A stretch of 40,878 nt of DNA, taken from an uncultured Clostridia bacterium (GTDB taxonomy: Bacteria; Bacillota; Clostridia; Oscillospirales; Ruminococcaceae). Location of the stretch: positions 1 through 40,878 of the forward strand of contig CANQVE010000016.1 in NCBI GenBank assembly GCA_947627205.1, read 5' to 3'. This document shows positions 1-40,878 of this stretch, in pieces. The translations under genes were made by a program, and so were the position numbers. The notes below the pieces were generated by a model. That model did not search any database and had not been told where the DNA came from. It saw only the letters and a program-made list of their open reading frames with translations. Numbering within the stretch: the first letter of the stretch is position 1; each line of letters starts with the position of its first letter.

Positions 1-75
1 GTGTGACAACTTTATTTTAACATATCTCAACCACTTTTTCTATACCTTTTGTCTCACATCTATTGTAACATAACA
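1..75. repeat. Left copy of 75-bp terminal inverted repeat
   Basis: The first 75 bases are the exact reverse complement of the last 75 (40804-40878); identity stops at base 76. No transposase lies inside, so this is more likely a dispersed repeat or an assembly break than a transposon end. In both copies the repeat is followed about 30 bp further in by an inward-facing TTGACA -35 box. Confidence 0.95.
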
Positions 76-136
76 TTCACAATTTAAAATTATTGTAACA
101 TACTACTTGACAAAAACAAGAAAATATGTTACAATA
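61..136. promoter_or_regulatory. Three copies of 12-bp motif TATTGTAACATA around promoter
   Basis: TATTGTAACATA occurs at 61-72 and 91-102, exactly 30 bp apart, and inverted as TATGTTACAATA at 125-136. The third copy contains the -10 box of the forward promoter. Another TATGTTACAATA lies at 40807-40818. The copies could be operator half-sites or extended -10 boxes (TGTTACAAT) of divergent promoters. The sequence is seen directly; the function is inferred. Confidence 0.55.
107..135 (+). promoter_or_regulatory. Sigma-A promoter for the SLOG protein gene
   Basis: TTGACA (107-112), a 17-bp spacer and TACAAT (130-135), with an extended -10 TG just upstream. Transcription should start near 142, leaving a leader of about 90 nt before the ATG at 231. 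Confidence 0.8.
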
Positions 137-230
137 TCAGAAAGCAGACGGCTGTATTCAACGGGGGCAATCGGTGTCTTTATACAGTTCTTCTGCTTTT
201 TATTTGGCTGGTCTTAAAAAGGAGAGAACT

Positions 231-719
231 ATGTACAGCGTTTCTTTTACAGGTCATCGCCCCGAAAAACTGCCGTATTTCTGCGACGACGATCCTATGC
301 TCGTCGATATGAAAGAAAGACTTAAAATTCAAATAGAAAAGCTGATCGCCGAGGGCGCAGGGTATTTTTACAGCGGAATGGCAAGAGGTACGGATATATG
401 GTGTGCGCAAATTGTAATTGAACTTAAAAATAAATATCCCGACATAAAACTTTCAGCAGTAATTCCATGCAAAACTCAAACGGAAAAATGGGACGAAAAA
501 ACCACAGCCGATTATAACGATATTCTCGCCAAATGTGACAAAACTATCTGCATAAGCGAAAAGTACACAAAGAACTGTATGCTGAAGCGAGACCGCGCGC
601 TTGTGGAGCTGTGCGATGTGCTTGTAGCGGTTTATGACGGCACAAAGGGCGGTACGAAATATACGGTTGAGTATGCTCAAAAAATGCACAAAAAGGTTAT
701 AATCATCCCGCCTATGTAA
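231..719 (+). CDS. SLOG/DUF1273 family protein (YpsA/YoqJ-like)
   Basis: This 162-residue protein opens with the SFTGHRPEKL motif typical of DUF1273 proteins, followed by SGMARGTDIWCA and YDGTKGGTKYT. These are the glycine-rich loops of the SLOG Rossmann-like fold, thought to bind nucleotide-type ligands. No enzyme activity is established for the family that I can name with confidence. The ATG at 231 is preferred because AAGGAGAG lies 5-12 bases upstream; an in-frame ATG at 126 sits inside the promoter. No signal peptide or membrane segment is visible, so the protein is probably cytoplasmic. It is monocistronic or reads through a hairpin into the symporter gene. Confidence 0.85.
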   Translation: MYSVSFTGHRPEKLPYFCDDDPMLVDMKERLKIQIEKLIAEGAGYFYSGMARGTDIWCAQIVIELKNKYPDIKLSAVIPCKTQTEKWDEKTTADYNDILAKCDKTICISEKYTKNCMLKRDRALVELCDVLVAVYDGTKGGTKYTVEYAQKMHKKVIIIPPM

Positions 720-746
720 ATCGGGTAATTATTCCGAATAAAAAAG

Positions 747-780
747 CCTTGTCAAGAATACAATTGACAAGGTGATTTTT
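747..780 (+). terminator. Terminator hairpin overlapping the next gene's ribosome binding site
   Basis: The perfect 9-bp stem CCTTGTCAA (747-755) / TTGACAAGG (764-772) is preceded by six A and followed, after TGA, by a run of T. It should terminate the SLOG transcript. Its 3' arm contains the AAGG of the AAGGTGAT that appears to be the ribosome binding site of the symporter. Confidence 0.75.
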
Positions 781-2367
781 TTGGACATTCTGTTATTTCT
801 GAACAACAATATCGTCTGGGGCATACCTATGCTCTCGCTTATGGTTTTTACGGGAGCATTTTTCAGCGTCAGGACAAGGTTCTTTCAGATAAGAAAATTC
901 CCCGAGGTTTTAAGGTCAACTGTTTTTTCAAAGCGCGAAAACCGCTCGGACGGGCAATCTACGCCCTTTGAAGCAATGTGCCAGGCGCTTGCGGCAACTT
1001 TAGGCACGGGAAATATTGCGGGCGTCGGAACGGCTCTTTGTATAGGCGGAGCGGGCGCGGTATTCTGGATGTGGGTATGTTCGGTTTTGGGAATGATGAC
1101 GGGATTTGCCGAAAACGTCCTCGGATTTTTATACCGCAGAAAAGACAAAAACGGCGAATGGCACGGCGGAGCGATGTATTATATCCGCGACGGACTTTCA
1201 AAGAAAAAGCCGATAAAAAAAGCGGCAAAGCCTCTCGCCGTGGTTTACGCATTATTATGCACTTTGGCGGGCTTCGGAATGGGGAACGCCGCACAGATGA
1301 ACTCTGCGGCTCAATCGCTTAAAATAGGCTTCGGCATTCCTACAATTATCACGGGAATTGTTCTTTCAATAATTTGCGCTTTCGTTATTTTCGGCGGGAA
1401 GAAACGCGTATGGTCTTTCTGTTCAAAAATAGTGCCTATAATGTCGGGATTTTACATCATAGGCTCACTTTATATAATCATTGCAAATATAGGAAATCTT
1501 CCCGATGCGTTTATGTGCATTATCGAAAACGCATTCGGTCTTTCACAGATAGGCGGGGGAATATTCGGCTCGGCTGTAAAAAACGCAATATCGACGGGAT
1601 TTAAGCGCGGGGCTTTTTCAAACGAGGCGGGACTTGGAACTTCCGTCCTTGCACACGCTCAAAGCTCTGTCAGAAGTGCAAAAGTCTGCGGAATGTGGAG
1701 CATTTTCGAGGTGTTTTTCGACACCGTTATCATGTGTTCGCTGACGGCTTTCGTTCTGCTTTCGGGGAAATGCACACTGCCGACAGCGGATATTGCTCTG
1801 CGCTCTGTTGATAATGGGACGAGTTATTTCAGGATAACCGAAAGCGAAAAGCTCATAAACAGCGGAGTTGAGCTGAAAGAAGAACTGCGGTGTGTGAGCG
1901 TTTACGGAGAGGAGTTTTACGTTTCCGCGCCAAAGGGCGTTTCATACTCAAATCTTTACGAGATAAACGCGGAATTTTCGGAACAAAAAGTCGTTTCGGC
2001 AAAGATAAGCGCAGTCTCGGGAGCAGGTCTTGCGAACTTTGCGTTTTCAGAAACATTCGGAAAAACCGCCTCGGGAATACTTTCGATACTTACGGCAATG
2101 TTCGCGTTTTCTACCGTTATAGGCTGGTCTAGCTTCGGCGGAGAAGCGGTTTCGTTTTTATTCGGGAAACGCGCGGTAATACCGTTTCGCGTTTTGTTCA
2201 CGGCGTTTTCTGTCGTCGGCGCGGTAATTGACCTGAAAATAGCATGGGCATTATCCGATTTGCTGAATGGGCTTATGGCACTGCCTAATCTTATTGCGGT
2301 GCTTATTCTCTCAAAAGAAGTTATACATGTCGTCAACGGGCGAGATACTGTTTCAAATCTTCAATAA
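781..2367 (+). CDS. Alanine/glycine:cation symporter family (AGCS) transporter
   Basis: This is a Na+-coupled alanine/glycine importer of the inner membrane. Evidence is the N-terminal NNNIVWGIPML, the family signature LAATLGTGNIAGVGTA, FSNEAGLGTS, and FAFSTVIGWSSFGGEA near the end, with about ten hydrophobic segments. At about 528 residues it exceeds the usual 440-480. The extra length is a hydrophilic stretch of some 70-80 residues (around 330-415) before the last helices, probably a large loop. The start is uncertain. GTG at 772 has no ribosome binding site, whereas TTG at 781 follows AAGGTGAT with good spacing. No separate promoter is visible. The 3' end overlaps the convergent lipase gene by 35 bp. 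Confidence 0.88.
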   Translation: MDILLFLNNNIVWGIPMLSLMVFTGAFFSVRTRFFQIRKFPEVLRSTVFSKRENRSDGQSTPFEAMCQALAATLGTGNIAGVGTALCIGGAGAVFWMWVCSVLGMMTGFAENVLGFLYRRKDKNGEWHGGAMYYIRDGLSKKKPIKKAAKPLAVVYALLCTLAGFGMGNAAQMNSAAQSLKIGFGIPTIITGIVLSIICAFVIFGGKKRVWSFCSKIVPIMSGFYIIGSLYIIIANIGNLPDAFMCIIENAFGLSQIGGGIFGSAVKNAISTGFKRGAFSNEAGLGTSVLAHAQSSVRSAKVCGMWSIFEVFFDTVIMCSLTAFVLLSGKCTLPTADIALRSVDNGTSYFRITESEKLINSGVELKEELRCVSVYGEEFYVSAPKGVSYSNLYEINAEFSEQKVVSAKISAVSGAGLANFAFSETFGKTASGILSILTAMFAFSTVIGWSSFGGEAVSFLFGKRAVIPFRVLFTAFSVVGAVIDLKIAWALSDLLNGLMALPNLIAVLILSKEVIHVVNGRDTVSNLQ

Positions 2368-3175
2368 CGGCGTTTGCAACGCTTGTTCCGAGGTCATAGA
2401 CTGCTTGGAGCTTTTCGGGATCTTTTTCTATCCTGCTTATTTCGGGAGTATGCGAGGGACGTATAACAAACGCTCTGCCGTCCTTTTCCCACTGTCTTAA
2501 TTTTTCAACAGAGCTGTTATACTGCTCGTGGCGGACTTTCATTCTTTCGGCTATCTTCGGATATTTAAGGCCGCTTAGCTTTGCCATTGCCCTGTTCATG
2601 GGCTTTTTTCGATAGTCCGCCGCACGCGTAAGAATAACGGCTATCTTTTCACAGCCCTGCGAGCTTAGCCACTCAAAAGGTATGCTGTCGGAGATACCGC
2701 CGTCCAAAAACTTTCTCCCGTTTATTTCAACGGGTTTTGATACAAACGGCATTGAGCCCGAAGCTCTTAAAGTATCCATTTGCTCGAAAACGCTGTTTAT
2801 TTTCACATATTCGGGCATTCCGCTTTCGACATCGGTCATTACCGCATAGAAATCGGTGTCCGAATGTTTGAACTTTTCGTCGTCAAACGGATCGAGCTTT
2901 CTCGGAACTCTGTCGTAGGCGTATTCCGTACTGAAAAAATTTCCCTCTTTAAAAAGCGGGATAAGTCCCATATAGTTTTTGTCGCTGTTATATTTCTTGT
3001 TATAGCGGAGCGCTCTTCCCTTTTGTTCGGACAGCAGATTTACCCCGAAAAGCGCTCCCGCAGAAACGCCGACAATGACGTCGAATTTTATGCTGTTATC
3101 CAGAAATGTATCCAGAACGCCTGCGGTGAACATTCCCCGCATCGCTCCGCCCTCTAATACAAGACCTGTTTTCAT
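2333..3175 (-). CDS. Patatin-like phospholipase (acyl hydrolase)
   Basis: This serine acyl hydrolase of the patatin family likely releases fatty acids from lipids. Residues 8-14 form the glycine-rich oxyanion loop (EGGAMRG), S38 sits in the nucleophile elbow GVSAG, and D158 lies in the DGG motif, giving the Ser-Asp dyad. The 280-residue length is normal for the small bacterial YjjU-like branch. No signal peptide is visible, so action is probably cytoplasmic. The ATG at 3175 is chosen because AGGAGA lies just upstream; a GTG four codons earlier overlaps that site. The gene follows the acyl-CoA synthetase on the same strand with a 189-bp gap that holds a long palindrome. Its 3' end overlaps the symporter gene tail to tail. 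Confidence 0.9.
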   Translation of the reverse strand: MKTGLVLEGGAMRGMFTAGVLDTFLDNSIKFDVIVGVSAGALFGVNLLSEQKGRALRYNKKYNSDKNYMGLIPLFKEGNFFSTEYAYDRVPRKLDPFDDEKFKHSDTDFYAVMTDVESGMPEYVKINSVFEQMDTLRASGSMPFVSKPVEINGRKFLDGGISDSIPFEWLSSQGCEKIAVILTRAADYRKKPMNRAMAKLSGLKYPKIAERMKVRHEQYNSSVEKLRQWEKDGRAFVIRPSHTPEISRIEKDPEKLQAVYDLGTSVANAVIEDLKQYLAR

Positions 3176-3216
3176 TTTTCTCCTCACATTAGAAACCGCC
3201 GTTGTTCATACGGCGA

Positions 3217-3327
3217 TTTCAGACTGTATATAAAGCCCCATCTACGTCGTCAGCAGCACTGCGGCAGGCACAAAGCCTAGCCGCAGCACTGCTTCCTAGT
3301 ATCTGGGGCTTCCTCTACAGTCTGAAA
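3217..3327. repeat. 111-bp near-perfect palindromic element (MITE/REP-like)
   Basis: The ends are a perfect 12-bp inverted repeat, TTTCAGACTGTA (3217-3228) and TACAGTCTGAAA (3316-3327). Inside, AAGCCCCA pairs with TGGGGCTT, and a further GC-rich arm pairs with a few G-U wobbles around a small loop. Partial relatives occur at 29760-29805 and 38184-38202, all between genes. Read as RNA on the minus strand it would form a long hairpin between the ligase and lipase genes. Confidence 0.8.
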
Positions 3328-3364
3328 CTTTTATTTTTATACTGTCTGTAACTGCCGAAAACTT

Positions 3365-4999
3365 TCAGCTTTTGTTTTCCTTTTCAACTATATTCTCTCC
3401 GCAGTACATCTGTCTAAGTTTCGGCTTTTCTATCTTTCCCGTTGCGTTTCTGGGAACTTTTGCGAAGATTATCTTTTTCGGGCGCTTATAGCGCGGCATT
3501 CCGAGACAGAACTCGTTTATCTCGTCTTCAGTACAGCTTATTCCCTCTTTAAGCTCTACTATCGCCGCGGCTATTTCTCCGAGCCGTCTGTCGGGAAGCC
3601 CTATAACGGCAACGTCCTTTATCTTGTCGAACTTTGCCATAAAGTTTTCTATCTCAACGGGATAGAGATTTTCTCCGCCGCTTATTACAACGTCCTTTTT
3701 GCGGTCAACGAGGAAAATAAAACCGTCCTCGTCCATTCTCGCCATATCGCCCGTTCTTAGCCAGCCGTCCTGCAAGACTTCCGCAGTCGCCTCGGGATTA
3801 TTATAATAGCACTTCATAACTCCGGGACCTTTTACCGCAAGCTCTCCGACTTCGCCCTGCTCTACATTTTCGCCGTTGTCGCGGATTATCTTTACTTCCC
3901 AGCCGTAGCCTGCTATTCCTATTGCGCCGACCTTATGTATATTTTCAACTCCCAGATGAACGCAGCCGGGACCTATACTTTCGGAAAGTCCGTAGTTCGT
4001 GTCATACTGGTGGTTGGGGAAATATTTCTTCCACCTGAGTATAAGGCTCTGCGGAACGGGCTGTGCGCCGATATGCATAAGCCTCCATTGTTTCAGGTCA
4101 TAGTCGGATATATTCAGCTTTCCGTTGTCGAGTGCTTCGAGAATATCCAGCGCCCACGGAACGAGAAGCCAGACTATAGTGCATTTTTCGCGCGAGACTG
4201 TGTCGAATATCGTTTCGGGACTTACTCCCTTTAACAAGACCATTTTACCGCCGACAAGCAGACTTCCGAACCAGTGCATTTTTGCGCCCGTGTGATAAAG
4301 AGGCGGTATGCAGAGGAAAATGTCGTTATGCGTCTGGCTGTGGTGGTTCTGCTCGACTTTGCATGAATGCATAAGAGAGCGATGGTCGTGGAGGATAGCT
4401 TTCGGAAAGCCTGTTGTTCCCGATGAAAAGTAAATAGCCGCGTCGTCGTCATCTGTTATTGTTATATTCGGAGAAACGCTCGGACAGTTTGCGGCAAGTT
4501 TGTCATAATCCTCCGCAAACGACGGGCAGTCGCCGCCGACATAGAACAAAATACGGTTTTTGCTTATTTCCTCGGCAATAGTTTCAACGCGCCCTATAAA
4601 CTCCGGTCCGAACACAAGCACGTCCGCTTCGGACAAATCGAGACAATATTTTATTTCCTCCGAGCTGTACCTGAAATTCATCGGCACGGCTAATGCGCCT
4701 GTTTTAAGCACGCCGAAATATATCGGAAGCCACTCGAGGCAGTTCATCAGAAGTATCGCTACTTTATCGCCTTTTCTAACTCCCCTGCTAATAAGCAGCT
4801 GAGCGAAACGGTTAGCTTTTTCGTTGAACACTCCCCACGTTATCTCCCTGCGGTATTGCAGCGAAGATGTCGGCTGGATAAGGTCGTAATCTTTCCAGAG
4901 CATACGGCGGTTTTCCTTTATCTGGGGGTTTACCTCGACAATACTTACCTCGTTTCCGTATTTTTCGGCATTCTGTTCAAGCAATTCTGTTATCGGCAT
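3365..4999 (-). CDS. Acyl-CoA synthetase / AMP-binding ligase (ANL superfamily)
   Basis: This enzyme activates a carboxylic acid to acyl-AMP and then acyl-CoA. The 544 residues carry the ANL motifs in order: P-loop YFSSGTTGFPKAI (190-202), NYGLSES in the A5 position, GWLRTGD (A7), VDRKKDVVISGGENLYP (A8) and NATGKIEK with the catalytic lysine near 522. The substrate cannot be read from sequence; medium- or long-chain fatty acid or an aryl/crotonobetaine-type acid are all possible. No membrane segment is visible. The ATG is preceded by AAGGAGC. The gene lies 226 bp downstream of aguB on the same strand with a palindromic element between, so it may be separately transcribed. A partnership with the lipase downstream is plausible but unproven. 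Confidence 0.9.
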   Translation of the reverse strand: MPITELLEQNAEKYGNEVSIVEVNPQIKENRRMLWKDYDLIQPTSSLQYRREITWGVFNEKANRFAQLLISRGVRKGDKVAILLMNCLEWLPIYFGVLKTGALAVPMNFRYSSEEIKYCLDLSEADVLVFGPEFIGRVETIAEEISKNRILFYVGGDCPSFAEDYDKLAANCPSVSPNITITDDDDAAIYFSSGTTGFPKAILHDHRSLMHSCKVEQNHHSQTHNDIFLCIPPLYHTGAKMHWFGSLLVGGKMVLLKGVSPETIFDTVSREKCTIVWLLVPWALDILEALDNGKLNISDYDLKQWRLMHIGAQPVPQSLILRWKKYFPNHQYDTNYGLSESIGPGCVHLGVENIHKVGAIGIAGYGWEVKIIRDNGENVEQGEVGELAVKGPGVMKCYYNNPEATAEVLQDGWLRTGDMARMDEDGFIFLVDRKKDVVISGGENLYPVEIENFMAKFDKIKDVAVIGLPDRRLGEIAAAIVELKEGISCTEDEINEFCLGMPRYKRPKKIIFAKVPRNATGKIEKPKLRQMYCGENIVEKENKS

Positions 5000-5025
5000 G
5001 GGGTTTGCTCCTTTTAATTATTATT

Positions 5026-5215
5026 TGCAAGTATACAGTGTACAGCAAAGGTATCCGCTTCGCGGATCATTTAGATTGTTTTCAAATCTAAAGGTTGTTC
5101 GTGTGACTATGGTCTAAAAACAATTTAAATACTGTCAGCGTTAGCGGACACCGAAACTGAATACTTTACACAGCGTTTTCCGCGAAGCAGATAATGCGTA
5201 CACCTTTTACTTGCA
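5026..5215. repeat. About 190-bp imperfect palindromic intergenic element
   Basis: The outer arms TGCAAGTATACAGTGTAC (5026-5043) and GTACACCTTTTACTTGCA (5198-5215) pair with a few mismatches. Inner arms around TATCCGCTTCGCGGA and TCCGCGAAGCAGATA also pair. Two local hairpins sit inside, ATCCGC-TTC-GCGGAT (5053-5067) and TTTAGATT/AATCTAAA (5070-5092). It fills most of the gap between aguB and the ligase gene, and no coding sequence is evident in it. Confidence 0.6.
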
Positions 5216-5225
5216 TATTATATAC

Positions 5226-6095
5226 TCACTCGGTAATAACTTTATACATCTCCGGGCGTCTGTCGCGGAATACTCCCCACGAAAGGCGGAAATCGGATAT
5301 CGCGTCAAGGTCGTATTCGCTTGTCAAAACAGCTTCTTCCTGCTCGGCGCTTGTCTTTACCGCGCCCGTTTCATCAGTCATAAAGCTGTGACCGTAGAAC
5401 GAAAGCTCGCTCTTCTGGAAAGAATTGTCCTCATCGGGAAGAACTTTTTCAACGCCTATGCGGTTTGCGGCAATAACGGGCACAAGATTCGCCGCCGCAT
5501 GACCTTGCATACAGCGCTGCCAATGCGCACTGCTGTCGCAGTCAAGTATAGGCTCGCTCCCTATTGCCGTAGGATACATTAACAGTTCCGCGCCCATAAG
5601 CGCCATACACCTCGCCGCTTCGGGGAACCACTGGTCCCAGCAAATACCGACGCCTATTTTTCCAAAGGAAGTATCCCAGACCTTAAAACCCGTGTTTCCT
5701 GGAGTAAAATAAAACTTCTCCTGGTAAAAATGGTCGTCGGGGATATGCGTTTTTCTGTAAACTCCGAGCAACTTTCCGCAGTCAAGCATTGCAATGCTGT
5801 TATACAAGACATTTCCGTCGCGCTCAAAAAAACTTATCGGCATAACCAGCGAAAATTCTTTTGTCACTTCTGAAAAACACTTTACGGCAAGATCGTCTTT
5901 TGCCGCACAAGCAAGTCCGTAGCTCTCATAGCGCCTTTCCTGGCAAAAATATCTCGTTTCAAAAAGCTCGGGAAGAAGCACAATATTTGCGCCCATTTCA
6001 GCGGCTTTTTTTGTAAGCTCCACAGCCTTTTCAACAGACAGCTCCCGCGTTTCCGGAACGCTCATCTGTACCGCCGCAGCTATAACCTTTCTCAT
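5226..6095 (-). CDS. aguB: N-carbamoylputrescine amidase
   Basis: The enzyme hydrolyses N-carbamoylputrescine to putrescine, CO2 and ammonia, the last step of the agmatine deiminase route. It belongs to the carbon-nitrogen hydrolase (nitrilase) superfamily. The catalytic triad is visible as E43 (LPELFETRYF), K115 (YRKTHIPD) and C152 (GICWDQWFPEAAR). The segments HIPDDHFYQEKFYF and the C-terminal WGVFRDRRPEMY are typical of AguB, and 289 residues is the usual length. It is cytoplasmic. Assignment is strengthened by agmatine deiminase two genes upstream. It starts 15 bp after the GGDEF gene, so the three form one transcription unit. Confidence 0.93.
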   Translation of the reverse strand: MRKVIAAAVQMSVPETRELSVEKAVELTKKAAEMGANIVLLPELFETRYFCQERRYESYGLACAAKDDLAVKCFSEVTKEFSLVMPISFFERDGNVLYNSIAMLDCGKLLGVYRKTHIPDDHFYQEKFYFTPGNTGFKVWDTSFGKIGVGICWDQWFPEAARCMALMGAELLMYPTAIGSEPILDCDSSAHWQRCMQGHAAANLVPVIAANRIGVEKVLPDEDNSFQKSELSFYGHSFMTDETGAVKTSAEQEEAVLTSEYDLDAISDFRLSWGVFRDRRPEMYKVITE

Positions 6096-6110
6096 TCCTA
6101 ACCCCCGACA

Positions 6111-7832
6111 CTACAGATATTGTTCAAACAAGACCTTGTCCAAAATACGGAAATACTCCGTGTCAGACTCGTTCCAGGTGATGTCGGAAGATGTCATCTC
6201 ATAGCTTATTATAAACGTTTTTCCGCTCTTTGCCTTTACCTCGTGGTGCATTACGGAAAGAACGCCCTGTCTGCACAACGCGTCATACGCCTTAGATGCT
6301 TTCATGTCGAAATAAACGACCTTGCTTATGAGCATAACGCCGTTTTCATAAGTCAGCTCAACGCGCTTGTCATAAAGATAGTCTATGGTGTCCTCAATAA
6401 GCTCCTTGCTGAGAAGATTTGTCCCTACCTGCATTACCGCCTCGCGGTCGGTCTTGTTGTAAATAATTATCCTGTCTATCGCAAAATAATCTCTTATGTC
6501 ATTCAAGATCTGCTCGAAAGAAAAATCCTCGCCGACAATTATCTTATTTGCAATTCGGCAAATGACCTCGCTCTTTTCCATAGCTCTGCCGCCGAGAATG
6601 CTTTCATTTCTGACTCCCGATTCAAGAAGTTTTTCAACGGTGCCGTGTTTTGTCGGCTCGTATACGATATAGCGGTTCTTGCCTTTTTTCTTTGCCTTGT
6701 ACAGCAGGCAGTCCGCGAGCTTGAACATCGTGTCATAATTCCCGTCATAATCCTCGGGGAACACCGAAACGCCGATAGAGGTCGTAACGCAGAAGCCGTT
6801 CATAGCCTCGTTATAGCTCGCGTAGACCATATTCTTTATCCCGCGCAGAACGAACTTCAGGCGCTCTTTATCCTCGAAATTGTCGAACACAAGCAGAAAC
6901 TCGTCGCCGCCTATTCTTCCCGCCTTGCCGAAGCCCTCGACCTGTTTTTCTATTATCGCCGCGCAGCGCTTTAAGACCTCGTCGCCCTTTGCATGACCGA
7001 AATTGTCGTTTACAAGTTTAAAATCGTCGATGTCTATTATCGCAAGCGCTGTAGGCTGTCGCAGGTCATTTATGCGCCTTTTGGCATAATTCGTGATATT
7101 TTCTTTCATAAACAAGCCCGTGAGCTGGTCGCGGTTATTAAGCTCGTGAGAAGAATTTTCTCTCGGATCTGCCATTCTTCCGACGGTCATTATATGAACA
7201 TCGTCAGAATATACCGCACTGCCCGTTATGACGAGCTTTTTGGTCTGGTTTTTCTGGACGAACGTACATTCGATACTTCTTACGCCGTTTCTAAGGTCGG
7301 ACAAAAGTTTTGAAACAGCCTCCGCGCTGTTTTCCGAAAGTTTGTCAAGAAGCTCGTTTTTCCAATTGTCCGCGCTGGTAATTCCGAGAATGTCCTTTCC
7401 TATGTCATAACGATAGCTCGTGACCATATCAGTCTTTTTGTCATAAGAAAAATATGTGCAGTCATTTTGAGCCAGAAGCGCGTCGGACTCCTTTTCCTTT
7501 ATCATAAGCTCGTAATAGCCGTTGAAAAGTCTGTTGAGCTCTATCATTCTGACGTTTATAAGGGGCGTGTCCTCTTCTCTGCGGATAAGCTGGGCCGCCA
7601 TAAGGATATCGCTCCCGTCGGTATTTTCAACGGTAACGACAAATGTCTGACCGTATGCCTTATCCTTAAAAGCCTTGTCGAGGACAGCTATGGAATTTTC
7701 CGTAAACAGCCTGTCGGCGGTTATATACAGCCTCGGTCCGAGAAATGCATAAAGCGCGGCATTTGCCGAAACAAAGTCATATCCCGGGACTTTATAAGAA
7801 AACTCAAAAATTCTTTCCGATGAATTGTCCAT
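6111..7832 (-). CDS. GGDEF diguanylate cyclase with N-terminal sensor-like region and C-terminal GAF-like region
   Basis: This is probably a diguanylate cyclase making cyclic di-GMP from two GTP. The GGDEF domain spans about 232-395, with RDQLTGL at its start, the metal/substrate segment IDIDDFKLVNDNFGH and an intact GGDEF at 308-312. I see no RxxD inhibitory site at the expected place five residues before it (sequence there is FGKAGRI). Residues 1-225 resemble a PAS-type input region; residues 400-573 look like a GAF-type domain, an unusual position after GGDEF. No transmembrane segment is visible, so it is likely a cytoplasmic sensor. The ATG has AGAGGTAA upstream. It lies between aguA (13-bp gap) and aguB (15-bp gap). 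Confidence 0.88.
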   Translation of the reverse strand: MDNSSERIFEFSYKVPGYDFVSANAALYAFLGPRLYITADRLFTENSIAVLDKAFKDKAYGQTFVVTVENTDGSDILMAAQLIRREEDTPLINVRMIELNRLFNGYYELMIKEKESDALLAQNDCTYFSYDKKTDMVTSYRYDIGKDILGITSADNWKNELLDKLSENSAEAVSKLLSDLRNGVRSIECTFVQKNQTKKLVITGSAVYSDDVHIMTVGRMADPRENSSHELNNRDQLTGLFMKENITNYAKRRINDLRQPTALAIIDIDDFKLVNDNFGHAKGDEVLKRCAAIIEKQVEGFGKAGRIGGDEFLLVFDNFEDKERLKFVLRGIKNMVYASYNEAMNGFCVTTSIGVSVFPEDYDGNYDTMFKLADCLLYKAKKKGKNRYIVYEPTKHGTVEKLLESGVRNESILGGRAMEKSEVICRIANKIIVGEDFSFEQILNDIRDYFAIDRIIIYNKTDREAVMQVGTNLLSKELIEDTIDYLYDKRVELTYENGVMLISKVVYFDMKASKAYDALCRQGVLSVMHHEVKAKSGKTFIISYEMTSSDITWNESDTEYFRILDKVLFEQYL

Positions 7833-7845
7833 ATTTTACCTCTGT

Positions 7846-8949
7846 TTATCTGTCTGAAAAAATAGGGATCTGCTGTGTAATGCAATGGATATTTCCGCCG
7901 CCGAGGAGTATGTCGCGGGCATATACAGGAACTATCTTCCTTGTCGGGAAAAGCTCCGATAAAGTCTGCCTCGCAGGCTCGTCGGCTTCGTCGCCGAAAA
8001 ACGGCATTATGACCGCTTTGTTTGAAATATAGAAATTTACGTATGACGCCGCAAGACGTTCTCCGACATTTCTCACGGGTTTAAAATTGCAGGTGTCGAG
8101 CCCCTCGCAGTCTTTTTTTGTAACAAGAACGGGCTTCGGCAGATAAAGTTTATGCACCTTTATCCTGCGACCTTTTGCGTCAGTCTCATTTTCAAGAGTT
8201 TCAAGCGCGCTTTTTGAATAGGCATACTGCTCGTCGCTTTCGTCGTCCGTCCAGGCAAGCACGGCTTCTCCGGGCTTTACAAACGCGCACATATTGTCGA
8301 TATGCTCGTTTGTTTCATCACCGCTTATCCCGTTTTTAAGCCAAATGACTTTTTCTGCTCCGAGCGCGCCTTTGAGCTTTTTCTCAATTTCCTCTTTGGT
8401 CATATCGGGGTTTCTGCCCTTGCTTAATAAACACGCTTCGGTAGTTATGACCGTGCCCTCTCCGTCAGTATGTACCGAACCACCCTCGAGGACAAAACCG
8501 CTGTAATCGTACATATCAATGTCATAGAGGTCGCAGAGCTTTCCCGCCATTTTATCATCCTTGTCCCAGGGGAAATAAAGCCCATCGTAAAGCCCGCCCC
8601 AGGCGTTGAAGCTCCAATTTATACCGCGGATACCGCCTTTTCCGTTTACGACAAAGGTCGGAGCATAATCTCTCGCCCATGCGTCGTTGTTGCTCATTTC
8701 GACAACTCTTATCCTCGGCGAAAGCATAACGCGGGCGTTTTCATACTGCTTTTCGGAGGCGCATACCGTAAGTTTTTCGCTTTCGGCTATTGCCTCGCAG
8801 ATCTCGCAGAAAGCCTTTCTCGCGGCATATCCTCCATAGCTCCAGCTGTCCGAGCGTTCGGGAAATATCATGATACAGCCATAATGCTCGGAAAACTCTG
8901 CGGGCATATAAAAGCCGTCGCCGCTCGGCACAGAATTTAAAACATTCAT
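7846..8949 (-). CDS. aguA: Agmatine deiminase
   Basis: The enzyme converts agmatine to N-carbamoylputrescine and ammonia. It is a member of the guanidine-modifying (PPAD-like) superfamily. Visible hallmarks are the N-terminal MPAEF.EH..C.M.FP, NNDAWARDYAPTFVV, FVLEGGSVHTDGEGT, DETNEHIDN with the catalytic His/Asp region, and GGGNIHCITQQIP with the catalytic cysteine near 356. Its length of 367 is normal for AguA, and the full motif set argues against the shorter peptidylarginine deiminase relatives. The ribosome binding site (AAGGTAA) is a little far from the ATG. It is the first gene of an aguA-GGDEF-aguB operon with its own promoter. Confidence 0.94.
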   Translation of the reverse strand: MNVLNSVPSGDGFYMPAEFSEHYGCIMIFPERSDSWSYGGYAARKAFCEICEAIAESEKLTVCASEKQYENARVMLSPRIRVVEMSNNDAWARDYAPTFVVNGKGGIRGINWSFNAWGGLYDGLYFPWDKDDKMAGKLCDLYDIDMYDYSGFVLEGGSVHTDGEGTVITTEACLLSKGRNPDMTKEEIEKKLKGALGAEKVIWLKNGISGDETNEHIDNMCAFVKPGEAVLAWTDDESDEQYAYSKSALETLENETDAKGRRIKVHKLYLPKPVLVTKKDCEGLDTCNFKPVRNVGERLAASYVNFYISNKAVIMPFFGDEADEPARQTLSELFPTRKIVPVYARDILLGGGNIHCITQQIPIFSDR

Positions 8950-8999
8950 TATCTATATAATTTACCTTTTTAACCTACTATTACACTTAATCATTTTAC

Positions 9000-9028
9000 A
9001 TTATAACACATTATTGCGGAAAAGTCAA
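9000..9028 (-). promoter_or_regulatory. Sigma-A promoter for the aguA operon
   Basis: On the minus strand, TTGACT (9023-9028), a 17-bp spacer and TATAAT (9000-9005), with an extended -10 TGT. The predicted start near 8993 gives a leader of about 44 nt. Confidence 0.85.
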
Positions 9029-9049
9029 GTTACAACTCTCAATAGATAA

Positions 9050-9064
9050 TGTACAATTTGTACA
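9050..9064. promoter_or_regulatory. Perfect 15-bp palindrome TGTACAATTTGTACA, candidate operator
   Basis: TGTACAA-T-TTGTACA is a perfect dyad lying 21 bp upstream of the aguA -35 box and 54 bp upstream of the -35 box of the divergent DUF4190-like gene. Its position between divergent promoters suggests a regulator binding site. The regulator is unknown and not encoded nearby. Confidence 0.5.
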
Positions 9065-9118
9065 ATATTTAACATTGTAAACAAAGAATATTTTGTAGAA
9101 GTTTAAGTTATTTTGTTG

Positions 9119-9147
9119 TTGACAAACAACATAAAATATGATAAAAT
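9119..9147 (+). promoter_or_regulatory. Sigma-A promoter for the DUF4190-like gene
   Basis: TTGACA (9119-9124), a 17-bp spacer and TAAAAT (9142-9147), with a TG at the extended -10 position. The predicted start is near 9154, about 40 nt before the ATG at 9195. Confidence 0.85.
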
Positions 9148-9194
9148 TAGGTTGTGGCTTGGTTTATTACTTATTTTATTCTGGAGGTATTTAC

Positions 9195-9497
9195 ATGAAC
9201 TCAAAACAAATGAGCATTACCGCTCTGGTTTGCGGTATCGTCGGCATTGTAGGTTCTTTTATCCCTTATGTAAGCTATGTTGCCCCCCTCGCTGCTATTG
9301 CGGGCATTGTCTTCGGCGCTCTTGCGCTTGACCGCTTTAAGAAAGGCGACGAGTCCGGTTCAAAGGGTCTTGCGATCGCAGGTCTTGTTATGGGTATAGT
9401 TTCGACGGCTGTAGCTGTTATCGGTTTCATTTGCGCAATTTGCGCTTTGTGCGTTACTTTAGGATTTATCGGCGAACTTGCAGGTAGTTTACAGTAA
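9195..9497 (+). CDS. Small DUF4190-like integral membrane protein
   Basis: A 100-residue, strongly hydrophobic protein with three likely membrane helices (about 6-24, 27-45 and 58-95, the last perhaps split). The layout is that of DUF4190: two glycine/alanine-rich helices, a short charged loop (DRFKKGDESGSKG) and then GLAIAGLVMGIVSTA. The function of this family is not established. The ATG at 9195 is set by GGAGG at 9183-9187; an in-frame start at 9138 lies almost on the -10 box and is rejected. It has its own promoter and terminator, so it is monocistronic. Confidence 0.8.
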   Translation: MNSKQMSITALVCGIVGIVGSFIPYVSYVAPLAAIAGIVFGALALDRFKKGDESGSKGLAIAGLVMGIVSTAVAVIGFICAICALCVTLGFIGELAGSLQ

Positions 9498-9517
9498 TAG
9501 TTACATATCAAAAAAGT

Positions 9518-9546
9518 TTAACCCTGCCTTTGGGCGGGGTTAATTT
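9518..9546 (+). terminator. Intrinsic terminator after the DUF4190-like gene
   Basis: An 11-bp stem, TTAACCCTGCC (9518-9528) with GGCGGGGTTAA (9533-9543), a TTTG loop and a short T-rich tail. One T-G pair interrupts it. Confidence 0.8.
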
Positions 9547-9576
9547 ATATTCAGACTTTACAGTCAGGAGTTTTTT

Positions 9577-10392
9577 ATGTTTCCGGGTTTTACTTTTGAT
9601 CTCCCCGATTTTATGCCAAAAGACGAGTTTTTTCTAAGCTCGTATGCGCTGTGCGCTATCGCGGGGATCTTTACGGCTTGTCCGCTCGCGATACACCATT
9701 TCAAAAGGCGCACTGGCGACGATATTTCGCTTATCTTTGTTTTTCTGTTCGGCGCTTTGGGAACGTTTGTCGGTATGCACATTCTTTACGGCATAACAAA
9801 CATTCAGTATTGGGGATTATTGTTTAAGGCGACGGATTTTATTGATTTCATAAAGCGCTTTGCGATGATATTCGGAGGCTCGGTCTTTTACGGCGGGCTT
9901 ATAGGCGGACTTATCGCGGGAGGAGCGTCAGCAAAGTTCCAGAAACTTCCGATGAAAGACGTTACGGACTGCTGCGCGCCTGCTATCGCTATCTTCCACG
10001 GCTTCGGGAGAATAGGCTGTTTTCTGGGCGGATGCTGTTACGGAGTAGAATGGGAACACGGCATAACGTTTACAAACTCGCTTATTGAAAGCGCGAACGG
10101 AGTTCCGAGAGTTCCCGTACAGCTTATAGAAGCGGGCTTTGAATTTCTGCTCGGCGCGGTGCTTTGGATATTGCTCTCAAAGAAAAAGCTCTACGGGAGA
10201 CTGCTGTGCGTTTATCTTATCTCCTATTCAATTGAAAGGTTCATTATCGAATTCTGGCGCGGGGACGAATACAGAGGACATCTGTTCGGATTTTCAACCT
10301 CACAGCTTATCAGCATAGGATTTTTTGTAGGAACGATAGTTTTCCTGCTCTTGAAATATGCGGGCAAGAAAAAGCAGAAGCCCGCGACTTGA
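9577..10392 (+). CDS. lgt: Prolipoprotein diacylglyceryl transferase (Lgt) family protein
   Basis: Lgt transfers diacylglycerol from phosphatidylglycerol to the lipobox cysteine of prelipoproteins at the membrane. This 271-residue protein has about seven hydrophobic segments, IFGGSVFYGGLIGGLIAG, and the signature region HGFGRIGCFLGGCCYG followed later by ERFIIEFWRGDEYRG, matching the Lgt fold. The signature differs from the classical GRIGNFxNxExxG form: the Asn and Glu positions are replaced by a Cys-containing GGCCYG. This variant is common in Clostridia but its activity is less certain, so the gene may be an Lgt paralogue. The ribosome binding site is CAGGAG. Lipoproteins needing Lgt do occur here, for example the gene at 12654. 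Confidence 0.8.
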   Translation: MFPGFTFDLPDFMPKDEFFLSSYALCAIAGIFTACPLAIHHFKRRTGDDISLIFVFLFGALGTFVGMHILYGITNIQYWGLLFKATDFIDFIKRFAMIFGGSVFYGGLIGGLIAGGASAKFQKLPMKDVTDCCAPAIAIFHGFGRIGCFLGGCCYGVEWEHGITFTNSLIESANGVPRVPVQLIEAGFEFLLGAVLWILLSKKKLYGRLLCVYLISYSIERFIIEFWRGDEYRGHLFGFSTSQLISIGFFVGTIVFLLLKYAGKKKQKPAT

Positions 10393-10410
10393 ATAAATAT
10401 AAACATAATA

Positions 10411-10446
10411 AAAACACCGCTTTATTTTAGAGCGGTGTTTTTGTTT
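10411..10446. terminator. Bidirectional terminator between lgt and the TIR gene
   Basis: The 8-bp stem ACACCGCT (10414-10421) / AGCGGTGT (10431-10438) is flanked by A-runs on the left and T-runs on the right. It can therefore serve both convergent genes. Confidence 0.85.
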
Positions 10447-10450
10447 TATG

Positions 10451-12436
10451 TCATTGAACACTGTAGCTTTCCGAGGCTATTCTGAAACAATCGTTTACGA
10501 GAGGTTCGCCAAGCTCACTGTACGAAGTTTCGGAAATGGTATGTATCTCGCTTTCTTTGGCGGTGTTAACGCCCTGTGTCAATGCTTCGAGCATATCGAG
10601 CGACTTGAAGTAACTATGGATGGTGCTCATCTTTTTGCAATAAACGACTATCAATATTATTCCCACAGCCAGCAGCGCAAGCCCTGTCAAAAGCAATCCT
10701 GCCGCGACATCTTCAAAATTATTTTCTTCCGCCAGCATTCCTAGGAACATCGCCACAAACACCGCGACAACGAACCTTGGGGCAGAAAACCGTTTAATTA
10801 CAATAAAGTGCGCTATTGTACCGAGAATAATGCACAAAAACGGTACTCCCCATATCCCTGCCATTCCGAAACCCATTATTGCATACGAAATAAGCGTAAT
10901 TCCTGCCGTAATAAGCAAGACGCAGATATTTGCAGGATTAAAAGGCGCGTTTACCTTATCCCCGCTGAACTTGGGATATTTCACTTTTATGCCGTCTCTG
11001 TGATTCACCATACGCTTTAGCGCGTCAGCCTTTTCGATAGCTGAATTTTCGTCATAGCGCGCGAACACTGCCTTGAAATCGTTTGTGACAATTTCCGCTC
11101 TATCGAGCTTTTGAGAGACCTCGTCGAATTTTTCGGCGCTGTCCTCATAGCCGTTTGTTTCGCCGAAAAGGTCTTTTGCTGCCTTGAGCTGTTTTACGGT
11201 CTCGGCATTTTCATAGAGCCTGCACGCTCTGTTGTACATTGTCATTATGCCGTATTTTCTTAGATCACAGCCGAACTGAACGGCGTTTCGGTAGTTCGGG
11301 GATTCGGTTATATCGACATACAGCTTTCCGAGATCTTCCTCGCGCGTACAGCGGTATTCTGCGAGCAGTTTTCCGAGATAAGCCCGTCCGTTTTTGGGAT
11401 CCTGGTCTAATACTCTTTCGCAGAACTTGTCGGCGTTTTCAAAATCACTGCTCGAAAGGAACATAAACGCGCGTTCGAGAAGCGCGGGGATATTCAGCGT
11501 TACAGTCGGCGCGGCGGCCGATACAACTGTTTTTTCATTTCCCTTTGGGATTATTTTTCCGATACCGTGGAGAAGATCCTGTATAAAGCCTATCTTCCCC
11601 ATATCCTGTCCCTGAAGATTTTTAAACTCGCGAGGCATATCATAAGCGTCAATGTCAGCGTAACAAGGGATAAGGAATTTCGAGCTGTCGGTCTTCATCA
11701 TATCGAGAAATCTTGTCCACTCGTTCTTTACCCAGACGGCGTTAAATCTCTCGCGGTGAGTTCCTACCACAAGCATGACCTTTGAGGAAGTGAGCGCCGC
11801 AAATATGTAAGGCTCATACTGCATGCCGAGCTTATCTTCAAGCGTTATTCTGGAGAAAAAGACCTTATAGCCCTCGCGCGTCAGAGCGTTATAGATATCT
11901 TGAGCAAGGACGGAATCCTTTGTGCGCTCGTTGTTTTCGTCCGTTTCCTTATAGCATATAAACACGTCATAAGGCGTTTCGTTCTTTACTATCTCAAGGA
12001 TATTTTTCTGGAGCCTGTCTATTTCCTTTGCCTCGGCATAGTAGATGTCGCGCGCCTCGGGAGTTGCGTATTCATTTGCCTGTTCAAAGTTTTCATAATC
12101 GAAAATGCTTTCAACGGCGGTGCGGTGGCAGGTAGGCACTTTTCTTCCCGTAACGGGATCGTCTACATATTCTATTCCGTACTTACAAAGGCACAAACCC
12201 CAATATGCCTCGGATTCTTCGGGAAATTCGGCGACGATATTTTCATAAACGCTCGCCGCTTTATCAAAATCGCAGGTGGCGCGGAGGTGGTTTGCTCTTG
12301 TAAACAGAGCGGTCTTTCTGTCGTCATCGAACATGGGCACGGTCTGTTTCGTACCGCAGTACGGGCATTCGCAGATATTACTACCCTCGATTATATCGAG
12401 CTTGCCCATACACATTTTACATTGAAAAACTGCCAT
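10451..12436 (-). CDS. Zinc-ribbon/TIR-domain/transmembrane protein
   Basis: This is a 661-residue multidomain protein. Residues 6-27 form a zinc ribbon (C6xxC9, C24xxC27). About 40-150 is a TPR-like helical region. A TIR domain covers about 155-290, opening with PYDVFICYKETDE. E208 in GMQYEPYIFAAL sits where TIR NADases have their catalytic glutamate. A second helical TPR-like part spans 315-495, and about four membrane helices lie between 515 and 615. Bacterial TIR domains often cleave NAD+ or make signalling nucleotides, commonly in defence; here that is inference. The ATG at 12436 follows GGGAGG; a TTG four codons earlier lies inside that site. It has its own promoter, divergent from the solute-binding protein gene. 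Confidence 0.85.
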   Translation of the reverse strand: MAVFQCKMCMGKLDIIEGSNICECPYCGTKQTVPMFDDDRKTALFTRANHLRATCDFDKAASVYENIVAEFPEESEAYWGLCLCKYGIEYVDDPVTGRKVPTCHRTAVESIFDYENFEQANEYATPEARDIYYAEAKEIDRLQKNILEIVKNETPYDVFICYKETDENNERTKDSVLAQDIYNALTREGYKVFFSRITLEDKLGMQYEPYIFAALTSSKVMLVVGTHRERFNAVWVKNEWTRFLDMMKTDSSKFLIPCYADIDAYDMPREFKNLQGQDMGKIGFIQDLLHGIGKIIPKGNEKTVVSAAAPTVTLNIPALLERAFMFLSSSDFENADKFCERVLDQDPKNGRAYLGKLLAEYRCTREEDLGKLYVDITESPNYRNAVQFGCDLRKYGIMTMYNRACRLYENAETVKQLKAAKDLFGETNGYEDSAEKFDEVSQKLDRAEIVTNDFKAVFARYDENSAIEKADALKRMVNHRDGIKVKYPKFSGDKVNAPFNPANICVLLITAGITLISYAIMGFGMAGIWGVPFLCIILGTIAHFIVIKRFSAPRFVVAVFVAMFLGMLAEENNFEDVAAGLLLTGLALLAVGIILIVVYCKKMSTIHSYFKSLDMLEALTQGVNTAKESEIHTISETSYSELGEPLVNDCFRIASESYSVQ

Positions 12437-12469
12437 ATTGCCTCCCAAAATAATAAATCATATATAGTC

Positions 12470-12498
12470 ATTATAACACAAGATGTTCCGATTGTCAA
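12470..12498 (-). promoter_or_regulatory. Sigma-A promoter for the TIR gene
   Basis: On the minus strand, TTGACA (12493-12498), a 17-bp spacer and TATAAT (12470-12475), with an extended -10 TGT. A perfect consensus suggests strong expression. Confidence 0.88.
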
Positions 12499-12555
12499 CA
12501 AATAATTTACCGTAAAATGATAACAGCCGAAATGAGGTTTTTAATTTGTAAGGTC

Positions 12556-12584
12556 TTGACAAGGTGCATTAAATATAGTACAAT
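12556..12584 (+). promoter_or_regulatory. Sigma-A promoter for the lipoprotein-kinase operon
   Basis: TTGACA (12556-12561), a 17-bp spacer and TACAAT (12579-12584). The -35 box is 57 bp from that of the divergent TIR gene. The start near 12591 leaves about 63 nt of leader. Confidence 0.85.
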
Positions 12585-12653
12585 ATAAGCGGAATGTTTA
12601 AAAATCGGATGTCAGACTTTATATTCGGCCTGACAATGGAAATGGTGATATAT

Positions 12654-14579
12654 ATGAAAATAAAAAAGGTACTTTGCGCTGTATTGGCGGCGCTTTGTTT
12701 AGGAGGCTGTTCCGTAACGGAGGACAATTCTTCGGACGGAGGAAAAATCGTTGTTACGATGATGTACACGGACGAACTGCCTGATCTGGAAAAACTTGTG
12801 GAATCTACATACGGCAATATAGATCTTCAAATTGAAAGAAATACGCCTGCGACAATTGACGGAGAGATAGAACGCCGCCTGAGAAACGGTCACGGGACAG
12901 ACATTATTACTTCTACCCTTGCGACGGGCGATGTGCTCAACTATCTTGCAGACCTTAGCGCGGACGAATATATTTCTGCATATCAGTCGGGAATAATGCA
13001 CAAGACCTCAAAAGACGGAAAAAACCTTTTTATTCCCCTGCCTGCGCAGTATTACGGGTATATTTATAACGTTACGCTCATGCGCGAAAACGGACTTTCT
13101 GTTCCAACTACGCAGGAAGAACTTCTGAATGTGCTCGAAACCGCAAAAGAAAAGAATATAGGCGCAGATGAAAACGGCGCTGTATTTTCTGTGGACGGAA
13201 CGCCCGCGCTTACGGCGGTGTTTGTGCTTGCAACTCAAGTACCCGATTTTTTCGGACTTTCCGAGGGCATAAAATGGCTGGAGGATATGAAAAACGGAAA
13301 TGCTTCTTTCAAAGATTCGCTTGAGGACTGTCTTGACCTGCCTCTTGAAATGATAGAAAAGAAGTATATGGACTCTCTCCAGTTTACGTCCGTTTCAAAC
13401 GCCGCGCCCATACTCGAAAAAATGACGAACGGAAAGCTCCTTATGGCGTTTGACAATGTCACAATGCTGGACGATATCCGAAAAGAAAGCAAATATGAAT
13501 TCGATATGCTCCCCGTGTTCAGCGCCGAGGGAAATCCCGCATGGACAGTTTCAAACCCGACGGCTTTCCTCGGCATAAACAAAGAACTCACCGAAAGCGG
13601 AAACGAGGCTCGGCTTGACGCCTGCCGTAAGATACTTGCTCTTATATCCACGCCCGAAGGTCAGGCCGCCTTTATTCAGGACAACGGCGCGGGATATTCC
13701 TATCTTACGGATTATGATCTAGAGCCGGAAGTTGTTCCCAACGGGATAGAGGAATGTATAGAAAGCGGATATAACTACAACATTTCCATACCGACCGATT
13801 TTATGCGATATCTCGGAAACCGCTGTAATGCCGTTCTGTGCGGACAGAAGAATATTGAGCAGGCGTTTTCGGATATAGATGATTTTATGAATAACGGAAA
13901 CGAGCAGACCGCGACGCTTATAGGAACAATAAATCACGATATGATAGTCGAAAACTATAATGTCCGTCTGAGAGAAACAGAGATAGGAAATCTTATCTCC
14001 GACGCGGTAAGAGAAATTACCGAAGTAGATATTGCCGTTGTTAACGGCGGTTCTATAAGAGGAAGCCTTTATAAGGGCGATGTTTACAGCTATGACCTCG
14101 ATTATGTCTGCCCGTATCCCAACAAAATAATCGTTCTTGAAGTAAACGCAAACGTAATCAGGAAAATGCTTTCAAACGGTCTTTCTGCTATGATCCAAAG
14201 CACAAATATACCGGGAGGAAGATTTTTGAATGTTTCGGGAATTAAATATTCGTTTATACCTCCTGCGGACAATTCCCCCGCACAGCTTGCAGAAGTTACG
14301 CTTCCCGACGGCTCTCCGCTCGACGAAAATAAAACTTATACCATAGCCGTAACGGATTATATGGCGGGAAGAAGCGGATATCTCGACAACAACGGCGACG
14401 GGTTTACGATGCTGAATGTTTACAGCGACGATACGCCAAAGGCAGAAAACGTAAAACTCGTTCGTGAAACGGATAATACGTTACAAAGCATTCTCGAACA
14501 ATTTATGCGCAGTCATAACGACGAGGAAATAGCTTCGCAAATTGAGGGAAGGATCACATCGGTGAATAACAATGGGTGA
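12654..14579 (+). CDS. Lipoprotein fusing an ABC-type solute-binding domain to a 5'-nucleotidase C-terminal domain
   Basis: A 641-residue exported lipoprotein. Residues 1-19 are a type II signal peptide with lipobox LGGC (C19). Residues about 35-410 look like a family 1 extracellular solute-binding protein, with FIPLPAQYYGYIYNVTLMRENGL and AWTVSNPTAFLGINKEL. Residues about 419-640 match the 5'-nucleotidase C-terminal domain: ETEIGNLISDAV, DIAVVNGGSIRGSL, GRFLNVSGIKYSF and a final GDGF. The metallophosphatase half of 5'-nucleotidase is absent, so catalysis is unlikely and ligand binding is more plausible. No ABC permease genes are adjacent. The ATG at 12654 gives the signal peptide directly; an upstream in-frame ATG at 12594 would lie at the transcription start. 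It overlaps the kinase gene by 8 bp. Confidence 0.85.
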   Translation: MKIKKVLCAVLAALCLGGCSVTEDNSSDGGKIVVTMMYTDELPDLEKLVESTYGNIDLQIERNTPATIDGEIERRLRNGHGTDIITSTLATGDVLNYLADLSADEYISAYQSGIMHKTSKDGKNLFIPLPAQYYGYIYNVTLMRENGLSVPTTQEELLNVLETAKEKNIGADENGAVFSVDGTPALTAVFVLATQVPDFFGLSEGIKWLEDMKNGNASFKDSLEDCLDLPLEMIEKKYMDSLQFTSVSNAAPILEKMTNGKLLMAFDNVTMLDDIRKESKYEFDMLPVFSAEGNPAWTVSNPTAFLGINKELTESGNEARLDACRKILALISTPEGQAAFIQDNGAGYSYLTDYDLEPEVVPNGIEECIESGYNYNISIPTDFMRYLGNRCNAVLCGQKNIEQAFSDIDDFMNNGNEQTATLIGTINHDMIVENYNVRLRETEIGNLISDAVREITEVDIAVVNGGSIRGSLYKGDVYSYDLDYVCPYPNKIIVLEVNANVIRKMLSNGLSAMIQSTNIPGGRFLNVSGIKYSFIPPADNSPAQLAEVTLPDGSPLDENKTYTIAVTDYMAGRSGYLDNNGDGFTMLNVYSDDTPKAENVKLVRETDNTLQSILEQFMRSHNDEEIASQIEGRITSVNNNG

Positions 14580-16791
14580 GGATCAGAAAAAAAGAGTATC
14601 GCATGCGCGGTTTTATATCATGCTGGTCCTGGCTATCGTGCTTGTGTGTCTGCTGGTATATTGGCTTATTGTATCTGCCGCGGGGATAACGGCTGATTTC
14701 ACAAAAAATATGAACACAATGTATTTGCGTGAAATGACAAATCTTACGCAGGCGAACTTTAAATCCGGACTTTCTATGAGATACAGCGGGCTTAAAGCCG
14801 TAGCGGAAAGCGTGACCGCCGAGGACACGGAAAACATCGCAATGCTGAAAAGGTTTATTACTTCTGCGGAAGAGAACAACGACTTTGAGTTTTTCGCGTT
14901 TGTTGACAAGGACGGCTTTTACTACAGCGAGGATGGAAAACGCCCTGCCGCTTCAAAGCTCAGCTTTCTCGCAGACCTGCTTTCGGGAAAGGACGAGCTT
15001 GTTTCATACAATGAAACGTTTCTTGACGACAATATGATAGTTCTCGGGACGCAGATAACGCCGATAAAGTATGACCAAACGAACATTATTGCCGTTATTG
15101 CGGGATTTACTGCGGACTCTATCGGTCAGCACCTGTTTCTGCGAAGCGAGGACGGACAGACAAACGCGAGCATTGTAAACAAAGACGGGAGCTTTATAGT
15201 TTATAACACCTATTTCTCCGAATTACCGAAAGGCAGTAACGTCATTTCAAAGTTCAGAGAATACGCCGAATTTGACAAGGGCTTTTCGCTTGAACAAATG
15301 GAAAGCGACTTTAAGAACGGAAATTCGGGAATGGTCGTATTTAAAGCCTCGGACGTACATATGTGCATGTACTATTCGCCGATAGAGGGTACAGAATGGT
15401 ATATGCTGATGGAAGTGCCGTATGAAGTCGTTGACGAGATGACAGAGGACTTAAGCGGACGGCTCAATACAAACGCTATTGTTATGATGGCGACAGTTAT
15501 GGCGATAATAGCAGCCATTTTCGTTATTTATTTCATCAATCTGCGGGCGCACTCAAAACAGCTCGAAGCAGCGCGCGAATCGGCAGAAACGGCAAAAAAA
15601 GCCGCCGAGCAGGCGAGTCTTGCGAAAAGCGAATTTCTAAGCCGTATGAGCCATGAGATACGCACGCCCATGAACGGAATTATCGGTATGACCGAAATTG
15701 CACGCAGGAATTCTGATGATCCCGAAAAGGTGGACGATTGTCTGAAAAAAGTTTCGCTTTCGTCAAAGCACCTGATGTCGCTTATAAATGACGTTCTGGA
15801 TATGTCGAAGATAGAGAGCGGAAAAATACAGCTCAAAAACGAGCTTTTCGACCTGAGAGCGTTTCTTGAAAACATTGAAAATATTTACAGCGTTCAGGCG
15901 GAAGAAAAAGGCATTGAGTTTAAAATTTCACTGTTCGGGAATATTGACGCGCTTATCGGCGGCGATTCGCTGAGGCTCAATCAGATACTTACAAACCTGC
16001 TTTCAAATGCCTTTAAGTTCACGCCGAAAGGCGGAAAAGTAGTTTTAAATGTAAGCGAGCTGAAACACGAGGGAAATACCGTTTTACTGCGGTTTGCAGT
16101 AAAGGACAACGGCGTAGGCATAAAACAGGAAAACCTTGAAAAGATATTTGAGGCATTTGAACAGGAAAACGCCGAAGTTACGCACAAATACGGCGGCACG
16201 GGTTTGGGACTTTCTATTGTAAAGAAATTTTCCGAGCTTATGGGCGGAAGCGTAAAGGTAAGAAGCGTATTTGGCAAGGGTTCGGAATTTGAGGTTGAAC
16301 TGCCGTTTACTGTTACAGACAGGTCGCACACAATAGAATGGAAAACAGAAAGAGACAACTCTGACAGAGCCTCCGACAATAAAGTTTACGATTTTAACGG
16401 AAAGCATATACTTCTTGCGGAGGACAACGAGCTTAACCGCGAGATAGCAACGGAACTTCTCGGAGACAGTACGGGAGCAATTATAGACGAAGCCGAAAAC
16501 GGACAAATGGCTGTTTCGCTTTTTGAGGAAAGCGAGATAGGCTATTATGATCTGATACTTATGGATATTCAGATGCCTGTTATGGACGGCTTTGAGGCGA
16601 CAAGAATTATCCGCGCCATGAATCGCCCCGACGCTTCGGCTGTTCCTATCTTTGCAATGACCGCCAACGCCTTTGCAGAGGACGAAGAAAAAAGCATTCA
16701 GGCGGGAATGAACGCCCACCTCTCAAAGCCCCTGGAAATTTCAGCCGTTCTCGCGGCAATGAACGAAATACTTTTCAGAAGTAAGAAATAA
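14572..16791 (+). CDS. Hybrid sensor histidine kinase with extracellular dCACHE-like domain and receiver
   Basis: A 739-residue membrane kinase. A helix at 13-36 and another at 302-323 bracket a periplasm-side sensor of about 260 residues that resembles a dCACHE domain (FFAFVDKDGFYYSEDG, ASIVNKDGSFIVYN). A short coiled coil leads to the HisKA box with H361 (SHEIRTPMNGIIGM). The ATPase domain has NLLSNAFKFTP, DNGVGI and GGTGLGLSI, and the C-terminal receiver has D665 (LILMDIQMP) and the SKP lysine. There is no Hpt domain and no adjacent response regulator, so the output is unknown. Translation is probably coupled to the upstream lipoprotein through the 8-bp overlap. The obvious inference is that the lipoprotein presents a ligand to this kinase. 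Confidence 0.93.
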   Translation: MGEDQKKRVSHARFYIMLVLAIVLVCLLVYWLIVSAAGITADFTKNMNTMYLREMTNLTQANFKSGLSMRYSGLKAVAESVTAEDTENIAMLKRFITSAEENNDFEFFAFVDKDGFYYSEDGKRPAASKLSFLADLLSGKDELVSYNETFLDDNMIVLGTQITPIKYDQTNIIAVIAGFTADSIGQHLFLRSEDGQTNASIVNKDGSFIVYNTYFSELPKGSNVISKFREYAEFDKGFSLEQMESDFKNGNSGMVVFKASDVHMCMYYSPIEGTEWYMLMEVPYEVVDEMTEDLSGRLNTNAIVMMATVMAIIAAIFVIYFINLRAHSKQLEAARESAETAKKAAEQASLAKSEFLSRMSHEIRTPMNGIIGMTEIARRNSDDPEKVDDCLKKVSLSSKHLMSLINDVLDMSKIESGKIQLKNELFDLRAFLENIENIYSVQAEEKGIEFKISLFGNIDALIGGDSLRLNQILTNLLSNAFKFTPKGGKVVLNVSELKHEGNTVLLRFAVKDNGVGIKQENLEKIFEAFEQENAEVTHKYGGTGLGLSIVKKFSELMGGSVKVRSVFGKGSEFEVELPFTVTDRSHTIEWKTERDNSDRASDNKVYDFNGKHILLAEDNELNREIATELLGDSTGAIIDEAENGQMAVSLFEESEIGYYDLILMDIQMPVMDGFEATRIIRAMNRPDASAVPIFAMTANAFAEDEEKSIQAGMNAHLSKPLEISAVLAAMNEILFRSKK

Positions 16792-16810
16792 AAGATAAGA
16801 AGTAATATTA

Positions 16811-16840
16811 TACGCCCCCGAAGTAATCTTCGGGGGCGTA
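16811..16840. terminator. Strong hairpin between convergent kinase and giant surface-protein genes
   Basis: A perfect 13-bp stem, TACGCCCCCGAAG (16811-16823) / CTTCGGGGGCGTA (16828-16840), with a TAAT loop. U-tracts are poor on both sides, so it may act bidirectionally mainly by stem strength. Confidence 0.75.
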
Positions 16841-16865
16841 TGCTTTATAAAGTATTGCTTAAATA

Positions 16866-19800
16866 TTAAGCCTGTTTTTTCTTGCGGAGCATTACCGCAA
16901 CACCGACCGCCGCGGCTGAAAGGACCGTTATCAGGAGCGCGTAATCATTTGCGCCTGTTCCGGGCTGAGGCGCTGCCGTATCGGAATAAACTATCGCATA
17001 AGTCGAGAACTTATCGGTAGAGAAAGTGATCGTATCGGCACTATCGTCTATATCATCAAGTATTTCGGCGTCATTCCCGTGCAGACGTACTACAGCAAAC
17101 TTTCTGCCGTCCGCCTTAAGATCGTCGGGAATTTCAACAGTGATATTAACAGCCTTTGAAAGCTCGGTTATTTCAAATGCTTTATTGCCTATGTATTTTG
17201 TGATATCTATATTGACATATCTGCCGATCTCGTATGCGTCTTTAACTGCTTCCTCAATAAGAGTCTTATTCTCGGCTGTAACGGTATTATCGGCATTTTC
17301 AACGGTTATAACTACCTTGATATCCTCGCCGTTTTCGCGTGCCGCCGTATCTTCATCCGTAAGCACAGCGTCTTCAATAGCCTTTATCTCATCTTCGGTC
17401 AGCTTGATAGCAGGAGCATTTTCGCCAGATTCGGGTATTACATTTATATCGCCCATAGTTGCGGGAATGACCTTGCCCTTTTCAACTGTCTCGCCGCACT
17501 CGGTACATACGAGATCACCCGTATAGCCGTCGCTTTCAGCAGTAGCAGGCTTATAACCTACAAGCTCTGTTGTGTGATATCCCCTTGCGGGAATAGCTGT
17601 GCTTTCTTTTACAGCGTCGCACTTCGAGCAATGAACAGACTTGCTTCCGTCTGTCGTACAAGTGGGTTCTTTGTCCGTTGTGAAGTGATCTTCCCATGTA
17701 TGACCGTTTGCCGCAAGACCGCTTGTTTCCTTAATTCCGCAGACATCACAAGTTCTTTCCTGTGTACCCTCGTCATCACAGTCGGGTGAAGATATAGTCT
17801 TCCACTCGCCGAACTTGTGTCCGAGAGCCTCAATTACCTGTGAGCTGTTAGGCTTTGTAAGTCCGCAAACCGTGCAGTGAATAGACTTGCTTCCCTCTGT
17901 CGTACAGGTGGGCTCAACGTCTACCGTAAGTTCACTGCTCCACTTGTGGTTTTCAAGGTCAGTGCCTCTTGTTTCGGTATATCCGCAGACAGTACATTTT
18001 CTCTGCTGATTACTTTCGCCTGTCGCAGTTTTTACTTCTTCCCATTCGCCGAAGCTGTGACCGTTTGCGGGTATTACCTCGCTTCTTTCAACAGCGTCGC
18101 ACTTCGAGCAATGAACAGACTTGCTTCCGTCTGTCGTACAAGTGGGTTCTTTGTCCGTTGTGAAGTGATCTTCCCATGTATGACCGTTTGCCGCAAGACC
18201 GCTTGTTTCCTTAATTCCGCAGACATCACAAGTTCTTTCCTGTGTACCCTCGTCATCACAGTCGGGTGAAGATATAGTCTTCCACTCGCCGAACTTGTGT
18301 CCGAGAGCCTCAATTACCTGTGAGCTGTTAGGCTTTGTAAGTCCGCAAACCGTGCAGTGAATAGACTTGCTTCCCTCTGTCGTACAGGTGGGCTCAACGT
18401 CTACCGTAAGTTCACTGCTCCACTTGTGGTTTTCAAGGTCAGTGCCTCTTGTTTCGGTATATCCGCAGACAGTACATTTTCTCTGCTGATTACTTTCGCC
18501 TGTCGCAGTTTTTACTTCTTCCCATTCGCCGAAGCTGTGACCGTTTGCGGGTATTACCTCGCTTCTTTCAACAGCGTCGCACTTCGAGCAATGAACAGAC
18601 TTGCTTCCGTCTGTCGTACAAGTGGGTTCTTTGTCCGTTGTGAAGTGATCTTCCCATGTATGACCGTTTGCCGCAAGACCGCTTGTTTCCTTAATTCCGC
18701 AGACATCACAAGTTCTTTCCTGTGTACCCTCGTCATCACAGTCGGGTGAAGATATAGTCTTCCACTCGCCGAACTTGTGTCCGAGAGCCTCAATTACCTG
18801 TGAGCTGTTAGGCTTTGTAAGTCCGCAAACCGTGCAGTGAATAGACTTGCTTCCCTCTGTCGTACAGGTGGGCTCAACGTCTACCGTAAGTTCACTGCTC
18901 CACTTGTGGTTTTCAAGGTCAGTGCCTCTTGTTTCGGTATATCCGCAGACAGTACATTTTCTCTGCTGATTACTTTCGCCTGTCGCAGTTTTTACTTCTT
19001 CCCATTCGCCGAAGCTGTGACCGTTTGCGGGTATTACCTCGCTTCTTTCAACAGCGTCGCACTTCGAGCAATGAACAGACTTGCTTCCGTCTGTCGTACA
19101 AGTGGGTTCTTTGTCCGTTGTGAAGTGATCTTCCCATGTATGACCGTTTGCCGCAAGACCGCTTGTTTCCTTAATTCCGCAGACATCACAAGTTCTTTCC
19201 TGTGTGCCCTCGTCATCACAGTCGGGTGATGTAATTGTTTTCCATTCACCCCATTCGTGATTTTTAGCAGCTATCGTTTCCGAGCTGCCGGGCTTTGTAA
19301 GTCCGCAGACTGTGCAGTGAATAGACTTGCTTCCCTCTGTCGTGCAGGTAGGTTCAGCGTCTATAGTGTATTCAGTGTTCCACGAGTGATTTACAAGGTC
19401 TGTTCCTCTGGTTTCTGTAATGCCGCAAACTGTGCACTGTCTCTGCTCGTTGAACTTGCCGTCTTTGGTCTCAACTACTTCCCAGTCGCCCATCTTGTGA
19501 CCTAAAGCCGGAACAGTAACGGGTGTAGATCTTACACGCTCTTTGCATCTTGAGCAGTATACAACCTCATTATATCTTCCTGCTGTCGTGCAGTTAGCTT
19601 CTATAACAGTTTCCTTAACAGGTTCAAGTTCTTCGTGACCGAGCGCTTTTATTGTCTCGGGTTCAGAAGTAGTACCGCAGTTTACACAGTGGTAAGACTT
19701 GCTTCCGTCAGTGGTGCATGTCGCTTCTTTGTCAACTATCTTATTCTCACTCCAGACGTGATCGGTGTGGTATGAAGCTGATTCGGAAAATCCGCAAGTT

Positions 19801-22430
19801 TTGCATTCACGCTTCATAGTGCCGCTTTCGGGATCGCTCGGAGTTTGTATCTTTACCCAATCTGTAAAGTCATGACCTTTTGCAGGGATAACAGTATAAG
19901 TTCTGTCCAATTCGCTTTTGCAGACACTGCAGAGCACTAAAGTTTGAGTTCCGCCGTCGGCGGTGCAGGTAGCATCTTTAACAACTGTAGTCTGAACCTC
20001 ACCGGGCTGGTGCGCAAGCGTGGGTATAACTTCGGTAGCCTCGGGGTTGGAGATGTGACAATTCTTGCAGTGCTTAGACTTCTGACCGGGCTTAAGACAA
20101 GTAGGCTGCACATCTATGGTGTAATCATCTTCCCATTCGTGCGAGCCGCCCGTGGTCTCGGTTTCAGTAAGACCGCAGAACTGACATTTTCTCTGGCTTG
20201 TAGTATCCCCGCAAAGCACGGAAGAAACTTCGTTCCAATCCGACCATCTGTGTGCCAACATCGGCTCTGTATAACTGTCGTTCCGTTCAATTATAAGACC
20301 ACAGTTTTTACAGTATGTCAGTTTTGTTCCCTCGCCGATATTTACGCAGGAGGCAGCTCTCGTCATTTCGGTAACTGTCATGCCCTTAACGTGCTGACCG
20401 TTTATTTTTACATTGTAAACGGTCTCGTTTCCTGCCTTGTCTGTAGCCTTGATGACAACATCGGCAGTGCCGGTGTGATCAAATTTTACAGAAAACTTCT
20501 TGTCGCCTGTCATAGTGGCAATTATACCGCTGTCTTCGCTCGGCAAAATGTTTTCATAATTGTAGATAACTTCGCCGTCAACGGTAACGGTTGCAAGGTT
20601 ATTGTCGTTTACGGTAAATTCAATGCTCTCGCAGTATGTGCCGCCGTTTGCAATACCCGAAATAGTAGGTTCAGACGGATCAAAAACTATTGCGGCGCTG
20701 CTGGCGTAGGTATCGTTTCCGTCGCTGTCAGTAGCCTTGAAGTATACATATCTTCTGTTGTTTTTGGTGGGACTTACAACAACGCTTTTGCCGTCGTAAA
20801 CTGTCCAATAATTGCGCTCTTTGGCAGCCAGTTGTTCAGCAGTGAGCTCGTCATCGCTTACGATATAATATATAGCCTTTATTTCAGAATCCTGTTCATC
20901 TGTAGCCGTTGCGGTTACTGTAGCAGTCTGCTCTTTTACAAATACCGTGTAGCCGGTGAGAATGGTATTCCATGTTTCGCCGTTGAGCTCTACGGTTATT
21001 TCAGGACCTACAGCATTCTTGTAAACAGCCTTGTATGACTTGTTGCCGGTAGTGCCCTTAGCTATAGTAACTTTTTTATTCTCGGAAGAGTTGCTTTCAT
21101 CTACCCAGCCCGCAAACCTCTGATCAGTCGGCGCGGCAGGTGTGGGAAGATCAAAATCTTTATCATCTTTTGTGTAAGTTTTGATGTACTTGCCGTCTTT
21201 AAATTCCCAACCGTCAGCGTTTGTCAGCGTTCCGCCCTTAAGATCAAGCGTTATGGTATAGGTTGTAAGAGCCTCGCCGCCGTACAGGGTAATATCCTTG
21301 GAAACACTACTGTCAAAGTCATATTTTTCCCCTGTATGCTCCGCATCTTCATACCAATCATCTCCGGCAGTCTGACCGTCATTGTCATATTCAACAGTGG
21401 GCTTTGCAAAGTTACCGTCCTTGTTTGCAAACTCTTCGGCAAATACCGTGTTATTCAGCATAAATACTGCTCTGTAAACTCTGTCGTTGTCATTGTTTTT
21501 GAGCGCAGGCTCAGTTTCGCCGTTCTCGCCGAGCTTCTGCCCCCAATATACTTTATCAGGGATTTCTTCGCCCTGCGCATTTCTCAGTATCCATGCCGCC
21601 TTGCCGTTTGCTATCTCGTCAGGGGTAAGGGCAGGGATATTCTTATTCTGATCTCCTACCGGTGTACCTACCGCAAGAGAGCCGTTATTTTTATAGCAGC
21701 TGTTTGTTATATTATTTGCGCCGGCAGTACCTGCTATAGCGCCAAAAGCGCCCGAAGAACCTTTGCTTTCCGCTGACAGATCTGCAAAACAGTTCTTAAC
21801 GGTACCGTTAGTGCCTGCGCCCATGATACCGCCGCACTGAATTACCGCGTTTACGGTTCCTTTGACATAACAGTTTTCTATATTGCCCTCATTTACGCCT
21901 GCCAACAGTCCGACAAACCAACCGCCGGTAATATTTGCAGTGCCCTCAATGGTGAGATTTTTTACCGTACCGCCCTTTCCTATCTGACCGAAAAGGCCGT
22001 AATAGTAACCATCGGCTCTATTGCTTCCGGACACTCTTATAACTTTCATTCCGGTTATCTTATGACCGTTTCCGTCAAAAGTACCTTTAAATCCGCCGCT
22101 TCTGCTTATCGGCGTCCAATCACCGAGGCCGTCAATGTCCGCAGTGAGTTCATAATACGCACTAACAGCAGGCTCACTGCCGCCGTTAGGCGTAGTACCG
22201 TTGTTTACCGCATCTCTCATGCTTTCAAGCGCCTCTTTGCTGCCTATCAGATAAGGCTCATCTTTCGTGCCTTTACCCGTCAGCTCAGTAACAGACGCTT
22301 TTTCCATGCCATCTGCGGCGGCCGCACCTGCTCTGTCGAACAGTCCGCTCAGCGGAAGCATGGTCAAAACAAACACGACTGCGGTCAAAAGACCTAAGAT
22401 ACGTTTTTGCGCTGTAGTGATCTTTAACAC
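16866..22430 (-). CDS. Giant Cys-repeat surface protein with GLUG and InlB-type repeats
   Basis: This is an exported protein of about 1,854 residues. In order: a signal peptide; a GLUG-type region (FKGTFDGNGHKITGM, YYYGLFGQIGKGGTVKNL); two InlB B-repeat-like modules with Ig-like sequence; about 970 residues of Cys/His modules (PTCTTEGSKSIHCTVCG alternating with FGEW...RxCxVCG, each ending near a GH); a 190-residue globular part; then PQPGTGAND, a hydrophobic helix and RKKKQA. The end looks like a sortase signal with a non-standard QPGTG. Adhesion or cell-wall display is inferred. AAGGAG fits the GTG at 22430, nine bases downstream, better than an ATG that abuts it. The gene is divergent from the CAP gene, which carries the same modules. 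Confidence 0.85.
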   Translation of the reverse strand: MLKITTAQKRILGLLTAVVFVLTMLPLSGLFDRAGAAAADGMEKASVTELTGKGTKDEPYLIGSKEALESMRDAVNNGTTPNGGSEPAVSAYYELTADIDGLGDWTPISRSGGFKGTFDGNGHKITGMKVIRVSGSNRADGYYYGLFGQIGKGGTVKNLTIEGTANITGGWFVGLLAGVNEGNIENCYVKGTVNAVIQCGGIMGAGTNGTVKNCFADLSAESKGSSGAFGAIAGTAGANNITNSCYKNNGSLAVGTPVGDQNKNIPALTPDEIANGKAAWILRNAQGEEIPDKVYWGQKLGENGETEPALKNNDNDRVYRAVFMLNNTVFAEEFANKDGNFAKPTVEYDNDGQTAGDDWYEDAEHTGEKYDFDSSVSKDITLYGGEALTTYTITLDLKGGTLTNADGWEFKDGKYIKTYTKDDKDFDLPTPAAPTDQRFAGWVDESNSSENKKVTIAKGTTGNKSYKAVYKNAVGPEITVELNGETWNTILTGYTVFVKEQTATVTATATDEQDSEIKAIYYIVSDDELTAEQLAAKERNYWTVYDGKSVVVSPTKNNRRYVYFKATDSDGNDTYASSAAIVFDPSEPTISGIANGGTYCESIEFTVNDNNLATVTVDGEVIYNYENILPSEDSGIIATMTGDKKFSVKFDHTGTADVVIKATDKAGNETVYNVKINGQHVKGMTVTEMTRAASCVNIGEGTKLTYCKNCGLIIERNDSYTEPMLAHRWSDWNEVSSVLCGDTTSQRKCQFCGLTETETTGGSHEWEDDYTIDVQPTCLKPGQKSKHCKNCHISNPEATEVIPTLAHQPGEVQTTVVKDATCTADGGTQTLVLCSVCKSELDRTYTVIPAKGHDFTDWVKIQTPSDPESGTMKRECKTCGFSESASYHTDHVWSENKIVDKEATCTTDGSKSYHCVNCGTTSEPETIKALGHEELEPVKETVIEANCTTAGRYNEVVYCSRCKERVRSTPVTVPALGHKMGDWEVVETKDGKFNEQRQCTVCGITETRGTDLVNHSWNTEYTIDAEPTCTTEGSKSIHCTVCGLTKPGSSETIAAKNHEWGEWKTITSPDCDDEGTQERTCDVCGIKETSGLAANGHTWEDHFTTDKEPTCTTDGSKSVHCSKCDAVERSEVIPANGHSFGEWEEVKTATGESNQQRKCTVCGYTETRGTDLENHKWSSELTVDVEPTCTTEGSKSIHCTVCGLTKPNSSQVIEALGHKFGEWKTISSPDCDDEGTQERTCDVCGIKETSGLAANGHTWEDHFTTDKEPTCTTDGSKSVHCSKCDAVERSEVIPANGHSFGEWEEVKTATGESNQQRKCTVCGYTETRGTDLENHKWSSELTVDVEPTCTTEGSKSIHCTVCGLTKPNSSQVIEALGHKFGEWKTISSPDCDDEGTQERTCDVCGIKETSGLAANGHTWEDHFTTDKEPTCTTDGSKSVHCSKCDAVERSEVIPANGHSFGEWEEVKTATGESNQQRKCTVCGYTETRGTDLENHKWSSELTVDVEPTCTTEGSKSIHCTVCGLTKPNSSQVIEALGHKFGEWKTISSPDCDDEGTQERTCDVCGIKETSGLAANGHTWEDHFTTDKEPTCTTDGSKSVHCSKCDAVKESTAIPARGYHTTELVGYKPATAESDGYTGDLVCTECGETVEKGKVIPATMGDINVIPESGENAPAIKLTEDEIKAIEDAVLTDEDTAARENGEDIKVVITVENADNTVTAENKTLIEEAVKDAYEIGRYVNIDITKYIGNKAFEITELSKAVNITVEIPDDLKADGRKFAVVRLHGNDAEILDDIDDSADTITFSTDKFSTYAIVYSDTAAPQPGTGANDYALLITVLSAAAVGVAVMLRKKKQA
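17611..19229 (-). repeat. 480-bp tandem repeat, about 3.4 copies, perfect at DNA level
   Basis: Bases 17611-19205 repeat with an exact 480-bp period and no mismatch. One mismatch at 19206 precedes the end of similarity at 19229. Each unit encodes 160 residues made of four Cys modules of 38-42 residues. Identity at synonymous sites points to recent duplication or gene conversion. The true copy number may differ if the assembly came from short reads. Confidence 0.97.
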
Positions 22431-22500
22431 TGAAACCATCTCCTTTTTTGAATATTGTATTCCCAAACGTCCATCGCCGCCCGGATATACTTATGTAGTG

Positions 22501-22529
22501 ATTATACCATAAAATCATTTTAATGTCAA
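22501..22529 (-). promoter_or_regulatory. Sigma-A promoter for the giant surface-protein gene
   Basis: On the minus strand, TTGACA (22524-22529), a 17-bp spacer and TATAAT (22501-22506). The last eight spacer bases, TTTTATGG, are identical to those of the divergent CAP-gene promoter. Confidence 0.88.
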
Positions 22530-22585
22530 CAACAAAATGGCTATTATTAAAAATTTCCGTAATGAACTATAAAGGCGGAAAACGC

Positions 22586-22614
22586 TTGACAAAATATTGC
22601 TTTTATGGTAAAAT
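22586..22614 (+). promoter_or_regulatory. Sigma-A promoter for the CAP surface-protein gene
   Basis: TTGACA (22586-22591), a 17-bp spacer ending TTTTATGG, and TAAAAT (22609-22614). The start near 22621 leaves a leader of about 34 nt. Confidence 0.85.
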
Positions 22615-22654
22615 TACAGGTAGAGCATAATTTGATTAAGAAAGGAATTTTTGT

Positions 22655-24709
22655 ATGAAAAGGCGCTTTTTATTGATGCTTACATCTATCATTTTTGTTG
22701 TGCCGCTTTTGTTCTTTTGCGGAAGGACGCAAAGCAACAGCGCGTATGCGGCGGGCACTTACGGACTTAATCTTCCTACACAACAGCAGATAAAAGACCT
22801 CTACAAACAACTGAATATAGACCTTAACAAATCCATTACATACAGTGAAAAATATTCATTAAGTTCACCGTATGCTGCGGGTGATATTTCTTCCGCCGAC
22901 AGACAAAACGGTCTTAATACGCTTAATTTTGTAAGATATGTTGCAGGACTTCCCAATGATGTCAAATTGAATGACGAATACAACAAACTTACCCAAGCAG
23001 CTTCTCTGGTAAATGCGGCGAACAAAGTTTTAAGCCATTACCCTACTCAACCGAGCGGAATGTCTAAAGAACTTTACAGTTTGGGTTACAATGGTGCAAG
23101 CAGTTCTAATATAGGAATGGGCTACACTAATATTGCACATTCAATAGTACGCGGCTATATGGAGGACTCTGACTCTTCAAACATAGACCGTGTCGGGCAC
23201 AGACGTTGGATCTTAAATCCATATATGCAGTATACCGGTTTTGGATATGTAGACTATTATACTGCGCTATATTCATTTGATAACAGCCGTTCTACAACCT
23301 TTACGGGTGATTATGTTGCATGGCCGCCGAAGAATATGCCCATGGAACTTTATACTAGCTACAGTGGAAACTATGCTTTTTCCGTTAACTTGGGAAATGC
23401 TTATGATACACCAAATATATCAAAAGTCAAGGTAACCGTAACTTCAAAGAAGAAAAATAAAACATGGAATCTTGACAAAAACGATAATGGTACTAACTAT
23501 TCGGAATACCTCAATGTCAATAACGAAGGTTACGGAATGGGTAAATGCATTATTTTCAACGTCGGAATGTTTGACGAGGGCGACACGGTTTCCGTAAAAA
23601 TAAGCGGAATTTATAAAAATGGCGTTGAAACCCCGATTTCATATGACGTAAATTTCTTCGCTATAAACCATAAGCACAACTTTACTTCTTCCGTAACTCA
23701 GGAGGCAACTTGTTCGCACGAAGGCACAAGGACATATACTTGTACAATTTGCGGAGAAACAAAGACTGAAAGTATCCCCAAGACACAGCACAAATACACT
23801 TCAAGCATAACCAAAGCCGCGACCTGCACGGAAAGCGGCGTCAGAACCTACACATGCTCTGTCTGCAAAAATACATATACCGAGACCATAAAAGCAGCAG
23901 GGCATAAATATTCTTCAACATGGACGACCGACAAAGCCGCGACTTGTACTGAGGACGGTTCAAAATCACATCACTGCACAGTTTGCGGGGATAAGAAAGA
24001 CATTACGCCGATACCGAAAACCGAGCACAAATTTGGCGCTTATGTTGTAAAACAAAAGCCGACAGCAACGGCGGAGGGTATTGAGGAGCGCACCTGCTCT
24101 TCCTGCGGAACGAAAGAACAGCGCTCTATACCAAAACTTCAAAGCTCGTCAAGTTCTTCAAGCAAAAGCAGTTCATCAAGTTCAAGCAGTTCATCAAAGT
24201 CAAGCAGTTCTTCAAAGTCAAGCAGTTCTTCAAAATCAAGCAGTTCGTCAAGTTCAAGCATTTCTTCAAGTTCAAGCAGTTCTTCAAGCTCAAGCACTTC
24301 TTCAAAGTCAAGCAGTTCTTCAAGTTCAAACAATTCTTCAAGCACAAGCAGTTCATCAAGCACTGACAGCCCGACAAACAGCGAAAGCTCATCAAATATC
24401 GACAGTTCTTCAAGCTCACCGACAGAGTCAGAGCCTACAGAAAGTAGTTCCGTGACGGGCAATGACAGCGTTCCTGTATCTGATGACAGCTCGGCTTCTT
24501 CCGACAGCGAAAACAGTGACGCGCAAGCAAACGGCAGTAACGACAGCCAAGACGGTTCTTCCGATCAAAGTATGTCAAACAGTTCGCAAAACAACAATGA
24601 CAACGGCGATATAAATGTTCCGCTTATAGTCGGCATTTCAGCTGTAGCTGTGCTTCTTGCAGGAATAGTAGCGATAATAGTTGTTACGATCAAAAAGAAG
24701 AATAAATAA
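22655..24709 (+). CDS. CAP-domain (SCP-like) surface protein with Cys/His repeats and poly-Ser stalk
   Basis: A 684-residue exported protein. A signal peptide (about 1-33) is followed by a CAP/SCP-like domain (about 60-230; LNTLNFVRYVAGLP, RVGHRRWILNPYMQYTGFGYV). A beta-rich region extends to about 340. Four Cys/His modules follow (such as KAATCTEDGSKSHHCTVCG) to about 495, three with the full C...CxxC set and a last one keeping only CSSC. A serine stalk of some 75-90 residues, an acidic Ser/Asn spacer, one membrane helix near 655-677 and a lysine tail complete it. It is probably anchored by the helix, since no LPxTG motif is present. The Cys modules match those of the divergent giant protein. 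The ribosome binding site is AAAGGAAT. CAP function in bacteria is unclear. Confidence 0.88.
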   Translation: MKRRFLLMLTSIIFVVPLLFFCGRTQSNSAYAAGTYGLNLPTQQQIKDLYKQLNIDLNKSITYSEKYSLSSPYAAGDISSADRQNGLNTLNFVRYVAGLPNDVKLNDEYNKLTQAASLVNAANKVLSHYPTQPSGMSKELYSLGYNGASSSNIGMGYTNIAHSIVRGYMEDSDSSNIDRVGHRRWILNPYMQYTGFGYVDYYTALYSFDNSRSTTFTGDYVAWPPKNMPMELYTSYSGNYAFSVNLGNAYDTPNISKVKVTVTSKKKNKTWNLDKNDNGTNYSEYLNVNNEGYGMGKCIIFNVGMFDEGDTVSVKISGIYKNGVETPISYDVNFFAINHKHNFTSSVTQEATCSHEGTRTYTCTICGETKTESIPKTQHKYTSSITKAATCTESGVRTYTCSVCKNTYTETIKAAGHKYSSTWTTDKAATCTEDGSKSHHCTVCGDKKDITPIPKTEHKFGAYVVKQKPTATAEGIEERTCSSCGTKEQRSIPKLQSSSSSSSKSSSSSSSSSSKSSSSSKSSSSSKSSSSSSSSISSSSSSSSSSSTSSKSSSSSSSNNSSSTSSSSSTDSPTNSESSSNIDSSSSSPTESEPTESSSVTGNDSVPVSDDSSASSDSENSDAQANGSNDSQDGSSDQSMSNSSQNNNDNGDINVPLIVGISAVAVLLAGIVAIIVVTIKKKNK
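24142..24363 (+). repeat. Low-complexity serine-coding repeat
   Basis: A run of TCA, AGC, AGT and TCT codons in recurring blocks such as AAGCAGTTCTTCAAAGTC encodes an almost pure serine stalk with occasional Lys, Thr and Asn. Short near-direct repeats of this kind are prone to slippage and length change. Confidence 0.85.
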
Positions 24710-24720
24710 AAGATCCCGAT

Positions 24721-24755
24721 AAAAAAAGTCCCGAGAAAAGCTCTCGGGACTTTTT
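24721..24755. terminator. Bidirectional terminator between the CAP gene and the ABC operon
   Basis: The 9-bp stem GTCCCGAGA (24728-24736) / TCTCGGGAC (24742-24750) has a run of A before and TTTTTGTT after. It serves the CAP gene on the plus strand and the convergent Gld-type operon on the minus strand. Confidence 0.9.
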
Positions 24756-24772
24756 GTTATTTACAAGTGAAA

Positions 24773-25051
24773 TTACGAAAAAATTGCTTCCGTAAGCCAG
24801 ACATACGCCGCGTCGAGTGCCTCGTAAAAACCGATAAAGTCTCCCTTGCGCGCTTTTGTGATATCGGCTTCGGGCGTCTGAGGGACAAGCTGGACCATTA
24901 TTTTATCGGGAACATCGCGGTCTGCTATTTCCTTTGTTTCCTTTACGACAAGTCTTGCGGCAAAGGAATCGCCGCCGCTCCCGTAATAGATCGTGTTTCC
25001 GCTTCTGATAAGAGGAAATCCTCTGTAATACATGAGCTTGTTTTCTTCCAT
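24773..25051 (-). CDS. Conserved-looking hypothetical protein, 92 residues
   Basis: I do not recognise a family. The protein is soluble-looking, with no signal peptide or membrane helix. It starts MEENKLMYYRGFPLIRSG, contains YYGSGGDSFAARLVV, which reads like a beta-strand-rich small domain, and ends in a short helix. A clear AGGAGG lies 7-8 bases before the ATG. It is the last gene of the ABC operon, 24 bp after the DUF4340 gene and just before the bidirectional terminator. The strong ribosome binding site and operon position support a real gene. Confidence 0.75.
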   Translation of the reverse strand: MEENKLMYYRGFPLIRSGNTIYYGSGGDSFAARLVVKETKEIADRDVPDKIMVQLVPQTPEADITKARKGDFIGFYEALDAAYVWLTEAIFS

Positions 25052-25075
25052 TTATAATTACCTCCTGAAAATTAT

Positions 25076-26536
25076 TTACATATTTATTATATCCTCGCCG
25101 TTTATGAGGCGCATAACGTTTTCGCTCAACCGCTCGGCATAAATGGCGCTGACTTTGAATATAGGTTTTCCGTCTATAACGGCAATGTCTTTCCTTTCGT
25201 CCGCTTTGTAAAATTCGACCAGATTTTCCTTACAGCCGTATTTTTCCTCATACTTTTCGGCATATATGAACTTCATAGAAAAAACAGGACTTCCGCTTAT
25301 CTCTCCCGAATAATATTCCTCTCCGTATGAGCCTATGAGTTGTTGGTAATAACTGCGGAATTTATCTGTGTCAATTTCTTCGCCTTTATAGAAAAACTCC
25401 TTTTTCTCATCGTCTATGTCAAACACAAAAGTGCCGTCCGCAGTCGTTATTTCTATTTGCTCAACATAGTAGATATACGGAGAGAGCGGGCGCTTTGAGA
25501 TAAACTGCTCGGGCTTGAAAGTCGCCCAGACGGCTTTGTCCTTTGAAAGCTCGAAAATGCCAGGTTTATCTTCAAGCACCGCATAATATCCCGTGACTTC
25601 CGTTAATCCGTTGCCGACATCCTGCGTTATCTCATCTCCGATAAGTAGCTTTTTCCTATCTGTTCCGAGCGTGAAATCAACGACAGTAAACGGATCATTG
25701 AGTCCGCATTTTTCCATATTTTCTTCTGATTGTTCAAGATAAACACAACGGCTCATGGTGAGGGCGCAAAGGTCGTTGTAAACTGCCGAGCCCGACTCGT
25801 CAACTTCGGCTGTAAACGGGCTTATAAATCTGTGCGTGTTTGACGTTGCCGAAACAAAATCTTCATCGGACAAAATATCCGACATATAGCGTATCTCTAC
25901 TGCTTCTTCAAGATCCTTGCGATTTATCTTAACGCTTTCAACGGTCGTATCGCTTAAACTTTCCGTAAGCGTAAGCCCGACGAAATCCTTTATATCTTTA
26001 AACACTCCCGAAACATTATCCTTATCCGCTGTCAAAACGTTTCTGTCATCTGTACGGAAATAAAATGCGGTGTCCGAGGGGTTTGCAATACCGAAATAAA
26101 GTTTTGTTACCGTATCATCGTCGAATGTTACGGTCACTTCCGAAAGCGGATTTTCAAGTCCGTATTTTTCAAGGTTCTCGGCGTTTTCTTCTACAAGAGG
26201 CTGTCTTGAAAGAGTGGCAAGTCCTCCAACAAGTGAATTTACGGCGTTTTCGTCCTGCTCCGCTCCAAGCAGTTCTCCGCACGTCCAATAAAACTCGGTC
26301 TTGCTGTCCTCTGTTTTTTCAACTCTTGTAAACAGAAAACTGCCGAATTGATTTTTGACGGAAACAGCTTCGACATTCTCTCGGTTTTTGTTTGTGACGC
26401 TTACGGTCGGAACATTCTCATCGGACGAATTTTCCTCTTGTTTCTCGGGAAAGAATATCAATATGACCGCAAGTATTATTCCGAGAACGGCAAGCGCCGA
26501 CGCAGTTATGACAACAGCCTTTGTTCCCCTGCTCAT
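25076..26536 (-). CDS. DUF4340 domain protein of the Gld-type ABC system
   Basis: A 486-residue protein with one N-terminal membrane helix (about 8-30, VVITASALAVLGIILAVILI) and a long extracytoplasmic part. It has at least two similar DUF4340-type units, each with a LEKYGL/MEKCGLNDP-like step (ENLEKYGLENPLSEVTVTF, ENMEKCGLNDPFTVVDFTL). DUF4340 proteins accompany GldG-type genes in many bacteria; the activity is unknown. The ATG at 26536 shares one base with the stop codon of the GldG-like gene (TGATG) and has AGGAGG eight bases upstream. Longer in-frame starts would overlap the upstream gene heavily and lose the natural N-terminal helix. Confidence 0.85.
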   Translation of the reverse strand: MSRGTKAVVITASALAVLGIILAVILIFFPEKQEENSSDENVPTVSVTNKNRENVEAVSVKNQFGSFLFTRVEKTEDSKTEFYWTCGELLGAEQDENAVNSLVGGLATLSRQPLVEENAENLEKYGLENPLSEVTVTFDDDTVTKLYFGIANPSDTAFYFRTDDRNVLTADKDNVSGVFKDIKDFVGLTLTESLSDTTVESVKINRKDLEEAVEIRYMSDILSDEDFVSATSNTHRFISPFTAEVDESGSAVYNDLCALTMSRCVYLEQSEENMEKCGLNDPFTVVDFTLGTDRKKLLIGDEITQDVGNGLTEVTGYYAVLEDKPGIFELSKDKAVWATFKPEQFISKRPLSPYIYYVEQIEITTADGTFVFDIDDEKKEFFYKGEEIDTDKFRSYYQQLIGSYGEEYYSGEISGSPVFSMKFIYAEKYEEKYGCKENLVEFYKADERKDIAVIDGKPIFKVSAIYAERLSENVMRLINGEDIINM

Positions 26537-28059
26537 CAGCGGTGCCTCCTGCAAACATAGATAACTATTCCCGCCGCGATTATCAGAACGGGTATCACTA
26601 TGCACAATATGATACCCAGAACGTTTGCAGTGGTCGCGTTCATGTCAAACGTTACGGCATCAAACGATTTCGGGGTTATGGATATGCCCGTGTTCCTGCC
26701 GCACATACCGTCGAATATTCCGAGGAAGAAGAGCTGATTTCCTGCGTTTGAGTAGGACATAAGCGTTTGTCCCGCAAGTGTGTCCGAGCCTGCCGCGCAG
26801 ACTCTGCTGACGCTGTCCGAGCCGTTTTTCGAGGACATAACAACGTCGTTATAAATACCCGTTTCTGCTGTCGAAAGGTCAAATTCTTCATTTTCTCCCA
26901 AGTCGAGCGGATACAAAAACGAGTTTTCAAATGAACCTAAAAGCACATCGAGCTGATTTGAAGTTCCCGAAAGAGTATAAACGGGGCGCAGGTCTGAACC
27001 TATCATCATCTTTCCGAGCGCGTCCTGTGTAAACTCGGTGTCCTTTATATCCTGCAAATGGATATAATATGTCTGCTGGTTTATCAAATAATCGGGGTTT
27101 TTCTGCCCTATAACAGAATACCCTACCGACAATCCCCAATCATTCAGAAAGCCCTCTATATTCGGAGTTTCGGGCTGGTCGGAAGAAGCAAAATAGAAAA
27201 CGTTCTTTCCCGACTGTCCGCCGTTGTCAAGGAATTTATCGAGCTTTGCGAGCTGTCCCGCGCCATAATCGGAAGTCGGCGCATATACTACGACAACGTC
27301 CGCGTCTTCGGGAATTTCTCCCGTAAGGATATTTACCGTTTCAACTTCATAGCCGTTCTTTTTGAGCAGATCCGAAAGCGCATCGCTCCCATGCTCACCA
27401 TAACCCTCTGTAAATACTACCTTTGCGGGATCGTCGTCTGAAACATAGAGCATTGCCGAAACGGTTTCCTGCTCTATATAAGAGCCTGCAATGTATCCAT
27501 AGTAATAGTAATATTCCCACGCTTTTTCGGTTGTAAGCCCGAAATAATCGTTCGGGGTAATTATCCTGTATCTTCCCGAATTTTTATTTTCAACGACAAC
27601 GCAGGCTTCTGTCAGTTCATCTTCTGAAAACTTCGCCGCGAAATCGGGGTTTTGTTCAAGGTCAAGAAAATCAAGCGTTATATGACTGCTGTAGGCGCTG
27701 AGTTTTTTCAATATCTCGTCTACCTGTTTGAAATAATCTCCGCCCTCGTTAAATCTCTTTTCCGAGCTTGTAACAGTAAGCGAAATGTCCGTATTCAGAA
27801 AATAGTCGAGATAATACTCCGTCTGGCTGTCGAGAGAATACAGTCCCTCTGCCGTGAGGTCGGCTTTTAGTCCGAACCTGTCCGACAAAATGCCTACGAT
27901 TATATTAAGCACAACTACCGCCGCGATAAACAGCGCCGTAAACACTGTGGCAACGACGATATGTTTTTTGCGGGGATTTACCTCGCGCACAGACGCAGCA
28001 GCTGATTTTTCGGTCTTTACTGCGTTTTCCTTTTCGGGGATATTGTTTTTCTTTTTCAT
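26536..28059 (-). CDS. GldG-like ABC auxiliary membrane protein
   Basis: A 507-residue protein with a charged N-terminus, a helix at about 34-58 (HIVVATVFTALFIAAVVVLN), a large extracytoplasmic region, and a C-terminal helix (VLGIILCIVIPVLIIAAGIVIYV) before a basic tail. The segment LTAEGLYSLDSQTEYYL, the predicted thiol-type fold after it, and the late GNQLFFLGIFDGM match the GldG/ABC-type uncharacterised transport family (DUF4350/ABC_transp_aux). GldG proteins work with an ABC ATPase and GldF-like permease; in this non-gliding lineage the substrate is unknown. The start at 28059 is set by GGGGGA six bases upstream, 10 bp after the permease stop. Confidence 0.85.
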   Translation of the reverse strand: MKKKNNIPEKENAVKTEKSAAASVREVNPRKKHIVVATVFTALFIAAVVVLNIIVGILSDRFGLKADLTAEGLYSLDSQTEYYLDYFLNTDISLTVTSSEKRFNEGGDYFKQVDEILKKLSAYSSHITLDFLDLEQNPDFAAKFSEDELTEACVVVENKNSGRYRIITPNDYFGLTTEKAWEYYYYYGYIAGSYIEQETVSAMLYVSDDDPAKVVFTEGYGEHGSDALSDLLKKNGYEVETVNILTGEIPEDADVVVVYAPTSDYGAGQLAKLDKFLDNGGQSGKNVFYFASSDQPETPNIEGFLNDWGLSVGYSVIGQKNPDYLINQQTYYIHLQDIKDTEFTQDALGKMMIGSDLRPVYTLSGTSNQLDVLLGSFENSFLYPLDLGENEEFDLSTAETGIYNDVVMSSKNGSDSVSRVCAAGSDTLAGQTLMSYSNAGNQLFFLGIFDGMCGRNTGISITPKSFDAVTFDMNATTANVLGIILCIVIPVLIIAAGIVIYVCRRHR

Positions 28060-28069
28060 GATATCCCCC

Positions 28070-28789
28070 TTATGCGTAACGGCGGCGTTCAATAACGCGT
28101 ATCGTCAGAAAGTTGAACACTGCCGTTATGCTCAAAAGAAACACCGTGTTTTTAAGGCTGAATATCCCCTGAGTAAACTCGCTGTACTTGTAATAAACCG
28201 AGAGAGAATTTACTATCCCCGCGAGCGTATCATTCGAGATATAATTTGAGATAATGTCAAACATGCATATCACGATATTAAGACCTATACTTCCTATAGC
28301 CGCTATCATCTGGCTTTCGGTAAGAGATGAAATGAAGATACCTACAGAGATAAACAGCATGCCTATAAGCACTAAACCCGTATAATGTCCCCAGAACATC
28401 GCCCATTCAAATCGGCTGTCCGCCGCCGAAACTGCAAATGACAGAAAGACCGCATATATTATCAGAACAATGCTCGCGCAGAAGAAAACGAAAAACGCTC
28501 CCAAAAACTTTCCCGCGACTATCCCGAAAAGGCTCACGGGGCTTGTAAGAGTGAGCTGGTCGGTTTTCTGGCGCTTGTCGTCGGCGATCGTTCTCATTGT
28601 AAGGACGGGTATCAATATAACGTTTATAAAAAACATCATCTGGAAAACTCCGCCCATTGCCGAGCTTCCCAAATTCAGACAGTTCAGCCACAGAAAAAGT
28701 CCCGAAAATCCGCAGAATACCGCAAGGAAAACATATCCGAGAGGAGAAGTGAAATATGCTCTTATCTCGCGTTTCATTATCGCAAGCAT
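28070..28789 (-). CDS. ABC-2 type permease (GldF-like)
   Basis: A 239-residue membrane protein with six likely helices, the standard ABC-2 permease layout. The N-terminal amphipathic MKREIRAYFTSPLGYVFLA and the MRTIADDKRQKTDQLTLTSPVS loop are typical of GldF and NosY-like permeases. It pairs with the ATPase directly upstream: the ATG shares a base with the ATPase stop (TAATG), so translation is coupled. Substrate and direction (probably export) cannot be read from the sequence. Confidence 0.9.
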   Translation of the reverse strand: MLAIMKREIRAYFTSPLGYVFLAVFCGFSGLFLWLNCLNLGSSAMGGVFQMMFFINVILIPVLTMRTIADDKRQKTDQLTLTSPVSLFGIVAGKFLGAFFVFFCASIVLIIYAVFLSFAVSAADSRFEWAMFWGHYTGLVLIGMLFISVGIFISSLTESQMIAAIGSIGLNIVICMFDIISNYISNDTLAGIVNSLSVYYKYSEFTQGIFSLKNTVFLLSITAVFNFLTIRVIERRRYA

Positions 28790-29748
28790 TATTCTCCACC
28801 CCCGTTTTCCCCGTAAAAGTCGCCCGTCGTGAGCTTTAAGAATATTTCCTCAAGACTAAGCTCGGTGTTTTTCATAAGCAGAATGGGATAATTTCTCGCC
28901 GCCATGCGTCTGAAAATTTCTCTTCTCACATCACAGCCCTCTTTTTGGGATATCTCATATTCCGAAATATTCTTTGCGGGGCTTTTTAACTCATAAACAC
29001 GGTCAATATCGGAAATTCCCGTAAGAATATCCTTTACTTCTTTTGACGGCCCCTCTATTTGAACAAGGAGCTTACTGTCGGGAGAAAGCGAATGTGACAG
29101 ATTTTCTGCGGTATCATCGGCGATGAGCTTTCCGTTGTTTATAACTACCACCCTGTCGCAGACCGCCTGAACTTCGGGAAGAATATGCGACGACAGTATG
29201 ACCGTATGATTTTTTCCGAGCTTTTTTATAAGCGAGCGGATCTCTATTATCTGCTTTGGATCAAGCCCGACTGTAGGCTCATCAAGTATAAGTACCTTTG
29301 GATTTCCGACTAGCGACTGCGCTAGTCCCACTCTCTGACGATAACCCTTTGAAAGGTTTCGTATAACGCGCTTTCTGACGTCCGCTATTCTCGAAAGCTC
29401 GCATATCTCTCCGAGATGAGAGCGCTTTGGGAGCTTGCATTTTTTAAGATCGTATACAAAATCAAGATACTCGTTTACGGTCATATCAAGATAAAGCGGA
29501 GGAATTTCGGGCAGATAGCCGATATTCTTCTTTGCAGAAACGGGATCTTCTAAAACGTCAATATCGTTTATGAGGACCTGTCCGCTCGTTGCGGAAAGAT
29601 AGCCCGTAAGTATATTCATGGTGGTTGATTTTCCTGCGCCGTTTGGTCCGAGAAATCCGAGTATCTCGCCGTTTTCGGCACGGAAGCTAATATTGTCAAC
29701 GGCTTTTTTCGAGCCGTAATTCTTGCATAAATTTTTTACCTCTATCAT
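28789..29748 (-). CDS. ABC transporter ATP-binding protein (GldA-like)
   Basis: The 319-residue ATPase powers the adjacent permease. It has Walker A GPNGAGKST (about 34-42), a Q-loop, the signature LSKGYRQRVGLAQ, Walker B VLILDEPTVGLDP and the switch histidine in SSHIL. A C-terminal extension of about 100 residues after the nucleotide-binding core is normal for the CcmA/GldA-type exporters. GGAGG lies seven bases before the ATG. It is the first gene of a five-gene minus-strand operon (ATPase, permease, GldG-like, DUF4340, small hypothetical). Confidence 0.93.
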   Translation of the reverse strand: MIEVKNLCKNYGSKKAVDNISFRAENGEILGFLGPNGAGKSTTMNILTGYLSATSGQVLINDIDVLEDPVSAKKNIGYLPEIPPLYLDMTVNEYLDFVYDLKKCKLPKRSHLGEICELSRIADVRKRVIRNLSKGYRQRVGLAQSLVGNPKVLILDEPTVGLDPKQIIEIRSLIKKLGKNHTVILSSHILPEVQAVCDRVVVINNGKLIADDTAENLSHSLSPDSKLLVQIEGPSKEVKDILTGISDIDRVYELKSPAKNISEYEISQKEGCDVRREIFRRMAARNYPILLMKNTELSLEEIFLKLTTGDFYGENGGGE

Positions 29749-29759
29749 ATCGTCCTCCG

Positions 29760-29805
29760 TTCAGGCTGTCGATAAAGCCCGAAATACTCTTTTTTACAGT
29801 CTGAA
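29760..29805. repeat. Short palindromic element related to the 111-bp element
   Basis: TTCAGGCTGT (29760-29769) and ACAGTCTGAA (29796-29805) form terminal arms like those at 3217-3327. The inside includes GATAAAGCCC, also shared. It lies in the leader of the ABC operon. Confidence 0.65.
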
Positions 29806-29817
29806 ATATAATTGTTT

Positions 29818-29846
29818 ATTATAATTGTAATTGATATCAGTGAAAA
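29818..29846 (-). promoter_or_regulatory. Possible weak promoter for the ABC operon
   Basis: On the minus strand, TTTTCA (29841-29846), a 17-bp spacer and a perfect TATAAT (29818-29823). The -35 box matches consensus at four of six bases. No terminator is evident after ribF, so read-through is also possible. Confidence 0.4.
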
Positions 29847-29868
29847 ATATGTGAACCGAAAATGAAAC

Positions 29869-30756
29869 TTATAGAGTATTTTTTACATCTTGGGCGATTT
29901 GCTCCCTAAGAGCCGACAAATCGGCAAATTTCTTTTCTCCGCGCAAAAATCCGCACAGCGACACAGGTATCTTTTTCCCGTAAAGATCGCCGCTGAAATT
30001 CAATATGTGAGTTTCCATGACTACATTATCTGTTTTTGCGACAGTCGGACGCACGCCGATATTCGTTATACCTTTGAGGTTTTTTCCGTCCACTTGTACA
30101 AAACTTTTATACACGCCGAACTTCGGAATAACGTTTGTTTCGGGGATTATCTGGTTTATCGTCGGAAAAGAGAGCTTTCTGCCTATCTCGTTTCCGTGGA
30201 CAACATTGAGCTTAAAGCTAAGCTCGTAGCCTAAAAGCCTGTTTGCTTCTTCTATTTTTCCCTCGCGGATAAGCTCGCGAATGCGCGTTGAGCTTATAGG
30301 CTCGCCGTCTATGCAGATGTCCTTTGCGATATGAGCCGAAAAGCCGTATTTTTCAGAAAGCATAAGGAGCTTTTCGGGCGTGCCCTCTCCGCCTTTTCCA
30401 AAGCGGAAACTCTCTCCGCAGCACGCAAACCCGATATTCAGCTTTTTTACAAGTATCCTGCTCACAAACTGCTCATAGCTAAGTCCGCAGACCGCGGCAT
30501 AATCGGGAGCGTAGAGATATTCAACGCCCATTTTTTCGAGCATTTCCCGCTTGTTCTCAAATGAGATTATGTCCTCCTGCTTTGAGAATTTGGGGAGTGT
30601 CGTGTCGCAGTTGAATGTAAATACCGCAGGCGCAAGCTCTTTCTGCGAAAAAGTCTTTCCTATGACATAGACATGACCGAGATGCAGTCCGTCAAAATAT
30701 CCGAGCGCAACGGCGGTTTTTCTCCTCGGCGCCGCGCCGTATGTTATATCTATCAA
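29869..30756 (-). CDS. ribF: Bifunctional riboflavin kinase / FAD synthetase
   Basis: RibF converts riboflavin to FMN and then FAD. The N-terminal nucleotidyltransferase half has GYFDGLHLGH (19-28) and ISSTRIRELI (about 152-161). The C-terminal flavokinase half has GRKLSFPTIN, TNIGVRPT and METHILNF. The 295-residue length is slightly short of the usual 305-315 but complete. The start appears to be TTG at 30756, with AGGTGA seven bases upstream; no ATG fits the N-terminus. It is the last gene of the rimP-ribF operon, 22 bp after truB. Confidence 0.93.
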   Translation of the reverse strand: MIDITYGAAPRRKTAVALGYFDGLHLGHVYVIGKTFSQKELAPAVFTFNCDTTLPKFSKQEDIISFENKREMLEKMGVEYLYAPDYAAVCGLSYEQFVSRILVKKLNIGFACCGESFRFGKGGEGTPEKLLMLSEKYGFSAHIAKDICIDGEPISSTRIRELIREGKIEEANRLLGYELSFKLNVVHGNEIGRKLSFPTINQIIPETNVIPKFGVYKSFVQVDGKNLKGITNIGVRPTVAKTDNVVMETHILNFSGDLYGKKIPVSLCGFLRGEKKFADLSALREQIAQDVKNTL

Positions 30757-30778
30757 ATTATTTCACCTGTTTTTGTTG

Positions 30779-31678
30779 TCAGCATTCAAAATGTTTTACC
30801 GAAACAAGCTCGTCCTGTTCGTTTATCATTCCGACTCCAAGCAGAAACGGCGTGTCCTCGGCATATATCAGCAAAAGCTCTCCTTTGGGGATTTCAGTGT
30901 CACGGTCATTTGTATTTTTCAGCTTCTCCGCGTCAAGCCTTACGCCATTTAAATACAGTCTTTTTTGCACATCATTGAGAACAATGGGAAAATATCCCAA
31001 AAGGACATTATCTATCCCCCACAAACAAAGCTCGTCAATGGGTTTTGTTTTTATATCTTCAATTGTCACGCAATGTAATAGAGTAAAGCCACAGCTTTTT
31101 GTTCTGACAAGGCTAGTCATGACTGCGCTTGTTCCCAGAGTTTTTCCAATATCGTCTATAAGCGAACGGATATATGTTCCCGCAGAACAATCGACTTCTA
31201 TAACGCCGTCCCTGCCGTCAAACTCTTTCAGCTCAATGCGCGTTATCGTTATCCTCCGCGCCTTTCGCTCCACCTCGACGCCCTTTCGCGCAAGGTCGCA
31301 GAGCTTCTGACCGTTTACTTTAAGAGCCGAATACATCGGAGGTATCTGGTCTATGTCTCCGATAAATTTTCCGAGCGCGTTTTCGAGTTCTTCGCGCGAT
31401 ACGGTTATCTCCTGCTGTTCAGTACAGTTTCCCCAGATATCGAGCGTATCGGATTTTACTCCGAGCCTGAAGCCCGCACGGTAGCTCTTGCTTTTATCAA
31501 AAACAAGATCTACGGCTTTTGTTGCATTTCCTATAAATACGGGAAGAACGCCTGTCGCCATGGGATCGAGCGTACCGCCGTGTCCGACTTTTTTTGTGCC
31601 GAATTTTTTTCTCACGACGGCTACAACGTCAAACGACATAAAGTTCTGCGGTTTATTTACAACAAGTATACCGTTCAT
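30779..31678 (-). CDS. truB: tRNA pseudouridine-55 synthase
   Basis: TruB makes pseudouridine 55 in the T-loop of tRNAs. The catalytic aspartate is D38 in GHGGTLDPMATG. Further family signatures are NKPQNFMSFDVV at the N-terminus, IPPMYSALKVNGQKLCDLAR, and CSAGTYIRSLIDDIG. The 299 residues include the C-terminal PUA-like part. The ATG overlaps the stop of the DHH phosphoesterase gene by 4 bp, indicating coupled translation. Confidence 0.95.
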   Translation of the reverse strand: MNGILVVNKPQNFMSFDVVAVVRKKFGTKKVGHGGTLDPMATGVLPVFIGNATKAVDLVFDKSKSYRAGFRLGVKSDTLDIWGNCTEQQEITVSREELENALGKFIGDIDQIPPMYSALKVNGQKLCDLARKGVEVERKARRITITRIELKEFDGRDGVIEVDCSAGTYIRSLIDDIGKTLGTSAVMTSLVRTKSCGFTLLHCVTIEDIKTKPIDELCLWGIDNVLLGYFPIVLNDVQKRLYLNGVRLDAEKLKNTNDRDTEIPKGELLLIYAEDTPFLLGVGMINEQDELVSVKHFEC

Positions 31679-32640
31679 ATTATTCCCGCTTTTTTACATG
31701 CTTCTTCGCAGGCTTTTATGACCTGCGCTACGGCTTCTTCAATTGTACCGCCTTTAAAAGAACAGCCCGACGCTCTTTCGTGTCCTCCGCCGCCGAAAAG
31801 CTGTGCGATCTCTGAACAGTCTATGAGCTTTGAAGAACGGAGCGACAATTTATAAACGCCCTTTTTCTTTTCCTTTGCACAGATACCGATATCTACGCCC
31901 TGTATCTGGCGGGGAATATTTGCGAGCGCGCCGATGTCGTCGCTGTCGATATCCTCTATGCTTTCGGTCATTGAAAGCGGAGCATAGATCACCGCTATAT
32001 GACCGTCGGCATAATATTCTATGGTATTCAGAGCGGACTGTTCTAGCTTTATCCTGCCTTTTGTTTTCAGCTCAAACATTGTATAGTTTATACCCGCAAA
32101 ATCCGCTCCGAAGCCTATCATCTCGGCGGCGATACGGTGGGTGCGCGGTGTGGTGTTGCTGTATCTGAAACAGCCCGTGTCGGTCGCCGTTCCCGTATAG
32201 ACGGAGTTTGCAAGAGCCTTGTCAAAAGGAACTCCGAGCTCGTTTATTATCTCGTAAATTATCTCGCAAGCCGCCGCGCTGTCCGCGTCTAAAAGCGTTC
32301 TTTTTGCATATTCGGTGTTTGATATATGGTGGTCAATGCAAAGCTCGGCTTTGTCGCCTGTTTCTTTCATATCGCCGAGTAATTTTGTATCCGCAACATC
32401 TACGCATACTATCGTTTTCGGCTCAAAAGTCTGCGCCTTTACGGCGTCAAAAAGATAATCGAATTTATGAGGTATCTCTTCGGGACATACCGCTTTTGCT
32501 TTTTTCCCCAGCCTTTGAAGCGCTCCGCAAAGCGCCGTTCCGCAGCCGAGAGTATCGCCGTCGGGGCTTGCGTGCATAAGGATAAGATAATCGTCGTTTT
32601 CGCGGAGAAATTTTACCGCTTCTTTTATGTCAATCCTCAT
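31675..32640 (-). CDS. nrnA: DHH-family bifunctional oligoribonuclease / pAp phosphatase
   Basis: NrnA degrades very short RNA oligonucleotides (nanoRNA) and dephosphorylates pAp. The metal-binding DHH domain has DGD (27-29), a VCVDVAD segment and DHH at 103-105. The DHHA1 domain ends in GGGGHERASG (about 285-294). The 321-residue length is typical, and the position between rbfA and truB is the conserved one in Bacillota. The ATG at 32640 follows AAGGGTGA and overlaps rbfA by 11 bp; the longer in-frame reading lies within rbfA and is rejected. Confidence 0.9.
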   Translation of the reverse strand: MRIDIKEAVKFLRENDDYLILMHASPDGDTLGCGTALCGALQRLGKKAKAVCPEEIPHKFDYLFDAVKAQTFEPKTIVCVDVADTKLLGDMKETGDKAELCIDHHISNTEYAKRTLLDADSAAACEIIYEIINELGVPFDKALANSVYTGTATDTGCFRYSNTTPRTHRIAAEMIGFGADFAGINYTMFELKTKGRIKLEQSALNTIEYYADGHIAVIYAPLSMTESIEDIDSDDIGALANIPRQIQGVDIGICAKEKKKGVYKLSLRSSKLIDCSEIAQLFGGGGHERASGCSFKGGTIEEAVAQVIKACEEACKKAGII

Positions 32641-32998
32641 CACTTTCACCCTTATCCTTTGAAAATCCCGATATGATCTTGTCGATATGCTCCGCATAAT
32701 CGAGAGAATTATCCGAAAGGAATATAAGCTCGGGCATTTTGCGCATTCTTATCCTTGCAGCTATCATTTTCTTGAAATAACCGCCCGCGGCTTTCATGCC
32801 CTCTACAGCCTTTGCGGTGCGTTCTTCCCCGCCCATGCACGATACCCATACTTTACAGTATGAAAAGTCGCTCGAAAGCTCTGTGCGCGTTATTGTCACA
32901 AAGCTCTCGGAAACGCGCGGATCTTTTACTCCCGCAACCGCAGACGACAATTCTCTCAGAATATCCTCGTTTATGCGTTTAATATTATAATTTGGCAT
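32630..32998 (-). CDS. rbfA: 30S ribosome-binding factor A
   Basis: RbfA is a small KH-type factor that helps late 30S maturation and 16S rRNA 5'-end processing. The 122 residues show the family pattern: IKRINEDILRELSSAV, KDPRVSESFVTITRTELSSDFSYCKVWVS, and a helix KAVEGMKAAGGYFKKMIAARIRMRKMPELIF. The C-terminal DNSLDYAEHIDKII matches the usual end before a charged tail. It lies 32 bp after infB and overlaps nrnA. Confidence 0.94.
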   Translation of the reverse strand: MPNYNIKRINEDILRELSSAVAGVKDPRVSESFVTITRTELSSDFSYCKVWVSCMGGEERTAKAVEGMKAAGGYFKKMIAARIRMRKMPELIFLSDNSLDYAEHIDKIISGFSKDKGESDED

Positions 32999-33030
32999 AG
33001 TTCATTCCTTTACTCATAACAAAGGGATAC

Positions 33031-35865
33031 TTATTCTCTGTATTCCTCCATAACATAAGCTTCAAAAATGTCGCCCTCTTTGATGTCCGTAAACTTTTCA
33101 AGACTTATTCCGCATTCAAATCCCGCAGAAACTTCCTTTACGGCGTCTTTAAAACGCTGAAGTCCCGCTATCTTGTCGTCGCCGACAACAATGCCGTCGC
33201 GGACAATGCGTATCTGCGAACTGCGCGATATCTTTCCGTCAAGGACATACGAACCCGCGACTGTTCCGACACTGCTTATCTTATAGACCTGTCTTACCTC
33301 TGCCTTTCCGAGAGCGACTTCGCGGACCTTAGGAGCGAGCATTCCTTTCATAGCGGAAGTTATATCTTCAATTGCGTCGTAAATTACCCTGTAAAGGCGT
33401 ATCTCAACACCGTTTTCCTTTGCAACTTCTTCAGCCGCAGAGTTCGGTCTTACGTTAAAGCCTACGATAATGGCGTTGCTGGCGTCAGCAAGTTTTACGT
33501 CGCTTTCGTTTACAGCTCCTACACCGCCGTGGATAACGCGGACGTTCACTTCGTCGCTCGACAGTTTTTCAAGCGACTGCTTTACCGCTTCGACAGAACC
33601 TTGTACGTCCGCTTTTACGATAATAGGAAGTTCCTTTATTTCGCCCTGCTCGATAGAACTGAACAGATTGTCGAGAGTTACCTTTTTGTATGCGGAGAAC
33701 TGTTCTTCCTTTGCCTCGGTCTTGCGCTTTTCAACAAGCTCTCTCGCGAGCTTTTCGTCCTCGACCGCCGCAAATGTGTCGCCCGCAGACGGAACTTCGG
33801 AAAGTCCCATTATTTCTACGGGTATAGACGGTCCTGCTTCGCTTACGCTCTTTCCTGTGTCGTCACGCATAACTCTTACTCTGCCGACTGCCATTCCAGC
33901 GATTATAATATCGCCCGTATGGAGCGTTCCGTTCTGTACCAAGAGCGTAGCTATAGGACCTCTCGACTTGTCGAGGCGCGCTTCTATAACTGCGCCCTTT
34001 GCAAGTCTGTCGGGGTTTGCTTTAAGCTCCATTACGTCCGCGGCAAGTCCTACCATTTCGAGCAGGTTATCCATTCCCTCGCCTGTTTTTGCAGATACGG
34101 GAACGCATATAACATTTCCGCCCCAATCTTCGCATACGAGATCATATTTTGTAAGCTCTTCCTTTATCTTGTCGGGATTTGCGCCCTCTTTATCCATTTT
34201 GTTTATAGCTACGATTATCTGAACGCCTGCCGCTTTGGCATGGTTTATCGCTTCGACAGTCTGGGGCATAATTCCGTCGTCCGCCGCGACAACAAGTATA
34301 GCTATATCCGTTATCATTGCACCGCGCGCTCTCATTGCCGTAAACGCTTCGTGTCCGGGAGTATCAAGGAACGTTATGTCGCGGTCTTTAAGATGAACGC
34401 GGTATGCGCCGATATGCTGGGTTATGCCGCCCGCTTCGGTAGAAGTAACGTGCGCATGGCGTATATAGTCGAGGATAGATGTCTTTCCGTGGTCAACGTG
34501 TCCCATAACTACGACAACAGGCGAACGCGATTTAAGGTCCTCGTCCTTGTCCTCAACGTCTTCAAAAAGACGCTCCTCTATAGTTACAACAATTTCCTTT
34601 TCGACTTTTGCGCCGAGTTCTTCGGCAACAAGAGAAGCCGTATCGAAATCTATGGTTTCATTTATATTCGCCATTACTCCGAGTCCGAACAGCTTCTTTA
34701 TGACCTCGGACGCGGTGACTTTGAGCCTTGTCGCAAGTTCTCCGACAACTATCTCGTCGGGGATCTGAACTTTAATCTGCTGCTTTCTTGCGCGCTCAAG
34801 TTCAAGCCTTTTCAGCTTCTGCGCTTCGGTCTCGCGCTTGCTCGAATACTGCTGTTTTCCGCGCTGCTGGGATTTCTGCGTCAATTTCTGCTTGCTGCGG
34901 AAATTGTCGCTGTTCATGCCCCTGCCGCCTGCCATTGTTTCATAGCGCTCGTTGTATTTGTCAAGCTCAAAATAGCTTCCTCTTGTATCGACTTTTTTCG
35001 TAACCTGTTCGCCGTGCTTTACAGCTTCGCCTTTTTGCTTCTGCTGTACGGGAGGAGTATTGACCTTTATCTTACTGCTGTCAATAGCGGGTTTTGAAAC
35101 AGGCTGTTGTTTTATAACAGACGGCTTGTTCGTATCATTCGGCTTTGTTTTCTGTCCCTGGCGATTATTTGCAGACTGGTTCTGCTGTTTTGAAAAGCCG
35201 CGATTATTATTGCCATTATTGTTCTGCTTATGACTATCGCGGTTATCACGGTTTTGCGCGCTGCCCTGCTTGTTATCAAAACGGCTGTTCTGATTATTCG
35301 GGCGGTTTTCGTGACTGCGTGCATCGCCGGAAGTCTTCTGTTCGGGCTTCTGTTCCTTTTCCGCTTCTTTTTCGGGTTTCTTTTCTTCCGCTTTTTCCTC
35401 GGGCTTTGCTTCGGTTTTTGCTTCCGATTTTTCTTCTGCTTTTTCGGCAGGCTTTGCGTCGGCTTTCTTCTCCGCCTTTTCCTTTGACTTTACGGAAGTC
35501 TTAGTCTTTGGCTTTTCCTCTGTCTCGGCAGGTTCTTGCTGTTCGGCTTCCTGCGGTTTTTTGTCAGCGGTTTCCGCTTTCTTTGAGGAGGTCTTTTTCT
35601 TGGTCTCTTTCTTTTCCTCCGCCGCAGGCTTAGGAGTTTTTATACTCTTAGTCTGTGCAAATGCGGCAGCCAAGTCTTTGACCTCGTTTTCTCTTGTAAA
35701 TTTTTCAAGAAGATAACCTACCTCGTCCGCACCGATAGCAGACGTAGTTTTCCTCGGGGTTTTTACGGGAAAAACCTCGTCCAGAATACTCAGAAGCTCC
35801 GATTTGTCAACGCCCAGATCGCTTGCAACTGTCTGGACCTTGTATTTGATTTGTTTACTTGGCAA
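33031..35865 (-). CDS. infB: Translation initiation factor IF-2
   Basis: IF-2 is the GTPase that brings initiator fMet-tRNA to the 30S subunit and promotes subunit joining. The 944 residues comprise a short N-terminal IF2N-like domain (1-60), a long low-complexity Lys/Glu/Ala then Asn/Gln/Arg linker (about 75-350), a second IF2N region (about 365-420) and the GTPase core. The core has G1 GHVDHGKT (455-462), G3 DTPGH (501-505) and G4 NKMD (555-558). C-terminal beta-barrel and tRNA-binding domains follow. The start is TTG at 35865 with GGAGG nine bases upstream; no ATG or GTG fits. It lies 54 bp after ylxQ. Confidence 0.96.
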
Positions 35866-35919
35866 TGTATATTTCCTCCAAACCTTTGGGCTGTACGCCC
35901 CGAAATTTATTATTTGCGA

Positions 35920-36216
35920 TCATACTATGTGTTTTACCGCCGCTTTGAAAAGTCCCTCGTCATTTATGAGAAAAACTCCCGTGCGCTTTCCTACGGCATT
36001 TAACGCTTCGTCCATTGTAAAATCAGCTTTTACAACCGACCTGTTATATTTCTCTGCAAAAAAGCAGATCTCCTTTTCAGTCTTTTCCGAAATATCAGAA
36101 GCAAGTATCACTCCGCAGAATCCCTTTTCAGAAAGTCCGCCGCATACCGCCTCGAACCCTGTGATAAGTTTTCCCGCGCGTTTGCTTAGACCTATCGCGG
36201 TCAGCGTTTTATTCAT
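35920..36216 (-). CDS. ylxQ: L7Ae/L30e-family RNA-binding protein YlxQ
   Basis: A 98-residue K-turn-type RNA-binding protein of the L7Ae/L30e/Gadd45 family, found between nusA/ylxR and infB in Bacillota. The pattern is TAIGLSKRAGKLITGFEAV, then GVILASDISEKTEKEI and VGKRTGVFLINDEGL. The exact cellular role is not settled. The ATG at 36216 overlaps the end of ylxR by 8 bp and follows GGAGAT; a much longer in-frame reading overlaps ylxR throughout and is rejected. Confidence 0.9.
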   Translation of the reverse strand: MNKTLTAIGLSKRAGKLITGFEAVCGGLSEKGFCGVILASDISEKTEKEICFFAEKYNRSVVKADFTMDEALNAVGKRTGVFLINDEGLFKAAVKHIV

Positions 36217-36481
36217 CGGGCAATATCTCCTTTCGGATGCTTTCGTATATCTCATCCGATATCGGGAGCTTGAAAGAACGTTCGAGCTTTTTCCCTTTTT
36301 TTGCAATTTGAAAACAGCTCATGTCATTGCAGAGATAAGCTCCTCTGCCGTTCATTTTTCCCGTTTTATCAAGAACGATACTGCCCTCGGGAGTTCGCAC
36401 TATCCTTATAGCGCCTTTCTTGCCTATCATTTCTCCGCAGGCAATGCACTTTCTCATCGGGACTTTTGCTTTATCAGCCAT
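36209..36481 (-). CDS. ylxR: YlxR family RNA-binding protein (RnpM)
   Basis: A 90-residue basic protein of the YlxR/DUF448 family. Signatures are MRKCIACGEMIGKKGAIRIV and GRGAYLCNDMSCFQIAKK, and four cysteines are present. Family members bind RNA and have been described as modulators of RNase P. The ATG at 36481 overlaps the 3' end of nusA by 8 bp, and CGGAGC lies upstream. The 17 extra residues of the longer frame fall inside nusA. Confidence 0.92.
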   Translation of the reverse strand: MADKAKVPMRKCIACGEMIGKKGAIRIVRTPEGSIVLDKTGKMNGRGAYLCNDMSCFQIAKKGKKLERSFKLPISDEIYESIRKEILPDE

Positions 36482-37652
36482 CGGCTTGCTCCGTTTCTTC
36501 GGACTCGTTTTCTTCGAGCGGGACGGTTTCATAATCTTCGGGTTTTACCGCGCTCTGTGCTTTTATGTCGATCTTATATCCCGTCAGTTTCGCGGCAAGC
36601 CATGCGTTCTGTCCCTTATTTCCTATTGCAAGCGAAAGCTGACTGTCGGGAACAATGACCTTGCAGGACTTTTTGTCGGGATTTGGATTTGTGATGATGA
36701 CCTTTACAACATCAGCGGGCTTCAGCGCCTGCGTTATAAACTCCTCTGCGTCGTCGCCGTACAATACGACATCGACCTTTTCTCCGTTTATTTCCTTTGT
36801 AACGGCGTTTATCCTGCTCTTCTGAGGACCTATGCATGCGCCCAGGGCGTCAACGTTCGGATCGTTGCTCTTAACGGCTATCTTGCTCCTGCTTCCCGGG
36901 ACGCGGCTGACCGCCTTTATTTCGACTGTTCCGTCGTAAATTTCGGGGCATTCAAGCTCAAACAGGCGCTTTATCAGCCACTTGTCTGTTCTTGAAACTT
37001 TCAGATACTGGTTTTTCTCGCCCTCTTTATACTCCTTTGAAATGCCCGAAATATAAACCTTTATGACCTGACCTACTTCAAGCACTTCGCCGGGTATCTG
37101 CTCGTTTCTCGGCAGAATGACTTCGTTCTTGTTTATTTCAAGCGTAGCTATGAGCGTTTTTGGCTCTACCTTTGTAACAACAGCCGATACGGCTTCGTTT
37201 TCATATTTGCCCCATATCTCGCTTAAGTGCTGGCGCTCTGCGTTTGAAAATCCCTGTTTTATCAGGTCTTTAGCGTTCTTCGCGGCAATTCTCTTAAACA
37301 TCTTTGTGTCAACGGGGCATTTTACTCTCGAACCGACTTCTGCTTTCGGATCGATCTTCAGAGCCTCCTCGAGAACTATTTCCTTTTCAGGCTCGTAAAG
37401 TGAATCAATGACCTCAATGACCTCTTTCATAATGCTTACGTCAAATATCTTCTTTTCAATGTCGATATTTACAATGACAAAGCTCTCCTCGTCATCATCA
37501 AAATGAAGATTTGACTTCAGGCTTTTTTCTATCGCGTACTTTATCTTGTCCGCAAGAATTTCACTCGATATCCCTTTTTCCTGAGCCAACAGCGCAAGAT
37601 TTTCGTATATGTCGCCGTAGTCCTCGCCCTTTACTGTTTTTCGTTTAGCCAT
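36474..37652 (-). CDS. nusA: Transcription termination/antitermination factor NusA
   Basis: NusA binds RNA polymerase and nascent RNA, affecting pausing, termination and antitermination. In the 392 residues the N-terminal RNA-polymerase-binding domain (about 10-130) is followed by an S1 domain (about 140-210, AVVTKVEPKTLIATLE) and two KH domains. KH1 has SKIAVKSNDPNVDALGACIG and KH2 has SQLSLAIGNKGQNAWLAAKL. An acidic tail ends the protein, and the acidic repeats of proteobacterial NusA are absent, as usual in Bacillota. GGAGG lies ten bases before the ATG. It begins 5 bp after rimP. Confidence 0.96.
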   Translation of the reverse strand: MAKRKTVKGEDYGDIYENLALLAQEKGISSEILADKIKYAIEKSLKSNLHFDDDEESFVIVNIDIEKKIFDVSIMKEVIEVIDSLYEPEKEIVLEEALKIDPKAEVGSRVKCPVDTKMFKRIAAKNAKDLIKQGFSNAERQHLSEIWGKYENEAVSAVVTKVEPKTLIATLEINKNEVILPRNEQIPGEVLEVGQVIKVYISGISKEYKEGEKNQYLKVSRTDKWLIKRLFELECPEIYDGTVEIKAVSRVPGSRSKIAVKSNDPNVDALGACIGPQKSRINAVTKEINGEKVDVVLYGDDAEEFITQALKPADVVKVIITNPNPDKKSCKVIVPDSQLSLAIGNKGQNAWLAAKLTGYKIDIKAQSAVKPEDYETVPLEENESEETEQADG

Positions 37653-37657
37653 TTCCG

Positions 37658-38164
37658 TTATACCTCCGTCATTATTTCATCAAAATCATCAAAATCGTCA
37701 TAATTCATCGAAGAAATTTCCGAGAGCAAAAGCTCTGCTTCTCCAAATTCCCCCGAAATATTTACTTTCTCGCCGTCAAAGCCTTTCAGAACGCATTTTA
37801 CGTCCTTTGCTTTTAACTCCTCCGAGAGTTTATATGTCTTCAGCTTTATCCTTTTTCCGACAGAAACGTATATTTGGTCTATACGTCTTATCGGACGTTC
37901 AAGCCCCGCCGAACCTACCTCGAGGTAGTCTATCTTCTCCACGAACGGCTGTTTGTCAACTTCTGCGTTTATTAGTCCGTCAATGCTCTCACAGTCGTCT
38001 ATAGATATGCCCTCGGGCTTATCTATAAGTATCCTCAGATACCAGCTCGCGCCCTCCTTTATGAAAACAACGTCCCATAAAGAATACCCGTGTCCCTCGA
38101 CTATAGGTCTTACGACCTTTTCCGCCGCCGCTTCTACCTGATTGAAACCTTTGGCAAAACTCAA
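37658..38164 (-). CDS. rimP: Ribosome maturation factor RimP
   Basis: RimP assists 30S assembly. The 168 residues follow the family pattern: VEAAAEKVVRPIVEGHGYSLWDVVFIKEG, LRILIDKPEGISIDDCESI, YLEVGSAGLERPI and a C-terminal SH3-like domain. The start is read as TTG at 38164 because AGGAGGT stands six bases upstream; longer in-frame readings have no such site and add residues foreign to the family. It is the first gene of the nusA-infB operon. Confidence 0.9.
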   Translation of the reverse strand: MSFAKGFNQVEAAAEKVVRPIVEGHGYSLWDVVFIKEGASWYLRILIDKPEGISIDDCESIDGLINAEVDKQPFVEKIDYLEVGSAGLERPIRRIDQIYVSVGKRIKLKTYKLSEELKAKDVKCVLKGFDGEKVNISGEFGEAELLLSEISSMNYDDFDDFDEIMTEV

Positions 38165-38183
38165 AAAACTACCTCCTCTTTTT

Positions 38184-38202
38184 TCAGGCTGTCGATAAAG
38201 CC
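38184..38202. repeat. Single arm of the TCAGGCTGTCGATAAAGCC repeat
   Basis: These 19 bases are identical to 29761-29779. They contain a small hairpin (AGGCT/AGCCT type) and sit in the leader of rimP. Confidence 0.6.
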
Positions 38203-38219
38203 TGTGATTTTCTTTTATT

Positions 38220-38248
38220 ATTTTATGCACATACGGCTCTGTTCGCAA
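38220..38248 (-). promoter_or_regulatory. Candidate promoter for the rimP-ribF operon
   Basis: On the minus strand, TTGCGA (38243-38248), a 17-bp spacer and TAAAAT (38220-38225). The site lies just downstream of the rplA terminator, as an operon promoter should. Confidence 0.6.
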
Positions 38249-38262
38249 TAAAATGCCATTTC

Positions 38263-38297
38263 AAAAAACCGCCGCTCGGATCTCTCCGAGCGGTGAT
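38263..38297 (-). terminator. Intrinsic terminator after rplA
   Basis: On the minus strand, CCGCTCGGA (complement of 38085-type arm 38285-38293) pairs with TCCGAGCGG (complement of 38272-38280) around GAGA, followed by six T. It closes the rpmG-secE-nusG-rplK-rplA operon before rplJL could follow. Confidence 0.88.
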
Positions 38298-38319
38298 AAT
38301 TATGCGCAATAATCCCCCG

Positions 38320-39012
38320 TCACACACCAAAGCGCAGAGTGTTTACCCTAACGCCGGGGCCCATGGTCGAGGATACAGTACAGCTCTTTATATACTGTCC
38401 CTTTGCCGCCGCGGGCTTAGCCTTTACAACTGCTTCCATAAGCGCGTCAAAGTTCTCCTCCAGCTTTTCTATGCCAAAGGATGCTTTTCCTATGGGGCAG
38501 TGAATGATGTTTGACTTATCAAGGCGGTATTCGATCTTACCTGCCTTTGCTTCCTGAACAGCCTTTCCGACATCGGGCGTAACTGTTCCTGCCTTGGGGT
38601 TAGGCATAAGTCCTCTCGGACCAAGTACCTTACCGAGACGTCCTACGACACCCATCATATCGGGTGTAGCTATAACTACCTCGAAATCCATCCAGCCGCC
38701 CTGGATCTTTGCGACTGTTTCATTATCAGCGATATAATCAGCTCCCGCAGCCTTTGCGTCAGCCTCTTTCTCGGGCTTGCAGAATACGAGAGTTCTTATG
38801 GTCTTGCCTGTTCCGTTGGGAAGTACGACCGCACCGCGGACCTGCTGGTCAGCGTGCTTTGAGTCAACGCCCAGACGAATATGGAGCTCGACAGTCTCGT
38901 CAAACTTTGCCTTTGCTGTCTTGCAGACAAGGTCAAGAGCCTCCTGCGACTCGTAAACCTTTGCGGGATCTATGAGCTTTGCGCTCTCAACATACTTTTT
39001 TCCGTGTTTCAT
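38320..39012 (-). CDS. rplA: 50S ribosomal protein L1
   Basis: L1 binds 23S rRNA at the mobile L1 stalk near the E site and in many bacteria represses its own operon. The 230 residues match the family: [60 protein letters not shown], and [26 protein letters not shown] precedes the ATG. It is followed by a terminator and then rimP, not by rplJ. Confidence 0.97.
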
Positions 39013-39084
39013 CTAATAATCCTCCTTGTGGTTATCGGCGATTTTCGCCGCATTAGCGGAATTTATATCCTCCCACTTATTTTA
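39013..39084 (-). promoter_or_regulatory. rplK-rplA intercistronic region with small hairpin
   Basis: The 72-nt spacer holds the perfect 6-bp hairpin CGGCGA-AAA-TCGCCG (39036-39050) just before the rplA ribosome binding site, and a separate GTGGGAGGAT segment nearer rplK. Either could take part in L1 feedback control; this is inference only. Confidence 0.35.
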
Positions 39085-39510
39085 TCAGTCAACTACCTCT
39101 ACGCCCATCGAACGGCAAGTTCCCGCGATCATCGACATTGCAGCCTCAACGCTCGCCGCATTAAGGTCGGGCATCTTTGTCTCGGCAATTTCCTTGAGCT
39201 GAGCCTTTGTGATCTTTGCGACCTTTGTCTTATTCGGAACTCCCGAACCGCTCTCGATCTTGCAAGCCTTTTTTATAAGTACGCTTGCAGGGGGAGTTTT
39301 GGTGATAAACGTAAAGCTCCTGTCGGCGTAAACCGTTATAACAACAGGGATTATAAGTCCTGCCTGAGCCTTTGTGCGCTCGTTGAATTCCTTTGTAAAC
39401 GCCATAATATTAACGCCGTGCTGTCCGAGTGCCGGACCTACAGGCGGAGCCGGCGTAGCCTTGCCGGCAGGGATCTGAAGTTTAATAAAACCTGTAACCT
39501 TTTGTGCCAT
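39085..39510 (-). CDS. rplK: 50S ribosomal protein L11
   Basis: L11 forms part of the GTPase-associated centre with 23S rRNA helices 43-44. The 141 residues are standard: [35 protein letters not shown], a C-terminal RNA-binding half with [12 protein letters not shown], and ETKMPDLNA followed by [19 protein letters not shown] precedes the ATG. It lies 49 bp after nusG. Confidence 0.97.
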
Positions 39511-39559
39511 TGCAATTATCCTCCGTAAATTTTTCTGAAAAACGTCCTCGAATTACCGC

Positions 39560-40120
39560 TCAAGCTCTCTTGACCGCGGAAAATTCGATCGTTGCGGGAA
39601 TTATCCCGCCCATCATATTGACGAGATTTACGACAAGCGTCTTGTTTTCCTCGTCAACCTCTGCGACAGTTCCTGTAAAGTCTACAAATATGCCGCCCGT
39701 AATAACTACTTCATCGCCGACCTTGAACGCGGGCGCTGAATTGTCCGAGCTGTTGTATCTGCCCTGCTCGAGCGCCATTGCTTCGCTTTCGCTGAGCGGA
39801 GTAGGCTTGGACTCGGGACCTACAAACCCCGTCACGCCTCTTGTGTTCCTGCAGATATACCACGTTTCATTTGTTTCGACCATCTTAACGAAAACGTAGC
39901 CGGGATAAACCTTTTCTTCAACTTCTACTTGCTTTTTAACAGTTACCCCGTCTTCTTTTACTTCCTTTTCGACCGTCTTTTTGGTCATCGGAATAGTGAC
40001 ATCTTCTATAAGATGTCCCAAATTGCGGTTGTCAACAAGTGTCCTAATATCATCGGCAACTTTTTTCTCATATCCCGAATAGGTGTGAAGAATATACCAT
40101 TTTGCTTCTGAATCAGCCAT
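39560..40120 (-). CDS. nusG: Transcription antitermination factor NusG
   Basis: NusG binds RNA polymerase and couples transcription to termination or translation. The 186 residues begin KWYILHTYSGYEKKVADDI (NGN domain), contain KVYPGYVFVKM and TRGVTGFVG, and end in a KOW domain (FKVGDEVVITGGIFVDFTG). A charged Glu/Lys/Val insertion of about 15 residues before YPGYVFV lengthens the NGN domain. It follows secE by 18 bp. Confidence 0.96.
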   Translation of the reverse strand: MADSEAKWYILHTYSGYEKKVADDIRTLVDNRNLGHLIEDVTIPMTKKTVEKEVKEDGVTVKKQVEVEEKVYPGYVFVKMVETNETWYICRNTRGVTGFVGPESKPTPLSESEAMALEQGRYNSSDNSAPAFKVGDEVVITGGIFVDFTGTVAEVDEENKTLVVNLVNMMGGIIPATIEFSAVKRA

Positions 40121-40138
40121 ATTAACCCCCGTAAATCG

Positions 40139-40438
40139 TCAGAACAGCAAGTTGTTCAAAAGACCGAACAGCGAATCCACGCCGAAAACCAACAGCCCCG
40201 CAATAAGGCATACCACAACGACAACTATCGTATTGCGCGTTGTTTCCTTAGGTCCGGGCCAGACGACCTTTTTAAATTCCGCTTTAGCGTCCTTAAAAAA
40301 CTTTATCGGGCCTTTCTTTGCCTTTTTGCTCTTGTCCGCTTTTTTGGAGCTTTTCTTGTCGTCAGTCTTAGCTTTCTTTGCAGACTTATCTTCTTCACTT
40401 TCGGGAGAGTTTTTTTCAAGCTCTAAATCGTTTGCCAT
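40139..40438 (-). CDS. secE: Preprotein translocase subunit SecE
   Basis: SecE clamps the SecY channel. The 99 residues comprise a long Lys/Ser/Asp-rich cytoplasmic extension (about 1-45), the conserved amphipathic KFFKDAKAEFKKVVWPGPKET and a single membrane helix (about 68-90). Single-helix SecE is usual in Gram-positive bacteria, although the charged extension is longer than in many. GGGAGGAT precedes the ATG. It lies 16 bp after rpmG. Confidence 0.95.
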   Translation of the reverse strand: MANDLELEKNSPESEEDKSAKKAKTDDKKSSKKADKSKKAKKGPIKFFKDAKAEFKKVVWPGPKETTRNTIVVVVVCLIAGLLVFGVDSLFGLLNNLLF

Positions 40439-40454
40439 AAAATCCTCCCTCTTG

Positions 40455-40604
40455 TCACTTCGTTTCTTTGTGAAGAGTGTGTTTCTTGCAGAATCTGCAA
40501 TACTTCGTCATTTCGAGCCTGTCAGGATCGTTTTTCTTGTTCTTCATGGTGTTGTAATTGCGCTGTTTGCACTCTGTACACGCCAGTGTAATTTTTACTC
40601 TCAC
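40455..40604 (-). CDS. rpmG: 50S ribosomal protein L33 (zinc form)
   Basis: A 49-residue protein too short for simple gene lists. It reads from a GTG start as [17 protein letters not shown] and continues with [18 protein letters not shown] to the end HTLHKETK. The two CxxC pairs (CTEC, CRFC) make it the zinc-binding C+ form of L33. AGGAGGTG lies six bases upstream of the GTG. It is the first gene of rpmG-secE-nusG-rplK-rplA, the usual Bacillota order. Confidence 0.95.
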
Positions 40605-40715
40605 TTTCGGCACCTCCTAATTTATTCTGAGCCTCCCTCACGCGGGCTTTGCAAAAGATCCGCGCCTGCCTTTCGGCAGTTTTTTCGGTATATTTTTCCG
40701 TACAAAAAATTGCAC

Positions 40716-40743
40716 AAAAAAATATACCCCATTCGAGGTATAT
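40716..40743 (-). promoter_or_regulatory. Terminator-like dyad at the rpmG transcription start
   Basis: On the minus strand, ATATACC and GGTATAT (complements of 40737-40743 and 40722-40728) form a 7-bp stem followed by seven T. The predicted transcription start near 40739 falls inside the first arm. The dyad may therefore be an operator over the start site, or stop transcripts entering from upstream, rather than a classical attenuator. Confidence 0.5.
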
Positions 40744-40745
40744 TC

Positions 40746-40774
40746 ATTTTACCACATTATTTTGTATTTGTCAA
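40746..40774 (-). promoter_or_regulatory. Sigma-A promoter of the rpmG-secE-nusG-rplKA operon
   Basis: On the minus strand, TTGACA (40769-40774), a 17-bp spacer ending TGG and TAAAAT (40746-40751). The leader to the GTG of rpmG is about 135 nt and contains the small hairpin CTGCC-GAAA-GGCAG. Confidence 0.88.
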
Positions 40775-40803
40775 GCACTTTTTTATATTTTTTTGTATTT
40801 TTC

Positions 40804-40878
40804 TGTTATGTTACAATAGATGTGAGACAAAAGGTATAGAAAAAGTGGTTGAGATATGTTAAAATAAAGTTGTCACAC
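40804..40878. repeat. Right copy of 75-bp terminal inverted repeat
   Basis: Exact reverse complement of bases 1-75. It contains TATGTTACAATA (40807-40818) and the related TATGTTAAAATA some 35 bp further on. It lies just upstream of the rpmG promoter. Confidence 0.95.

Follow-up and report, generated by a model that had tools for sequence, protein, structure and literature searches.

What does a lipoprotein that carries part of a 5'-nucleotidase do beside a hybrid histidine kinase, and how could a signal leave such a pair? The question is raised by a 40,878-nucleotide stretch of DNA from an uncultured member of the Clostridia, here called the window, for which a first-pass annotation had described a lipoprotein fusing an ABC-type binding domain to the C-terminal domain of a 5'-nucleotidase without its catalytic half, and an overlap of 8 bp between its gene and that of the kinase. 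The overlap is confirmed by the coordinates, which are collected with those of the other features in Table 1.

Domain composition of the lipoprotein and the kinase

The fusion was borne out by a Pfam scan of the lipoprotein, in which SBP_bac_8 (PF13416) is matched with E 3e-13 and 50.6 bits against a cut-off of 27. The binding domain thus belongs to a solute-binding protein (SBP) family as supposed, the family name being SBP_bac_8 and not SBP_bac_1. The match to 5_nucleotid_C (PF02872; 5NC in the following) is strong, with E 8.9e-30 and 104.3 bits against a cut-off of 23.6, which is the outcome of the HMM check that the annotation had proposed. Among solved sequences, 3quf is nearest to the SBP domain (E 2e-8, profile search) and 2z1a is nearest to the 5NC domain (E 4e-16 alone, 3e-23 with a profile). 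The catalytic Metallophos domain gave no match in the lipoprotein up to E 0.1, and a classification as a nucleotidase was rejected on its absence. The protein resembles the 5'-nucleotidases UshA and CD73 in possessing a 5_nucleotid_C domain with six of six pocket residues in kind, and differs from UshA, CpdB and CD73 in having an SBP domain in the place of the metallophosphoesterase domain. The consensus scan that yielded the promoter-like site in front of the gene gave 15 sites in the region against 7.4 expected.

The kinase, too, has the composition first attributed to it, as the Pfam scan recovered dCache_1, HisKA, HATPase_c and, as the last domain, Response_reg, and found neither an Hpt nor an output domain C-terminal of this receiver. 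The dCache_1 match (E 1.1e-10, 41.9 bits) lies slightly below the curated cut-off of 45, and solved relatives of the outer part were not found at E 1.

Table 1. Positions of the features of the lipoprotein-kinase locus within the window
Feature	Position	Strand	Remark
Promoter-like site, 11/12	12556..12584	+	69 bp upstream of lipoprotein start; consensus scan only
SBP-5NC fusion lipoprotein gene	12654..14579	+	641 aa; open frame starts at 12594
Lipoprotein signal peptide, lipobox LGGC, Cys19	12654..12710	+	Motif read from sequence
SBP_bac_8 domain, lipoprotein residues 57-346	12822..13691	+	Pfam PF13416
5_nucleotid_C domain, lipoprotein residues 423-576	13920..14381	+	Pfam PF02872
Putative nucleotide-pocket residues R438, N464, R469, Y488, Y569, D582	13965..14399	+	CD73 contacts, roles from passages of PMC8677862
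Overlap of lipoprotein and kinase genes	14572..14579	+	8 bp
Hybrid histidine kinase gene	14572..16791	+	739 aa
dCache_1-like extracellular domain, kinase residues 77-279	14800..15408	+	Pfam, sub-cut-off
HisKA and HATPase_c, kinase residues 351-417 and 464-580	15622..16311	+	Pfam
Receiver domain (Response_reg), kinase residues 613-730, last domain	16408..16761	+	Pfam
14-pair hairpin between kinase and convergent gene	16810..16841	.	Terminator-like score for - strand only

Pairing of the two genes in related genomes

The recurrence of the arrangement, which the annotation had left to a survey, is complete among the related loci: the lipoprotein gene is followed by a match to the kinase sensor in 57 of 57. 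Where both ORFs were picked (54 loci), they overlap in 47 and abut within 0-1 nt in six, and the remaining one, L021, has a frame-broken kinase; the overlap lengths across loci are upper bounds, because starts were set mechanically at the most upstream position. At class level, ten of 11 genomes with fusions have the kinase pairing, and the locus in the eleventh ends at a contig edge. More distant fusions at genus level lack an adjacent same-strand kinase in 3 of 13 cases (L097, L098, L103). Besides the kinase, no neighbour cluster occurs in more than 5 of the 54 loci, and neither a conserved response regulator gene beside the kinase nor a conserved neighbour hinting at the ligand was found among them. 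Because of this constant pairing and the lack of any other recurrent neighbour, lipoprotein and kinase form one unit.

The SBP domain belongs to an ABC family, as in the binding proteins of ABC importers, and the lipoprotein could accordingly be the binding protein of an importer whose permease is encoded elsewhere. Against this reading, which we consider highly improbable and have rejected on the kinase pairing and the neighbourhood, stand the kinase adjoining at every related locus and the absence of import permease genes alongside. None of the 25 window genes scanned with Pfam (the pair and 23 others) encodes a binding-protein-dependent import permease, as the annotation had stated, and such permeases are also absent from the neighbour families with at least three members (the scan covered 113 of the 226 neighbours listed). 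An ABC-2 type cluster at 28.1-29.7 kb of the window is of a different kind. The view of the lipoprotein as a sensor partner rather than an importer is upheld by its homologues, which adjoin hybrid kinases and not permeases.

Comparison with known binding protein-kinase systems

Several traits of the window pair recur in the autoinducer-2 receptor LuxP-LuxQ of Vibrio: the binding protein gene adjoins that of a hybrid kinase, the kinase has an outer domain resembling dCache and ends in a receiver, and the Hpt is a separate protein. Among NCBIfam models, LuxQ matches the window kinase best, but the match covers only the kinase core (residues 331-731) with 326.7 bits, under the LuxQ cut-off of 1200. 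LuxP belongs to another SBP type, whereas the window lipoprotein has an SBP_bac_8 domain and, fused to it, the 5NC domain. An identity with LuxPQ was rejected on the score and on the binding domain.

For Ruminiclostridium cellulolyticum, PMC10384115 establishes that the SBP CuaD senses for the kinase CuaS, CuaS and CuaR being a kinase-regulator pair for cellobiose. Both cases comprise a clostridial SBP devoted to the kinase of the adjacent gene; unlike CuaD-CuaS-CuaR, the window kinase has no conserved regulator gene alongside, and the window lipoprotein carries a 5NC domain.

The 5NC domain as candidate nucleotide pocket

Extracellular nucleotides or nucleosides had been the first guess for the ligand. 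As a test of the pocket, six positions were taken from the nucleotide contacts of CD73 published in passages of PMC8677862, and the window lipoprotein, which has a 7-residue insert between Y569 and D582, retains each of the six in kind. The six are also retained in kind by 54 of 54 relatives whose sequence spans every one of these positions, and by 4 of 4 members of the clade at class level, one of which (L165) repeats L037. The Y/Y pair instead of F/F is also found in CpdB, according to passages of PMC7922932. Of 22 divergent fusions, none has the full set; most of them, too, have a hybrid kinase as neighbour. At the level of residues, the retention of the contacts in the window's clade and the loss of the full set in the sister fusions lend support to a nucleotide or nucleoside as the putative ligand.

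The pocket could instead accept something other than a plain nucleotide, such as a nucleoside, NAD, a cyclic dinucleotide or a nucleotide sugar that would extend across both domains, as the same domain serves UshA with UDP-sugars and CpdB with 3'-AMP and cyclic dinucleotides (passages of PMC10454023 and PMC7922932). We regard this as rather improbable, and as both phosphate-type arginines are kept, a phosphorylated ligand is favoured.

Which part of the pair reads the ligand

Another possibility is that the SBP domain reads the ligand, for example an oligosaccharide, and that 5NC is a scaffold whose pocket residues were kept by descent or structure. Among solved SBP sequences, the nearest come from sugar-binding or family-1 proteins. 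The divergent fusions have SBP families in 12 of 16 cases at E 0.001 or better and 5NC above the cut-off in 10 of 16, with the pocket gone; as these sisters keep the domain without the pocket, 5NC can serve for something other than nucleotide binding. In the diverged half of the window's clade, no part of the lipoprotein is better conserved than the 5NC domain (0.64 against 0.44 for SBP), although the first part of the SBP domain, residues 30-150, comes close to it (0.59). Within the clade, the SBP domain varies more, and 4 of 7 members scanned give no SBP match at E 0.001, whereas 5NC reaches 93-111 bits in all seven. A reading by the SBP domain is in our opinion unlikely for the window's clade.

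A third view would place the sensor in the kinase, whose dCache domain would bind a ligand of its own, the lipoprotein merely tuning it. Many dCache domains do bind ligands directly (passages of PMC11245519), and cellobiose sensing by CuaSR is reported also in the absence of CuaD (PMC10384115). The signature given for dCache_1PU and dCache_1AA in passages of PMC11245519 is an arginine with paired aromatics (W, then F/Y) in the distal module. As a simple pattern, R..W[YF], it is found in the sensor region of none of 58 kinases, and only two of the 58 have any tryptophan within residues 61-250. The lipoprotein, moreover, is a constant companion of the kinase, and we consider this view very unlikely.

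The trees bear on how the fusions arose. In the 5NC tree, the window's clade stands next to the nucleotidases with a support of 98, and rooted at the nucleotidases this tree allows a single fusion origin. The SBP tree groups the clade with 8 of 10 ordinary SBPs with a support of 89, below the 95 mark, a placement that would suit two fusion origins. The full-length tree carried a warning of long branches.

Proposed mechanism and exit of the signal

We lean towards the view that the pair is a three-component receptor on the outside of the cell, with a nucleotide held in the 5NC pocket of the lipoprotein, docking of the latter on the kinase and a relay via Hpt. The domains, the gene overlap, the conserved pairing, the retained pocket residues and the single Hpt with its neighbour are observed; ligand binding and specificity, docking, the direction of signalling and the relay are what we infer. 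The lipoprotein, anchored outside the membrane, would read the ligand. The base of an extracellular nucleotide would be stacked between Y488 and Y569, its ribose would rest on N464 and D582, and its phosphate would be held by R438 and R469. No hydrolysis of the nucleotide would follow, because the solute-binding domain stands in for the metallophosphoesterase half. Docking of the lipoprotein on the dCache-like outer domain would then set the kinase activity, similar to CuaD/CuaS and LuxP/LuxQ, and the histidine of HisKA would donate its phosphoryl group to the receiver of the same protein.

From there, the signal was expected to leave through an unlinked partner, and a candidate for it has now been gained: the genome encodes a single Hpt protein, whose gene overlaps that of a REC-HD-GYP protein. 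The receiver would probably hand the phosphoryl group to this free Hpt and thereby to the REC-HD-GYP protein, a likely c-di-GMP phosphodiesterase. The single Hpt is probably a shared hub. Every one of 37 genomes from the genus has at least one Hpt, and so do 46 of 61 overall; it is therefore no mark of the lipoprotein-kinase pair, and its presence was dropped as support for it.

A wider reading, which we consider finely balanced, is that gut Clostridia obtained a receptor for extracellular nucleotides when an SBP replaced the catalytic half of a 5'-nucleotidase and the product was wired to a hybrid kinase. It would belong to a larger set of SBP-5NC fusions in which the site of ligand reading has shifted between domains, with a nucleotide pocket in the window's clade, and with a lost pocket and another ligand in the sisters.

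Possible implications for nucleotide sensing by gut bacteria

For animal hosts, nucleotides outside the cell serve as signals. In the open-access literature searched, we found no report of the SBP-5NC fusion; the passages of a nucleotidase review do not connect nucleotid_C with a histidine kinase, and nothing on point about the sensing of extracellular ATP stood among the matches listed. In the bacterial purine sensors described in passages of PMC11245519, the purine is bound by the dCache domain itself. If our reading is right, the window pair would share with these dCache_1PU sensors the feeding of extracellular purine sensing into kinases and second-messenger enzymes, and would differ from them in that its pocket lies in a separate lipoprotein. 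The reuse of a nucleotidase pocket as a kinase co-receptor would then reach this class of signal by another route, through residues that can be named, and it would supply a ligand for a set of gut-bacterial receptor pairs for which none is known. The sister fusions would offer a natural comparison, in which a receptor changes its ligand and keeps its kinase. Some gut bacteria could thus sense nucleotides outside the cell via a surface receptor that is made from the nucleotide-holding half of a former enzyme and signals to a kinase.

Gene pair and its recurrence

The lipoprotein encoded in the window had been described in the first-pass annotation as a binding domain fused to the substrate-binding half of a 5'-nucleotidase without the catalytic half, and the Pfam scan bears this out, with the strong match to 5_nucleotid_C (5NC) that this reading called for. 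The overlap with the gene of a dCACHE-like kinase ending in a receiver is likewise seen: the kinase has a dCache_1-like match slightly below the curated cut-off, followed by HisKA, HATPase_c and the receiver at its C-terminal end. The observation of a fusion lipoprotein paired with a kinase holds. As a nucleotidase enzyme the lipoprotein was considered and rejected, because it lacks the Metallophos domain.

Features of the gene pair and its surroundings (window coordinates unless a stretch is named), with two other 5NC proteins of the genome
Feature	Position	Strand	Remarks
Lipoprotein gene	12654-14579	+	SBP_bac_8 and 5_nucleotid_C by Pfam; Metallophos absent from the Pfam scan
SBP_bac_8 domain	lipoprotein residues 57-346		well above curated cut-off
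5_nucleotid_C domain	lipoprotein residues 423-576		well above curated cut-off
Kinase gene	14572-16791	+	starts inside lipoprotein gene, 8 bases in common
Promoter-like site	69 bp upstream of lipoprotein gene		consensus match alone
TIR_2 domain protein with TPR repeats	10451-12448	-	starts close to the pair's divergent promoter
Cell-surface-like protein, 1866 aa	16866-22466	-	convergent with kinase; long near-identical internal repeats
Peptidyl-arginine deiminase type and carbon-nitrogen hydrolase genes	5226-8949	-	as in agmatine use; GGDEF gene between them
Lipoprotein, 557 aa (G000, contig C48)	L107:1116-2789	-	5NC 122 bits; same six pocket residues
Surface protein, 1317 aa (G000, contig C19)	L108:3178-7131	-	intact-looking GNHE motif and 5NC domain

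The contig scan of genomes yielded 60 loci. Three of these (L061-L063) encode two-domain nucleotidases (Metallophos plus 5NC). The remaining 57 (L004-L060), which come from one metagenome-assembled genome series, Lapin, contain the fusion, or part of it where the contig ends. In all 57 a kinase sensor part is matched 3' of the fusion on the same strand, the match being truncated near the contig end in L015 and L034 and the kinase being frame-broken in L021. Where both open reading frames were picked (54 loci), they overlap in 47, abut in 6 and are broken in 1, and no other neighbour cluster occurs in more than five of these loci (positions -4 to +5, E 1e-8). Among the 113 of 226 neighbour proteins that were scanned, ABC_tran (4) is the most frequent family, followed by LGT, LysR_substrate and AAA_21 (3 each), and import permeases are not among the families with at least three members; those with two or fewer are known in part. 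Close full-length matches occur in 8 of 61 genomes of the genus-level sample, which is not independent of the 60 loci, since several loci belong to the same genomes.

Among thirteen stretches from distant genus-level relatives, a same-strand hybrid kinase lies within 33 nt of the fusion in eight; in L105 a kinase-like start is truncated by the contig end, in L102 the arrangement is broken, and in L097, L098 and L103 no adjacent same-strand kinase is found within the available stretch. At class level (391 genomes), at least 14 full-length fusions occur in at least 11 genomes of 7 families, the window's genome being one of the 11; this is a lower bound because at most three candidates were scored per genome. 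A hybrid kinase adjoins a fusion in 10 of these 11, the exception being G423, where the contig ends. In G351 the kinase after the second fusion is split across two frames, and of two tandem fusions in G100 one adjoins the kinase and the other its twin. The phylum sample (398 genomes) adds one genome, G762, with two fusions and a kinase beside each. The proposal that the lipoprotein is a sensor partner rather than an importer, to be judged by whether the fusion recurs beside hybrid kinases in other Clostridia, is thus strengthened: the kinase pairing is recurrent (57/57 close loci, 10/11 class-level genomes), and among the neighbours scanned (113 of 226) import permeases are not a recurrent family.

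Predicted nucleotide pocket and domain conservation

In CD73 with AMP, as described in PMC8677862, the base is contacted by Phe417 and Phe500, the ribose by Asn390 and Asp506, and the phosphate by Arg354 and Arg395; PMC7922932 gives the stacking pair as Phe429/Phe498 in UshA and Tyr440/Tyr544 in CpdB. Alignments to 2z1a and UshA, together with a MAFFT alignment, place the lipoprotein equivalents at Y488, Y569, N464, D582, R438 and R469, and both UshA residues land on phenylalanines as a check of numbering. CD73 itself was placed by motif spacing (five residues from N to R, six from F to D) and the start of the profile match rather than residue by residue; relative to it, the window lipoprotein has a 7-residue insert in the F-to-D interval (Y569-D582).

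The resulting pocket string, RNRYYD, is found in 53 of the 54 relatives (of 57) that cover all six positions, the remaining one being RNRFYD, and the three truncated relatives match at the positions present. RNRYYD also occurs in the class-level loci L165 (a repeat of L037), L167, L168 and L169. The pattern R[NSV]R[FY][FY]D holds for nine nucleotidase-like rows, made up of two PDB fragments and seven retrieved sequences; Pfam was run on four of the retrieved ones, of which L107 has no Metallophos match. The full set is present in none of 22 divergent fusions (12 genus, 8 class, 2 phylum), where the alignment is less sure. These residues support the advance of the nucleotide ligand from a first guess to a residue-level prediction.

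The pocket-bearing clade forms one side of a tree branch with support 100/100. In its 21 diverged members, 5NC is the best conserved lipoprotein part (mean identity 0.64 to the window), against 0.44 for SBP residues 30-400 (0.59 for 30-150, 0.37 for 150-400). All seven members scanned have a Pfam match to 5NC (93-111 bits), and three have one to SBP with E no higher than 0.001, whereas of 16 divergent fusions 12 reach this SBP level, with 5NC above cut-off in 10, at a lower score in 4 and not matched in 2. The two groups therefore lean on opposite domains.

Two further 5NC proteins are encoded in the genome. The L107 lipoprotein may be an inactive nucleotidase, judging from its GDQE in place of the GNHE of the C19 protein and from the lack of a Metallophos match up to E 0.05. 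The C19 protein (L108) is probably the working extracellular nucleotidase of this genome.

Kinase and probable exit of the signal

Mean identity to the window across 24 diverged kinases is 0.45 for dCache, 0.85 for HisKA, 0.65 for HATPase_c and 0.72 for the receiver. By simple patterns, all 58 kinases (L037 and L165 being one genome) have the phosphoacceptor motif; the GTGLGL box is matched in 57, the N box in 55, the receiver aspartate in 56, the receiver lysine in 49 and the DNG box in 39. The R..W[YF] signature is found in none of the 58 within residues 61-250.

The window's genome has a single Hpt match, whose gene overlaps a REC-HD-GYP gene and lies before another hybrid kinase. Seventeen other genomes were searched for Hpt, and the neighbourhood was compared in 12 pair-bearing genomes among them: relatives of both genes are adjacent in eight and, by position, in two more (G199 and G207, the latter with a weak Hpt), G362 has a different receiver protein in the REC-HD-GYP position, and in G372 no such arrangement was found. 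In some divergent SBP-5NC/kinase pairs an Hpt gene lies directly at the pair (L100, L170, L172) or nearby (L099), a link between this receptor type and phosphorelays. As every genome of the genus sample has an Hpt and the window's genome has four other hybrid kinases, its Hpt is best regarded as a shared hub, the relay being predicted. Nine GGDEF matches make c-di-GMP signalling plausible in this genome.

The close genomes G000, G002, G005 and G007 have one Hpt each, and most other genomes of the genus also have Hpt matches in frames some 710-750 aa long, which may be CheA; a loss of chemotaxis in the branch of these four is possible.

The pair was also tried as a LuxPQ system and does not pass the membership tests for it. 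Read from sequence, it would nevertheless work like LuxPQ and CuaDS, with binding, docking and relay predicted, and its interpretation as a predicted receptor for extracellular nucleotides is supported.
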